Positions 1 to 64,000 of a stretch of DNA of 64,000 nucleotides are shown here, piece after piece (positions within the stretch are counted from its first letter, which is position 1; every line of letters starts with the position of its first letter). Made by a program: the position numbers and the translations under genes. Origin of the DNA: Hyphomonadaceae bacterium (GTDB lineage: Bacteria; Pseudomonadota; Alphaproteobacteria; Caulobacterales; Aquidulcibacteraceae); assembly GCA_009773395.1 (NCBI GenBank), contig WRPI01000004.1, positions 1 to 64,000 of the forward strand. The letters run 5' to 3'. A model generated the notes under the pieces. It was not told the DNA's origin. It ran no database searches and saw nothing but the letters and a program-made list of their open reading frames with translations.

Positions 1-1
1 T

Positions 2-1087
2 CCTTCTCCGCCACCACCGCCACCACCTCCACCACCACCTCCACCTCCTCCACCACCACCGCCACCACCGCCTCCACCAACCGGGATGGATGGTTATTGG
101 AAACCAAAGAGCGAACAAGCGAACCGCATGGCGCAACAAATGCGGCCGAATTTCACAACGCCAATGAGTAAAGCGACCAGACCTACTATTTTTGGTAATA
201 GAATCGCCAATACGCAGTCTGGTTGCTATAATTATGATTGTTCATATGACGAATGCGACCCAAATGTTGCGCGGATTTCCGGGAATTTATGTTGGCAGGA
301 AACTTACAAGAATTATGGAGCTGACCCCTATACCAAGGGTAGGCGTAATACGTTTTTGAAGACGGCTGAAAATTGTATTTATACTTGGGAATATTGCACA
401 TCTGCACCAATGCCTTCAATTGCGCGAGCTTCATGTGTCGCTGACCCAAATGAAATAGCCTGGAATAATGCGGGCGGTGCCTGGTGTGCGTGGGTTCCCG
501 TTACTAGCTGGACGACTTTTGATCCGACAACTGGGCCCAATATTAATTGCCCAATGCCAATGTTGGGCTTGTCTTCTAATCGTGGGCAAGTGCTTGCTAA
601 TATCAACCGCATGTCACCTGTTGTAGGCGGAACTCATGCTGATGTTGGCCTAAGATGGGGCGCGCGAACTCTGTCGCCGAGGTTGTCTTGGGGGCAGTTT
701 TTTGGAATTACTGGCCGCGAAGCAAGGGCTTGGCGCAGCCGTGACGTCAAAAAAGCGCTAATTCTTATTACTGATGGTGAAAACACACAAGCAAATGATT
801 TCCCAGGATTTTGGGGCTGCAGCGATACACTGGCGCCTGGTTGCACTGGCTCTCCCACTGCTGCGGAATTAAACACCCGCATGCTTGCTTGGTGCAGCAA
901 ACTAAATAATGATTGGGGAGTGGATGTTTATACTGTTGCGGTAAACATAAATAATGCAACTGCAGTAAACCTCTTGGCGCAATGTGCTGGTGACCCTGCG
1001 CGCGCATTTGCTGGTGACGCTTCAGAGCTGCAACGCCAACTTCGCGTCGTTGCCAGCCAATTGTTTGAACTTCATATCAAAGAATAG
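2..1087 (+). CDS. TadG-like / von Willebrand factor A-domain protein, 5'-truncated by window edge, with poly-proline linker
   Basis: Frame of ORF 86..1087 stays open to position 2 and encodes 24 consecutive Pro codons (8-79); downstream VWA-like 'KKALILITDGENTQ' and Cys-rich segment. Confidence 0.7.
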   Translation, partial: PSPPPPPPPPPPPPPPPPPPPPPPPPTGMDGYWKPKSEQANRMAQQMRPNFTTPMSKATRPTIFGNRIANTQSGCYNYDCSYDECDPNVARISGNLCWQETYKNYGADPYTKGRRNTFLKTAENCIYTWEYCTSAPMPSIARASCVADPNEIAWNNAGGAWCAWVPVTSWTTFDPTTGPNINCPMPMLGLSSNRGQVLANINRMSPVVGGTHADVGLRWGARTLSPRLSWGQFFGITGREARAWRSRDVKKALILITDGENTQANDFPGFWGCSDTLAPGCTGSPTAAELNTRMLAWCSKLNNDWGVDVYTVAVNINNATAVNLLAQCAGDPARAFAGDASELQRQLRVVASQLFELHIKE

Positions 1088-1838
1088 TCCTAACTGTCTG
1101 TCGCAAAACTCGCCGCAGTGTTTCCAAATCTTGTGGCTCAGAAAGCCGATGATCTCCCGATTTAATAAGGGTCAGAGTGACATTATTGCTGCCAAAATTT
1201 TCCATCAATTTCGGCGATCTTTGCCAGGGCACGTCAGCATCTCTGCAGCCATGCAAAATATGAACGATGCCATCATAGTCGATTGATTTGTTCAATATCG
1301 AATTATTTCGGCCATCTTCTATTAGCGCTTTGGTAATAGGATAGCCCACTGCATCATAAGGGCTTGGACGCATCCAATAGCCTTGTTCCATTATTTCAGC
1401 TTTGACTCCGTCGCTGAATGTCACCCACATTAAGTCTTCGGTAAAATCGGGGGCGGGGGCAATTAGAACCAAAGCTTTAACACGCTCACAGTTCGCCATC
1501 GCTAATAGAATCGCGAGCCAAGCGCCCATTGAAGATCCCACCAAAATCAAATCGCCATTAGTATTGGCATCAATCATTTCTTGGCTTTCACTCAACCATT
1601 TAGAAATTGTCCCGTCTTCAAATTTGCCTTCCGAAGTTCCAGTGCCAGAATAATCAAAACGTAATGAAGCGAGACCATTTTCCCTCGCAAACTCGTCCAT
1701 AGCGGTGGCTTTTTGGCCCGCCATATCGGAATGAAACCCACAAAGCCAAACCAAAGTTGGGCTCTTGCCTTCGCGTTTTTTGAAACCAAGCCGATTGCCC
1801 GATTTTGATGCTAAATATTCGATTTCAATTTCACTCAT
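1077..1838 (-). CDS. alpha/beta hydrolase
   Basis: Nucleophile-elbow motif GSSMGAW, C-terminal GDHRLS; start chosen at internal MSEIEIEYL. Confidence 0.8.
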   Translation of the reverse strand: MSEIEIEYLASKSGNRLGFKKREGKSPTLVWLCGFHSDMAGQKATAMDEFARENGLASLRFDYSGTGTSEGKFEDGTISKWLSESQEMIDANTNGDLILVGSSMGAWLAILLAMANCERVKALVLIAPAPDFTEDLMWVTFSDGVKAEIMEQGYWMRPSPYDAVGYPITKALIEDGRNNSILNKSIDYDGIVHILHGCRDADVPWQRSPKLMENFGSNNVTLTLIKSGDHRLSEPQDLETLRRVLRQTVRTIL

Positions 1839-1880
1839 GCAGCTAGTGACTCCTATGACCACATGATTTATTGCAACCTA

Positions 1881-3041
1881 ATGAGCAAGACAATTCTTCA
1901 AGTCATTCCCGAATTGCAAACTGGTGGTGCTGAGCGCACCGTATTGGAAGTGTCGCAAGCAATTATTGCGGCGGGCGGGACGGCAATTGTTTTCACAAAT
2001 GGTGGCCGCATGGAAGCCGAACTTGCGGCAATGGGCGGGATTATTATTCATGGCGATGCAAAATCAAAAAACCCATTTGTGATTTTGAAAACCAATGTCG
2101 ATAAATTGGTCGAAATTATCAAAAAGCATAAAGTTGACATTGTTCACGCTCGCTCTCGCGCGCCAGCAATTAGTGCTTATCTGGCAGCTAAAAAATGCAA
2201 TGTGCCATTTGTGACAACTTATCACGGAATTTACAAAGCCAATAATCCAATAAAGCGCTTTTACAATGGGATTATGACCAAGGGCGAAATTGTAATCGCC
2301 AATTCGGAATTCACCAAAGCCCATTTATTGGCGGAGCATAAAATTGACCCCAAAAAAGTTCGGGTGATTTATCGCGGTGTGGATTTTAATCGTTTCGATG
2401 GCGAAACGATTGCCGCAGCAAGGCGGGAAGCGCTAATTTCATCATGGGGCATTGGCCAAAATGACAAGCTGCCAAAAATCTTATTGCCTGCGCGCATCAC
2501 CGCGTGGAAGGGCCAAGAAACCTTGATTGAGGCTGCAAATATCCTGAAAAATAAGAATGTTTTGGCGCATTATGTCCTCGCTGGCGATGCCCAAGGACGC
2601 GATGAATATGTAGCTGCGCTATTGACGAAAATTCGAGCATTGGGGCTTGAAAAATATGTTCACTTGGTTGGGCATTGTAATGATGTACCCGCCGCAATCG
2701 CAATTTGCGATATTGTAACAACGCCGTCAATTGAACCCGAGGCTTTTGGCCGAACTGCTGCCGAAGCAGGGGCTATGGGACGACCAGTCGTTGCGTCAAA
2801 TCACGGTGGTGCGCGCGAAGTTGTTGTGCATGGTGAAACTGGATTCTTGATTGAACCTGGGGGCGCGCCTGAGCTCGCTAAATGGCTTGAATATTTGATT
2901 GAAATTGGCAAATCTGGAAGGGATGAAATTGGAACAGCGGGAAAAAACCGCGTCCAGAACATGTTCACCACCGGAAGCCTACAGGCAAAGACCTTGCAAA
3001 TATATGATGAATTGATAAGTGATACGCGCACGCCTAATTAA
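1881..3041 (+). CDS. glycosyltransferase family 4
   Basis: TGGAERTVLE N-terminus, EPEAFGRTAAEAGAMGRPVVASNHGG GT4 motif. Confidence 0.9.
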   Translation: MSKTILQVIPELQTGGAERTVLEVSQAIIAAGGTAIVFTNGGRMEAELAAMGGIIIHGDAKSKNPFVILKTNVDKLVEIIKKHKVDIVHARSRAPAISAYLAAKKCNVPFVTTYHGIYKANNPIKRFYNGIMTKGEIVIANSEFTKAHLLAEHKIDPKKVRVIYRGVDFNRFDGETIAAARREALISSWGIGQNDKLPKILLPARITAWKGQETLIEAANILKNKNVLAHYVLAGDAQGRDEYVAALLTKIRALGLEKYVHLVGHCNDVPAAIAICDIVTTPSIEPEAFGRTAAEAGAMGRPVVASNHGGAREVVVHGETGFLIEPGGAPELAKWLEYLIEIGKSGRDEIGTAGKNRVQNMFTTGSLQAKTLQIYDELISDTRTPN

Positions 3042-3050
3042 ATTGGACGA

Positions 3051-4046
3051 ATGATGAAACAAAATGCTGTAAGAAGCGACATTGATAGAGTGCTTATTAT
3101 CGCCTTGGGCAGTATGGGCGATATTGTGCTATCGCTTGCCGCAATTGAAGCCATAAGGAATTATCATAGAGATGCGCATATAGTGCTTTTCACCCAGCCT
3201 GGGATGAAACGGTTTTTGACGCCATGTCCCTTTATTGACGAGCTTGTTACAAATTGGGAGCCGCACGGAACTGGTGAAGCCCTAAACAATATTGGTCAGA
3301 TGCAAAGCGCCAATTTCGACATGGTCTATGATTTGGTGGGCAATGAAGTCACAGCCGCCATTTTCAAGCGTTTTTGGCCAAAAAAACCCAAATGGTCTGG
3401 CGTAGTGCCCAATTGTTCGCACCCTCACATTGATAGAATGCGGCAAAAATTGCATTTATTGGATCGTCACGCCGAACAATTATGGTTGTGTGGAATCGGG
3501 CCAAGCCAAGGATATTCAGTTGGTGCCAGTCCTTTGCCAAAACTCAATTGGTGTGAAGACGAAATCGAAAAAAGTGAATTTGGGCCAAAATCAATAAAAT
3601 TAGATTTCCCATATGCTATTATTGCCCCCGAGGGCCCAGCAGATGAGCCGCATAAGGCATGGCCTATTGGTCGCTATATTGAACTTGCAAAAGCAGTATT
3701 AGAAATGGGACTAAAACCAATTATTGTCGGTGGCCCACAAGCATTTTCGATGGGGAACGGAATTAGGGGCAGCGTGCCCGAGGCTTTGGATTTGGTAACT
3801 CGCCTTGATGTTTTTGGCTTGATTGGAATAATGAAAGGCGCGAGCCTGATTTTGGGTTCAAACAGCGATTACACAACAATTGGTGGTGTGTTGGGCGCGC
3901 CGGTGGTAAGTATTATTAACCCAGTGGGCGCGAATATTAAGACGCTAGCCCCACGCGGGCCTTTGACGGTAAGTCTAGTCGCCCGAGATTTCAAAGACAT
4001 ACGGATTGATCAAGTAATGGCGGCTGCACGCGCTGTTATGGAATAG
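3051..4046 (+). CDS. glycosyltransferase family 9 (heptosyltransferase-like)
   Basis: LGSMGDIVLSLAAIEAIR N-terminus; GASLILGSNSDYTTIGGVLGAPVVSI; adjacent to GT4. Confidence 0.85.
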   Translation: MMKQNAVRSDIDRVLIIALGSMGDIVLSLAAIEAIRNYHRDAHIVLFTQPGMKRFLTPCPFIDELVTNWEPHGTGEALNNIGQMQSANFDMVYDLVGNEVTAAIFKRFWPKKPKWSGVVPNCSHPHIDRMRQKLHLLDRHAEQLWLCGIGPSQGYSVGASPLPKLNWCEDEIEKSEFGPKSIKLDFPYAIIAPEGPADEPHKAWPIGRYIELAKAVLEMGLKPIIVGGPQAFSMGNGIRGSVPEALDLVTRLDVFGLIGIMKGASLILGSNSDYTTIGGVLGAPVVSIINPVGANIKTLAPRGPLTVSLVARDFKDIRIDQVMAAARAVME

Positions 4047-4207
4047 TGAAATCGTATTTTGGCAAATAGCGCGACTTTTGCGCTACATTTCGGTAATAAT
4101 ATTGCTATAAGAAGTAGAGAACACTTGAAGCATTTGAATTGAGTGTTAAAGCAGAGTGCTTGAAGCCTAAAACACTGGTTTAGGCGTTTGATAATGGAGA
4201 GAACAAC

Positions 4208-4750
4208 ATAAGACGACCAACCGCTGCACAGCCCGCCGCAAAAGATGGGCCCCGCGTAAACGAAGAAATACGCGCTTCAACTGTTCTATTGATTGACGAA
4301 CAAGGCGAAAAACAAGGCGAAATGTCATTGGAAGCAGCTTTGTCGCTGGCACAAACGGCAGGGCTCGACTTAGTTGAAATAGTTGCCACCGCCAATCCAC
4401 CTGTCACCAAAATAATGGATTATGGCAAATTCAAATTTCAAGAGCAAAAAAAGCGCAATGAAGCACGTAAGCGGCAGAAAATTGTTGAACTTAAAGAAGT
4501 TAAACTTCGTCCGATGATTGATATTCACGATTATCAAGTAAAAACCAAAGCTATGCACAGATTTTTCGCCGAAGGTGACAAAGTTAAAGTCACTATGCGC
4601 TTTCGTGGACGCGAAATGGCGCATCAACATTTGGGACTGGATCTTTTGGTTCGCCTCAAAAACGATTTCGCTGACACCGCTAAAGTCGAGGCTGAACCGA
4701 GGCTTGAGGGTCGGCAAATGACAATGGTGATGGCGCCAAAAAATTCATAA
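4208..4750 (+). CDS. infC: translation initiation factor IF-3 (AUA start)
   Basis: Frame upstream of the TTG listed in the ORF track encodes the conserved IF3 N-terminus (I)[23 protein letters not shown]; first plausible initiation codon is ATA 4208-4210, with GGAGAG 6 nt upstream; in-frame TAG at 4181. Confidence 0.9.
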
Positions 4751-4805
4751 TTGCCACTAATTTCATCATTTGAAAACGGTTGCCAAAACGAAAGCCTAAT
4801 TCTAA

Positions 4806-7700
4806 ATGGCGATTTTGCACAAAGCCAAGTCAAAACGCGCAGACTCGAAAAAAGATGAGCTTGCTTCAACAAGTCTGCATGAAGACAAGTTGAAACGTGC
4901 CAAATTAAAGCCGTGGAAAATCGCCGATGTAATAGATGGCAGGAATCTGCGGGTTCAACTTAGTGCCGCAGCACAGGATTTGCGCGGCAATAATGATGCA
5001 TTGAGGGCGCGCGTCTTATATTTGCTCAAAGGTGCTTTGTTTCGTGGACGCCTAATTGCGCACGAACGGCTTGATGCTGGTGCGGGCGGCATTGATTGCG
5101 CCGAATTATTATCTGCGGTGCAAGATGAAGTCATCGCTGCGCTTTATGACTTCGCCATAACCCATATTTTTCGCGTTCATAACCGAAGCGCAGTTGAACG
5201 AGTTAGTATTTGCGCAACTGGCGGTTATGGGCGTTACGCGCTGGCTCCATCTTCGGATGTTGATTTGCTATTCATTCGGCCCACGAAAGATGCAATTTGG
5301 GCAGAAAGCGTAATTGAATATATCCTTTATATGATGTGGGACATGGGCTTAAAAGTCGGCCATGCATCCCGAACCGTGCCGCAATGTTTGCGCAGTGCCA
5401 AAGACGATTTTACAATCCGCACCGCGGTGCTCGAGATGCGCTTTATTTGTGGCGACCAGCCGCTGTTCGATGAACTGGAGAAACGGCTTAAGGCCGAGCT
5501 TTTCCACAATACTGGCACCGAGTTTATCGCCGCGAAATTGGCAGAACGAGACCTTCGCCATGCGAGATCTGGCGAAAGCCGATATATGGTTGAACCCAAT
5601 ATAAAAGATGGCAAAGGTGGCTTAAGAGATATCCATACGATGTTTTGGATTGCCAAATATATTCACGGCATTAATGACCCCCAAGATTATGTTAAAAAGG
5701 GCCTGTTTTCAAAAGAGCAAATCAAAGCGTTTGTGAATGCAACTGAATTTCTGTGGACGGTTCGTTGTCATTTGCATTTCCTAACTGGTCGCGCCGAGGA
5801 AAGGCTGACTTTCGATCTTCAACCCGAAATGGCAAGATTGATGGGATATGGCGACCGCGCAGATAATCCGGCAGTTGAACGATTCATGAAAAGGTTTTTT
5901 CTTGTTACCAAAGAAGTCGGTTCATTGACACGGATTATGAGTGCAAAGTTGGAAGTCGATTATCTCAAGCAAGCGCCAAAAGGGCTTTCGCGTTGGTTTG
6001 GGGCGCGGCCAAAGCGATTGGTTGATAAGAGATTTATTGTCGAAACGGGTCGGATTGGTTTTGCCAATTTGGACATTCCTAAACATGATAGCCTTGCCAT
6101 GATTTCGTTGTTTTTAGAGGCCGATAGATCCAATTTGGACATAGACCCCGCGAGCTTGGCAATCGTCGCCCAACGCGCCCCGCATGATTTGAAATTGGCG
6201 GGCAATCCGCAAGCCAAAAAATTATTCCTGCAAATAATGGAATCGAAAAACGGCCCAGCGCCAATGCTTAATTTGATGAATGAATGCGGGCTTTTGGGGC
6301 GAATGGTCCCTGAATTTGGACGTATCGTCGGGCAAACTCAGTTTAATATGTATCACCATTACACCGTCGATGAGCATACATTACGAGCAGTGCAAATATT
6401 GGGTGAAGTCGAACATGGCAAATACAAACTGGAACTGCCGTTAGCAACCGATATTTTCCCAAAAATCCTTAATCGCCGCGCACTTTTTCTGGCTATGCTG
6501 TTGCACGATGTCGGCAAAGGCGAAGGTGATCAGCAAATATTGGGGGCCAAAGCGACAAGATTGGCGTGCAAGCGCCTTGGTGTTGATGATGATGAAACCG
6601 AATTGGCCGCATGGCTGGTTGGCCATCATCTAATAATGTCTGATGTCGCCCAAAAACGTGATTTGGGCGACCCAACCACCATTGTTAAATTTGCCGAAGC
6701 CGTGGAGAGCCTTGAAAAATTGCGACTGTTACTGGTCTTAACTGTTGCCGATATTCGCGCGGTTGGCCCTGGGGTTTGGAATGATTGGAAAGCGCAATTA
6801 TTGCGCGATCTCTATAAAATTACAGAAGCAGTTTTGCGTGGTGGGCGCACCGATGAAGCAATGGCCCATGGCGTGTTGGCGGCGCAAGCGGATATGACGC
6901 GCAGCGCTGTATTGAAAGACCCAACAACGTCCGAATGGTTTTCTACGCTTGATAATTCATATTGGCTTGGCTTCGATGAAAACCAGCATTTATGGCATCA
7001 AGCGGAAATAAAAACCGCGCTCACAAGCGAAAAATTAAGTTATGTCGGTTCACGCTTTGCCAATAATCGTGGCGCTACCGAAATTCTGGTATTAGCGCCA
7101 GACCGTGCGGGTTTATTTTCGTCAATCGCGGCAGTTTTTGCACGGCACGGCGCAAATGTTCTTGATGCCCGCATTTTTACTTCACGGGCCGGGCAAGCGT
7201 TTGATATATTCGCAATTCAAGACAGCCAAAATGCAGCTTATGGCGCGCATGACAATAGGCTGATTGATGCGCTTAAGAAGGAAATTCTTAGCGCTTTAGA
7301 CGAAAATTACCAAGCAAAACCTGTGACACAAGCATCGCCCACGCGCCGCCAAGCCGCATTTAGAGTTGAGCCATTTGTGTTGATAGATAATGAGGCATCC
7401 AATTATGATAGTGTTATTGAGGTTTCGGGGCTTGATCGAACTGGGCTTTTGGCGGATTTGGCGCAGAAACTACATGATGAAGCCCTCAATATTACTTCGG
7501 CTCATATTGGCGGCATTGGCGAGCGCGCCCATGATGCTTTTTATGTGCGAACTTTAGACGGTATGAAATTGCTAGATAAAACTAGGCAAGCTCGCCTTAA
7601 AAATGCACTATATGACGTTTTACGTGCCTATGAACCCGACGCGCCATTGATTGTTGCAAAACGAAAACTGGCACGCGCCCGTGCTTCAACTCGAAGATAA
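4806..7700 (+). CDS. glnD: [protein-PII] uridylyltransferase / uridylyl-removing enzyme
   Basis: GGYGRYALAPSSDVDLLFI nucleotidyltransferase motif, HD domain (LLHDVGKG), two C-terminal ACT domains. Confidence 0.97.
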   Translation: MAILHKAKSKRADSKKDELASTSLHEDKLKRAKLKPWKIADVIDGRNLRVQLSAAAQDLRGNNDALRARVLYLLKGALFRGRLIAHERLDAGAGGIDCAELLSAVQDEVIAALYDFAITHIFRVHNRSAVERVSICATGGYGRYALAPSSDVDLLFIRPTKDAIWAESVIEYILYMMWDMGLKVGHASRTVPQCLRSAKDDFTIRTAVLEMRFICGDQPLFDELEKRLKAELFHNTGTEFIAAKLAERDLRHARSGESRYMVEPNIKDGKGGLRDIHTMFWIAKYIHGINDPQDYVKKGLFSKEQIKAFVNATEFLWTVRCHLHFLTGRAEERLTFDLQPEMARLMGYGDRADNPAVERFMKRFFLVTKEVGSLTRIMSAKLEVDYLKQAPKGLSRWFGARPKRLVDKRFIVETGRIGFANLDIPKHDSLAMISLFLEADRSNLDIDPASLAIVAQRAPHDLKLAGNPQAKKLFLQIMESKNGPAPMLNLMNECGLLGRMVPEFGRIVGQTQFNMYHHYTVDEHTLRAVQILGEVEHGKYKLELPLATDIFPKILNRRALFLAMLLHDVGKGEGDQQILGAKATRLACKRLGVDDDETELAAWLVGHHLIMSDVAQKRDLGDPTTIVKFAEAVESLEKLRLLLVLTVADIRAVGPGVWNDWKAQLLRDLYKITEAVLRGGRTDEAMAHGVLAAQADMTRSAVLKDPTTSEWFSTLDNSYWLGFDENQHLWHQAEIKTALTSEKLSYVGSRFANNRGATEILVLAPDRAGLFSSIAAVFARHGANVLDARIFTSRAGQAFDIFAIQDSQNAAYGAHDNRLIDALKKEILSALDENYQAKPVTQASPTRRQAAFRVEPFVLIDNEASNYDSVIEVSGLDRTGLLADLAQKLHDEALNITSAHIGGIGERAHDAFYVRTLDGMKLLDKTRQARLKNALYDVLRAYEPDAPLIVAKRKLARARASTRR

Positions 7701-7708
7701 AGGTCAAA

Positions 7709-9289
7709 ATGTCACTCGTTCGCAACACTTTTGTTCAAGCCAGTTTCACGCTTCTAAGCCGTCTATTCGGCTATATTCGCGATAGAATAATTTCGAATTA
7801 TATGGGCGCAGGCTATATTGGCGATGCTTTTGCCACTGCACAAATGTTCCCAAATTTATTTCGTCGCATATTGGCCGAAGGCGCATTCTCACAAGCATTT
7901 GTTCCAATTTACGCCAAAGCAACCACCGAGCGCGGCAAGGATGGCGCCGAAATCATGGCGACCGAAGCTCTTTCCATGCTTACGCTGGTATCTGTGATTA
8001 TTACAATTGTCGCGCAAATCGCCATGCCCTGGATTATGCTACTGATACACACTGGCTATAAGGATGATGCAACCGCTTTTAATTTGGCGATTATTTTGAC
8101 GCAAATCACCATGCCATATTTGGTGGGTATGGCGCTCAGTTCTTTATTCGCTGGTATATTAAATACTGCGGGCAAATTTGCACTTTCCGCCGCCGCGCCA
8201 ACGCTTTTGAACATTTCAATTTTGCTTGCGGTTATTTTCACCAAAACGCCCGAGCAAGCCGCCCTAAATGGCGCGATTGCAATTGCAGTGGCCGGAGTAT
8301 TGCAAGCCGCCATGCTTTATTGGGGTTGCCGAAATATGGGTGTGAAAATTGCTTTTCGTGTGCCAAAAATCACTCCTGATGTTAAGTTAATTTTGGGAGT
8401 AATGGGGCCAGCTGTCATCGCAGGGTCGGCGACACAGATTAATGTTTTTGTGTCCCAAGCACTTTCTAGTTTTGAAGTTGGTGCAAAATCTTGGCTTTAC
8501 GCCGCCGATAGGCTCTACCAATTACCACTGGGCCTAATTGGGGTTGCAATTGGTGTCGCCTTATTGCCGCGCCTTGCCAAGGCGGTTGCGAATATTGATG
8601 ACAAGCGAGAAGACATTGATGCCATCAATGAAAGTTTCGTGCTCTCAATGTCACTTACTTTGCCAGCCGCCGCCGCACTTTTATGCATTCCGTTTTTTCT
8701 TATGTATGGCTTTTGGGCGGGCGGTGAATTCAAAACCAGTGACGCACAAAATACGGCGAACGCCCTTTTCCACTATGCCTGGGGGGTTCCCGCTTTTGTT
8801 TTGATACGCATATTAGCGCCGCCATTTTTCGCCCGCCAAGACACCAAATCGCCGATGAATTTCGCGCTTGTCGGGGTTGCATCTAATGTCATTATTGGGG
8901 CCTGTCTTTTCTATTTTTTCCATAAAAATTATAATAGCGGCTATATTGGGCTTGCAATTGGCACTAGTGCTGCGGCATGGATTAATACGATTTTATTGGT
9001 GGCTACATTGATAAATCGCAAATGGTGGCGGTTTGATAAATGGGTGGTTGGGCGAATTGCTCGTGTATTTTTGGCAACCATCATAATGGCTGGATTTTTG
9101 CTTTTTGCGGGACAAAATCAAGATTTGATAATTTCATGGTTTTCGTGGGCAAAAATATTGGGCAAGTCTATATCTAAGGAACTTGCGATTCTTGTCGTAT
9201 GCGGTTTGGGTTTTACTGTTTATGGCGTGGCTGCGCTTTTCACCAAAGCATTGACAATTTCTGATTTGAAGGCTTTAGCAAGGCCATGA
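7709..9289 (+). CDS. murJ: murein lipid II flippase
   Basis: MVIN family: [49 protein letters not shown]. Confidence 0.96.
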
Positions 9290-10329
9290 ATGAGACATTA
9301 GCAAATAAAGAATCGCCGCAGCATAGCCCTCGTGTGTTTTCAGGTGTGCAGCCCACCGCCAATATCCACCTAGGCAATTATTTAGGCGCGATTAAGCGTT
9401 TTGTAAGCGTTCAGCACGAAATGGAAAGCCTGTTTTGTGTTGTTGATTTACACGCCATAACTATGCCGCAAGACCCTAAAAAACTCGCGGCGCAAACCCG
9501 CGAAATTGCAGCAGCTTATTTGGCGGCAGGCATTGATCCTGAAAAGTCCATTATTTTTGTTCAATCATCAGTTTCGGCACATGCTGAATTGGCCTGGCTT
9601 CTCAATTGTGTGGCGCGCATGGGTTGGCTTGAACGCATGACCCAATTCAAAGATAAATCTGGCGAAAATTCTGAGCGTATGTCGGTTGGCCTGTTTGACT
9701 ATCCAGTTTTAATGGCAGCCGATATTTTGGCCTATAAAGCGACCCATGTGCCAGTAGGTGACGACCAAAAACAACATTTGGAACTCGCGCGCGATATTGC
9801 GCAACGCTTCAATTCTGACTTCAAGGCCAAAGGGTTTTTCCCGCAGCCAGAACCCTTAATTGGTGCCGAAGCTTCGCGGATTATGAATTTGCAAGACGGC
9901 ACGAAGAAAATGTCAAAATCCGATGCCGCTGAAAATTCCCGTATTAATTTAACCGATGATGCGGAGCAGATATCCAAAAAACTAAAACGCGCGAAAACCG
10001 ATTTGTTTCCGATGCCAGACGATGTGGCAGAACTGAAAGCCCGCCCCGAAGTTGATAATTTAATCGGCATTTACGCGGCTTTGGCCGAAATCACGAAAGA
10101 AGCAGTTGTTAAAGAATTTGCGGGACTTGGTTTTGGCGCTTTCAAACCCAAACTCGCTGATTTGGCAGTTGATAAGCTATCACCAATAAGCGCCGAAATG
10201 CGCAAATTTATGGCCGACCCTACACAAATTGATAAAATCCTTGAAAAAGGTGCTATACGGGCGCGCGAAATCGCCATGCCAATTTTGCAAGAAACTAAGA
10301 ATCTAATCGGTTTTTGGGGCGCAGATTAA
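9286..10329 (+). CDS. trpS: tryptophanyl-tRNA synthetase
   Basis: [24 protein letters not shown] motif; 4-bp overlap with murJ. Confidence 0.97.
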
Positions 10330-10400
10330 GCTTGTTTCAATTGACACAAAAATGCTTTAAGCTGAAGCTCTACATATCGTGTTGAATTAGGATATTTTCT

Positions 10401-11435
10401 ATGAGCTTAGGGCAGTCAATTAGAGGCATAGGGGCAAAAATGCGCAATTTGTTTGGCCAAAGGCCAAAAGATAAATCTGATATTGCTGCCGACATTGGTT
10501 ATGGCAATCTTGGCAATCCTGATTCCGCGAAACCAAAAGCAAATAGGGGCAAGAATTTTTGGCTGGTGACAATTTTGCTGGCAATTGTTCCGCTATATTA
10601 TTTGGTCGGTGCTTGGCTAACCCACCGGATCAATGATGATTTGAATTATACAATCAACGACCCTGGCACCGGCAAATCGCATACTGTGGCGGTTGTTGCA
10701 GAATTGATTGACCGCGAAGTTAACCAAACCAAATGGTCGCCAAATATTCAGGCTTTTGAACCTGCTGCTTTATTGCGGGTCGGCGGCAATATGGTGAATT
10801 TCCAAACTGGGGTCGTGAAGGGAATTTCGACCACGGTTTATGAAATGGAAAACCGCCTTGCACGGATGCGCGGCACTTCTTCTGCGGATGTTGACATGGC
10901 ATTGGCGCGTGAGGGGCTGGCGCGCTCGGCGGATACTTGGCTTTGGGCGGGGGCAGATGGCGAATATCGCAAAGCCAAAGATGCGCTGGTTCGCTATAAT
11001 GTCCGCTTGGCATCGGGGCAGGCTAATTTTGAGCAACGTGGTGATAATCTTCAAGGATTGCTTGACCATGTAGCGTTTGATTTAGGCGCTGCATCAAATG
11101 AATTGGATCGTGAAATTTTGGCAGGTCGCCACAAATTCATAGATTTTAAGGCCGATAAAGTGTTTTATTATGCTAAAGGGCAAGCTTATGCCTATTTCAT
11201 TATATTGCGGGCGCTGCGTGAAGATTATGGCCAAGTGATTACTGAACGCCATATGGAAAAAATTTATGAGGAAATGTTAATTGAACTTGCGTCTGCAGCA
11301 GAGCTTCAGCCGCTAATTGTGCAAAATGCCAGCCCTTCGGCGATGATCATGCCAAATCACTTGGCAGCAGAAGGTTTTTATATTTTGCGTGCTCGCGCTC
11401 GATTGCGTGAAATCACGGATATTCTTCAAAGGTAA
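10401..11435 (+). CDS. DUF2333 family protein
   Basis: Single N-terminal TM, resembles alphaproteobacterial DUF2333 proteins. Confidence 0.6.
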   Translation: MSLGQSIRGIGAKMRNLFGQRPKDKSDIAADIGYGNLGNPDSAKPKANRGKNFWLVTILLAIVPLYYLVGAWLTHRINDDLNYTINDPGTGKSHTVAVVAELIDREVNQTKWSPNIQAFEPAALLRVGGNMVNFQTGVVKGISTTVYEMENRLARMRGTSSADVDMALAREGLARSADTWLWAGADGEYRKAKDALVRYNVRLASGQANFEQRGDNLQGLLDHVAFDLGAASNELDREILAGRHKFIDFKADKVFYYAKGQAYAYFIILRALREDYGQVITERHMEKIYEEMLIELASAAELQPLIVQNASPSAMIMPNHLAAEGFYILRARARLREITDILQR

Positions 11436-11442
11436 TTTGGTC

Positions 11443-11916
11443 GTGGGCGAACGTAAACTTCTTTGTATTGCTGATGAAAGCCCAGAATGTAGAAATGCAG
11501 TGGTTTTTGGCGCCGAAAGGGCCAAAAGAACCAATGCCACTTTGATTATTGTACGCGTAATAAGGCCCTTGGATATGTCACTCTTGGGCGCAATCGGAGG
11601 CGGCATCATCGACGAAGTAAGGGCCGAAGCGATGGAGGATTTGGGGCAATTTGCAGCTCTCGCCAAAAATACATCGGGCATAATTGCTGAAACTTTGGTA
11701 TATGAAGGTGCAGCGCACGATGCCATTCGGGCGCAAATTGATGCTGATGAAGGCATTAAGACATTGCTTTTGGCCGCGTCTGGCTCGCGCAATGGTTTGG
11801 GTCCCTTGGTCAGTTCGGCATTGCGCGAATCCGCAGTTTTTGGCAAACGTAAAGTCGCAATAATGATAGTGCCAGATGGCCTTGATGATACCCAAATCAT
11901 CGAGTTAGCAAGTTAA
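11443..11916 (+). CDS. universal stress protein (UspA-like)
   Basis: KLLCIADESPECRNAVVFGAERAKRTNATLIIVRVI; GTG start after DUF2333 stop. Confidence 0.8.
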   Translation: MGERKLLCIADESPECRNAVVFGAERAKRTNATLIIVRVIRPLDMSLLGAIGGGIIDEVRAEAMEDLGQFAALAKNTSGIIAETLVYEGAAHDAIRAQIDADEGIKTLLLAASGSRNGLGPLVSSALRESAVFGKRKVAIMIVPDGLDDTQIIELAS

Positions 11917-11929
11917 AATAGGTTCAATA

Positions 11930-12496
11930 ATGTTCATTCAAACCGAAGCCACTCCCAACCCTGAAGCCTTAAAATTTATCCCTGGAAGACAAGTTTATAG
12001 TGAAGGCGTTTTGGAATTCCACAATTCAGCCTCGGCAGAACTTTCCCCGTTTGCGCAAAACTTATTTGCCATAGAGGGCGTGCAGTCCATCATGTTTGGT
12101 TCTGATTTCATATCAGTAACCAAAACGAAATCAATTGAATGGCGACATATAAAACCGGAAATTCTTGGCTCTATCATGGACGGCTTTATGGCCAATATGC
12201 CAATTTGGATTGGCGCTAAAGGCGCGAACCTAGACGCACCGAAATATGAAGGCGAAGCCGCCGAAATTGTTGCGCAAATCCAGGACCTTTTGGATACCCG
12301 CGTCAGGCCCTCGGTGGCCCAAGATGGTGGCGACATTGAGTTTGATAGTTTCGATATTGACACTGGCGTAGTTTATTTGCGTATGCGCGGCGCGTGTTCG
12401 GGTTGCCCATCGTCCGCCATTACCCTCAAAAGCGGGGTCGAGAATATGATAAAACACTATGTTCCCGAAGTTACTAGCGTTGAACAGGTGTTATAG
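11930..12496 (+). CDS. NifU/NfuA family Fe-S scaffold protein
   Basis: N-terminal FIQTEATPNPEALKFIPG and C-terminal GACSGCPSSAITLKSGVENM motif. Confidence 0.95.
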   Translation: MFIQTEATPNPEALKFIPGRQVYSEGVLEFHNSASAELSPFAQNLFAIEGVQSIMFGSDFISVTKTKSIEWRHIKPEILGSIMDGFMANMPIWIGAKGANLDAPKYEGEAAEIVAQIQDLLDTRVRPSVAQDGGDIEFDSFDIDTGVVYLRMRGACSGCPSSAITLKSGVENMIKHYVPEVTSVEQVL

Positions 12497-12502
12497 TAAA
12501 GG

Positions 12503-13402
12503 CTAGTCTTGCTCCACCGCTTTCTTGCTCTCTAATTGTGCCTCACGAAATGTTATGTAAATTGTTGAAGCTATAACAATAAAAGCACCAAGCAAACTAT
12601 TGCCATTGGGTATTTCGGCAAACGCTATAAAGCCAACTATCACTGCAAGCGGCAAGCGCAAGTAGTCCATCAAACCCATCAATGATGCTTCGCCAACACT
12701 AAGCGCCTGCACGTAACAGGCTTGAGCTATCACACCCGTAACGCCCATTAGCGCCAGTGGCAAAAGTGACGATTGAGGCGGCATGTGAAAATCAGCAAGC
12801 AGGAATGGAATTCCCGCGATTGTTGTCAAAATATTGGCATAAAGAACCAAAGTTAAAGGCGAATGGTCGCTGGTTAAGTCCTTCACTGTTATAATCGAAA
12901 GCGCAAAAGCAAACGCCGCCGCAATTGCCGCGAGTGAGGCTAAATCAAGATCGACCAATTTTTGGGAACCTGAACCCGTCATCAAAATCACGCCGATAAA
13001 GCCAACAACAATTGCACTCCAGCGCCGCCAAGCCACTTTTTCTTTCAAGAGCACCACAGCCAAAATCGTTATGAATAATGCCCGCGAAAAGCTAAGCGCT
13101 TGGGCATGGGCTAAAGGCAAATGCGCATACGCGTAAAATGACGCAAAAAAGCCAATTGTGCCGTAAAACGAGCGCAAAACCACTTTGTCCCACCTTTTGA
13201 CTTTCCACGCACCAATGTTTTTGCCGACAACAAATGGCAAAGTCATTAAAACGCCAGCCATTGAGCGCCAAAAAATCATCATCGCAACCGAAGTGTGGCT
13301 TCCCAAATAACGTGCGAGGCCCGACATAACCACAAAACTTAGCGCCGAGCCGACCATCCACATGGCTCCGCGCGAATTGGCGCTTAGTCCTGTAAAATTC
13401 AT
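12503..13402 (-). CDS. EamA/DMT-family transporter
   Basis: Ten hydrophobic segments in two repeats. Confidence 0.88.
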   Translation of the reverse strand: MNFTGLSANSRGAMWMVGSALSFVVMSGLARYLGSHTSVAMMIFWRSMAGVLMTLPFVVGKNIGAWKVKRWDKVVLRSFYGTIGFFASFYAYAHLPLAHAQALSFSRALFITILAVVLLKEKVAWRRWSAIVVGFIGVILMTGSGSQKLVDLDLASLAAIAAAFAFALSIITVKDLTSDHSPLTLVLYANILTTIAGIPFLLADFHMPPQSSLLPLALMGVTGVIAQACYVQALSVGEASLMGLMDYLRLPLAVIVGFIAFAEIPNGNSLLGAFIVIASTIYITFREAQLESKKAVEQD

Positions 13403-14394
13403 ATTGTCACAACAACTTTTCCTGTGGCCTGGCGGCTTTTTAGATGTTCAATTGCCAGTGCGCCATCCGCAAGGGCGAACCTTTTTGAAATATAGGGGCT
13501 GATTTTGCCGTTGCGATAAAATGCCTGAATTTCTTTGACATTTTCGTGATGCGCAGCAGGTTCCATTGCGACATGCATTCCGAAAAATACGCCAACAATG
13601 CTGCAACCTTTCAATAAAGTGAGATTTAATGGAATTGATGGAATGCCAGATGGAAATCCCACGACTAATAATCGGCCTTTCCACGCAATTGAGCGAAGCG
13701 CGGCTTCGCAATAATCGCCACCGACTGCATCATAAATCACATCAAATCCTTTTGCGCCGCCTAGGTTTTTGAATAGTTCGCGCAGCGCTTTTTTACCGTC
13801 ATTGTCAAATGGACCAAGCGGGTAAACCACACCACCACTGGCGCCATTTTTAATCGCTATATCCAATTTTTCCTGACTGGAACATGCGGCAAGGACTTTT
13901 GCGCCCATTGCCACGCCAAGCTCAACTGCCGCAAGGCCAACCCCACCGGCCGCGCCAAGCACTAAAAGCACTTCGCCTTGTTTCAGTTCTGCACGGTTTT
14001 TTAATGCGTGATACGAAGTGCCATAGGTCATGAAAGTCGCGGCGGCGATGTCGAATGGCATTGTATCTTCAATTGCCAGACACCTATCAGCAGATACTGC
14101 TGCAAATTCGGTCATTCCGCCATGGCTGATATTGGCGCAAACTCTATCGCCGACACTCAGATTATGGACGCCCTCACCCAATTCGGTAACCACACCTGAT
14201 ATTTCTGAGCATGGCGCAAATGGGCGTGGTGGTTTGAATTGGTATTTGTCTTCAATAATTAAAGCGTCAAAATAATTGATACCAACTGCTTTGATTTGCA
14301 CCAAGACTTCGTTTGGTTTTGGTTGTGGTTTGGGGACATCACAAAATACTAAGGTTTCTGGAGGGCCAATTTGCTCGCTTATTATTGCTTTCAT
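13399..14394 (-). CDS. NADPH:quinone oxidoreductase (MDR family)
   Basis: VLVLGAAGGVGLAAVELGVAMGAKVLA Rossmann motif; overlaps the DMT gene by 4 bp. Confidence 0.9.
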   Translation of the reverse strand: MKAIISEQIGPPETLVFCDVPKPQPKPNEVLVQIKAVGINYFDALIIEDKYQFKPPRPFAPCSEISGVVTELGEGVHNLSVGDRVCANISHGGMTEFAAVSADRCLAIEDTMPFDIAAATFMTYGTSYHALKNRAELKQGEVLLVLGAAGGVGLAAVELGVAMGAKVLAACSSQEKLDIAIKNGASGGVVYPLGPFDNDGKKALRELFKNLGGAKGFDVIYDAVGGDYCEAALRSIAWKGRLLVVGFPSGIPSIPLNLTLLKGCSIVGVFFGMHVAMEPAAHHENVKEIQAFYRNGKISPYISKRFALADGALAIEHLKSRQATGKVVVTI

Positions 14395-14552
14395 TTCTCA
14401 CCTGTTTGTTTGTTTTGGTTCTTTTATTCACCATAGCTAAGCCGTGCGAAAGGTCAAACAAACATTGGCTTACTGTTTTGGTTTCCTGATTTGGTGGTTT
14501 TAGATAAGAAATTTGGTTTCAATTAGGTAAAACTTCCGCTATTTGCGCAAAT

Positions 14553-15476
14553 ATGAGCGATAATTACAACCCCAATCCGTTTGAAACTGCCAAAACACTG
14601 GCCGAAGCATTGCCGTTTATCCAAATTTACGACCGCGAAACTGTGGTTATTAAATATGGTGGGCACGCGATGGGGCTTGAAGAAAGCGCCAAGAAATTTG
14701 CCGCCGATGTTGTGCTTTTGAAACTCGTCGGCATTCACCCAATTGTGGTTCACGGCGGCGGGCCACAAATTTCTGACATGTTGACAAGAGCGGGCGTAAA
14801 ATCCAGCTTTGTCGATGGCCTTAGGGTGACAGATGCCTCCACCATGGAAATTGCCGAAATGGTTTTGTCAGGCGCAGTGAATAAACAACTGGCGCATCTT
14901 ATTACTGATGCCGGCGAAGAAGCAGATGTTCGCGGTGTTGGACTATCGGGCAAAGACGCAAAATTATTTACTGTCGAAAAAGTTCATCGGACGAAAATGG
15001 ATCCCGATAGTAAAATCGAACAAGTTGTTGATTTGGGTTATGTTGGTGACCCCTCAAAAGTTGATGCGCAATTAGTGGAAAGTTTATTGAGCGCCGAGCA
15101 TGATTATGTGCCCGTGATTGCACCAATTGGGGTCAGTTCCGCTGGCGAAACTTTCAACATCAATGCCGATACAGCTGCAGGGGCATTGGCGGGAGAATTA
15201 AAAGCGAAACGGTTTCTGCTGCTTACCGATGTAGCTGGTGTATTGGACGAAAACCAAGAGCTTATTCGCGAAATGGATGTGGAGCGTGCCAAAGAACTTA
15301 TCACAAGCGGCATCGCGTCTGGCGGAATGATTCCCAAGCTTGAAACCGCGATAAGGGCGATTGAAAGTGGAGTTGAAGCCGTAGTAGTTCTTGACGGGCG
15401 TCAGCATCACGCGATTTTGATGGAATTATTCACAGAACATGGCTGCGGAACATTGATTCGCGCCCGCGAAGCATAG
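14553..15476 (+). CDS. argB: acetylglutamate kinase
   Basis: VVIKYGGHAMG, VVHGGGPQIS. Confidence 0.97.
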   Translation: MSDNYNPNPFETAKTLAEALPFIQIYDRETVVIKYGGHAMGLEESAKKFAADVVLLKLVGIHPIVVHGGGPQISDMLTRAGVKSSFVDGLRVTDASTMEIAEMVLSGAVNKQLAHLITDAGEEADVRGVGLSGKDAKLFTVEKVHRTKMDPDSKIEQVVDLGYVGDPSKVDAQLVESLLSAEHDYVPVIAPIGVSSAGETFNINADTAAGALAGELKAKRFLLLTDVAGVLDENQELIREMDVERAKELITSGIASGGMIPKLETAIRAIESGVEAVVVLDGRQHHAILMELFTEHGCGTLIRAREA

Positions 15477-15487
15477 TCGGTAAATCG

Positions 15488-16195
15488 GTGGAAAAACTTT
15501 TTCATGCGACTGATTGGGTATTTGATTTAGATAATACTTTATATCCGCCCGAAAGTGATTTATTCGCGCAAATTCAAGTTAAAATGAATACTTATGTTGC
15601 GAATTTTCTGGGCCTCCCATTAGACAAAGCTCGTGAAGTGCAAAAGAAATATTATGTTGAACATGGCACAACATTGAACGGCTTAATGCTACACCACAAT
15701 ATCGACCCCCATGATTATTTGCATCAGGTGCATGACATTGATTATTCCTATTTGGAAGACAATTCCGAATTGCGTGCCAATATTATTTCCTTACCTGGAC
15801 GCAAAATTGTTTTTACCAATGGCTCGAAGCAGCACGCAGAAAGTGCCATTAAAGCGCTGGGGTTGGAAAATGTTTTTCATGACCTCGTGGATATTGTTGC
15901 CACTGATTTCATTCCAAAGCCGCAAAAGCAAGCATTTGACGCTTTGATAAAAGCCCATAATATAGACCCAAATACTTCGGTTATGGTCGAAGATTTATCA
16001 AAGAACTTACAAACCGCACATGATATGGGTTTTGCAACTGTATTAGTGTGGTCCGATAAAATTTGGCACGATGAGCCAAAAGGACATTCACCGGCCGGGC
16101 CAAGTGACCTTGGTCAAGCCCATATTCATCACGCTACAAATAACCTTAGTGAATTTTTGAAAGTTGTTGTAAAATCTGGCAAACTCGAGGACTAA
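15488..16195 (+). CDS. HAD-family pyrimidine 5'-nucleotidase
   Basis: [33 protein letters not shown]. Confidence 0.88.
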
Positions 16196-16196
16196 C

Positions 16197-17039
16197 ATGA
16201 CCACACAAATTCAATCCATAATTGATAATGCCTGGGAAAGCCGCGCCGAAATTGGAATTGCGACCAAAGGCGAAGTGCGGGACGCCGTGGCTTTTACACT
16301 GGCAGGACTTGATGCGGGCGAACTGCGAGTGGCGTCCAAAACAGGTGGGGAATGGATTACTCATCAATGGATAAAGAAAGCTGTGCTTTTATCGTTTCGC
16401 CTCAATGATAATTTCGTGATTGATGCCGAACATGACCCGAACCCAATTCAAAATGCTGGGCGCGCGTTTGATAAGGTGCCGCTTAAAACTGCGCGTTGGA
16501 GCGATGCCGATTTTCGCGCCGCAAAAATCCGCATGGTTCCAGGTTCAATTGCACGGCATGGCGCATATATTGGCAAAGATGTGGTTTTAATGCCAAGCTT
16601 TGTAAATATCGGCGCATATGTTGATGATGGCACAATGATTGATACATGGGCCTCGGTTGGATCTTGCGCCCAAGTTGGGAAAAATTGCCATATTTCGGCG
16701 GGAACCGGCATTGGCGGCATTTTGGAGCCGCTTCAGGCCAATCCAACCATTATTGAAGATAATTGCTTTATTGGCGCGCGTTCTGAAGTTGTCGAAGGCG
16801 TCATTGTTGGCGAAGGCAGTGTTTTGGCGATGGGGGTGTTCATTACCCAATCAACCAAAATCGTGAATCGCCTAACTGGTGAAATTATTCGTGGCAAAAT
16901 TCCACCATATTCAGTTGTTGTTCCTGGAACCCTGCCTGACCCAAAAGGTGGGCCAAGTTTGGCTTGTGCTGTGATAGTGAAAACAGTTGACGCGCAAACG
17001 AGATCGAAAACTGGCATCAATGAATTATTGCGCGAGTGA
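16197..17039 (+). CDS. dapD: 2,3,4,5-tetrahydropyridine-2,6-dicarboxylate N-succinyltransferase
   Basis: Left-handed beta-helix hexapeptides, [19 protein letters not shown]. Confidence 0.96.
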
Positions 17040-17042
17040 TAA

Positions 17043-18497
17043 TTGGGTAAAATCACGAATTTATTTGGTTTTGACAATAGCTATGCGGGGCTACCACAGA
17101 GATTTTTTTCAAAGCAGAATCCTCGCCCCGTTGCTGCACCCAAATTAATAAAATTCAACGCTTCACTTGCAGCCGAATTGGGTTTGCAATTGAATGGCAA
17201 GACAGACGAATATTTGGCACAGTTTTTTTCGGGGAATGAAATTCCAAGCGGCGCAGAACCGATTGCACTAGCCTATGCAGGACATCAATTTGGCGGTTTT
17301 AGTATTTTGGGCGATGGACGCGCGGTTTTATTGGGCGAAATAATTGCCGCAAATGGCACAAGATTTGACATTCAATTAAAAGGATCAGGCCAAACCGCCT
17401 TTTCGCGCGGTGGTGATGGTCGTGCTGGCCTCGGACCAGTTTTACGTGAATATATTATCAGCGAAGCCATGCATGCGCTTGGAGTTCCAACCGCACGCAG
17501 CTTGGCCGCAGTAGTAACTGGCGAGCAAATATATCGCGAAGCGGCAATAGATGGCGCGATTGTTACCCGCGTTGCCGCCAGCCATATAAGGTTTGGCACT
17601 TTTGAATATTTTGCCGCGAAGAACGATTTTGATGGCCTGAAAATAGTGGCCGATTATGCGATTACTCGCCATTATCCAAATATTTCAAAATCCGAAAATC
17701 CATATTTGGAGCTGTTGCGCGAAGTGGCGAAATCGCAAGCATTTTTAGTCGCAAAATGGATGAATATTGGCTTTATTCATGGCGTTATGAATACCGATAA
17801 TATGTTGATTTCAGGCGAAACCATCGACTATGGCCCTTGCGCTTTCATGGATAATTACGACCCGAAAACTGTTTATAGTTCAATAGATCGACATGGGCGT
17901 TACCGGTTTGAAAACCAGCCAATCATTGCGCAGTGGAATCTGGCAAGACTGGCCGAAGCATTACTGCCGTTGATAGACGCTGATGTCGTCAAAGCCGTAA
18001 AAGCCTGCGAAGAAATAATCGCCGAATTTCCTACGATTTATCAAGAAAACTGCCTAGAAAATATGCAGGCAAAACTAGGGCTGGCGTTAAATGAAGATGG
18101 CGATTTGGCTTTGGCGCAAGAGTTTTTAGACATTTTGCATACCAATCAACTCGATTACACCAATAGTTTTCGACAATTATTGGATTTTGCAAAAGGTGAA
18201 ATCGTTCCGCGAGAATTTGAGCAATGGTCCAAAAAATGGCAAATTCGCCGCACCAAAGAAGTCAATAATCCAGAAGAAATGTCGCGACTAATCCAGGAAA
18301 ATAATCCAGCTTTCATTCCGCGCAATCACTTGGTTGAGGAAGCCATTGTCGCGGCCAGCCAAAATGCAAATTTTGCGCCTTTTGAGGAACTAATTAGCGT
18401 TTTGGCCAATCCATATGCCGACACAAGCGGGAGCGAGCATTACCGCACCCCGCCGCGCACAGATCAAATCGTCACAGCCACTTTTTGCGGAACATAG
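17043..18497 (+). CDS. selO: protein adenylyltransferase SelO/YdiU
   Basis: YAGHQFGGFSILGDGRAVLLGE, SRGGDGRAGLGPVLREY, ends TFCGT; TTG start. Confidence 0.92.
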   Translation: MGKITNLFGFDNSYAGLPQRFFSKQNPRPVAAPKLIKFNASLAAELGLQLNGKTDEYLAQFFSGNEIPSGAEPIALAYAGHQFGGFSILGDGRAVLLGEIIAANGTRFDIQLKGSGQTAFSRGGDGRAGLGPVLREYIISEAMHALGVPTARSLAAVVTGEQIYREAAIDGAIVTRVAASHIRFGTFEYFAAKNDFDGLKIVADYAITRHYPNISKSENPYLELLREVAKSQAFLVAKWMNIGFIHGVMNTDNMLISGETIDYGPCAFMDNYDPKTVYSSIDRHGRYRFENQPIIAQWNLARLAEALLPLIDADVVKAVKACEEIIAEFPTIYQENCLENMQAKLGLALNEDGDLALAQEFLDILHTNQLDYTNSFRQLLDFAKGEIVPREFEQWSKKWQIRRTKEVNNPEEMSRLIQENNPAFIPRNHLVEEAIVAASQNANFAPFEELISVLANPYADTSGSEHYRTPPRTDQIVTATFCGT

Positions 18498-18578
18498 CGC
18501 ATCGGTCGCTCAGGTGAAAAATAATCACTTTCAATCGAAACATAATTTTGGTTTGCGAGAGGAAAGTCAAGTGGTTTA

Positions 18579-18765
18579 GGAATGGTTTATGGCTAGACAT
18601 GTCTCGCCAAAACCATTCATCAAGTGTGTTATGTGCCCTAGGTTTTTGTCAAGTCCTCGCGCCAAAGCGCGACCGCGAAGCGGCTTCGGGACTTGACAAA
18701 AACCTAGGGCACTAAGGCATAATAACCGAATGGACTCAAGGCAGACTTGCCCTTGAGACCATTCC
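18579..18765 (+). repeat. Dispersed three-hairpin repeat, family 1, copy A
   Basis: Terminal GGAATGGT/ACCATTCC; hairpin 18579-18618; 24-bp perfect inverted repeat 18633-18656/18689-18712 with two inner mini-hairpins; hairpin 18728-18764; homologous to the reverse complement of 42319-42504. Confidence 0.92.
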
Positions 18766-18918
18766 AAAGCAAATTTCTTTGTGCAGCATGGACTATAAAG
18801 TGAATGCGACGCATTAGCACCACAATTTGTTTGCCATGCAAGAAACGGAACATCAACACCAAGCACAATCTGCATTAAACAATTCCAATTGAACGTCTGA
18901 TTCTTTGGAGCCTCGCGT

Positions 18919-19851
18919 CTAGCCCAATGCCGCCATAAGCTCTGGCACGGCAGTTTTATAATCCTGCACCAAACCATAATCAGCAATCGCAAAAATTGGT
19001 GCGTCGGGATCTTTGTTGATTGCCACAATGACTTTTGAATCCTTCATGCCTGCCAAATGCTGAATTGCACCCGAAATGCCAATAGCGACATAAAGTTCGG
19101 GGGCGACGACTTTGCCAGTTTGACCGACTTGGAAATCATTGGGGGCATAGCCAGCATCAACTGCGGCGCGCGAAGCGCCAATTGCAGCGCCCAATTTATC
19201 TGCCAAAGGCACAATTACTGCGTCAAATTCTTCAGCCGAACCAAGCGCACGACCGCCCGATACCACCCGTTTTGCGCCTTGGAGTTCTGGCCTGTCTGAT
19301 TTGACCATGGATTCCGAAACAAATGTCGCCGCATGACCCGAATCAACTGCTGTGATTGCTTCAATGCTTGCAGACCCGCTATTATCCGCTGCCTTAAACG
19401 CAGTTGAGCGGACAGTTATCACATTTTTGGCATCCATTGATTCCAAAGTTTCCAAGGCATTGCCGGCATAAATTGGCCGCACAAATGATTTGGTTGACAC
19501 AACTTCGATAATGTCTGAAATTAAAGCGCAATCAAGTTTTGCGGCAATTCTCGGCGCAGCATTTTTACCAGCAGCCGAGGCCAAAAACAAAATCGCTTCG
19601 TAATTTGCTGCCAAAGGCAGAATGGTTGCTTCAATATCTTCGGCAATTTGCTTGCCTAATCCCGCAGATTGCGCAGTTAGAACTTTTGAAACGCCCGATA
19701 TTTTGGCGGCTGCAGCAGCAATTGCACCAATATTTGCGCCCGCAACCAAAACATGAACTTCAGAAGAAATCATTGACGCGGCACTAACAGCCTTGTTGGT
19801 AGCGTCTTTTAAAACCGCTTCGTCATGGTCAGCATAAACTAGAACAGCCAT
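18919..19851 (-). CDS. etfA: electron transfer flavoprotein subunit alpha
   Basis: GISGAIQHLAGMKDSKVIVAINKDPDAPIF. Confidence 0.97.
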   Translation of the reverse strand: MAVLVYADHDEAVLKDATNKAVSAASMISSEVHVLVAGANIGAIAAAAAKISGVSKVLTAQSAGLGKQIAEDIEATILPLAANYEAILFLASAAGKNAAPRIAAKLDCALISDIIEVVSTKSFVRPIYAGNALETLESMDAKNVITVRSTAFKAADNSGSASIEAITAVDSGHAATFVSESMVKSDRPELQGAKRVVSGGRALGSAEEFDAVIVPLADKLGAAIGASRAAVDAGYAPNDFQVGQTGKVVAPELYVAIGISGAIQHLAGMKDSKVIVAINKDPDAPIFAIADYGLVQDYKTAVPELMAALG

Positions 19852-20597
19852 TATAATACTCCTGCTTCTTTAAGTTTCGACACAAGTTCTTGCGCGCTTT
19901 CAACTTTGCTTCCACCTTCGCGTTTTGGCGGTTCAACCACTTTTACAACTTTCAAATGTGATTTAATTTCAACGCCATAGCTGGACGCTTCTTTAATATC
20001 AATTGGCTTCCTTTTGGCTTTCATAATATTGGGCAAGGACGCAAAACGCGGTTCATTGAGGCGCAAATCAGCAGTGACAATCGCGGGCAAATTGACTTCC
20101 AAAGTTTGCAGGCCGCCATCAACTTCTCTTGTTACTTTGGCTTTATTATTGGCAATATCAAGGTCGGAGGCGAATGTTGCCTGCGGCCAATCAAGGAGCG
20201 CTGCGAGCATTTGACCGGTGGCATTATTATCGCCATCAATCGCCTGTTTGCCCATTATTACGATATTTGGTTTTTCCTCATCAATAACGGCCTTAAGCAA
20301 TTTTGCGACAGTCAAAGGCTCTGGATCCAAATCGGTGCTGAGCAAAATCCCACGGTCCGCGCCCATTGCCAAGGCAGTGCGAATTGTCTCCGCAGCTTGG
20401 GCCACGCCAATCGAAACAACTACAACTTCGGTTGCTACGCCTTTTTCGAATAACCGAACTGCTTCCTCGACAGCGATTTCGCAAAACGGGTTCATCGACA
20501 TTTTTACGTTTGCCAAATCGACACCACTTTGGTCTGACTTGACTCTTACTTTGACATTATAGTCCACAACCCGCTTAACGGGGACCAATATTTTCAT
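19851..20597 (-). CDS. etfB: electron transfer flavoprotein subunit beta
   Basis: [25 protein letters not shown] overlap with etfA. Confidence 0.97.
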
Positions 20598-20731
20598 TTT
20601 GTGCGCCTTCTTAAATATCACGGACGATACAAGTTATTATCAAACCCATTGATTTAAGCAATATATTTATCCCTATATTCCGATTTGGCAAAATTAAAAC
20701 ATATGTAACGCTTTTGTTTGATAAAGGCGGC

Positions 20732-21148
20732 ATGAAAACACGTCGAAATTGCATTTTTTCAGCTGGTGCCATTGGTCTTAGCTTTTTCACGCCGTCTATT
20801 GGTGCGGCAGCCGGGGGGCCAGAAAAGAAAGCGGGGCAAGAAAGCAATTTTGTTGGCGCCACCCAAGTTACCGCGACAATAACCAATGGCGCGCGCGCCG
20901 CTGGTATTATTCAAATTGATGTTGGCATTTATACTACTGATGCCGCGCTCAAAGGGCAAATAGCGAATATGGCGCCATTGTTGCGCTCTCGTTGGCGCAG
21001 CGCTTTGCAGGATTTCGTGAACAGATATTATAGTTTTGGTTCAGTGCCCGACGCCAACATTCTTGGCGCAGCTTTGCAGCGCGCAATTGATCCATTAACC
21101 GCACCCAAACGTGGGCGGGTTTTGATACAGGCAATCATAATTCATTAG
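20732..21148 (+). CDS. hypothetical exported protein
   Basis: MKTRRNCIFSAGAIGLSFFTPSIGAAAGG signal-like N-terminus; no family recognised. Confidence 0.6.
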   Translation: MKTRRNCIFSAGAIGLSFFTPSIGAAAGGPEKKAGQESNFVGATQVTATITNGARAAGIIQIDVGIYTTDAALKGQIANMAPLLRSRWRSALQDFVNRYYSFGSVPDANILGAALQRAIDPLTAPKRGRVLIQAIIIH

Positions 21149-21684
21149 CCTATCGTGAGGGCGGCCCAAATGCTTTCGTCAATCACTTCCGTATTGGAAA
21201 TTGGTGATTGCCCGCCCTTAATGACTGCCGAAATTGGCCCCCAAATTATTGGATACGCATATTCAATAATTTTTTGATTGATTATTCCAGATTTTTGGCC
21301 TTCTGCGGCAAAACCAACACAGGACTTGACCATTAAACTCGATTGCCCAAAACCATTATATGCCAAATAGTTTGCGGCTTGGTTGTTGGTTTGTGCAAAT
21401 TGGAAAATACGGGTCAATACCAAACTAAACCTATCACGAAGCGATAATTTGGCCGGAATTGCAGCGAAAACTTGAGCATTAAATAACGCCTCACAATGAT
21501 CATCTAAGATTTTTTTCAAGTCCGATTTAGTTGTGATAACACGGTAAATTGAGCCTATCGCGAGCCCCGATGCTTCCGCCAATTCCTTTATTGAAATATC
21601 GTTGCCATGAACACTATGCGTGATAGTTGCGCTGGCGATTATGCTTTTCAATTCCTTAGTGGTGGATGGTGAGCGTCTTGTCAT
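21145..21684 (-). CDS. TetR-family transcriptional regulator
   Basis: HTH 'ISIKELAEASGLAIGSIYRVITTKSDL'. Confidence 0.85.
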   Translation of the reverse strand: MTRRSPSTTKELKSIIASATITHSVHGNDISIKELAEASGLAIGSIYRVITTKSDLKKILDDHCEALFNAQVFAAIPAKLSLRDRFSLVLTRIFQFAQTNNQAANYLAYNGFGQSSLMVKSCVGFAAEGQKSGIINQKIIEYAYPIIWGPISAVIKGGQSPISNTEVIDESIWAALTIG

Positions 21685-21696
21685 TGCGTGACCTTA

Positions 21697-21714
21697 AATG
21701 AAGCAATATTCATT
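21697..21714. promoter_or_regulatory. Candidate TetR operator palindrome AATGAA-N6-TTCATT
   Basis: Perfect 6+6 inverted repeat 13 nt upstream of the tetR start. Confidence 0.45.
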
Positions 21715-21771
21715 CGTATGATTTGCCGATACAAGCAAGCTGTGTTAGAGCGCTTTTCGTTCAAACAGAGC

Positions 21772-21846
21772 GCGGGCGTAGTTCAGAGGTAGAACGTCAG
21801 CTTCCCAAGCTGAATGTCGTGAGTTCGATTCTCATCGTCCGCTCCA
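21772..21846 (+). tRNA. tRNA-Gly (anticodon CCC), CCA encoded
   Basis: Acceptor gcgggcg/cgtccgc, anticodon stem-loop tcagc-ttCCCaa-gctga, T arm gtgag-ttcgatt-ctcat, terminal CCA. Confidence 0.93.
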
Positions 21847-21854
21847 AGAACTCT

Positions 21855-21952
21855 CAAATTGCCACCCTCGCGGCTTCGCCGCTCACTCTGCAATTTGGAT
21901 TCAAGCGGACAAATATTTTTGAAAAGCGTCGTTTTCAAAAATATTTGACATT
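21855..21952 (+). repeat. Dispersed two-hairpin repeat, family 2, copy 1
   Basis: CAAATTGC..GCAATTTG hairpin, 12-nt linker, 16-bp perfect stem with GCGTCG loop (21910-21947); matches the reverse complement of 45074-45160. Confidence 0.88.
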
Positions 21953-21962
21953 TTCTTTTTCT

Positions 21963-22385
21963 TTATGCTTTCCCTTTACCCAAAATAGTCATGGAGGAAA
22001 TGGCGCGGCAGGAGAGTTTGCCGCGAGCGTCAAAAAGTTCTGCTTCGGCGAACATTGTAGTGCGGCCAATTCCAGTTATTCGGGCCACGACTTCCACTTT
22101 GCCAATTTTAATCGGCCTTAGATATTGAATATTCAGATCAATAGTTGAAGGAAACCCTTTTCCCGCCAGTTTCAAAGTTCCAAGCATTCCCATTGCGTCA
22201 TCTATCATTGCAGCCAAAAAACCGCCTTGAATGGTGCCAAACGGATTACAAAACTCGGGTTTGCCGTCAAAACGAACTCGAGTCATTGATTTCGCCATAT
22301 CTAGTTCGAGCAATTCCATGCCCATAGTTACCGAACACGGTGCAAGTTCGAAAAGCCCAGCTTTTTCAAAATGCTCTTTGGGCAT
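21963..22385 (-). CDS. PaaI-like hotdog thioesterase
   Basis: NPFGTIQGGFLAAMIDDAMG motif. Confidence 0.88.
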   Translation of the reverse strand: MPKEHFEKAGLFELAPCSVTMGMELLELDMAKSMTRVRFDGKPEFCNPFGTIQGGFLAAMIDDAMGMLGTLKLAGKGFPSTIDLNIQYLRPIKIGKVEVVARITGIGRTTMFAEAELFDARGKLSCRAISSMTILGKGKA

Positions 22386-22849
22386 TATTCTGCCTCAAGC
22401 TCAACAACCACTGGGCATTTAAGTGAATTGGCGATAAAGCAAGTTTCGTGCGCTTTGTGGTGCAATTCTTCCAATTCTGACTTTGTTGGAGCTTTTCCCT
22501 CAAATTCGGCTTTTGGCACCAATGTGACCAAAGTGATGCGAATTACACCATCTTCGTCTTTGCCCAAACGCCCATGCGGATTATCTTCATAGCTATTGAT
22601 TACAAATCCTGCCTTACGCGTGAAATCCAAAAACCAAAGCATGTGGCAGGAGGCAACCGCCGCCACCAATAATTCTTCGGGATCCGCAGCATCAACTTTG
22701 GACAATGGTGGGCGCACGCCTTCGGGATTTGAAGAACCTGCAATTGACACCCCGCCATCAAACGAAATCAAATGCCCGCGCGAATATTTGGCATCGGAAA
22801 ATATTGCGCCATCACGCGACCAATTTATTTTTGCAATATGTTTGCTCAT
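22385..22849 (-). CDS. OsmC family protein
   Basis: PEELLVAAVASCHMLWFLDFTRKAG, KCPVVVELEAE. Confidence 0.92.
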   Translation of the reverse strand: MSKHIAKINWSRDGAIFSDAKYSRGHLISFDGGVSIAGSSNPEGVRPPLSKVDAADPEELLVAAVASCHMLWFLDFTRKAGFVINSYEDNPHGRLGKDEDGVIRITLVTLVPKAEFEGKAPTKSELEELHHKAHETCFIANSLKCPVVVELEAE

Positions 22850-23367
22850 GGTTGTTTGTCCTTAATTTGTGGAAGTCGAATTTGGCTAAGAAAAATAAAA
22901 ACTGCGCTTACACCTGCAATTAGCGCCATTAAATAGTGCGCTGGTTCAAAAAATAAAGGCGAGTTGGCATTGTTTATCAAACCGATTAGATAAAATATTG
23001 CAATTGCGGCGATTATTCCGAAACCATATCTTACGAAGTTTTGCTTTGCCCGTTTGAGATTAGCGCTTGCCCTTACCACCGCCCCGCCAAACAAAAACGC
23101 GATTGGTGAAGCGAATATAAGTCCAAACCCGCCGCTGGCAAAAACTACCAAGGCAATCGCCGATAATTCAAGTTTGAAATCAAGCGCCGGCGAAGTCAGC
23201 GGTTTGCCAAAAACCCGACCAATTGCGTCGAACACCACGATGACAACGCCGGTTATAAGCCCAGACCCAGTTCCAGCACAAATCGCCGCCCACAAATAGC
23301 GAAAAAAGCCAGTTTTAGTTGCTTTGCCATCTTGTTGTTCCGGCTGTTTATGCCATTCTTTACTCAT
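22846..23367 (-). CDS. hypothetical membrane protein
   Basis: Several hydrophobic segments; in operon-like array with osmC. Confidence 0.55.
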   Translation of the reverse strand: MSKEWHKQPEQQDGKATKTGFFRYLWAAICAGTGSGLITGVVIVVFDAIGRVFGKPLTSPALDFKLELSAIALVVFASGGFGLIFASPIAFLFGGAVVRASANLKRAKQNFVRYGFGIIAAIAIFYLIGLINNANSPLFFEPAHYLMALIAGVSAVFIFLSQIRLPQIKDKQP

Positions 23368-23378
23368 CGTTCTAGTGT

Positions 23379-25163
23379 CTAAAACTCATCTGCGCTAAGG
23401 GCCATTACGGCCGCAGAGCCTGCCTTCACTTTTGCCAGATGCATTGCGGTTTCGGGGACCACGCGTTCCATATAATAGCGCGCGGTTTTGAGCTTTGTTG
23501 CATAAAATGGATCTGAATTATTTGCTTTTGGCGCGGCAGTTTTCGCCATCAAAGCCCACATATATGCAAGCCCAGTTATACCAAACAAATGCATATAATC
23601 GCTTGACGCTGCGCCAGCATTATCAAAATTCATCATCGCATTTTGCATCAGCCACATACTGGCCTCTTGCAGACGTGATTTTGCGGTCACCAAACCTTCA
23701 ACAAATGGCGCAAGCGCGACATCGTCTTTGTTAGCAGCTACAAATGCATCCATTTCCGCCAAGAAAGTCTGCAAAGCACGACCACTATTTTGCCCCAATT
23801 TGCGCCCAACCAAATCCAGTGCTTGCACACCATTTGCGCCTTCATAAATCATGGCAATTCGTGCATCGCGCACAAATTGGCTCATGCCCCATTCTTCTAT
23901 GAACCCATGCCCGCCATAAACTTGTTGGGCATTAACTGCATTAGCAAAACCCTTATCGGTCATATAGCCTTTTATCACTGGTGTCAGCAGCGCCATATAA
24001 TCATTGGCCTTGGTGCGGGCTGCTTCATCTGGCGACAAGTGCAACAGGTCACTGTGAAGCGCGGTCCATAAAACAAACGCCCGCGCGCCTTCGTTAAATG
24101 CTTTGGCGTCCATCAGCATCCGCCGAATATCAGGGTGAACAATAATTGGGTCAGCTGGGCCATCGGGGTTTTTTGGGCCAGTTAGTGAACGGCCTTGGAT
24201 GCGGTCTTTAGCATAAATAACTGCATTTTGATATGAAACTTCGGATTGGGTTAGGCCTTGCAAGCCAACACCCAAACGCGCGACATTCATCATTACGAAC
24301 ATGGCATTAAGGCCCTTGCCTTCTTCGCCAACCAGCCAACCTTTGGCACCATCATAATTCATCACGCAAGTTGAATTGCCGTGAATGCCCATTTTTTCTT
24401 CGATTTTACCGCATACGGCGGGGTTTCTCGCGCCCAAAGTGCCATCATCATTAATAATAAACTTCGGAACTACAAACAAACTTATGCCTTTAGTTCCAGC
24501 TGGTGCGCCAGCAATTCGCGCAATGACCAAATGGATAATATTGTCAGCCATGTCATGTTCACCAGCCGAAATGAAGATTTTCTGGCCAGTAATATTAAAC
24601 GAGCCATCGGCATTGGGTTCGGCCTTGGTGCGCAACATCCCCAAATCTGTTCCGCAATGTGGTTCAGTAAGGTTCATGGTTCCCGTCCATTCGCCAGTTA
24701 CCATTTTTGGCAGATATTTTTCTTTCAGTTCTTGCGAACCATGTGCCAAAATCGCCGAATATGCACCATGACTAAGCCCCGGATACATTGCCCATGCCAT
24801 ATTCGATGACGATACCATTTCCGATAAAGCCAAAGTCAAAACATGGGGCAAACCTTGACCACCAAATTCTGTCACCGCACCAATTGTTGGCCAGCCTGAT
24901 TCGACATATTGCGCATATGCTTCTTTGAAGCCTGGGGGCGCAGTAACCGAACCGTCATCAGCGCGCACGCAGCCATGTTCATCGCCGATTTTATTTAATG
25001 GCGCCAATACGCTTTCACAAAACTTGGCGCTTTCTTCTAAAATTTGATCTCGGGTTTCTTTGGTCGCCTCGCCAAAACCTTCGAGCGCTTCATATTGATC
25101 GACCTGTAATAATTCGTCGAAAATAAACTGCATGTCACGAATTGGCGCTTTATAACTTGCCAT
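23379..25163 (-). CDS. acyl-CoA dehydrogenase
   Basis: TGTMNLTEPHCGTDLGMLRTKAEPNADGSFNITGQKIFISAGEHD; QQVYGGHGFIEEWGMSQFVRDARI. Confidence 0.95.
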   Translation of the reverse strand: MASYKAPIRDMQFIFDELLQVDQYEALEGFGEATKETRDQILEESAKFCESVLAPLNKIGDEHGCVRADDGSVTAPPGFKEAYAQYVESGWPTIGAVTEFGGQGLPHVLTLALSEMVSSSNMAWAMYPGLSHGAYSAILAHGSQELKEKYLPKMVTGEWTGTMNLTEPHCGTDLGMLRTKAEPNADGSFNITGQKIFISAGEHDMADNIIHLVIARIAGAPAGTKGISLFVVPKFIINDDGTLGARNPAVCGKIEEKMGIHGNSTCVMNYDGAKGWLVGEEGKGLNAMFVMMNVARLGVGLQGLTQSEVSYQNAVIYAKDRIQGRSLTGPKNPDGPADPIIVHPDIRRMLMDAKAFNEGARAFVLWTALHSDLLHLSPDEAARTKANDYMALLTPVIKGYMTDKGFANAVNAQQVYGGHGFIEEWGMSQFVRDARIAMIYEGANGVQALDLVGRKLGQNSGRALQTFLAEMDAFVAANKDDVALAPFVEGLVTAKSRLQEASMWLMQNAMMNFDNAGAASSDYMHLFGITGLAYMWALMAKTAAPKANNSDPFYATKLKTARYYMERVVPETAMHLAKVKAGSAAVMALSADEF

Positions 25164-25590
25164 GTGTTAGTTCTCCCATAAATATTCGATAGGCCTCATC
25201 ATCAATATCTGATGCCGTTAATAATTCTTCTACGCGCTTTGTAAACGTCTTCAAGGTCTCTAGCACAATTTCTAAATCCACTTTCTGATTTTCCAATATT
25301 TCGGTTTGAGTGCGGAACTTACTTAACGCTATTTCTAATTGGAAGCGCCTGCCACCTTCTAAATCATAAGCGTCCAATATCCCTTTTAATTCATTGAGCG
25401 ACAGCCCAATTCGTTTCCCGCGCAATAATAAATTAAGGCGCACCCTGTCGCGCGAATTATATCGCCGGACAGTTCCTTCGCGTTTAGGCGCCAATAATCC
25501 TTTGGCCTCATAAAAGCGCAAAGCACGCGCGGTAACGTCAAACTCTTTGACGAGCTCGCCAATTGTCCAATATGTATCGCTTTGTGGCAT
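25150..25590 (-). CDS. MerR-family transcriptional regulator
   Basis: TIGELVKEFDVTARALRFYEAKGLLAPKREGTVRRY. Confidence 0.92.
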   Translation of the reverse strand: MPQSDTYWTIGELVKEFDVTARALRFYEAKGLLAPKREGTVRRYNSRDRVRLNLLLRGKRIGLSLNELKGILDAYDLEGGRRFQLEIALSKFRTQTEILENQKVDLEIVLETLKTFTKRVEELLTASDIDDEAYRIFMGELTHGKL

Positions 25591-25643
25591 TGCATTCCAT
25601 CATTTCAAAATTTGGCGTAAATATCGGCTTAATTTCGCATTGA

Positions 25644-25659
25644 TTGACGCAAACGTCAA
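25644..25659. promoter_or_regulatory. Candidate MerR/LiuR-type operator TTGACGCAAACGTCAA
   Basis: Perfect inverted repeat TTGACG-CAAA-CGTCAA 53 bp upstream of the merR start. Confidence 0.6.
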
Positions 25660-25782
25660 GCCAAAAACTAGTGCGGTTTGCGTTTAGTTATCACCAAACG
25701 CCTGCGCTAGATTCCTTCTTGGTCGCGCATTTTTGCTTATTAAGTTGAATCAACTTAAACGCTGGTGCGCTCTAGGGCAAAA

Positions 25783-27225
25783 TCAAATATCGAATTTCAC
25801 ACCTTGGGCAAGTGGCAATACATCTGAATAATTAATGGTTTGGGTTTGCCGCACCATATAGGCTTTCCAAGCATCAGAACCCGATTCTCGCCCGCCGCCA
25901 GTTTCTTTTTCGCCACCAAACGCGCCGCCAATTTCGGCGCCAGAAGTGCCAATATTAACATTGGCGATGCCGCAATCAGAGCCAGTTGCCGATAAGAAGG
26001 TCTCGGCTTCGCGCAAGTCATTAGTGAATATTGCCGAACTTAGGCCCTGTGGAACATCATTATTGATTGCAATCGCTTCATCAAGGCCGTCAGCGTCAAC
26101 TACATATAAAATTGGCGCGAAAGTTTCGGTTGCTGTAATTGCAGTTGCAGATTTCATGTCAATAATTGCTGGCGTAACATAATAACCATTGAAATTGCCG
26201 AGGCGCTCACCGCCATAAACCAATGTGCCGCCCTCGGCTTTGGCTTGATCTATCGCAGTTTGCATGGCCTCATATGCCGCTTGGTCAATCAATGGGCCCA
26301 TCAATATTCCAGCTTGGCGCGGATCGCCGATTGGCACTGATTTATAGGCTTTAACCAAGACTTCCAACAATTTTGCTTTAACCGACGAATGCACAATCAA
26401 GCGTCGCAAAGTCGTGCATCTTTGGCCAGCAGTGCCGACGGCGGCGAAAGTTATGGCTCGCCCTAAAAGCGAAAAATCCGCGCTTGGGCGCACTATCATT
26501 GCGCCATTGCCGCCAAGTTCCAGCAAGCTGCGTTTTAATCCCTCTGCACACGCCCGCGCCACTTGTTTGCCCATACGGGTCGAGCCAGTTGCTGAAACTA
26601 GCCGCACTTTTTCGTGGGCAACCATTGCCGCGCCGACATCGGCAAGACCTTGAATTGTCGCAAACAAATCAGCGGGCGCGTCAGTGCCAAAACGCGAAGC
26701 GGCTTCTTCGAGTGATTCTTGAACGACTTCTGCGCATAAAGGGGTTTTTTCCGAAGGCTTCCAAATAATGCTATTGCCGCAAATAAGCGCCAAAGTTGCA
26801 TTCCAAGCATAAACCGCCACTGGAAAATTAAATGCCGAAATAATGCCGACGACGCCAAGCGGCTTCCAGCGTTCCAGTAAATGGTGTTCAACCCGTTCAG
26901 ATTGAATAGTAAGGCCATGCAATTGGCGCGAAAGCCCCACTGCAAAATCGCAAATATCAATCATCTCTTGAACTTCACCCAAAGCTTCAGAAGTGATTTT
27001 CCCTGCTTCAAGAGAGACCATATCGGCGATTTCTTGTTTGCGGGCGCGCAAAACTTCACCCCATATGCGAACAAGTTCACCGCGTCTTGGGGCCGGCACT
27101 TTACGCCATTTCAAATGCGCCAAATGTGCGTTTTCACATATAGAATCAATGTCACCCAGAGGTGTGGCATTGACCTGCCCTAAAATTGCGCCATCGATTG
27201 GCGACTTTGAAGTGATGGCGTTCAT
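25783..27225 (-). CDS. aldehyde dehydrogenase (AmaB/ALDH7-like)
   Basis: [54 protein letters not shown]-type C-terminus. Confidence 0.88.
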   Translation of the reverse strand: [480 protein letters not shown]

Positions 27226-27268
27226 TCGGGAATTACCTTTTTACGAAGCCCAGAAGGGCGTAAATTCA

Positions 27269-28312
27269 TCATACCCATCTATTGAATAATTTGGACAACT
27301 TCAACCCTTGCCCCTGATAGTGCGACCCGCTTTCGCCATAAAACCGATTGGGAACTGCTGCGAGATTTTCATAAACTAACCGCGCGACTGGTTGGCCATG
27401 TTCAAGGACAAAGGGAACATCGCGGCCACGCACTTCCAATACGCCCCTAGCGCCCTTCGCGTTAGGCGATGATGGCCCAAATCCGGGGTCAAAAAAACCT
27501 GCATAATGGGCGCGAAACTCGCCTAAATCCTCCGCGCTTGCAACCATTTCTGCAGCCAAGTCTTTTTCGATAATTAGGCCCGGCGCCGAAGCCAAAATAT
27601 AAAACTCACCGGGGTCCAGAACCAAGCGTCTGTCTGGTGCATAAAGCGGTTCAAAATATTTACGCGGGTCGTGCAGCCCAATATCGGCAAGGTTCAGAAG
27701 GGGTGCGTGCCGCCTCGCTCTAAACCCGACAATTTTACCCAGTGATTTAGGGTCTAAATCCAATGCCAAATCCACAGATTTTACAGTTTTGGGCGAATAT
27801 TGCTTGAGCCGTAATTGCGCAAGCCGCTCATTGGTTTTTGCCAAAATCGAAAAAGTTCGTGGGCAAATTTCCACCCAAAGCGGGCCATTATATCCTTGCG
27901 CCACGCGGTCAAATGCAGTGGCATAATCGGTGATTACGCGTACAAAAACATCAATTCGGCCAGTCGAGCTTTTGGGGTTGGTGATGCCGTCAATATATGG
28001 CGGTAGCTTAAGCGCTTCTTGTAGTGGCACAAGGTAAACGCAACCTGTTTCCAAAACCGCGCCTTCTCGCAAATCCAAGCGATGCAACATAATGTCTGAC
28101 TCACTCAAACACTGAGTCACAGTTCTTTTGCCGCCTGGCAGAAAACTGGCACGCAGGCGATAGGCAAAATCGCCTAAGCGTAAATCAATGCTCGCGGGTT
28201 GAAATTGGCTTTCTTCAATCGGGTTTTCCGACGAAATATGTCCTTTTTGCGCTAATAGAGACAATTGATTATCAACCAAAACTCCAGCGCGTTGTTCAGT
28301 ATTTTCGCTCAT
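27269..28312 (-). CDS. dcd: 2'-deoxycytidine 5'-triphosphate deaminase (long, alphaproteobacterial type)
   Basis: QPASIDLRLGDFAYRLRASFLPG, PKSSTGRIDVFVRVITD. Confidence 0.9.
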   Translation of the reverse strand: MSENTEQRAGVLVDNQLSLLAQKGHISSENPIEESQFQPASIDLRLGDFAYRLRASFLPGGKRTVTQCLSESDIMLHRLDLREGAVLETGCVYLVPLQEALKLPPYIDGITNPKSSTGRIDVFVRVITDYATAFDRVAQGYNGPLWVEICPRTFSILAKTNERLAQLRLKQYSPKTVKSVDLALDLDPKSLGKIVGFRARRHAPLLNLADIGLHDPRKYFEPLYAPDRRLVLDPGEFYILASAPGLIIEKDLAAEMVASAEDLGEFRAHYAGFFDPGFGPSSPNAKGARGVLEVRGRDVPFVLEHGQPVARLVYENLAAVPNRFYGESGSHYQGQGLKLSKLFNRWV

Positions 28313-28392
28313 CGCAATAAGTTATTCGCTAAAGGGGTTGAAGGAAAGCCCCATTTGCAATACCAAGCACTTTGAGAAAAGTGAACGGCGAA

Positions 28393-29595
28393 ATGACCAA
28401 ATCTACAGATCTAAAAACTGATACAATTCTTGTCCGTGGCGGCACGAGCCGCAGCGAGCATAAAGAAACATCAGAAGCGATTTTTCTGACATCGGGCTTT
28501 GTCTATGATAGCGCCGAAGAAGCCGAAGCACGTTTTTTGGGTGAAGCCCCCGGTTATCTTTATGGCCGCTACGCCAACCCCACCAATACAATGTTGGAAC
28601 AAAAATTGGCAACGCTTGAAGGCGCCGATTTGTGCCGCCTAACCTCATCTGGGATGGCGGCAGTGAATGGCGCATTATTGGCTTGCGTGAAAGCTGGCGA
28701 TCATATCGTCGCTGGTAAGGCTCTATTTTCTTCCTGCCGTTGGCTAATCGAGACGTTTTTGCCGCGCTATGGCGTTGAATATACACTAGTGGATAGTGCT
28801 GAAAGTGCAAATTGGGCCGCGGCGATTAAGCCAAATACCAAGGCCTTCTTCCTCGAAACGCCTGCAAATCCGATTTTGGAAATTTCTGACATTCGCGCAA
28901 TTGCCGATATTGCCCATAATGCTGGTGCAAAACTCATTATTGATAATGTTTTCGCTACGCCGCTTTTGCAAAAGCCAATGGCATTGGGTGCAGATATTGT
29001 GATTTATTCGCTGACCAAACATTGTGATGGTCAAGGTCGGGTTTTGGGCGGCGCGATTTTGGGCGCTGAAAAGTGGGTATTGGAAGAATTAGATCCAATT
29101 TTGCGCCATACTGGCCCCGCAATGTCGCCATTTGTGGCCTGGGTCGTGCTTAAGGGCATGGAAACAATGTCATTGCGAGTTGAGAGGGCTTGCAATAATG
29201 CGGCGAAATTGGCTGATATTATTGCCGCACATTCAGCAGTCAATTTCGTGCGCTATCCAACCCGCATTGATCACCCGCAACATGAACTTGCCGCACGGCA
29301 AATGACGATGTCCAATAAGCCAATGGGCGGTACAATCGTTGCGTTTGAACTTAAAGGCGGTAAATCGGCAGCGTTTAAGTTTCTTAACGCACTAAAAATC
29401 ATAGATGTTTCCAATAATCTTGGCGACACAAAATCCCTTGCCACCCACCCCGCCACAACTACGCACAAATTATTTGAAGCTGAAGTGCAAGTGCAAATGG
29501 GCGTGACGCCGGGCTATGTGCGGCTGTCGGTTGGCATTGAAGATGTCGAAGATTTGGCTGAAGATGTTACGCGGGCGTTGGAAACTTTAGGCTAG
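28393..29595 (+). CDS. metZ: O-succinylhomoserine sulfhydrylase
   Basis: Cys/Met metabolism PLP enzyme: YGRYANPTNTMLEQKLATLEGA, YSLTKHCDGQGRVLGGAI. Confidence 0.93.
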   Translation: MTKSTDLKTDTILVRGGTSRSEHKETSEAIFLTSGFVYDSAEEAEARFLGEAPGYLYGRYANPTNTMLEQKLATLEGADLCRLTSSGMAAVNGALLACVKAGDHIVAGKALFSSCRWLIETFLPRYGVEYTLVDSAESANWAAAIKPNTKAFFLETPANPILEISDIRAIADIAHNAGAKLIIDNVFATPLLQKPMALGADIVIYSLTKHCDGQGRVLGGAILGAEKWVLEELDPILRHTGPAMSPFVAWVVLKGMETMSLRVERACNNAAKLADIIAAHSAVNFVRYPTRIDHPQHELAARQMTMSNKPMGGTIVAFELKGGKSAAFKFLNALKIIDVSNNLGDTKSLATHPATTTHKLFEAEVQVQMGVTPGYVRLSVGIEDVEDLAEDVTRALETLG

Positions 29596-29639
29596 AAGCG
29601 AAAGTCAAACTTGCGCTTTACACATTATTGGGAGCCGCG

Positions 29640-30344
29640 ATGAAAAAAGCTTTTACGCTTTCCAAGCGACAAATTTTAGTCGGGTCAGTGATTGGCGTGT
29701 GCGGACTTGCTATTTACAAATCACTGCCCAATCCAATAATTGACCAAATCGTGTGGCAAGTTATTGATAGAACACCCAAAAAACCGCCACCGCCCCGAGT
29801 GCCTTTCTTCAGTGATATTTCGGAAAAAGCGGCGCGCCTAATTGATGCTGCTGAAAGCCAAATTGGCGAGACGCTTGAATATGATGCGGGATATTCCAAA
29901 ATAGCTTTCCCATATGGTGATATTTCAAGGCGTAAAGGCGTGTGCACCGATGTAATAATCCGAGCATTTCGCGATGGGTTAGGCATAGATTTGCAAGCAT
30001 TAGTGTATGAAGACATGAAAAAAGATTTTGAAGCCTATCCTAAAAAATGGGGTCTCGAAGCGCCTGATACGAATATTGACCATCGCCGCGTACCGAATTT
30101 GCTCAAGTTTTTTGAGCGGAAAGGGGCGCTAGTTCCAATTTCGAGCAATGGTCGAACCTATTTACCGGGCGATTTAGTAACCGCAATCTCTCCACTGAAA
30201 AGGCCGCATATAATGTTGGTTTCAAATCGTCCAAATAAAAACAAATCCCGGCCATTGGTAATTCATAACATCGGAGCAGGAACTCGAATTCAAGATTTTC
30301 TGTTTGAATATGAACTAACTGGGCATATTAGGTTTATGACCTAA
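29640..30344 (+). CDS. DUF1287 family protein
   Basis: YDAGYSKIAFPYGDISRRKGVCTDVIIRAFR, PDTNIDHRRVPNL. Confidence 0.8.
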   Translation: MKKAFTLSKRQILVGSVIGVCGLAIYKSLPNPIIDQIVWQVIDRTPKKPPPPRVPFFSDISEKAARLIDAAESQIGETLEYDAGYSKIAFPYGDISRRKGVCTDVIIRAFRDGLGIDLQALVYEDMKKDFEAYPKKWGLEAPDTNIDHRRVPNLLKFFERKGALVPISSNGRTYLPGDLVTAISPLKRPHIMLVSNRPNKNKSRPLVIHNIGAGTRIQDFLFEYELTGHIRFMT

Positions 30345-30353
30345 CCTAAGCCT

Positions 30354-31481
30354 TTACTTCGCCAAATTTTCCCAAAAAACCTTGGCTTTTTCGAAAAAAC
30401 CTTGGTGTTCGGGGTGGCTTTGTTCGCAGCATTCTTTGTGAAACTCCTCAAGCAGTTCGCGCTGTCTTGCGGTTAATTTGCGCGGGGTTTCAACATAAAG
30501 TTCAACATGCATATCACCACGCAAAGCTGAGCGTAATTGCGTCATGCCTTGGGCGCGTAATTTAATGCGGCGGCCAGTTTGCGATCCTTCAGGCACTTCC
30601 ACTTCTTGCTTGCCGCCGTCAATAACTGGCACTTCTAGCTTTCCGCCCAATGCTGCTTTGGTCATGGGAACTGGAATGCGGATGAATAAATCGCGGCCAT
30701 CACGTTCAAATATTTCGTGCTTTTTGACGTGAAGGAAAACGTATAAATCACCTTTTGGCCCACCGCGCGCGCCGCGCCCGCCTTCGCCAGTTAAACGCAC
30801 TCTTGTGTCCTGCTCAACGCCTGCGGGGATTGCAACGCTTAAAGTGCGTTCAATTTCAATTGCCCCCTGGCCTTTGCATTTTTTGCATGGCTTGGCGATA
30901 ATGGTTCCTCGGCCATTGCAATGATGGCAAGTGCGCGTCATTTGGAAGAAGCCGTTTTGCGCTCGCACCTGCCCACTGCCAAGGCAGGTTGGGCAAGTTT
31001 CTGGCTTGGTTGGCGGCTCGGCACCACTGCCATCGCAAGTCACGCAAGTTTCTTCGGTCGGGACTTTTATTTCACGGTCAACCCCGCGAAAAGCTTCTTC
31101 AAGCGTTATTTCAAGATCCATACGCAAATCGGCGCCGCGTGCAGGGCCTTGGCGACGCTGCCTTCCGCCACCAAAAACTTCGCCGAAAATATCACCAAAA
31201 ACTTCACCAAATATGTCAGAAGGGTCGCCGCTAAATCCGCCACGTCCACCCATATTATTAAGGCCATCACGGCCATATCTATCATAAGTCGCGCGTTTTT
31301 GACTGTCGGATAAAACGCTATAGGCTTCGTTGATTTCTTTGAACTTGGCCTCGGCGCCTGCGTCACCTGGGTTTTTATCAGGGTGGTGCTTCATCGCCGC
31401 TTTACGGAATGCGGATTTGATGGTTGCATCATTGGCGTCGCGCGTAACTTCTAAAAGTTCATAATAGCATGTAGTGGTCAT
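30354..31481 (-). CDS. dnaJ: chaperone DnaJ
   Basis: J domain HHPDKNPGD; four CxxCxGxG zinc repeats. Confidence 0.98.
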   Translation of the reverse strand: MTTTCYYELLEVTRDANDATIKSAFRKAAMKHHPDKNPGDAGAEAKFKEINEAYSVLSDSQKRATYDRYGRDGLNNMGGRGGFSGDPSDIFGEVFGDIFGEVFGGGRQRRQGPARGADLRMDLEITLEEAFRGVDREIKVPTEETCVTCDGSGAEPPTKPETCPTCLGSGQVRAQNGFFQMTRTCHHCNGRGTIIAKPCKKCKGQGAIEIERTLSVAIPAGVEQDTRVRLTGEGGRGARGGPKGDLYVFLHVKKHEIFERDGRDLFIRIPVPMTKAALGGKLEVPVIDGGKQEVEVPEGSQTGRRIKLRAQGMTQLRSALRGDMHVELYVETPRKLTARQRELLEEFHKECCEQSHPEHQGFFEKAKVFWENLAK

Positions 31482-31497
31482 ATTGAAGTCTCAAAAT

Positions 31498-31530
31498 GCA
31501 AAAGCGCCCCCGATTTCTCAGGGGCGCAAT
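31498..31530 (-). terminator. dnaK-dnaJ intergenic hairpin, rho-independent-like
   Basis: GCGCCCCTGAGAAATCGGGGGCGCTTTTGC on the minus strand, just downstream of dnaK. Confidence 0.7.
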
Positions 31531-31542
31531 TTCAATAAATGC

Positions 31543-33453
31543 CTATTTCTTGTCGCCGTCAACGTCTTCAAACTCAGCGTCAACAACATTATCGTCTTGT
31601 GTTGTTTCGCCAGCATCAGCAGCAGCATCAGCATGGGCTGCAGCTTCTTGTTGCTCGGCATACATAACTTCGCCGATTTTCATTGCCGCTTGCATCAATT
31701 CTTCAGTTGAAGATTTCATCGCTTCCACTTCGCCGCCTTGAACTGCGTCTTTGGCTTTGGCAATTGCTGCTTCAATATTGGCCTTGTCGCCATCTTGAAG
31801 TTTGGAGCCATATTCGCCAAGCTGTTTTTCAACATTGTGAATTGCGCTTTCGGCACCGTTTTTGGCTTCAGCTTCTTCACGGCGTTGTTTGTCAGCATCA
31901 GCATTGGCTTCGGCGTCTTTAATCATTTGCTCAATGTCAGCGTCAGATAGGCCGCCATTGGCTTGAATGCGAATTGATTGTTCTTTGTTGGTCGCTTTGT
32001 CTTTGGCGCTAACCGAAACAATACCGTTGGCGTCAATGTCAAAAGTCACTTCCACTTGTGGGATACCACGTGGTGCTGGTGGAATGCCAAGTAGGTCAAA
32101 CTGTCCCAAAAGCTTGTTATCCGCTGCCATATCGCGTTCACCTTGGAAAACCCGAATGGTCACCGCTGATTGATTGTCATCAGCAGTCGAGAATGTTTGC
32201 GATTTTTTGGTTGGGATTGTGGTGTTGCGCTCAATCAGACGAGTGAATACGCCGCCCAATGTTTCGATGCCCAATGAAAGCGGGGTAACGTCTAACAAAA
32301 GAACGTCTTTCACATCGCCTTGCAATACACCGGCTTGAATTGCCGCACCAAGCGCGACAACTTCATCTGGGTTCACACCTTTGTGCGGCTCTTTGCCAAA
32401 GAAGTTTTTGACCGCTTCTTGCACTTTCGGCATACGGGTCATCCCGCCAACCAAAACAACTTCATCAATTTCAGATGGACTAAGGCCCGCGTCTTTGATC
32501 GCTGATTTGCAGGGTTCAATGGTGCGTGCGATTAAATCATCAACCAATGCTTCAAGTTTTGCACGGGTTAGTTTGAGATTAAGGTGCAAAGGGCCTGAAG
32601 CGTCCATTGTGATGAATGGCAAATTCACTTCATAACTTGCAGCAGTTGAAAGTTCTTTTTTGGCTTTCTCGGCCTCTTCACGAAGGCGTTGCAATGCCAA
32701 TTTGTCATTGCGCAAATCAATGCCTTTGTCTTTTTTGAACTCATCGGCCAAATAATCGACTATGCGCATGTCAAAATCTTCACCGCCCAAAAATGTATCA
32801 CCATTGGTTGAACGAACTTCAAACACGCCATCGCCAATTTCAAGGATTGATACGTCAAACGTGCCGCCACCTAGGTCGTAAACCGCAATTGTGCGATTGC
32901 CACCTTTATCAAGGCCATAAGCAAGTGCGGCTGCGGTAGGCTCATTGATGATACGCAAAACTTCAAGGCCGGCAATTTTACCCGCGTCTTTGGTTGCTTG
33001 GCGTTGGGCATCATTAAAATATGCAGGAACCGTAATAACTGCTTGTTCAACTGTTTCACCCAAATAGGCCTCAGCAGTTTCTTTCATTTTGATAAGAATC
33101 ATCGCCGAAATTTCAGCAGGTGAATAATCGCGGTCGCGTCCTTTCACCCAAGCGTCGCCAGTTGCACCCTTAACAATGCCATAAGGCACAAGTTTCATGT
33201 CTTTTTTGACCATTGGGTCGGTGAAATTGCGGCCAATAAGGCGCTTAATGGCAAAAAAAGTATGTTCTGGATTGGTTACAGCTTGGCGGCGCGCGGGCTG
33301 ACCAATTTGGCGCTCACCGTCAGACGCAAAAGCGACAACCGATGGAGTAGTGCGCGCGCCTTCAGAGTTTTCAATTACTTTTGCGTTCTTGCCGTCCATA
33401 ATTGCCACACAAGAATTGGTTGTTCCCAAATCAATACCAATAATTTTTGCCAT
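31543..33453 (-). CDS. dnaK: chaperone DnaK
   Basis: [21 protein letters not shown]; acidic C-terminus. Confidence 0.99.
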
Positions 33454-33564
33454 TTTTATTTATTCCTCTTTCGCCATCTCTTAAGAATTGGCGTTATTTT
33501 CATGGGCGTTAGCCCTATTCGGTTTATCAGGTGTTAAAGGCGCAAAACCTTTATGCTACGGGGA

Positions 33565-33592
33565 ATATGGGAAGTGAATCAATTGATGCAAG
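33565..33592 (-). promoter_or_regulatory. Candidate RpoH (sigma-32) promoter for dnaK
   Basis: Minus strand CTTGCA-N15-CCCATAT about 110 nt upstream of the dnaK start. Confidence 0.55.
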
Positions 33593-33806
33593 GGGGAATC
33601 TGCAATTGGCCGAAAAAATCGGCGAAAAGCTATGCCGGATCGCTTTTGGCCGGCACAAATTGAGCGCTTTAAACAATCAAGTGTAATCAAAATAGCGCAC
33701 CTTTAAGCAAAATGCTCTGATTTTCATATTCTTCAAAATAAAATAGTTGCAATTGAAACCGCTTCCATTAGCATGGCAGGGCAATAGATTTGTGACGGAG
33801 GGGAAT

Positions 33807-36140
33807 GTGAAAATTCAATCAAAAGTGTCAAATACCAATAGATTTAGTAGCTTACGCAATGCTCTTTTGTGTGCTGCTTCGTTTACAGCCATGACAGCAC
33901 CGGATGCGGTTTGGGCACAGCAAAATCAATCAACTTCAATCAGCAGCAATGCAGCTAACGCCTCAGAGGTTGTGATTGTTACTGCGCGCAAACGCGAGGA
34001 GTCTTTACAATCGACGCCATTATCGATTTCTGCATTTTCCGCGATTACAATTGACAATGCTGGGCTTGATTCGGTTGAAGATCTTGCTTTATTGACGCCA
34101 GGCTTCACTTTTACTCCGCTTTTTGGTGGCGGCGCAGCGACACCAGTTATTCGTGGTCAATCAACGACAATAGGTGAGCCGAATGTCGGTTTTTTCCTTG
34201 ATGGGGTTTATCAATCGTCGCGCGCGCTTATGGATTCGATTTTGGGTGACGATATCGCCCGTGTAGAAGTGGTCAAAGGTCCGCAAAGCGCTCTTTATGG
34301 CCGCAATACTTTTGGTGGCGCAGTCAATATCGTCTCTCGTCCTCCAACCAACACTTTTATTGGTCGCGCAACTCTTGAAGCTGGTAGTTTCGGCTATGTC
34401 GGTTTTCGCGCTAATGCAAATGTGCCACTGATTGAAGACAAACTATCAGCACGAATTGGGTTTAATATCAAAGCATCCGACGGCTTCTTTATTAACTCAC
34501 TGACTAATACTGAACTAGACAAGCGTGGCACGGCGGTTTTGTCAGGCTCACTCGAAGCGCGACCAAGTGAAAACCTATCACTAAGGCTTCGAATATCACG
34601 TGAAGCGACCGAGGATGGTGATGAAGCAGTTGTATTTACACCAAACAACAGTTTTCCCGCCAATATTGCAGGCGGTACTTTTCCAAATGCCAATCAAATG
34701 TTTACTGGCCTGTTAGCAGCGCCGACGTCGTTCTCAGTAACGCCTGGTCATAATGATCGCGCTTTAACTGCTCGCTCACTTACTGGCGAATATGATTTTG
34801 GTTGGGCGACATTGACGGCGATTACAGGTTATAATTCGCTGATTCTCGACACCGCAGTTGACTCAGATTATTCAGCGGCTTTGGCGCGTTATACAACGAC
34901 GCTAAGTGATTTGACCGAATTAAGTCAGGAGCTGCGCTTAACTTCACCATCAGATAAGCGAATTAGTTGGATGCTTGGCGCTTATGCATTTAAACTTGAA
35001 AGCGACACGGCATTGGCCGACCTGCGCGATACAGATGCCCACGCCATTGCCGCCATTTCAGCGGTGCCGAATGGGGTTCGCCGTCAGTTATTGGGGGGCG
35101 TAATTACTCGGCTTTTAGAGACAACGGAAAATACTGCGTTTTTTGCCCAAGTGGGATTTAAGATAACACCAAAATTATCTCTTAACCTAGAAGGTCGCGT
35201 AAACCGTGAAACCAAGACTGTAAATGCCGCTGATACCAGCCAACTGACAGGCGCTGCAACGGGAACTTATGTGAATAAGAGGACGTTCGAGAAGTTCCTG
35301 CCCCGTGTTACAGTTGATTATGCGCTGTCCGATTCGATTTTGCTTTATGCAGCGGCGTCTGAAGGATATAAGGCCGGTGGTTTTAATGTGGCAACAGCAG
35401 CAGGTGCAATTGCTGATTCTGAGCGAACTTATGATCCAGAAAACGCATGGAACTATGAAATTGGTGCTAAGACAAGTTGGTATGATGGCAAACTGACTGC
35501 GAATCTCGCAATTTACCGTATTGATTGGCGTAATCAGATTGTAAGGGCGCTTGGCGCTACGTTTGCAACTCTCAACACTAATGCTGGGGAAACTACAGTG
35601 CAGGGTGTTGAATTTGAAATGCGGGCACGGCCAATTCGTGGTTTGGATATTTCTGCAGGTCTTGCTTACACCGATAGCTCATACGATAAATATACTTTTG
35701 GCACTTTGGCGCTTGTGGGCATACCTGCCGTTCTTGACGGAACGCGTTTGCAATATGTTTCAAAGTGGCAAAAAAACATCTCGGTTCAATATACAATGCC
35801 GATTGGCAATGAATTAAGTTGGTTTAACCGTATTGACTATGCCTATCGTTCGGACCAAAGCGCAGTCCAACCAGCATATGCAGTTATTCCAGAAGCCACG
35901 ATAGTTAATTTCCGTTCGGGACTTGAATATAAGAATCTATCGTTCAGAGTGTTCGTTGATAACTTAACCGATGAAGACGCGCCAACCGCTTCAGCCTACA
36001 CGCCAAGCGCAGCACAGCATTTGGCATGGGCACGCGGTGCCTTGGGCATGGGGCCATCTGTGGGGCTTGAAGCCTTTGGTGGAGCAACTGTTGCCCGCGC
36101 ACCACGCACCGCGGGCGTTAGCTTAAGCGTTAAGTTCTAA
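33807..36140 (+). CDS. TonB-dependent receptor
   Basis: TonB box/plug VIVTARKREESLQSTPLSISAFS; C-terminal beta-barrel; GTG start preceded by GGAGGGG. Confidence 0.93.
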   Translation: MKIQSKVSNTNRFSSLRNALLCAASFTAMTAPDAVWAQQNQSTSISSNAANASEVVIVTARKREESLQSTPLSISAFSAITIDNAGLDSVEDLALLTPGFTFTPLFGGGAATPVIRGQSTTIGEPNVGFFLDGVYQSSRALMDSILGDDIARVEVVKGPQSALYGRNTFGGAVNIVSRPPTNTFIGRATLEAGSFGYVGFRANANVPLIEDKLSARIGFNIKASDGFFINSLTNTELDKRGTAVLSGSLEARPSENLSLRLRISREATEDGDEAVVFTPNNSFPANIAGGTFPNANQMFTGLLAAPTSFSVTPGHNDRALTARSLTGEYDFGWATLTAITGYNSLILDTAVDSDYSAALARYTTTLSDLTELSQELRLTSPSDKRISWMLGAYAFKLESDTALADLRDTDAHAIAAISAVPNGVRRQLLGGVITRLLETTENTAFFAQVGFKITPKLSLNLEGRVNRETKTVNAADTSQLTGAATGTYVNKRTFEKFLPRVTVDYALSDSILLYAAASEGYKAGGFNVATAAGAIADSERTYDPENAWNYEIGAKTSWYDGKLTANLAIYRIDWRNQIVRALGATFATLNTNAGETTVQGVEFEMRARPIRGLDISAGLAYTDSSYDKYTFGTLALVGIPAVLDGTRLQYVSKWQKNISVQYTMPIGNELSWFNRIDYAYRSDQSAVQPAYAVIPEATIVNFRSGLEYKNLSFRVFVDNLTDEDAPTASAYTPSAAQHLAWARGALGMGPSVGLEAFGGATVARAPRTAGVSLSVKF

Positions 36141-36144
36141 TCTG

Positions 36145-36182
36145 AAAAAAAAGCCCCGAAGACTAGGTCTTTGGGGCTTTTT
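36145..36182. terminator. Rho-independent terminator
   Basis: AAAAAAGCCCCGAAGACTAGGTCTTTGGGGCTTTTT between convergent TonB receptor and fba. Confidence 0.9.
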
Positions 36183-36197
36183 CATGTTTTTACAAAA

Positions 36198-37232
36198 CTA
36201 ATATTTTTTCGCCATTTGTTCTAATGTCATTGGCTTAATTTTGCTGGCGTTGCCCGATGTGCCAAATTCATTGAAACGAGCAATACAAACTTGCTTTGCA
36301 GCAATTTTTGCAGGTTCAAGATATTTGCGCGGATCAAACTCGCTTGGTTTGGTGGTAAAATATTTGCGAATTGCGCCAGTCATTGCAAGGCGGATATCGG
36401 TATCAATATTGATTTTGCGAACCCCATGCTTGATGCCTTCTTGGATTTCTTCAACCGGCACGCCATAAGTTTCCTTGAGGTCACCACCAAATTCACGGAT
36501 TATCGCCAATAATTCCTGCGGCACCGAGCTTGAACCATGCATAACCAAATGAGTGTTTGGAATGGCAGCATGGATTTCGGCAATGCGTTTAATGGCCAAA
36601 ATATCGCCAGTTGGTTTGCGGCTAAATTTATATGCGCCATGTGATGTGCCAATCGCAATTGCCAGCGCATCAACCCCAGTTTTTTCAACAAAATCTTTGG
36701 CTTCCAAGGGGTCGGTCAATAATTGGCTGTGATCCAAAACGCCTTCGGCGCCAACGCCATCTTCAGCTTCGCCAGTGCCAGTTTCGAGCGAGCCAAGGCA
36801 GCCCAATTCACCTTCCACCGAAACCCCAATTGCGTGCGAAAACTTGCAGACTTCGCGCGTTACTTCGACATTATAATCATATGAAGATGGGGTTTTGCCG
36901 TCGCTCATCAACGAGCCGTCCATCATAACCGATGTAAAGCCAGAACGAATTGATTGTTGGCATACTGCGGGACTAGTGCCGTGGTCTTGGTGAACCACCA
37001 CTGGGATTTCAGGATATGATTCAACTGCTGCAAGCATAAGGTGGCGCAAAAATGGTTCGCCCGCATATTTGCGCGCGCCTGCCGAAGCCTGAAGTATTAC
37101 CGGGCTGTTGGTTTCGACGGCAGCTTCCATAATGCCAACAACTTGTTCAAGGTTATTAACGTTAAACGCTGGCACGCCATAGCCATTTTCCGCCGCGTGA
37201 TCCAATAATTGCCTTAAGCTCACAAATGCCAT
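36198..37232 (-). CDS. fba: fructose-bisphosphate aldolase class II (Calvin-cycle subtype)
   Basis: [48 protein letters not shown]. Confidence 0.93.
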
Positions 37233-37247
37233 TTTCTAACTCCAATA

Positions 37248-39257
37248 TTACAAAACTTGCTGTACAGCCTCGATAAGCTTTTCACAAGTAAGGCCGAAGT
37301 GCTGATACAAATCTTTTGCAGGCGCGCTTTCACCAAAAGTGGAAATTCCAAGAATTTTGCCGCCACGTCCAACATATTTATGCCAGAAATCGGGGTGCGC
37401 CGCTTCAATTGCGACATTTGGAAGCGCAAGTGGTAAAACGCTGTTTTGGTATTCTTGGGGTTGCCTATCAAAAACATTGGTTGAAGGCATGGAAACTACA
37501 TTCACCGCGATATTTTTGGCTGCCAATGCTTGTTGGGCAGCAATAGCGATTTCAACTTCGGAGCCAGTTGCAATGATATTTGCTTTGGCGTTTGGTTTGG
37601 CGCTTAGCACATAACCGCCCATTTTAATTCCCGCATTGTGGCTAGCGTCAGTTAGTGGTGGTAAGTTTTGCCGTGACAGCGCCAGCGCACTCGGCCCATT
37701 TTTGTGCTTTAGTGCGCTCGCCCAGGCAATTGCGGTTTCAAGCGCGTCACATGGCCGCCACACATCAAGATTGGGGATAATCCGCAATGATGGAATATGT
37801 TCAATTGATTGGTGGGTTGGGCCATCTTCACCGAGGCCAATACTATCATGCGTGAAAACATGAATAATGCGAATTTTCATCAATGCAGCCATGCGGATTG
37901 CATTGCGTGAATAGTCACTAAAGGTCAAAAACGTGCCGCCAAATGGCAAATATCCGCCATAAAGCGCCATGCCGTTCATTATTGCTGCCATGCCAAATTC
38001 ACGCACACCATAAGACAAATGATTGCCCCACTTATCACGCCCTGCAACCACATGGCCCTTGAAATTGGTCAGGTTCGAACCTGTCAAATCGGCGCTACCG
38101 CCAAAAAATTCTGGGCATAAAGGCGCAAAAGCATCAAGCGCCATTTGGCTGGCTTTGCGAGTTGCAACATTTGGCTTGGCTTCGGCTGTCGCATTGAAAA
38201 TCGCTTCGGCCTTTTGGTCAAAATCCGCGGATAATTCGCCGTTTAAGCGCCGTAAAAGCTCCGCAGCCAATTCCGGGTGGGCCGCGCTGTAATTCTTGAA
38301 CTTTGCGTCCCAAATATTTTGCGCGGCGTCGCCTGTGGGTTTGGCATCCCAAGCCGCATAAATATCGGCAGGTATCTCAAATGGCGCATGTTCCCAGCCA
38401 AGCTCTTTGCGGGTTGCCGCCACTTCGTCCGCGCCTAATGCCGCGCCATGCACGTCATGGGTTCCAGCTTTATTCGGCGAGCCTCTGCCAATAATGGTTT
38501 TGGCAATAATTAATGTTGGCTTGCCGTCCGCCAATGTACCTTGCGCTTTGGCATCAGTAATAGCGGCATCAACGGCCCCAACATCATGCCCATTAACGTC
38601 CGAAATTACTTTCCAACCATAAGCTTCAAAGCGTTTTGCAGTGTCATCAGTAAACCAACCATCGACATGACCATCAATTGAAATGCCATTGTCATCATAA
38701 ATCGCGATGAGTTTTGAAAGCCGCAAAGTGCCTGCAAGTGAGCAAACTTCATGCGAAATCCCTTCCATCATGCAGCCATCGCCGAGAAACACATAAGTGA
38801 AATTATCGACCACTTCGTGTCCGTCACGATTGAATTCTTGTGCCAATAATTTCTCACCCAAAGCCATGCCAACAGCATTGGCAATGCCCTGCCCCAATGG
38901 GCCAGTAGTGGTTTCAACGCCTATAGTTATGCCATATTCGGGGTGGCCAGCAGTTTTTGAATGGAGTTTGCGAAAGCTCTTAATCTCCTCAATTGGCAAA
39001 TTATAGCCAGTTAAATGCAACAATGAATATAGCAACATCGAGCCATGTCCGTTTGATAATACAAATCTGTCTCGGCTCGGCATTTTGGGATTTTGCGGAT
39101 TGTGATGGAGATGATTGCCCCATAATGAAACCGCAATTTCGGCCATGCCCATTGGCGCACCCGGATGCCCAGACTTCGCAGCTTCCACCGCATCTACCGA
39201 CAACATACGGATTGCGTGTGCCATTTTGTTGGCATTTTTGTGCTGATTATTAGTCAT
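37248..39257 (-). CDS. tkt: transketolase
   Basis: [43 protein letters not shown]. Confidence 0.98.
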
Positions 39258-39298
39258 TATTGCGCCCCTTGTTTAATTCTCAATTTAGTTATTGCCAC

Positions 39299-40180
39299 TT
39301 ATCCCAAAAGGGCGCTTTGACGCCTTTCCATCATGCGCCAAATAAAAGGCGTGAAAATCAATTGCATCGCCAATTCCATTTTCCCACCCGGCACAACAAT
39401 AGTATTTGCCCGAGACATGAAAGAGCGGTCGATCATGCTCAACAAATATGGGAAATCAATGCCTTTTGGGTTTCGGAAGCGGATTACAACGATGGACTCA
39501 CTTGGTGATGGAATATCCTTCGTAATGAAGGGATTCGATGTATCAACCAAGGGAACGCGCTGAAAATTGACATCAGTTTGTGAAAATTGCGGCACAACAT
39601 AATTCACATAATCTGGCATACGCCGCAATATTGTGTCGGTTACGGCTTCGGTTGAATATCCACGTTTAGACTTGTCGCGAATAAGTTTTTGAATCCATTC
39701 AAGATTTATTACTGGCACAACGCCAATTAGCAAATCAGGATATTGCGCTATATTAACAGTTTCGGTTTTTACAGCGCCGTGAAGACCTTCATAGAATAGC
39801 AAATCGGTATTTTCTGGCAAATCTTCCCAAGGTGTAAAAGTGCCGGGTTCTTGATTGAATGGTTTGGCTTCTTCATGGTTATGAAGATAAAGCCTGCGTT
39901 TGCCAGTTCCGCTTTCGCTATAGGTTCGGAAAAGATTTTCGATTTCTGGGAATAAATTGGTATCAGGCCCAAAATGCGAATAATTTTTATTGTGCATTTT
40001 TTCGGCTTCTGCAGCGCGCTCTTTCATTTGGGTTCGGTCAAAAGCGTGGAAACTGTCGCCTTCAATAAAAGCGGCATTGACGTTTTCACGCCTAAATATA
40101 TTCGCAAAAGTTTCGGTGACCGACGTAGTGCCAGCGCCAGATGAGCCAGTGATTGCAATGATTGGATGTAAGTGTGACAT
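39299..40180 (-). CDS. prk: phosphoribulokinase
   Basis: PIIAITGSSGAGTTSVTETF P-loop, FIEGDSFHAFDR, YEGLHGAVKTE. Confidence 0.95.
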   Translation of the reverse strand: MSHLHPIIAITGSSGAGTTSVTETFANIFRRENVNAAFIEGDSFHAFDRTQMKERAAEAEKMHNKNYSHFGPDTNLFPEIENLFRTYSESGTGKRRLYLHNHEEAKPFNQEPGTFTPWEDLPENTDLLFYEGLHGAVKTETVNIAQYPDLLIGVVPVINLEWIQKLIRDKSKRGYSTEAVTDTILRRMPDYVNYVVPQFSQTDVNFQRVPLVDTSNPFITKDIPSPSESIVVIRFRNPKGIDFPYLLSMIDRSFMSRANTIVVPGGKMELAMQLIFTPFIWRMMERRQSALLG

Positions 40181-40192
40181 TCAATTTTCCTC

Positions 40193-41272
40193 TCAATCGC
40201 GAAATAAAGACCGATGTGCGAAAAGCGGCTCATCAGATTTGGGGGTAATCGGTTCGCGATGATATTTTTCAATCCGATTGACTTCATTTTTGGAGCCGAA
40301 AATCAGACCGATGCGTTGGTGAAGCTCTTTGGGGACAATTTCAAGCATCGGCTTTTCGCCAGTTGAACATCTTCCGCCCGCCTGTTCCATTATCATGGCA
40401 ATCGGATTTGCTTCATACAAAAGGCGTAAACGACCAGCTATTTTCGGGTCTTTAGTATCTCGGGGATACATAAAAACCCCTCCGCGCATAAGAATGCGGT
40501 GCGCCTCGGCAACCATCGACGCAATCCAGCGCATGTTGAAGTCCTTGCCCCGTGGGCCAGTTTTGCCTTTCAGGCATTCATCAACATAGCGTTTAATTGG
40601 CGCCTGCCAAAACCTGCTGTTGGAAGCGTTAATTGCAAATTCATTAGTATCGGGCGGTATTTGGATATCGCGGTGGGTTAACATGAATTCACCAATGCGC
40701 GGATCCAACGTAAACCCTTGAACCCCATTGCCAACCGTTAGCATAAGCATTGTAGTGGGCCCATAAATCGCATAACCCGCAGCGACCTGCGTCGCGCCAG
40801 TTTGCATAAAGTCAGCCTCAATAACATCGCGGCCATCATCGGGCCCTTTTAGGATTGAAAAAATTGAACCAACCGATACATTTACATCAATGTTCGAAGA
40901 CCCATCTAAAGGATCAAAAACCAAAAGATATTTCCCGCGCCTATATGATTTGGGGATTTGATATGGAAGCTCCATTTCTTCGGACGCCATACCCGCAAGA
41001 TGGCCACAGCGCTCATTACGCTCGATGAAAACTCGGTTTGAAATTACATCGAGCTTTTTTTGGGTTTCTCCTTGAACATTGATATTGCCGCCTTCTTCGG
41101 CAACCGCGCCACCGTTACCAGTGAGTTCACCCATCGCAACTGCACTTGATATTGCTTTGCAGGCGACCGCGATATCCAGAAGCAGGCCGTTGAGATTGCC
41201 ACTAGCTTTTGGAAATCTCTGTCTTTCGGAAATCAGAAATTGGGTTAAAGTGACATGATGTGAAATTGGCAT
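40193..41272 (-). CDS. fbp: fructose-1,6-bisphosphatase class I
   Basis: [25 protein letters not shown]. Confidence 0.97.
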
Positions 41273-41280
41273 GAGGTTTC

Positions 41281-41976
41281 CTAACCAATTGTCGCTGCTT
41301 GCGCCTTTAATTGCTCAATTATGCCTTTATAGCCGCCGTCAGCGTCTTTTGCGCCAAACACAGCCGAGCCAGCAACGAAAGTATCAGCACCCGCACGGGC
41401 AATTTCGGCGATATTGTCAGTCTTCACGCCACCATCAACTTCGAGCCAAATATCTTGGCCGCCATTTTGGACATGCGCATCAATAAGCGCCCGCACTTGG
41501 CGCAGTTTTGGCAATGTCGATGGAATAAAACTCTGTCCGCCAAAGCCCGGATTAACACTCATAAGCAAAACCAAATCGAGCTTATCAAGAACGTGATTAA
41601 GGCATTCTATCGGCGTGGCTGGGTTCAAAACCAACCCCGCCATGCAGCCATTATCTTTGATAAGCGAAAGCGTTCTGTCGATATGGCGGCTGGCTTCGGG
41701 GTGGAAAGTGATAATATTTGCACCGGCTTTGGCAAACATCGGGATAAGCGCATCAACTGGCTCTACCATTAAATGCACATCAATCGGGATCGAAACATGG
41801 GGCCTAATGGCTTCGCATACCAAAGGCCCGATGGTAAGGTTTGGCACGAAATGATTATCCATCACGTCAAAATGCACCAAATCAGCCCCCGCAGCCTCAA
41901 TCGCGCGCACTTCCGCGCCCAGATTGGCAAAATCCGCGGATAAAATTGACGGTGCTATACGGACAGGTTTTTTCAT
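41281..41976 (-). CDS. rpe: ribulose-phosphate 3-epimerase
   Basis: [32 protein letters not shown]. Confidence 0.98.
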
Positions 41977-42318
41977 GCGTGCCTAATAGAATGTTTGACG
42001 GTTAAAGTGAAGTAGGAGCCAAAAACCGCCCTTTGGCCACAAAACCATATCATTTAATATCAATCGGCATTTGATACAGCGGAAATCCGCCATGTCAAGT
42101 ATTAGTAATAAAGAATATTCGAATATATGCATAAATACGCTGTTTGGTCGTATGAAATGCGATTTTTGCGAGCGGATTTTGCTGGTTGGGGCAAAACACT
42201 ATCATTTGTCATCATTTTGGTTTCGGCACGATAGGTAACAAGCCCGCCAAAACCCCGCTGGTTTTCATGATAGCATTGGAGGCGAGGAGTAGGATAGCGA
42301 CTTTGAGGTTTTTTGTCT

Positions 42319-42504
42319 GGAACGGTCTTAAGGACAGGTTTGCCTTAAGCCCATTCACCTATTATCCCTTCGCGCCCTAGGCTTTTGTCAAGTCCCGAAG
42401 CCGCTTTGCGGTCGCGCTTTGCGCGAGGACTTGACAAAATCCTAGGGCGCCAAACAAACTTAATGAATGGTTTTGGAAAAGCACGATTTTCCATAAACCA
42501 TTCC
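42319..42504 (-). repeat. Dispersed three-hairpin repeat, family 1, copy B (inverted relative to copy A)
   Basis: 24-bp inverted repeat 42372-42395/42427-42450 (one mismatch) with flanking hairpins; reverse complement aligns along the length of 18579-18765. Confidence 0.92.
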
Positions 42505-42653
42505 AAAGCAATTTTCTTCTTTGCAAATATGCATCAAAGATAATTCATCTTGAACATACGTAGCTCTGCTGCTGCAAGTTTATCGATGCGGTGGGGAAAG
42601 GTGCATCAAACTTAGGCTTGGCAACGTAAATCATAGGCGATACTTTCAATTCA

Positions 42654-42983
42654 ATGAAAAACATGACTCTTGACGGCTATGTCGCAACAATTGAACTTGA
42701 TGAAGAAGCGGGGCTTTTTCATGGCGAAGCTATTAACACACGCGATGTTTTGACATTTCAGGGTAGGAATGTTGATTAACTTAGGGCGGCCTTCGCCGAC
42801 ACTTTGGCGGACTATAAGGATTGGTGTTTTGCGCGCGGCAAAACCCCCGAAAAGCCATATTCAGGCAATTTCACTTTGCGCCTATCCCCCGAACTACACC
42901 GCAAAATATCCCTATGGGCAAAAACCAGCAACAAAAGCGTGAATGGGTTGGTGGTGGAGAGCTTGGAGAGGGTGGTGGGGTGA
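42654..42983 (+). pseudogene. HicB-family antitoxin interrupted by an in-frame TAA
   Basis: MKNMTLDGYVATIELDEEAGLFHGEAINTRDVLTFQGRNVD*LRAAFADTLADYKDWCFARGKTPEKPYSGNFTLRLSPELHRKISLWAKTSNKSVNGLVVESLERVVG*; stop at 42777-42779, same frame continues. Confidence 0.85.
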
Positions 42984-43138
42984 GACAACATGGTCTTTCC
43001 TATTCCACCTTTGACTTTAATAGCAATTATGAAGCAAGGCTATCGTATTTCAAAAAATATCTCTATGAATTGACAATATTCTTGTTTGTGGCGAATCTAT
43101 CTAACGATTAGCTACAAAAGATAGGCATTGTATACAGA

Positions 43139-44884
43139 ATGATTACTCGAATTGAGTTGGAGAATTTTAAGAGATTTGACAAATTCGTAATAAAGGCTGC
43201 GAGTGGAAATATACTAGTCGGCCCAAATAATTCGGGAAAATCTTCCATCCTTGACGCGCTTCGAATTTTGGACGCATGCTATCGATATTCGAAAACGAAG
43301 AAGCCCCAACCCATTCAAGTCGATACTGGATATTCGGACGGCTACATTATTCCATCCAATTATTTACCAATTTCGATGGATTATGTTGCAAGAAATTATG
43401 ATGAAAACGATGCTGTAATAAAGATAAAACATGAAAACGGTGCCGTTGCAGTTATCCGCTTAAATCCCGATAGACAGACAAAATTCTACATAGATTCGGA
43501 AGGAAGGAGGTTTTCATCATCAGAGAAGTTTAGAGCGGCTTTTCCGGTGTCATTTGTAATCGTTCCCACACTGGCACCGCTTGAGGCAAAAGAGGTCTAT
43601 GTTACCGATGAAACCGTAGCGAAAAACAGGTCAACTCGCTTAGCTGCACGAAGTTTTCGAAATATCTGGTACAGAGAATCAGATGACGATTTCAAAGTTT
43701 TCAAGTCAAGAGTAGAGCGAGCGTGGCCTGGAATCGAATTGGTTAAACCGAGGTTAATTGTCGACAAACATAACTGGTTAGAAATGAATTTTGAAGAAAA
43801 TAGAATTCCCAGGGAAATACATTGGGCAGGATTCGGTTTTCAAATATGGTTGCAAATTCATACGCATCTACTGAGAGCAAGCCAAAATTCCATTTTGGTC
43901 TTGGACGAGCCAGACGTGTACTTGCATCCCGATTTACAGCATAAACTTTACCACGATATTAGTAGTCTATTTTCTCAATACTTTGTCGCAACACATGCGC
44001 CAGAAATTATAAATGAAGCAGAAACAAGAGAAATTTTGGTCATAAATCACGGCTCAATGTCCGCAACGCGAATTAAGAACGAGGCCGACTACGACAAGAT
44101 GTTGACTTTTTTGGGTTCAGCTGAAAACGCTGACTTTGCGAAGATTGCTCGTGTTAAAAAAGTAATTTTTGTAGAAGGTCAAGACTTCAAACTTATTAAA
44201 AAGTTAGCAAAAATACTCGGCTTAGATCGGCTATCATCGGATATTACGGCACCAGTATTTCAACTAGGGGGTTTTTCTCAGTGGCGTAGAGCCAAAGAAA
44301 CCGTTTGGGCATTTAAAAATCTGTTAGATGTTGAAATAGAGACCATTTGCTTGTTTGACCGTGATTATCGTTGTGACGACGAAGTTACAGCGTTCATTCA
44401 TGATATGGAAAAAGATGGTATGAAGTGTTTTGTCCTGAAGAAAAAGGAAATCGAAAATTATCTAATATCTGACGTTTTCATAACTCGAATCGCCAATTTG
44501 AAAAGGCACGGAGAGTTACCACCAATCGAACGCGACTGTGTCGGCGACTTAATCAGTGAGGCATGCGAAGAAATGAAAGATGATACTGATAGCCAATTGA
44601 TTTCAAATTACTTGCGGCATCACAAAAGAATCAACAGCAAATCAGATGACTCGAACTTAATTAAGGCTGCGAATAAGATTATAAATGCTGCATGGAAAAG
44701 TTTAGACGGTAAGACAAAAATCTCTTCGGGAAAAGAGCTACTGGGCAAGGTTCTTCATCTTCTAAAATCTAAATTTGGGGTTTCGCTAACTCCGTCTTCT
44801 TTGGCAACGGCAATTAGAGCTGATGAGATTCCTGATGAACTAAGGGATATTCTAGTCCAACTTGACGACTTTTTGGCAAAATAG
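43139..44884 (+). CDS. AAA-family ATPase with C-terminal TOPRIM domain (OLD / PARIS-like putative defence protein)
   Basis: Walker A GPNNSGKSS, Walker B SILVLDEPDVYLHPD, H-loop FVATHAPEI, TOPRIM-type VIFVEGQD ... CLFDRDYR ... KKEIENYLI. Confidence 0.85.
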   Translation: MITRIELENFKRFDKFVIKAASGNILVGPNNSGKSSILDALRILDACYRYSKTKKPQPIQVDTGYSDGYIIPSNYLPISMDYVARNYDENDAVIKIKHENGAVAVIRLNPDRQTKFYIDSEGRRFSSSEKFRAAFPVSFVIVPTLAPLEAKEVYVTDETVAKNRSTRLAARSFRNIWYRESDDDFKVFKSRVERAWPGIELVKPRLIVDKHNWLEMNFEENRIPREIHWAGFGFQIWLQIHTHLLRASQNSILVLDEPDVYLHPDLQHKLYHDISSLFSQYFVATHAPEIINEAETREILVINHGSMSATRIKNEADYDKMLTFLGSAENADFAKIARVKKVIFVEGQDFKLIKKLAKILGLDRLSSDITAPVFQLGGFSQWRRAKETVWAFKNLLDVEIETICLFDRDYRCDDEVTAFIHDMEKDGMKCFVLKKKEIENYLISDVFITRIANLKRHGELPPIERDCVGDLISEACEEMKDDTDSQLISNYLRHHKRINSKSDDSNLIKAANKIINAAWKSLDGKTKISSGKELLGKVLHLLKSKFGVSLTPSSLATAIRADEIPDELRDILVQLDDFLAK

Positions 44885-45073
44885 CAGATAGGCATTTTCT
44901 GCGAAGAATGTTTAGTATGGGTTTTGGCTGTGAAACTTAATACCTTCCACTTGATTACATTTAATAAGTTTCCACAAAATTTCTTCGTTCCTTGTTAGAT
45001 TTTGGAGTATCACCCCTCCTTCACTTTGTGACCCCTCCCTCAAGCGAAGGAGCTAAGACCAAAACAAAAATGT

Positions 45074-45160
45074 CAAAAATTTCTAAAAACGACGCTTTTT
45101 AGAAATTTTTGTCCGATTTTTCCCAAATTGCTAAGTGAGCGAAGCGAAGGCGGCAATTTG
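45074..45160 (-). repeat. Dispersed two-hairpin repeat, family 2, copy 2
   Basis: 16-bp perfect stem CAAAAATTTCTAAAAA/TTTTTAGAAATTTTTG with CGACGC loop (GCGTCG on minus strand), 12-nt linker, CAAATTGC/GCAATTTG hairpin. Confidence 0.88.
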
Positions 45161-45166
45161 AAGTAT

Positions 45167-46969
45167 TTAGTTTTCTTCCATCTTCAACGCCGCAATAAAC
45201 GCCTCCTGCGGTATCTCCACTCTTCCGAATTGGCGCATTTTCTTTTTGCCCTCTTTTTGTTTGTCAAGAAGTTTGCGTTTGCGCGAAATATCGCCGCCAT
45301 AGCATTTTGCTGTTACGTCTTTGCGCATGGCGGATATGGTTTCGCGGGCGATAATGCGGCCGCCTATGGCGGCTTGGATGGGGATTTTGAAAAGATGTTG
45401 CGGGATAAGCTCTTTTAGTTTTTCGCACATAACCCGCCCACGGGTTTCGGCGCGGTTGCGGTGGACCAGCATGGATAAAGCATCGACAGGTTCTTCATTG
45501 ACCAAAATCTGCATTTTCACCAAATCACCAATTTGATAGCCATCCATTGAATAATCAAAACTGGCATAGCCTTTGGAAATTGATTTAAGGCGGTCGTAAA
45601 AATCAAACACCACTTCGTTAAGCGGCAAGCCATAGACAAGCATCGCGCGGGTGCCGATATAGCTAATGTCTTTTTGCACGCCGCGCCTATCTTGGCAAAG
45701 TTTGATAATGCTGCCAAGATATTCGTCTGGCGTGAGGATTGTGGCTTTAATCCATGGCTCGTGAATATTTTCAACGCCCATAATTTCGGGCATATCGGCA
45801 GGGTTGTGAAGGCTTATGATATCGCCATTTTTCATTTCAATGTCATAAACAACGCTTGGCGCGGTGGCGATAAGTTCAAGATTAAATTCGCGGGTTAAAC
45901 GCTCTTGAATAATTTCAAGGTGCAATAATCCAAGGAAACCGCAACGAAAACCAAAACCAAGCGCCGCCGAAGTTTCCATTTCATAGCTGAAACTCGCATC
46001 ATTAAGGCGCAATTTGCCCATTGCGGCGCGAAGATCCTCGAATTGTGCAGCATCAACTGGGAAAAGGCCGCAAAAAACCACGGGCTGGGCGGGCTTAAAT
46101 CCAGGAAGCGCCGCTTTGGTTTGGCGTTTTTCTTCAGTGATTGTATCGCCCACCAACGCATCGGCGACTTCTTTAATGCTGGCAGTCAAAAAGCCAATTT
46201 CCCCTGGGCCAAGCACGTCAATATCAGTGATTTTTGGGCAAAATACGCCAACCCTATCAATCGGATAGGTGGCATTGGTTTGCATCATTTTAACGCGCAT
46301 ACCTTTTTTGAGCGTGCCTTCAATGATGCGCACCAAAACTACAACGCCTAAATATTGGTCATAATAAGCGTCCATCAAAAGTGCTTTTAATGGCGCATTT
46401 GGGTCGGCCTCGATGGGTGCGGGCAAGCGGGCAACAATTGCTTCCAAAACTTTGTCAATGCCAAGGCCAGTTTTGGCGGAAATTTCTATTGCTTCGCTCG
46501 CATCAATGCCAATAACTTCTTCAATTTGCGCTTTGATGCGCTCTGGTTCGGCAGCGGGAAGGTCGATTTTATTCAGAACTGGCAAAATTTCCAAATCGGC
46601 ATCAATTGCTTGATAAACATTGGCCAAAGTTTGCGCTTCAACCCCTTGGGACGCATCAACTACCAAAAGTGCGCCTTCACACGCCGCCAAAGAGCGCGAA
46701 ACTTCATAGGCAAAATCCACATGGCCCGGCGTATCAATCAAGTTCAAGACATATTGTTCGCCATTTAATGCATATTCAAGCCGCACAGTTTGCGCCTTTA
46801 TTGTTATGCCGCGTTCGCGCTCAATATCCATATTATCAAGGACTTGCTCCTTCATTTCACGCAATTGCAGGCCGCCAGTTAATTGGATAAGGCGGTCGGA
46901 CAAAGTGGATTTACCATGGTCGATATGGGCGACAATTGAAAAATTGCGAATGTTCTTTTGATTAATCAT
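45167..46969 (-). CDS. lepA: elongation factor 4 (LepA)
   Basis: [27 protein letters not shown]-terminal LepA domain. Confidence 0.98.
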
Positions 46970-47057
46970 GGCACTCATTAGCGCCCATCACCAAATTAAT
47001 GAAGAGGACAAGGCAGCACTGGTATTGTGACGCAAAATTAATTCGCCTGTTAAGCGA

Positions 47058-47741
47058 GTGTTAGCCATATTGAACGAAAATCCTCGCAAAATTGAACAGC
47101 AATGTTCATGGAGATCTTTCAAAATGTTGTCAGTAAAATCAATTTTTGGCTGTCTTGCGCTTTCAAGCCTATTATTTGTCACACCCGTTTCATCGCAACC
47201 GACGAATCAAGACAGCGTTGTGACCGATGCCACAACCCAAGCCGCCGCCGAAAATCGTAGGACTTTTTCGCTTGATGACATCAATAATCGCGCGCAACAT
47301 TTTTTTGGCGATACTTCGGGCGGGTTTGGCCGCGCCGTTGAGCGCGTATTTTCCGAACAAGGCGAACCTGTTGGTTATATCGAAGGATCCGAATGGTCAG
47401 CCGCAATAGGTGGCGGTTTAAGATATGGCCGTGGAACCTTAATAATGAAAGACGGGGAGCGGCGCCCAGTATATTGGCAAGGCCCATCAATTGGTTTTGA
47501 CACTGGCGTAAACGCGTCAAAAGTTTTCACCTTGGTCTATAATCTCGGCAATCCAGATGCAATTTATCGCCGCTACCCTGGTGTCGAAGGCGCAGCATTT
47601 TTTGTGGCTGGTGTGTCCGTGACTTATCAAAAAGCCGAAGGCGTAACTTTGGCGCCAATAAGGACAGGTGTTGGCGTAAGGCTTGGTGCAAACACGGGTT
47701 ATACCGCCTATTCACGCAACCGCCGCATAAACCCATTTTAG
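47058..47741 (+). CDS. eipA: DUF1134 / EipA family envelope protein
   Basis: GFGRAVERVFSEQGEPVGYIEGSEWSAAIGGGLRYGRGTL; signal-peptide-like N-terminus; exact start uncertain. Confidence 0.82.
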   Translation: MLAILNENPRKIEQQCSWRSFKMLSVKSIFGCLALSSLLFVTPVSSQPTNQDSVVTDATTQAAAENRRTFSLDDINNRAQHFFGDTSGGFGRAVERVFSEQGEPVGYIEGSEWSAAIGGGLRYGRGTLIMKDGERRPVYWQGPSIGFDTGVNASKVFTLVYNLGNPDAIYRRYPGVEGAAFFVAGVSVTYQKAEGVTLAPIRTGVGVRLGANTGYTAYSRNRRINPF

Positions 47742-47842
47742 AATTGATTATTTTGCGGCATCTGCCGCGAAGTCTTCTCGGCAATACTTTTAGTATTGCC
47801 TGCGAGGAACTTCACGCCATCTGCCGCAAACTAATCAATTCT
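47740..47842. terminator. ~103-nt near-palindrome between convergent genes, likely bidirectional terminator
   Basis: AGAATTGATTA...TAATCAATTCT, TTTGCGGCA...TGCCGCAAA, GAAGT...ACTTC, GGCAATACT-TTT-AGTATTGCC, followed by TTTTT. Confidence 0.75.
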
Positions 47843-48752
47843 TTTTAATCGCGCCCGCAATTGCACCTGCAAAATTCGCCGCCGACAATTCGCCGTCATG
47901 TCCGTCAAACGGCCCGTAAAAATATGGCTCAATGATTTCCATTTCCATCAACAGCCAATCGCCATTATCGGCTTCAACCAAATCAATGCGAGCGTAGCTA
48001 AGTTCATTGCGCGGATCATAGGCACTCAAAATGGATTTGGCGGCGGCGAGTGCTTGTGGCGGGGGAACAATATTAAATTCGCTCGCCCCCCACCTAGTTT
48101 GTGTGCGGTAATCGCCGGCTTTTGGGGTTTTCATAAGAGCATGTGAAAATTCGCCGCCCATGAAAAGAATGGATAATTCGCCTTGCTTGCCGACGCTTTC
48201 AATAAATGGCTGAATAAGCGCAAAATCAGGCGGTAAGTCTTCGCGCTTGGGCAAGTGTTCGCCCCGTTTCAACCGCGCTTGGCGCCACGCACCTGCGCCA
48301 ATTCGTGGCTTGATGATTATTTCATTACAATTTAATTTGTCAAAAGCATCCAAAATCGCGCCACTATCATCGGCTGAAACTTCCAATGTTGGCGGAACCG
48401 GCGCACCCGCCGCCGCAAGCCGCACCAAATAGCCTTTATCAAAATTGCCGCGGACAAATTTTTGCGGGTTTGCAAGCCCGATATTTGCAGCCTCAATTTC
48501 ATCAAGGCAAGCTAAAAACTTGTCCAAATTTTGCGGATAATTCCATGCCATGAGCGGAGTTATCAAATCAAATTGCGCCCAATTGATATTACCATCTTCC
48601 CAAAAAACTTGCGATAATTTGATATTGCGCTTTGCCAGTGCCGCTTCCAATTGCCGATATTGCTGCCACACTAAGTCGGAATAAATATCTTGCGAAGCTT
48701 CATCAAAATATAAATGCGTGACCATCATTCCAAATTGTGCGGCTTTTGTCAT
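47835..48752 (-). CDS. ATP-grasp domain protein (RimK/glutathione synthetase-like)
   Basis: EIIIKPRIGAGAWRQARL, LSYARIDLVEADNGDWLLMEMEIIEPYFYG. Confidence 0.75.
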   Translation of the reverse strand: MTKAAQFGMMVTHLYFDEASQDIYSDLVWQQYRQLEAALAKRNIKLSQVFWEDGNINWAQFDLITPLMAWNYPQNLDKFLACLDEIEAANIGLANPQKFVRGNFDKGYLVRLAAAGAPVPPTLEVSADDSGAILDAFDKLNCNEIIIKPRIGAGAWRQARLKRGEHLPKREDLPPDFALIQPFIESVGKQGELSILFMGGEFSHALMKTPKAGDYRTQTRWGASEFNIVPPPQALAAAKSILSAYDPRNELSYARIDLVEADNGDWLLMEMEIIEPYFYGPFDGHDGELSAANFAGAIAGAIKKN

Positions 48753-48834
48753 TATCGGTGCTGTCCTTGCTTTTGAGTGGAGCTATCTTTATTAGCAGGC
48801 CAATATTTCAATTGATACAGAATGGGAACGACAA

Positions 48835-49827
48835 GTGGAAATAAAATACGATGTATGCGGTGTTGGCAATGCCATAGTGGATCTTATCGCCCCGGCAAGT
48901 GACGCATTTTTGGCCGAACATAATATTGCCAAAGGCGCGATGACGCTTATTTTTGACGAAGCCCAAGTTGAAAAACTCCATTCATCAATGGCGCAAGCAA
49001 AAACCGTTTCTGGCGGATCTGGCGCAAATACCATTGCAGGCATTGCATCATTGGGTGGTAATGCGGCTTATATTGGCAAAGTTGCGAATGATGATTTGGG
49101 CAATCTTTTCACTAAGGAAATCAATGAAATTGGTGTCGCCTATGACACTGCAAGACATATTGGCGGCCCCGCGACTGCACGCTGCATGATAAATGTCACG
49201 CCTGATGGTCAACGCTCCATGTGCACCTATCTTGGTTGCTCGCCATTGATGGAATCAGTCGATTTGGACGAAGCAAAAATTGGCGCATCCAAAATCTTGT
49301 TTCTTGAAGGATATTTATTTGACCGCGAGGAAGCCAAAGCAGCATTTGTTAGCGCGGCGGAAATTGCAAAAAAACACGGCCGCAAAGTTGCTTTAACTTT
49401 GTCGGATTTGTTTTGTGTATCGCGCCACAAGGACAGCTTTTTGCAATTGGTGAAAAACCATATTGATATTTTATTTGCCAATGAATCGGAAATTTTGGCG
49501 CTTTATGATGTTGAAGATTTTGATGAAGCCGTTTCGCGCGCAACAGCAGATTGCGAAATCGTCGCGCTTACTCGTTCCGAAAAAGGCTCGGTAATTGCGG
49601 GCTTTGGCGAAGTAATCAAAATTGCCGCCGAACCAATTACCAAAGTTGTCGATACCACTGGCGCAGGCGATTTATATGCAGCCGGCGTTTTGTTTGGCCT
49701 TGCAAGTGGGCGCGAGCTTGAAACTTGCGGCAAACTTGGCTCAATGTGTGCGTTTGAAATTATATCGCATTATGGACCACGGCCAGAACAGAACCTTGCG
49801 GATATGGCGCGGGCGCGTGAGCTTTAA
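48835..49827 (+). CDS. PfkB-family carbohydrate kinase (adenosine kinase-like)
   Basis: GGSGANTIAGIASLGG, VVDTTGAGDLYAAGVLFGLASG. Confidence 0.92.
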   Translation: MEIKYDVCGVGNAIVDLIAPASDAFLAEHNIAKGAMTLIFDEAQVEKLHSSMAQAKTVSGGSGANTIAGIASLGGNAAYIGKVANDDLGNLFTKEINEIGVAYDTARHIGGPATARCMINVTPDGQRSMCTYLGCSPLMESVDLDEAKIGASKILFLEGYLFDREEAKAAFVSAAEIAKKHGRKVALTLSDLFCVSRHKDSFLQLVKNHIDILFANESEILALYDVEDFDEAVSRATADCEIVALTRSEKGSVIAGFGEVIKIAAEPITKVVDTTGAGDLYAAGVLFGLASGRELETCGKLGSMCAFEIISHYGPRPEQNLADMARAREL

Positions 49828-50756
49828 TAAGAAGCAGCGTCAATCGCATTGGCTATTCTGACAGCGTTTGCGCCATCGTCGCCCGAAATATGCACTGGTT
49901 TTTCTCCCAAAATCGCGCTAATGAAATCATTAGTGGCAGCTTGCATCGCGTCTGGAATTAAATCCAAATAATTAGCGCGAAGTGGGTGGCGCGAGGTGTT
50001 TTCAAAAGTTTTTTGGAAAAAATCAATTTCAACTTTGCCGCTTTCATATTCAATGCTCATACGCCTATCGCGGGTCTGTGAGGCGCGCGAAGCGCTAAAA
50101 CTAGCTTCCCCGCCATTTTCAAATAAAATATACGCTTCAATTGCATCGGGGTTTTCGGGTTTTCCTGAAAGCCTTTTGGAAATTATTTGCTTGGGTTTGG
50201 ATTTGAACAAAAGCGCCGCCAAATCAATGTCGTGAACCATAAGATCCAAAGTCGCTGAAACATCGGCACCGCGTGGTGATGGCAAACCAATCCTCACAGC
50301 TTCTAGTTTTCGTGGGGATTCCATGACCGCGAGAAGCCCCATCGCCTCAAAAATATAGCGCTCTTGATGCCCGACTTGCAAAACCAGATTATTCTTGGCC
50401 GCTAGCTTACATAAAGCCAAAGCGTGAGAATATTCGGGTGATAGCGGTTTTTCGACCAAACAATGCTTGCCTGCCGCAAGCGCTTTTTGGGCAATTTCAA
50501 AATGGTGAATTGCTGGAACTGCCACTACCAAAGCGTCAACTTGCGCCAAAAGCACTGCAATGTCGTCAAAGCCTCGGCAGTCGTCGCTTTCGCTTTTATG
50601 GGCGTTTGCGAGTGCTTCGGCGCGGCCCAAGTCATGGTCCAAAAAACCCACCAAATGTGCGCGCGGATCGGCCTTGATTTTATTGGCGTGATTATTGCCA
50701 AAAACCCCCGCGCCCGCCACACCAATTTTTATTTTTCTCATTACTTGCCTAAACAT
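49824..50756 (-). CDS. Gfo/Idh/MocA family oxidoreductase
   Basis: KIGVAGAGVFGNNHANKI, HCLVEKPLSPEYSHA. Confidence 0.92.
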   Translation of the reverse strand: MFRQVMRKIKIGVAGAGVFGNNHANKIKADPRAHLVGFLDHDLGRAEALANAHKSESDDCRGFDDIAVLLAQVDALVVAVPAIHHFEIAQKALAAGKHCLVEKPLSPEYSHALALCKLAAKNNLVLQVGHQERYIFEAMGLLAVMESPRKLEAVRIGLPSPRGADVSATLDLMVHDIDLAALLFKSKPKQIISKRLSGKPENPDAIEAYILFENGGEASFSASRASQTRDRRMSIEYESGKVEIDFFQKTFENTSRHPLRANYLDLIPDAMQAATNDFISAILGEKPVHISGDDGANAVRIANAIDAASY

Positions 50757-50867
50757 TATTGAATCGGACTATGTCTAGCTTTATTGGTTAGTTTGGGCAA
50801 TCAAGCGATTCAGACTTGAAACCTGAATTTTGTTTATTTCTCGGTTTTGGTCATAAGGAGAGCGAAA

Positions 50868-51281
50868 ATGGCATTCAAACTTCACGCTCAATTGCAACAA
50901 GATACAATCCTCATCGCCGATTTAGCATTATCAAAATTGCTAATAATGAATGATTCTCGCTATCCTTGGTTCATTTTGGTGCCGCGCATTGAAAATGCGG
51001 TTGAATGGCATAATTTGAGTGAACAGCACCAATCCCAATTGTTCACTGAAACCATGCAGGTCGCAAAAATTGTTTCGGCAATGCCAAATATTAAAAAAAT
51101 CAATATCGGCGCTTTGGGTAATGTTGTTTCGCAATTGCATGTTCATATTATCGGTCGCAATGCTCGGGACGAAGCTTGGCCCAAGCCAGTTTGGGGCATT
51201 GGCAATGCGGTTCAGTATGAAGCCGAGGCGGCTGCAACCTTAATTGCCAAAATCAAAACAGTCCTTGGATTTCACCCTTAG
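50868..51281 (+). CDS. HIT-family protein
   Basis: [27 protein letters not shown] (QLHVHIIGR histidine triad). Confidence 0.92.
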
Positions 51282-52926
51282 CATCAAGTGAAATTTGTTC
51301 GGCGGCAGGGTGTCTTGGCAATCCTGGCATTGTCATTATGTCCCCGCACACCGCAACCACAAAGCCTGCACCCGCAGAGAGCCTTAGTTCGCGCACTTGC
51401 AATTCATGGCCAGTTGGCGCGCCGATAAGCGCGGAATCTGACGAAAAACTATATTGGGTTTTGGCAACACAAATTGGCAAATCGCCATAACCTAAATCCG
51501 TCAATTCTTTGAAGCGGGCTTTGATTTTGGCATCATAAACAATGGCTTTCGCGCGATAAATTTCACGGGCAATGGTTTCAAGTTTTTGCTCAAGCGGCAA
51601 TTCCAAATCATATATTGGGGCAAACTTGGCGGTTTTGCTATCGGCAAGTTCCTTAACTTTCTGCGCAAGCGCGGTCGCCCCAGCGCTTCCCAAAGCCCAA
51701 TGTTTGCAAACCACTGCTTCGACCACAAGTTCTTTGCGGCAATAATTTTGCACGAGTTCAAGCTCATGTTCTGTGTCATGATAAAAATGATTTATGCACA
51801 CAATGGCAGGGACGCCGAACTTTTTGACATTTTCAATATGGCGCGTAAGATTTGCAAGGCCTGTTTCAACTGCATCAAGGTTTTCGTGCGCCAAATCGGC
51901 CTTGGCTACGCCGCCGTGCATTTTAAGCGCGCGAATGGTGGCGACAATTACCACGGCGTCGGGCTTTAATTCGGCCCTGCGGCACTTTATATTAAGGAAT
52001 TTCTCGGCACCCAAATCTGCGCCAAAACCAGCCTCGGTCACGACATAATCAGCATGGCTAAGCGCGGCACGGGTCGCGATAATTGAATTGCAGCCATGCG
52101 CGATATTGGCAAATGGCCCACCATGAATGAAAGTTGGCGTGCCTTCCAAAGTCTGCACGAGGTTAGGGTTCATCGCGTCCTTCAGCAAAACCGCCATTGC
52201 GCCTTGTGCATTTAAGTCACGGGCATAAATAGGCTTTTTGTTGCGGTTATGGCCAATAATAATATTGCCCAAACGGGTTTCCAAATCTTGCAAATTTTCA
52301 GCAAGGCAAAAAATCGCCATGATTTCAGACGCCACGGTAATGTCAAAACCGCTTTCGCGTGGAAAACCGTTTTGCGCACCACCAAGCGATGTTACCGCCA
52401 TGCGTAGTGCGCGATCGTTCATATCAATTACGCGCTTAAAACTGATTCGGCGCACGTCGATATCAAGCTCATTGCCCCAATAAATATGGTTATCAATCAT
52501 TGCGGCAAGCAAATTATTGGCGCTGGTAATCGCGTGAAAATCACCTGTGAAGTGCAAATTTATTTCTGCCATCGGCGCAACTTGCGCCAGCCCGCCACCG
52601 GTTGCGCCGCCTTTTTGCCCAAAGCAAGGGCCAAGTGATGGCTCCCGTAGCGCAATAATTGCCTGTGCGCCAATTGCGTTTAATGCATCGCCTAGCCCAA
52701 TACTTGTGGTGGTCTTTCCTTCACCGGCAGCAGTTGGGCTTATCGCCGTGACCAATATCAATTTGGCGTTTGGCCTTTGTGGCTGGATTTGCAAATATCC
52801 AAGATCAATTTTTGCAATTTGCCGCCCGTATGGACTGATATGTTCTTGTGCAATTCCCGCCATTCGCGCAATTTCGGCAATAGGACGCAATGTCGCTTCC
52901 TTAGCGATTTCAATATCGGACTTCAT
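51253..52926 (-). CDS. fhs: formate-tetrahydrofolate ligase
   Basis: [41 protein letters not shown]. Confidence 0.97.
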
Positions 52927-53044
52927 ATTGGCAATTTTCCCAGCAACAAAACGTCGGTGATTGTTTTCATATTCGAGATGTTTTGCCAATGCAATAACGC
53001 ATATTTTCACTTTGCATGAAGCATCACATTACCTATAAGGCGGC

Positions 53045-53566
53045 ATGGAACACGAACTTGAAATACTTGTAACCGAGCAAGAAATGGCGGTGCGAATTGA
53101 TGATTTATCGCTCGAAATTTCCAAAATAATTGAAAGCGATGCCGTGGTTGTTGGTTTGCTGCAGGGCGCATTTATATTTATGGCCGATATTTTGCGTGGC
53201 CTTGCGCGCAACGGCAAAACCCCAAGCACTGATTTTCTATGGCTCTCCTCTTATGGTGACGGGCAAAGTGCAGGACGGTTGAATGTTTTGGCGGATTTGC
53301 AACGTTCAATTTCTGGGCGCCAAGTATTATTGGTTGATGATGTTTATGACACTGGCAAAACTCTGATTTTTGCCAAAGATTATCTCAAATCCAAAGGTGC
53401 ATCGGAAGTATTAACTTGCCTCATGGCACGTAAACCCGAAGCACTTAGCTTGCCACGTCCAGATTTTTTGGGGTTTGATTTGCCAAATCGGTTTTTGGTC
53501 GGATATGGGTTAGATGATAGCGGGCGCGGGCGCGGCTATCCCGACATTCGCGCGGTGAAGCCGTGA
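53045..53566 (+). CDS. hpt: hypoxanthine phosphoribosyltransferase
   Basis: VLLVDDVYDTGKTL PRPP motif. Confidence 0.92.
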   Translation: MEHELEILVTEQEMAVRIDDLSLEISKIIESDAVVVGLLQGAFIFMADILRGLARNGKTPSTDFLWLSSYGDGQSAGRLNVLADLQRSISGRQVLLVDDVYDTGKTLIFAKDYLKSKGASEVLTCLMARKPEALSLPRPDFLGFDLPNRFLVGYGLDDSGRGRGYPDIRAVKP

Positions 53567-53858
53567 ATTTTGCGCATTGGTGCGTCGCGCTTGCTCTGCG
53601 GTGCTCATGCAAATTTCTTTTTGCGCGCATTTAATCCAAAAATTCGGACAACTTTTTGGCATGCGCTAGTGGGTGCACTCCGCTCCTCGCGCTACGCCCT
53701 CCTGCCACTGCACTAAAATTGACGGCTTCACCTCCAACTAGTTTGATTTCGCTCTTCAATCCATTGCAGTGATTGGAAACAATCTTTTAAGTGCAATCGC
53801 GATATAAAACTGGCATTGCAATTGCATCAAATTAACAAAAATAAATTGGAACTATAAA

Positions 53859-55682
53859 ATGTGCGGCATTATCGGAATAATCGGCAAAGAAGCAGCGCCA
53901 CCAAGATTAGTGGAAGCACTAAAACGGCTTGAATATCGCGGTTATGATTCGGCGGGTATCGCCACTTTGGTTGACGGGCAAATCATGCGCTGCCGCGCGG
54001 CTGGGAAAATAAAGAACCTCGAAGTTGCTTTGGCCGCTTCGTCGATTGCAGGCCAAACTGGTATCGGCCACACTCGTTGGGCGACCCACGGTGCGCCAAC
54101 GACGCAAAACGCACACCCCCACGCCACATCGCGGGTTGCGGTTGTTCATAACGGGATTATCGAAAATTTTCGCCCATTGCGCGAAGAACTGGAGGCCAAA
54201 GGTTATGTATTCGATAGCCAAACCGATACCGAAGTTATCACCCAACTTATTTCACACAGCCTTGAAAATGGCCTAACTCCACGCGCAGCAGTTATCGAAG
54301 CCTTAGGCCGGGTTCGCGGCGCTTTTGCCATTGCATGCCTGTTTAGTGGTGATGAAAACCTAATGATCGGCGCGCGCCAAGGTAGCCCATTGGTTTTGGG
54401 ACTTGGAAATGGCGAAATGTTTCTCGGGTCCGATGCAATTGCGGTTGCACCGTTCACTAACCGCGTTATTTATCTTGAAGAAGGCGATTTGGTTGAATTT
54501 ACCGCAACAGAATATGTGATTTATGATAAATCGCGCGCCCAGGTCACTCGCCCAATTGCGATTGTTTCGGCTTCGGCTGCCGCAGTGGAAAAAGGCAATT
54601 ATCGCCATTTCATGCAAAAAGAAATCCATGAGGAACCCGATGCTGCTGGCCGCACTATTGGCCATTATCTCGATCCATTAAGCGAGAAAATATCGCTTCC
54701 CAATTGCGGTTTTGATTTTGCCGAGATTGACCAATTATGGATAATTGGTTGCGGCACAGCTTATTTGGCGGGCAGGGTCGGGGAATATTGGTTCGAGCAA
54801 TTGGCAGGGCTTAGCTGCGAAACCGATATCGCCTCCGAATTTCGTTATCGCAGACCAGTTGCTGCGGGGCGTGCGGCAGCATTATTCATTTCGCAATCTG
54901 GCGAAACCGCAGACAGCCTCGAAGCATTGCGGCTTTGCAAACGCATGGGCTGGAAAACTCTCGCGGTTGTTAATGTCGCTTCAAGCTCAATTGCCCGCGA
55001 AGCCGATGCGGTTTTGGAAACTTTGGCAGGCCCTGAAATCGGCGTTGCATCCACCAAAGCTTTTGTGGCGCAATTGGCGGCACTTGCGGCAACCGCAATC
55101 GCGGCGGGCGTTGCTCGCGGCAAAATAGACGAGGAACAAGAAAAGGCCTATGCGCGGCAATTGATGGAAACTCCACGGCTTATACGCGAAGCATTGGAAA
55201 TCGAAAATGAAATTGAAAAAACTGCCCATGATATAAGCTATGCCAAAAGTGTGCTTTATATTGGCCGTGGCCCATCATATCCGATTGCCCTTGAAGCTGC
55301 GCTAAAGCTAAAAGAAATTTCCTATATCCACGCCGAAGGCTATGCCGCAGGTGAATTAAAGCATGGCCCAATCGCGCTTATTGATGAATATACGCCAGTT
55401 ATTGCTGTTGCGCCGCATGATGAATTGATTGAAAAAACTATTTCCAATGTGCAGGAAATCGCGGCGCGCGGTGGGCCAGTAATATTATTGTCAGACGCCA
55501 AAGGTATTGCCGAAGCCGGTGATTGCATGAAATTCGCTGTCCGCGCCCCCGAATGTGCGCCATTCATCGCGCCATTTGTTTATTCGCCGCTTATTCACCT
55601 CTTGGCCTATCACGTAGCGGTGGCAAAAGGGACGGATGTTGATCAGCCACGTAACTTAGCCAAATCCGTGACGGTGGAGTAA
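53859..55682 (+). CDS. glmS: glutamine-fructose-6-phosphate aminotransferase
   Basis: MCGIIGIIGKEAAPPRLVEALKRLEYRGYDSAGIA; C-terminal DQPRNLAKSVTVE. Confidence 0.98.
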   Translation: MCGIIGIIGKEAAPPRLVEALKRLEYRGYDSAGIATLVDGQIMRCRAAGKIKNLEVALAASSIAGQTGIGHTRWATHGAPTTQNAHPHATSRVAVVHNGIIENFRPLREELEAKGYVFDSQTDTEVITQLISHSLENGLTPRAAVIEALGRVRGAFAIACLFSGDENLMIGARQGSPLVLGLGNGEMFLGSDAIAVAPFTNRVIYLEEGDLVEFTATEYVIYDKSRAQVTRPIAIVSASAAAVEKGNYRHFMQKEIHEEPDAAGRTIGHYLDPLSEKISLPNCGFDFAEIDQLWIIGCGTAYLAGRVGEYWFEQLAGLSCETDIASEFRYRRPVAAGRAAALFISQSGETADSLEALRLCKRMGWKTLAVVNVASSSIAREADAVLETLAGPEIGVASTKAFVAQLAALAATAIAAGVARGKIDEEQEKAYARQLMETPRLIREALEIENEIEKTAHDISYAKSVLYIGRGPSYPIALEAALKLKEISYIHAEGYAAGELKHGPIALIDEYTPVIAVAPHDELIEKTISNVQEIAARGGPVILLSDAKGIAEAGDCMKFAVRAPECAPFIAPFVYSPLIHLLAYHVAVAKGTDVDQPRNLAKSVTVE

Positions 55683-55789
55683 AAGTTCGAATTGAGGCTC
55701 ATTGAGTGTTACTTTAACCTTAATTGATTTTGCCCATCATATAATATAGAGCCATTCACACGAAAACCACTTAATTAAAGCGAGACAAT

Positions 55790-56476
55790 ATGCATCCGAC
55801 CGCCATGAATAATTGCAAGAGTTTTTTTGAATGCTATGCGCCAGCATTTGCAAACCAAGCCCATGTAAAAATAATTGAAATCGGCTCGCAAGACGTAAAT
55901 GGTTCTTTGCGTGAAATTGCCCCGCCGCGTTTTGAATATATTGGCGTGGATTTTCAAGATGCCAAAGGCGTGGATGTAATTCTAGAAGATCCATATAAAT
56001 TGCCATTTGAAGACAATTCAGCCGATATTTTTCTTTCCAGTTCGTGTTTTGAACATAGCGAAATGTTTTGGCTGGTATTTTTGGAAATCATGCGCGTGCT
56101 AAAACCGGGAGGGCTATTTTATTTGAATGTGCCCTCGGTTGGCAATTTCCACCGCTATCCAGTCGATTGTTGGCGCTTTTACCCTGACAGCGCCCAAGCG
56201 CTTGTGAATTGGGCCAAACGCAATCGCATAAATGCTGCAATGCTTGAATCCTACACTCAGTTTGGAAGCCTGTGGCAAGATTATGTGGCAGTGTTTTTGA
56301 AAGATGAAACATTAGCCAGCAAGTTTCCAAATCGAATTATTGATACCAAGCAGGATTTCGAAAATGGCCAAGTTTTTCAGAGCACGGAAATTCGTAATAT
56401 CAATCTTTCAACCCAACATGAGAAAAAATTATTGGGTATTCAAGGCATCTTGAACGAAACAATCAAGGTCATTTAA
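55790..56476 (+). CDS. class I SAM-dependent methyltransferase
   Basis: IIEIGSQDVNGSLRE, LPFEDNSADIFLSSSCFEH, RVLKPGGLFYLNVPS. Confidence 0.85.
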   Translation: MHPTAMNNCKSFFECYAPAFANQAHVKIIEIGSQDVNGSLREIAPPRFEYIGVDFQDAKGVDVILEDPYKLPFEDNSADIFLSSSCFEHSEMFWLVFLEIMRVLKPGGLFYLNVPSVGNFHRYPVDCWRFYPDSAQALVNWAKRNRINAAMLESYTQFGSLWQDYVAVFLKDETLASKFPNRIIDTKQDFENGQVFQSTEIRNINLSTQHEKKLLGIQGILNETIKVI

Positions 56477-56487
56477 TTGGTTTGAAC

Positions 56488-59334
56488 CTAATGCGCTTCG
56501 CCCCAATTATGGGCAAAATTTGCTTCGACCACCAATGGCACTGATAAGTTCACCGCCGGAAACGCCGCATTTTCCATTGCCTTTTTGATTATTGGAATTG
56601 CACTTGGCGCGGCCTCTGCGCTGCATTCAAAAACCAATTCGTCGTGAACTTGCATTAGCATTTTCACGTCTAAATTCGCGTTCGCCAAGGCAACGGGCAC
56701 TCTCGCCATTGCGCGTTTAATAATGTCTGCGGCTGCGCCTTGTAATGGCGCGTTAATGGCTTGGCGTTCGGCGAAACTACGTTCGGCCCCCGATTTTGCA
56801 TTGATGCTCGGCAAATAACAACGGCGACCAAAAATAGTATCAACATAGGCTTTTCCCTTCGCCATTTGCTTCATCGCTTCCATATAGTCACGAATGCCAG
56901 GGAAGCGGTGGAAATAGGTTTCGATATATTCTTTGGCTTGGCCATTGGAAATACCAAGTTGCCGCGCCAAACCAAATGCCGAAATGCCATAAATAATACC
57001 AAAATTAATGGCCTTAGCGCGCCGCCGTATTTCTGAGGTCATTTCCGCCATTGGAACATTGAACATTTCTGAAGCTGTCATTGCATGAATATCAAGGTTT
57101 TCAACAAAGGCGCGCTTTAATTGTTCAATGTCGCCAACATGGGCCAAAAGCCGCAATTCAATTTGCGAATAATCTGCCGAAATCAGAACATTGTCACCTT
57201 CAGCAATGAAGCAATGGCGGATTTTGCGCCCTTCTTCGGTGCGAATGGGTATGTTTTGCAAATTGGGGTCGGTTGATGAAAGCCGCCCAGTAATTGCGCC
57301 TACCATATTATAACTTGTATGAACGCGGTTGGTTTTGGGGTTAATTGCGGCTTTTAGATTATCGGTATAAGTGCTTTTTAGCTTTGCCAGTGTGCGGTAT
57401 TCAAGGATAAGACGCGGTAATTCATGGCCATTGGCCGCCAAAGTCTCAAGCGCATCCGCGTCCACTTGCCATTGCCCGCTCGCAGTTTTTTTACCCCCAG
57501 AAAGCCCCATTTTATCAAAGAAAATTTCGCCAATTTGTTTGGGGCTGGCAATATTGAAAACTTCGCCCGCCATCTTCTGGGCTTCACTTTCATATTGTGC
57601 CATTCGCGAGCCAAAATCTTGGCTGAGGCGAGTTAGTTCATGGGTGTCAACCATAACGCCGTGGCGTTCCATTTGCGCAATTATTGGCACTAATGGCCGC
57701 TCAATTGTCTCGTAAATGGTCGTCATGCGCTCATGGACCAGACGCGGTTTGAGCATTTTCCAAAGCCGCAAAGTAATTTCGGCATCTTCGGCGGCGTATT
57801 TGGTGGCAACATCTAACGGCACTTGATCGAACGTCAATTGGGTTTTGCCAGTCCCGCACACGTCTTTGAAGGCAATTGCGCGGTGGTCCAAGTGGAGAAG
57901 CGATAATTCATCAAGGCCGTGGCCATTGGTGCCTGAATCAAGGACAAAGCTAATCAACATAGTGTCGTCATGTAGCGCTAAGTCTATGCCAACATTTGCC
58001 AAAACGCTGATGTCATATTTTATATTATGGCCAATTTTAAGGATGCCAATATCCTCGCAAGCTGTTTTCAAGGCAGCAATGGCTTCATTAAATGGGATTT
58101 GTCCGTCAATTGGTGCGCCAAAAATCGGATCCACGTGCGCCAATGGCACATAATAAGATTGGTTGATATCGGTGGATAAACATACCCCAACTAATTTGCC
58201 GCTTACCGACGAAAGACTGTTGGTTTCGGTATCAATTGCCATAAAGCCTTGGGTTTTCGCCTTTGCCAACACCGCTTCGAGGCGCGATAATTCGGTGATG
58301 GTCTCAAATTTGGAATAATCAATTACATCATGTTTTTTTGGCGGCCTGGTTTCGGTTATTTGGCCATGAATAATCGGCGTATTGTCCGAAATTGGCCCTG
58401 CTTCGGCCATATCGGCAACGTGGCCCTCTTTGTGCAATTGTGCTTTCACCCGCCTTGTAAGGGTAGTGAATTCCATTTTTTCAAGGAAGGCCAAAAGCTC
58501 GCTTGGGTCGGGTTCACGGACACGGAAAGTCTGCGGCTCCACTATATTTGGCACGTCGTCCAATAAGGTAACAAGGCGTTTTGATATTTCAATTTGTTCT
58601 TTGAAATCAATCAATGCTTCGCGGCGCTTGGGCTGCTTGATTTCGTCTGCACGCGCCAATAATTCTTCCAAATTGCCAAAAGTATTTATCAATTCGGCGG
58701 CAGTTTTCACTCCAATGCCGGGTGCGCCCGGCACATTATCGCTGCTGTCTCCAGCAAGTGCTTGCACGTCTATCACTTTATCGGGCGTGACCCCAAATTT
58801 GTCGAAGACTTCGGCAAGGCCAAGCGGTTTGTCTTTCATTGGGTCAAATAATGCGACTTTATCATTGATAAGCTGCATCAAATCTTTGTCAGACGAAATA
58901 ATGTGCACTCTTGCGCCTTTATCCTTGGCAATTTTGGCGTAAGTCGCGATTAAATCATCGGCTTCAAAACCCATCATTTCAATGGCCGGCACGCCAAATG
59001 CCAAAGTCGCTTCGCGGATAAGCGGAAATTGAGGAACTAAATCTTCGGGCGCTGGTGGGCGATTGGCTTTGTATTTGGGGTAAATATCATTGCGAAAAGT
59101 GACACCACTGGCGTCAAAAATTACTGCCATATGGGTTGGCTTATCATCGCTTTGCTTGCCGTCGGCCAAAAACTTGAACAACATATTGCAAAAGCCAGAT
59201 ACGGCGTTGACTGGCAAACCGTCCGATGCACGGTTAAGCCTTGGAATCCCAAAAAACGCCCGAAAAATATAACCTGAACCATCAATGAGGGTAAGTAAAC
59301 TATCAGGCCCAAGTTCTTCATGGTGTATGGTCAT
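56488..59334 (-). CDS. polA: DNA polymerase I
   Basis: N-terminal 5' nuclease, 3'-5' exonuclease (AIDTETNSL), polymerase motifs SADYSQIELRLLAH and MQVHDELVFE. Confidence 0.98.
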   Translation of the reverse strand: MTIHHEELGPDSLLTLIDGSGYIFRAFFGIPRLNRASDGLPVNAVSGFCNMLFKFLADGKQSDDKPTHMAVIFDASGVTFRNDIYPKYKANRPPAPEDLVPQFPLIREATLAFGVPAIEMMGFEADDLIATYAKIAKDKGARVHIISSDKDLMQLINDKVALFDPMKDKPLGLAEVFDKFGVTPDKVIDVQALAGDSSDNVPGAPGIGVKTAAELINTFGNLEELLARADEIKQPKRREALIDFKEQIEISKRLVTLLDDVPNIVEPQTFRVREPDPSELLAFLEKMEFTTLTRRVKAQLHKEGHVADMAEAGPISDNTPIIHGQITETRPPKKHDVIDYSKFETITELSRLEAVLAKAKTQGFMAIDTETNSLSSVSGKLVGVCLSTDINQSYYVPLAHVDPIFGAPIDGQIPFNEAIAALKTACEDIGILKIGHNIKYDISVLANVGIDLALHDDTMLISFVLDSGTNGHGLDELSLLHLDHRAIAFKDVCGTGKTQLTFDQVPLDVATKYAAEDAEITLRLWKMLKPRLVHERMTTIYETIERPLVPIIAQMERHGVMVDTHELTRLSQDFGSRMAQYESEAQKMAGEVFNIASPKQIGEIFFDKMGLSGGKKTASGQWQVDADALETLAANGHELPRLILEYRTLAKLKSTYTDNLKAAINPKTNRVHTSYNMVGAITGRLSSTDPNLQNIPIRTEEGRKIRHCFIAEGDNVLISADYSQIELRLLAHVGDIEQLKRAFVENLDIHAMTASEMFNVPMAEMTSEIRRRAKAINFGIIYGISAFGLARQLGISNGQAKEYIETYFHRFPGIRDYMEAMKQMAKGKAYVDTIFGRRCYLPSINAKSGAERSFAERQAINAPLQGAAADIIKRAMARVPVALANANLDVKMLMQVHDELVFECSAEAAPSAIPIIKKAMENAAFPAVNLSVPLVVEANFAHNWGEAH

Positions 59335-59358
59335 TTGACACCCATTTTGTGTGGGGCG

Positions 59359-59535
59359 TTAATGGTGTGAGGCAAATTTTTGGCCGCAATAATGACAAGT
59401 TGCTTGGCCCCATTTTCCCAAATCATAATAAGTTATGGGGTGGGTGCCGCCGCCGTCACAAGCCACCCGATGTTCGGTGGTCAAAATGATGTTTTGGTCA
59501 GCATGTTCCTTGGTGTCGGTGTTTGCATTCGCCAT
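59359..59535 (-). CDS. small zinc-finger domain protein (NDUFS6-like), 58 aa
   Basis: MANANTDTKEHADQNIILTTEHRVACDGGGTHPITYYDLGKWGQATCHYCGQKFASHH*, absent from the ORF track; C-X-H/CxxC zinc ligands. Confidence 0.85.
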   Translation of the reverse strand: MANANTDTKEHADQNIILTTEHRVACDGGGTHPITYYDLGKWGQATCHYCGQKFASHH

Positions 59536-59599
59536 GATTCTTGCCTTTGAATATTGCTTTCATATTGAATGAAACTGCATTTATAGTCAATTGGCACGC

Positions 59600-59762
59600 T
59601 AGGTCACAGACTCATTAAAAAGGGCGAGAAAGCCGTCAAAAGGGCAAAATAGTGGGGGTAAAGATTACGAAAAGAGGGTTTTTCCCCTCTTTGAGTAAGA
59701 TTTGCCCTCAATATGAAGCCATTTTGGCGGATTTTCGCACTTTTTAATGAGTCTGTGACCTA
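59600..59762. repeat. MITE-like palindromic element, family 3 (full copy)
   Basis: 23-bp perfect terminal inverted repeats TAGGTCACAGACTCATTAAAAAG/CTTTTTAATGAGTCTGTGACCTA; degenerate symmetry inward to central AAAGAGGG-TTTTTC-CCCTCTTT-type hairpin. Confidence 0.85.
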
Positions 59763-59786
59763 AGCCGAAACAGTGTCAAAGCTCAA

Positions 59787-60227
59787 TCAAATATCCATTT
59801 TATAAACCATAAACCCACTGTCTTGGGCGATATTATCATAAAGCCTGCGCGCGGTTTTATTGTTAGTTTGGGTTTGCCAATAGACTTTAAGTAAATCATG
59901 ATCCCTAGCAAAACTCGCGACTTCTTCGATCAATGCCCGCCCAATCCCGCCCTTTCGGTAATTTGGTGCGACAAATAAATCCTGCAAATAGCAAATATCT
60001 TTATCGGACCAACAAGTGCGATGAACAATATAATGAACAATCCCAACTGCCTCATCACCATCAAAAGCAATATACCCGCCCATATCGAATTCCAGTGGGT
60101 CAGACAACCGCGCGAAAGTCTTATAAGTCACATCGGATGCAAGCGTTGATTCGTAAAACTCAAGATAGCCCTGCCAGAGGGGAAGCCAATGGCTCTGGTG
60201 GTCGATATTTAGTATAATAATATTTGT
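59787..60227 (-). CDS. GNAT-family N-acetyltransferase
   Basis: YLQDLFVAPNYRKGGIGRALIEEVASFARDH, VYWQTQTNNKTARRLYD. Confidence 0.9.
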   Translation of the reverse strand, partial: TNIIILNIDHQSHWLPLWQGYLEFYESTLASDVTYKTFARLSDPLEFDMGGYIAFDGDEAVGIVHYIVHRTCWSDKDICYLQDLFVAPNYRKGGIGRALIEEVASFARDHDLLKVYWQTQTNNKTARRLYDNIAQDSGFMVYKMDI

Positions 60228-60327
60228 GGTCATAAGCAGCACTTTATGAAAAGCTCAAGGTTTGCGTGAGTATAGGCAAAACATTATTGAAAACAACTTC
60301 TTTCAATAATATCTCTCGAAATTAGTC

Positions 60328-60379
60328 TAGGTCATGGACGCATTAAAAAGGGTGAAAAAGCCGCGAGAAGGGCGACCTA
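60328..60379 (+). repeat. Mini-copy/remnant of family 3 element
   Basis: TAGGTCATGGACGCATTAAAAAGGGTGAAAAAGCCGCGAGAAGGGCGACCTA closely matches the left end of 59600-59762 and ends in GACCTA. Confidence 0.78.
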
Positions 60380-61777
60380 AAGTGATTTAACAATACTCTC
60401 AGTCACCTTCTTCGCATCACCAAACAACATCATCGTATTGGGCCTAAAGAACAATTCATTTTCAACACCAGCATAACCCGAGCCCATACCGCGTTTAATG
60501 AATAATACGGTTTTGGCTTTATCGACATCCAAAATTGGCATGCCAAAAATTGGTGATTGCGGGTCGGTTTTGGCGGCGGGGTTGGTTACGTCATTGGCAC
60601 CAATAACAAAGGCAACGTCGGCCTGGCCAAATTCATTATTGATATCTTCAAGTTCAAACACTTCATCATAAGGCACTTGAGCCTCGGCCAAAAGCACGTT
60701 CATATGGCCGGGCATCCGCCCTGCGACTGGGTGGATTGCATAAGAAACTTCCACGCCTTCGGCTTTTAATTTATCGGCCATTTCTTTAAGTGCATGTTGG
60801 GCTTGCGCCACTGCCATGCCATAGCCGGGCACGATGATGACTTTTTCGGCATTTTTCATAATGAAGGCCGCATCGTCCGCCGCGCCTTGCTTAACTGGGC
60901 GGGTTTCTTTGGCGCCGGTTGCTGCCGCGCCATCTGCCGCGCCAAAGCCACCAAGGATAACCGAAATAAAGCTGCGGTTCATCGCTTTGCACATGATATA
61001 AGACAATATCGCGCCCGATGAACCCACCAAAGCACCAGTGATAATAAGTGCGTTATTTTCAAGCGTAAAACCAAGCGCCGCCGCCGCCCAACCCGAGTAT
61101 GAGTTTAGCATGGACACCACAACTGGCATATCGGCGCCGCCAATTGGGATAATCAGAGTTATGCCCAATATCAAAGAAAGCGCGACCACACCCCAAAACG
61201 CCCATTGTGCCGCGCCGTGCGTGACAATCATCATACCAATAAGGGCGATTATGCCAAGCAAAAGCGCAATATTAAGCAAATGCCGCGCTGGCAAGATTAT
61301 TGGCGCGCCCGACATATTGCCGTTAAGCTTGGCAAAAGCAATCACTGAACCAGTGAAAGTTATTGCGCCAATGGCAACGCCAAGGCCAATTTCAACCAAT
61401 GACGCCGTATGAATCCCGCCCGCTTCGCCAATGTGAAATGCTTCGGGTGAATAAATCGCCGCCGCCGCAATCAATACCGCAGCCATACCAACCAGTGAGT
61501 GAAAAGCCGCCACCAATTGCGGCATACTCGTCATAGCAATTTTGCGCGCCAAATAAGCGCCAATCCCGCCGCCAACCACCGTGCCGGCCAATATTAAACC
61601 GATATTCGCGCTATCAAGCTTCACCGATAACAGCGTGGTAACAATGGCAATTGCCATACCCACCATGCCAAACAAATTCCCTTGCCTTGACGACGAAGGA
61701 GATGAGAGGCCGCGTAGTGCGAGAATAAATAATACACCCGAAACAAGGTAGCAAAGTGCAGCAAGCGAAGCGTTCAT
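60377..61777 (-). CDS. pntB: NAD(P) transhydrogenase subunit beta
   Basis: VPGYGMAVAQAQHALKEMADKL, GANDVTNPAAKTDPQSPIFGMP. Confidence 0.97.
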   Translation of the reverse strand: MNASLAALCYLVSGVLFILALRGLSSPSSSRQGNLFGMVGMAIAIVTTLLSVKLDSANIGLILAGTVVGGGIGAYLARKIAMTSMPQLVAAFHSLVGMAAVLIAAAAIYSPEAFHIGEAGGIHTASLVEIGLGVAIGAITFTGSVIAFAKLNGNMSGAPIILPARHLLNIALLLGIIALIGMMIVTHGAAQWAFWGVVALSLILGITLIIPIGGADMPVVVSMLNSYSGWAAAALGFTLENNALIITGALVGSSGAILSYIMCKAMNRSFISVILGGFGAADGAAATGAKETRPVKQGAADDAAFIMKNAEKVIIVPGYGMAVAQAQHALKEMADKLKAEGVEVSYAIHPVAGRMPGHMNVLLAEAQVPYDEVFELEDINNEFGQADVAFVIGANDVTNPAAKTDPQSPIFGMPILDVDKAKTVLFIKRGMGSGYAGVENELFFRPNTMMLFGDAKKVTESIVKSL

Positions 61778-62112
61778 TTGCTTTCTCCTTTCGCTGGCTT
61801 GTCCTTTTTCTTATACATTGCCAACATTCGCTCGGTAACCAAAAACCCGCCAAATATGTTCACTGCCGCAAGTGCCACCGCCACTGCGCCCATAATCCTT
61901 GAAGTCCAAGTTGCGCCATCAACTGCGCCGCCGCCTGTGACCGCCGCCGCTGCCACCAAAGCGCCAACAATCACCACCGATGAAATGGCGTTAGTAACCG
62001 CCATCAATGGCGTGTGCAGGGCGGGAGTAACCGACCAAACCACATAATAACCAACAAAAATGGCCAATACAAAAATTGCCAAACGAAAAACAATTGGGTC
62101 AACAATGTCCAT
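61774..62112 (-). CDS. pntA2: NAD(P) transhydrogenase subunit alpha, membrane part
   Basis: VTPALHTPLMAVTNAISSVVIVGAL; between pntA1 and pntB. Confidence 0.93.
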   Translation of the reverse strand: MDIVDPIVFRLAIFVLAIFVGYYVVWSVTPALHTPLMAVTNAISSVVIVGALVAAAAVTGGGAVDGATWTSRIMGAVAVALAAVNIFGGFLVTERMLAMYKKKDKPAKGESK

Positions 62113-62115
62113 TTT

Positions 62116-63255
62116 CTATCCTTGCAAACTTGGGTGAACCACTGCACCGTCTTTGGTCAATAACATGCCTTTAACAATTTCATCTTCAAAATCTGGCGCA
62201 AAATCTGTGCCTTCTTTTGCAGTTAAAAGCGGCAGAAGATTCAAGAGGTTTTTCGCATAAAGGGCAGATGAATCCGCCGCCAATGCTGCTGGCAAATTGG
62301 TGCAGCCTAAAATCTTTACGCCATTTTCGGTAACAACCAATTTGTCAGGCTTGGATAGTGGGCAATTGCCACCAGCCTCAACCGCCATATCAATAATCAC
62401 TGAACCTGCCTTCATATTTGCGACCATTTCGGGCGTCACTAATATTGGCGCGGCGCGGCCCGGAATAAGTGCGGTGGTTATGACGATATCTTGTTTGGCA
62501 ATATGTTCTTTCACCAATTCGGCTTGTTTGGCTTGATATTCAGCCGACATTGGCTTGGCATAACCCGCAGCAGTTTCGGCGGCTTTGAATTCTTCGTCCT
62601 CAACCGCAATGAATTTTGCGCCCAAAGATGCCACTTGTTCTTTAGTGGCAGGGCGCACGTCATTTGCGGTCACAATGGCACCAAGGCGGCGCGCAGTGGC
62701 AATTGCTTGTAACCCTGCAACCCCAACCCCCATAATAAAGCATTTTGCGGCGGCAACCGTCCCTGCCGCAGTCATCATCATCGGGAAAGAGCGGCCATAT
62801 AAATTGGCGGCCTCAATCACCGAACGATAGCCCGCCAAATTGGCTTGGCTTGAAAGTGCGTCCATTGATTGGGCGCGGCTTATACGCGGTGTGAATTCGG
62901 TTGAAAATGCCAAAACATTTGCTTTGGCGCAGGCTTCAATCAAGGGCTTATCCGAAGCTGGTGCAAAAAACGCAACAACACCCGCGCCTTTTTCAATCAG
63001 TTTTAATTCGACTTCGGTTGGTCGGCGCACCTTCAAAAAAAGATTTGCGCCTTTAAGCGCAAATTTCGCGTCTTTGGCAATTGTCGCGCCCGCAGATTTG
63101 AAATCAGCATCAGAAACCGAAGCGCCCAAACCCGCACCGCTTTCAATGATAATTTCATGCCCCAAAGCCGTCATTTTCTTGACGGTTTCAGGCGAAGCCG
63201 CAACTCTGGTTTCTTGGTCCCTAGTTTCTTTGATGATAGCGATTTTCAAAACCAT
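62116..63255 (-). CDS. pntA: NAD(P) transhydrogenase subunit alpha, part 1
   Basis: ETRVAASPETVKKMTALGHEI, VGVAGLQAIATARRLGAIVTANDVR. Confidence 0.96.
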   Translation of the reverse strand: MVLKIAIIKETRDQETRVAASPETVKKMTALGHEIIIESGAGLGASVSDADFKSAGATIAKDAKFALKGANLFLKVRRPTEVELKLIEKGAGVVAFFAPASDKPLIEACAKANVLAFSTEFTPRISRAQSMDALSSQANLAGYRSVIEAANLYGRSFPMMMTAAGTVAAAKCFIMGVGVAGLQAIATARRLGAIVTANDVRPATKEQVASLGAKFIAVEDEEFKAAETAAGYAKPMSAEYQAKQAELVKEHIAKQDIVITTALIPGRAAPILVTPEMVANMKAGSVIIDMAVEAGGNCPLSKPDKLVVTENGVKILGCTNLPAALAADSSALYAKNLLNLLPLLTAKEGTDFAPDFEDEIVKGMLLTKDGAVVHPSLQG

Positions 63256-63337
63256 GCCCCCGAAAATAGAATCTTTGTATTAACTGTTCCTATTTTCGCT
63301 ATATCGCCATAATTGGCAATGGACAAAGTGTTTTTTC

Positions 63338-63835
63338 TTATGCCTGCGGGGTTTCGCCTGCTTGTCTTTGGCTGAAATAAAGCGCTGCGAAATCCATTGG
63401 GTCGATCATTAGTGGTGGATAACCGCCCGAACGAGTGGCGTCGGCGACAATATGACGCGCAAATGGGAATAATATCCGCGGGCATTCAATCAAAAGAATT
63501 GGCTCTAAGCTTTCTTGGCCCACATTTGTGAATTGGAATAGGCCTGTATAGACCAATTCGACGACGAAAAGGTTCAAGCCTTTATCGCCTTCGCTTTTTG
63601 CGTTGATTTTCAAATCGACTTCAAAAACGTCGGCATCTTCAGTTTTGCGAGCATTTACATCAAGTTGCAAATCGATTTTCGGTTGGGTGGTATCGCGCAA
63701 TGAAGCGGGCGCATTTGGATTTTCAAACGAAAAATCTTTGATATATTGCGCCAAAACCCTTATGGCTGGCAATGCTTGCGCATCAATAGTGTTTTCTGGT
63801 GTAAAAGTTTCTTGGTTGTTATTTTCGTCGGCCAT
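63338..63835 (-). CDS. secB: protein-export chaperone SecB
   Basis: [57 protein letters not shown]. Confidence 0.96.
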
Positions 63836-64000
63836 TAAGTCTGCTCCACAATTTGCTCGGCAAAAGCCCTTTTTGAAGCACAGCTCCACAAAGTACTCTG
63901 CAATTTATTTTGAATTATTATTAGCCGTCTTAGCCCGAAAACCAGAGCGACATTAAACGCGGCTTGCTCTAAAGCATTTTAATTGTTGTCGCAAGTTGGC

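What the first reader, a model, noticed from the sequence alone, without database searches (positions are those of the whole stretch)
18579..18765. Novel-looking ~187-bp three-hairpin repeat with compensatory base changes
Copy A has terminal GGAATGGT/ACCATTCC, an outer hairpin (GGAATGGTTTATGG..CCAAAACCATTC), a central 24-bp perfect stem GTGCCCTAGGTTTTTGTCAAGTCC whose 32-nt 'loop' folds into two mini-hairpins (TCGCGC-CAAA-GCGCGA and CGAAG-CGG-CTTCG), and a third hairpin GAATGGaCTCAAGG..CCTTGAGaCCATTC. Against copy B, stem changes are compensated: T:A to C:G at stem position 2, and CTCAAGG/CCTTGAG to CTTAAGG/CCTTAAG. The architecture is being maintained while the sequence drifts. It could be a mobile intergenic mosaic element (like RIME/REP elements in other alphaproteobacteria) or a structured RNA/cruciform.
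Basis: partly seen in the sequence, partly recalled or inferred. Interest (0 to 1): 0.75.

Follow-up and report, generated by a model that had tools for sequence, protein, structure and literature searches.

The report
Flip-flop palindromic DNA repeat family
This is one of about 30 copies of a small, apparently mobile DNA repeat whose central hairpin carries a cap of tiny hairpins that occurs in both orientations ("flip" and "flop") in three bacterial lineages, with a promoter-like motif fixed in a stem whose other letters are free to change as long as they pair.

Summary
The 187-bp unit at 18579-18765 folds as described and has 29 full-length copies plus several partial ones in this 2.6-Mb genome. 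Across 28 aligned copies 95.8% of stem cells pair; one pair uses all four Watson-Crick types. Here the unit is the core of a ~413-bp element (18495-18907) whose TA-ended inverted repeats often supply the stop codon of a neighbouring gene.

Covariance models found the same layout in all nine tested genomes of another genus of the family, and its central and third hairpins as multicopy repeats in a further family of the order; none was found in four congeners. Across lineages stems are rewritten, but GTCAAG/CTTGAC at the top of the central stem and an RAYAAT-like hexamer just beyond it are kept, at a spacing typical of each lineage. This resembles an alphaproteobacterial sigma-70 promoter.

The mini-hairpin cap occurs in both orientations at similar frequency. 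Mismatch statistics in hairpins 1 and 2 fit DNA rather than RNA. Replication template switching, known to homogenise arms and invert spacers, explains both the covariation and the flips; a structured RNA is not needed, except perhaps for hairpin 3. Mobility, promoter activity and the mobilising enzyme are inferred.

The parts
18495..18907 (+). Copy A of the long (~413 bp) element, between convergent selO and etfA
   Evidence: Flank alignment of 30 copies and end detection; the right end is degenerate in this copy
18495..18514 (+). Left terminal inverted repeat TAGCGCATCGGTCGCTCAGG; its TAG is the stop codon of selO
   Evidence: SelO ends at the same residues (TFCGT, then stop) in four congeners
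18881..18907 (-). Right terminal inverted repeat (degenerate)
18579..18765 (+). Core unit with three hairpins (H1, H2, H3), the part shared with other genera
18580..18618 (+). H1, outer hairpin
18633..18712 (+). H2, central T-shaped palindrome with perfect 24-bp arms
18648..18653 (+). GTCAAG, conserved top of the left arm
18692..18697 (+). CTTGAC, conserved top of the right arm; -35-like
18718..18723 (+). CATAAT, -10-like hexamer 19 nt after TTGACA, beyond the foot of H2
18728..18764 (+). H3, third hairpin; the predicted transcript would start about here
42319..42504 (-). Copy B, core unit
42549..42568 (-). Terminal-repeat-like end of copy B (CAGAGCTACGTATGTTCAAG)
17043..18497 (+). selO (protein adenylyltransferase SelO family), left neighbour
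   Evidence: PF02696, E = 5e-115
18919..19851 (-). etfA-like gene, right neighbour
   Evidence: ORF; relatives found by protein search; name by recognition

Best explanation
A dispersed, non-coding palindromic element of the MITE/REP broad class whose central hairpin is a DNA palindrome rather than an RNA fold. Shown: (1) many copies in both strand orientations in this genome, inside a longer element whose TAGAGC-type inverted ends begin with TA and often coincide with a stop codon; (2) the same layout with rewritten but still paired stems in other genera; (3) GTCAAG/CTTGAC kept at the top of the central stem and an RAYAAT-like hexamer kept beyond its foot, at lineage-typical spacing; (4) the mini-hairpin cap present in both orientations at similar frequency. 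Inferred: replication template switching between the long arms keeps them complementary (the 'compensatory' changes) and flips the cap; CTTGAC-N15-19-RAYAAT is a sigma-70-type promoter that fires outward, with its start at H3, which would explain why two hexamers and arm length are kept while arm letters drift; copies were spread by an enzyme acting in trans that was not found.
For: 29 full copies and homologous units elsewhere. Arm complementarity with all four pair types at one position; arms differing from copy to copy inside one f5 genome yet pairing. Balanced G.T/A.C mismatches in H1 and H2. Cap orientation 9:8 and 6:5 in G000, 19:29 in g6, 3:7 in f5 for the main types; no phylogenetic signal of orientation on the element tree (16 changes, shuffled mean 14.7); opposite caps at what appears to be one shared site in two g6 species. 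Template switching is documented to homogenise arms and invert spacers (PMC8604942). CTTGAC-N17-CTATAT is a used alphaproteobacterial sigma-70 consensus (PMC2873474); spacing here 18-19, 16 and mostly 15 nt by lineage, and the mirror side matches TATAAT less well. 13 of 21 recognisable element ends are gene stop codons against 2.6% of nearby TAGs, and the genes checked are mostly full length.
Against: No empty site or target duplication was seen directly; no IS630-type or Y1 transposase was found in the genome. The -10 hexamer departs from CTATAT and spacings of 15 and 19 are at the edge of the usual range; a plain consensus scan does not list this promoter in copy A because its spacing is 19. 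Recombination between copies could also mix cap orientations. The shared-site pair has rearranged DNA beside the units.
Confidence: 0.55

Rival explanations
1. Single-stranded DNA promoter or priming site. When the strand is single-stranded, the long stem offers RNA polymerase a double-stranded -35 and spacer with the -10 left open at the stem foot, as in Frpo/ssi promoters of conjugative plasmids, so that RNA or a primer is made from ssDNA.
For: In DNA folds the -35 is 99-100% paired, the spacer 76-90% paired and the -10 46-70% unpaired. This would explain why the arms must pair while their letters are free. Frpo is described as a folded strand that mimics double-stranded promoter DNA (PMC11541004).
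Against: No link to a plasmid, phage or conjugative element. In f5 the -10 is partly paired. Arm pairing is also explained by template switching.
Confidence: 0.13
2. Recognition hairpin of a transposase or site-specific recombinase: the enzyme binds GTCAAG/CTTGAC, cuts near the RAYAAT hexamer and inverts the cap between the arms.
For: The hexamers are invariant while the rest of the stem turns over; both cap orientations occur.
Against: No Y1 or DDE_3 transposase in the genome; other recombinase families were not searched.
Confidence: 0.15
3. Structured RNA or bidirectional terminator acting at gene ends, with hairpins kept by selection on the transcript.
For: Covariation; 15 convergent, 14 tandem and 1 divergent gene contexts; H3 tolerates G.U but not A.C in G000.
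Against: Few G.U pairs and balanced mismatch types in H1 and H2, a cap found in either orientation, no Rfam match, no T-tract after the hairpins in copy A. The gene-end bias also follows from insertion being tolerated there and is usual for REPs (PMC3733652).
Confidence: 0.15

Closest known systems
Bacterial MITEs with TA ends (Correia/NEMIS, RUP; PMC2229807)
   Same: Short, non-coding, terminal inverted repeats, TA at both ends, intergenic, many copies
   Different: Those named are mostly under 200 bp with one stem loop; this one is ~413 bp with a three-hairpin core shared across genera, and no partner transposase was found
CIR repeats of Caulobacter and Brucella (PMC2229807)
   Same: Alphaproteobacterial intergenic repeat with TA at the termini; the ~105-bp two-armed repeats in this genome look CIR-like by layout
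   Different: CIRs are ~110 bp, two arms and a linker, GANTC in a terminal loop; this unit has three hairpins and is part of a ~413-bp element
REP/BIME, GTAG and CGTC families (PMC3733652)
   Same: Palindromic, at gene 3' ends, element ends that supply TAG stop codons
   Different: REPs are 20-40 bp with 8-9 bp stems in the CGTC families; no GTAG or CGTC tag at the stem foot was noted here; no Y1 transposase in the genome
Frpo/ssi single-strand promoters (PMC11541004)
   Same: Paired -35 and spacer with a -10 near the stem foot in the folded single strand
   Different: Chromosomal, many copies, no conjugative context; activity untested
Parvovirus-type terminal palindromes with flip/flop (from memory)
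   Same: Long stem capped by small hairpins, cap found in both orientations
   Different: Internal chromosomal repeat, no known Rep-type enzyme, not a relative
RIME of Rhizobium
   Same: Intergenic palindromic repeat of an alphaproteobacterium
   Different: No sequence comparison was made

Membership tests
IS630/Tc1-type MITE | Terminal inverted repeats | tested here: met
   TAG[AC]GC...GTTCAAG ends on both sides in many copies, degenerate in others
IS630/Tc1-type MITE | TA target duplication | tested here: inconclusive
   TA at both ends of well-preserved copies but no empty site seen
IS630/Tc1-type MITE | Partner transposase with matching ends | tested here: not met
   No PF13358 match in the genome or eight relatives; other transposase families were not searched; genome 99.9% complete
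REP (GTAG/CGTC) | Associated Y1/RAYT transposase | tested here: not met
   No PF01797 match in the genome
REP (GTAG/CGTC) | 20-40 bp palindrome with an unpaired GTAG or CGTC tag | tested here: not met
   Unit is 187 bp with three hairpins and begins GGAATGG; definition from PMC3733652
CIR | ~110 bp, two arms and a linker, GANTC in a terminal loop | tested here: not met
   Three hairpins, 187 bp core in a ~413-bp element; definition from PMC2229807
Structured RNA family in Rfam | Match to a curated covariance model | tested here: not met
   No match in the window other than a tRNA, none in seven related loci
Frpo/ssi single-strand promoter | Folded strand presenting paired -35 and spacer with an open -10 | tested here: inconclusive
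   Seen in predicted folds, less clearly in f5
Frpo/ssi single-strand promoter | Transcription from ssDNA, leading region of a conjugative element | not testable with these tools
   No plasmid match for a g6 copy; activity needs biochemistry
RIME | Sequence similarity to published RIME copies | not tested
   No RIME sequence was fetched

The most novel reading that the evidence does not exclude
An unnamed, order-wide family of chromosomal mobile palindromes that act as single-stranded-DNA promoters or priming sites: a stem of lineage-typical length and nearly free sequence holds a paired -35 and an open -10 at its foot, capped by a mini-hairpin cluster that flips continually.
Probability: 0.13. 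Interest if true: 0.88.

Novelty: new variant of a known kind. Interest (0 to 1): 0.6.

Why it matters
It separates two causes of covariation that are easily confused: selection on an RNA fold, and DNA template switching that homogenises palindrome arms. It offers a natural system with dozens of copies per genome in which spacer inversion can be counted, so the rate and enzymes of template switching at palindromes become measurable. If the embedded CTTGAC-N-RAYAAT is active, these repeats scatter promoters at gene ends, often antisense to a neighbour; if it works on single strands, it would be a chromosomal multicopy element of a type I do not know from the literature.

Tried and rejected
Exact-pattern scan of GTDB genomes for the G000 stem: 0 hits; stems differ between lineages. 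blastn in 40 relatives: own genome only, so covariance models were needed. Phage collection with copy A and plasmid collection with a g6 copy: no match. Transposase search by DDE_3 and Y1 families: none in the genome. Search for an autonomous element among listed matching ends: only short elements found, but the list of ends was cut. Empty site at selO-etfA: not available, gene order differs in the two congeners whose contigs continue past selO. A class-wide search with R3 under strict filters found one outside hit, G543. A bidirectional promoter was not favoured because the mirror side matches -10 less well (the g6 figure there is diluted by reversed readings). That f5 arms are copied from flanking DNA was considered and set aside because arm length is nearly constant and the hexamer follows.

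Full report
WHAT IS THERE. As single-stranded DNA it folds at -66.3 kcal/mol, z = -14.4 against dinucleotide shuffles. blastn in the window's own genome (G000, 2.63 Mb, 17 contigs) finds about 35 places, full-length ones mostly 73-89% identical, largely on contigs C7 and C8. A covariance model built from 28 copies (A3, R1) finds 29 full-length copies and partial ones.

THE ELEMENT IS LARGER HERE. Aligning the flanks of 30 copies shows conserved DNA on both sides, ending in inverted repeats of the form TAG[A/C]GC-N5-A-N-GTTCAAG. Copy A spans 18495-18907 (413 bp) between the convergent genes selO and etfA. In many copies the TAG of an end is the stop codon of the adjacent gene: 13 of 21 recognisable ends terminate an ORF of at least 120 codons, against 2.6% of other nearby TAG triplets. 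These are mostly not truncations: SelO ends at the same residues in four congeners, and ArgE, RsmB and RarD match family models to near their ends; the ApbC-like gene at L024 may lack a short tail. Contexts are 15 convergent, 14 tandem and 1 divergent. REP ends supplying TAG stops are already known (PMC3733652), so this part is not new. A second, ~163-bp family with the same ends has about 25 copies, and ~105-bp two-armed repeats with similar ends also occur.

COVARIATION AND ITS MEANING. On the structure I named, 95.8% of 1524 cells pair; 11 pairs change on both sides, with 64 such cells against 18.6 in shuffles, and sliding the partners by one column drops pairing to about 51%. The structure was derived from copy A, so the slide comparison leans in its favour. 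One pair near the cap uses all four Watson-Crick types. In hairpins 1 and 2, G.T and A.C mismatches are both rare (10 and 21 cells; 6 and 10 distinct sites), as expected for DNA; an RNA would tolerate G.U preferentially. Hairpin 3 shows 15 G.U and no A.C cells, at 8 distinct sites (Fisher p = 0.006 on sites). The g6 alignment does not clearly repeat that bias, so it is suggestive only.

THE CAP FLIPS. The 32-nt cap exists in reversed form in other copies (for example L012, L014, L015, L025), and a shorter type is also found both ways. Counts are 9:8 and 6:5 in G000. On a tree of the rest of the element, four-state labels (type and orientation) need 16 changes against 14.7 for shuffled labels, so they carry no phylogenetic signal. 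In genus g6 the main cap type is 19:29 and in family f5 3:7. At what appears to be one shared site in G018 and G041 the unit lies in the same direction but the cap is reversed; flanks match at about 80% over 830 and 700 bp. Independent insertion there is not strictly excluded, because the DNA beside the units is rearranged. A second such case (G044 and G043) matches on one side only.

WIDER FAMILY. R1 hits seven genomes of genus g6 over its whole length and none of four congeners. R2, built from g6 units, finds eight in each of nine g6 genomes (only eight candidates per genome were scored) and finds G000 at 4e-18. With sensitive filters R3 (H2 + H3) gives 84 matches in G043, 39 in G022, 47 in G110, 22 in G190, 67 in G000, 5 in G008 and none in G001-G005; these counts include both strands, so copy numbers are lower. 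A single hit in another family of the class (G543) is weaker. Across 17 units from these lineages the invariant columns are essentially GTCAAG, CTTGAC and A..AT of the hexamer. In f5 the outer 18-20 nt of the arms differ strongly from copy to copy inside one genome yet still pair.

A PROMOTER-LIKE READING. CTTGAC-N17-CTATAT is the sigma-70 consensus used for S. meliloti (PMC2873474). Here CTTGAC is followed by RAYAAT-like hexamers at 18-19 nt in G000, 16 in g6 and mostly 15 in f5. The predicted start falls at hairpin 3. This would explain why two hexamers and arm length are kept while arm letters are free. In single-stranded folds the -35 and spacer are paired and the -10 is largely open, less so in f5, the layout described for Frpo/ssi promoters (PMC11541004). 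That resemblance is a lead, not a test.

MECHANISM. Template switching between inverted-repeat arms is documented to homogenise arms and invert spacers (PMC8604942). It predicts long near-perfect arms, block changes in both arms together (as in L040 and L041), balanced mismatch types and mixed cap orientations, all of which are seen. It does not predict the invariant hexamers, which need sequence-specific recognition: RNA polymerase in my preferred reading, a transposase or recombinase in the rival. No DDE_3 or Y1 transposase was found in the genome.

LIMITS. ORFs were called mechanically. Infernal E-values are rough. Cells and sites are not phylogenetically independent. g6 units used for counts come partly from draft genomes and may include near-duplicates. 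Promoter activity, mobility and the mobilising enzyme are inferred.

Noticed in passing
L055:1799-1962 and about 25 other places in G000: A ~163-bp MITE-like family with the same TAGAGC-type ends as copy A; the variable bases near the two ends change together within each copy.
   Followed up: partly
L162:478-581, L163:484-587, L168, L180:2551-2655: Short (~105 bp) two-armed repeats with similar ends and a linker, resembling the CIR layout.
   Followed up: no
window 21880-21960 and 45061-45141: Another inverted pair of dispersed repeats, 81% alike, one just after a tRNA-Gly gene.
   Followed up: no
window 59600-59762: A 163-bp element with 31-bp terminal inverted repeats starting TAGGTCACAGACTCATTAAAAAG.
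   Followed up: no
window 26677-26706: A 30-nt stretch 77% like the mini-hairpin cap of copy A, without the rest of the unit being noted.
   Followed up: no
G000 contigs C7 and C8: Nearly all copies of the three-hairpin element lie on two of 17 contigs; whether this is a chromosome region was not tested.
   Followed up: no
L188-L206, L244-L283 (genus g6): g6 units are often next to hairpin repeats containing GTCATCCCCGCC and lie near contig ends, so assemblies break there.
   Followed up: no
window 1-100: Contig C8 begins in a CCACC-rich low-complexity repeat.
   Followed up: no
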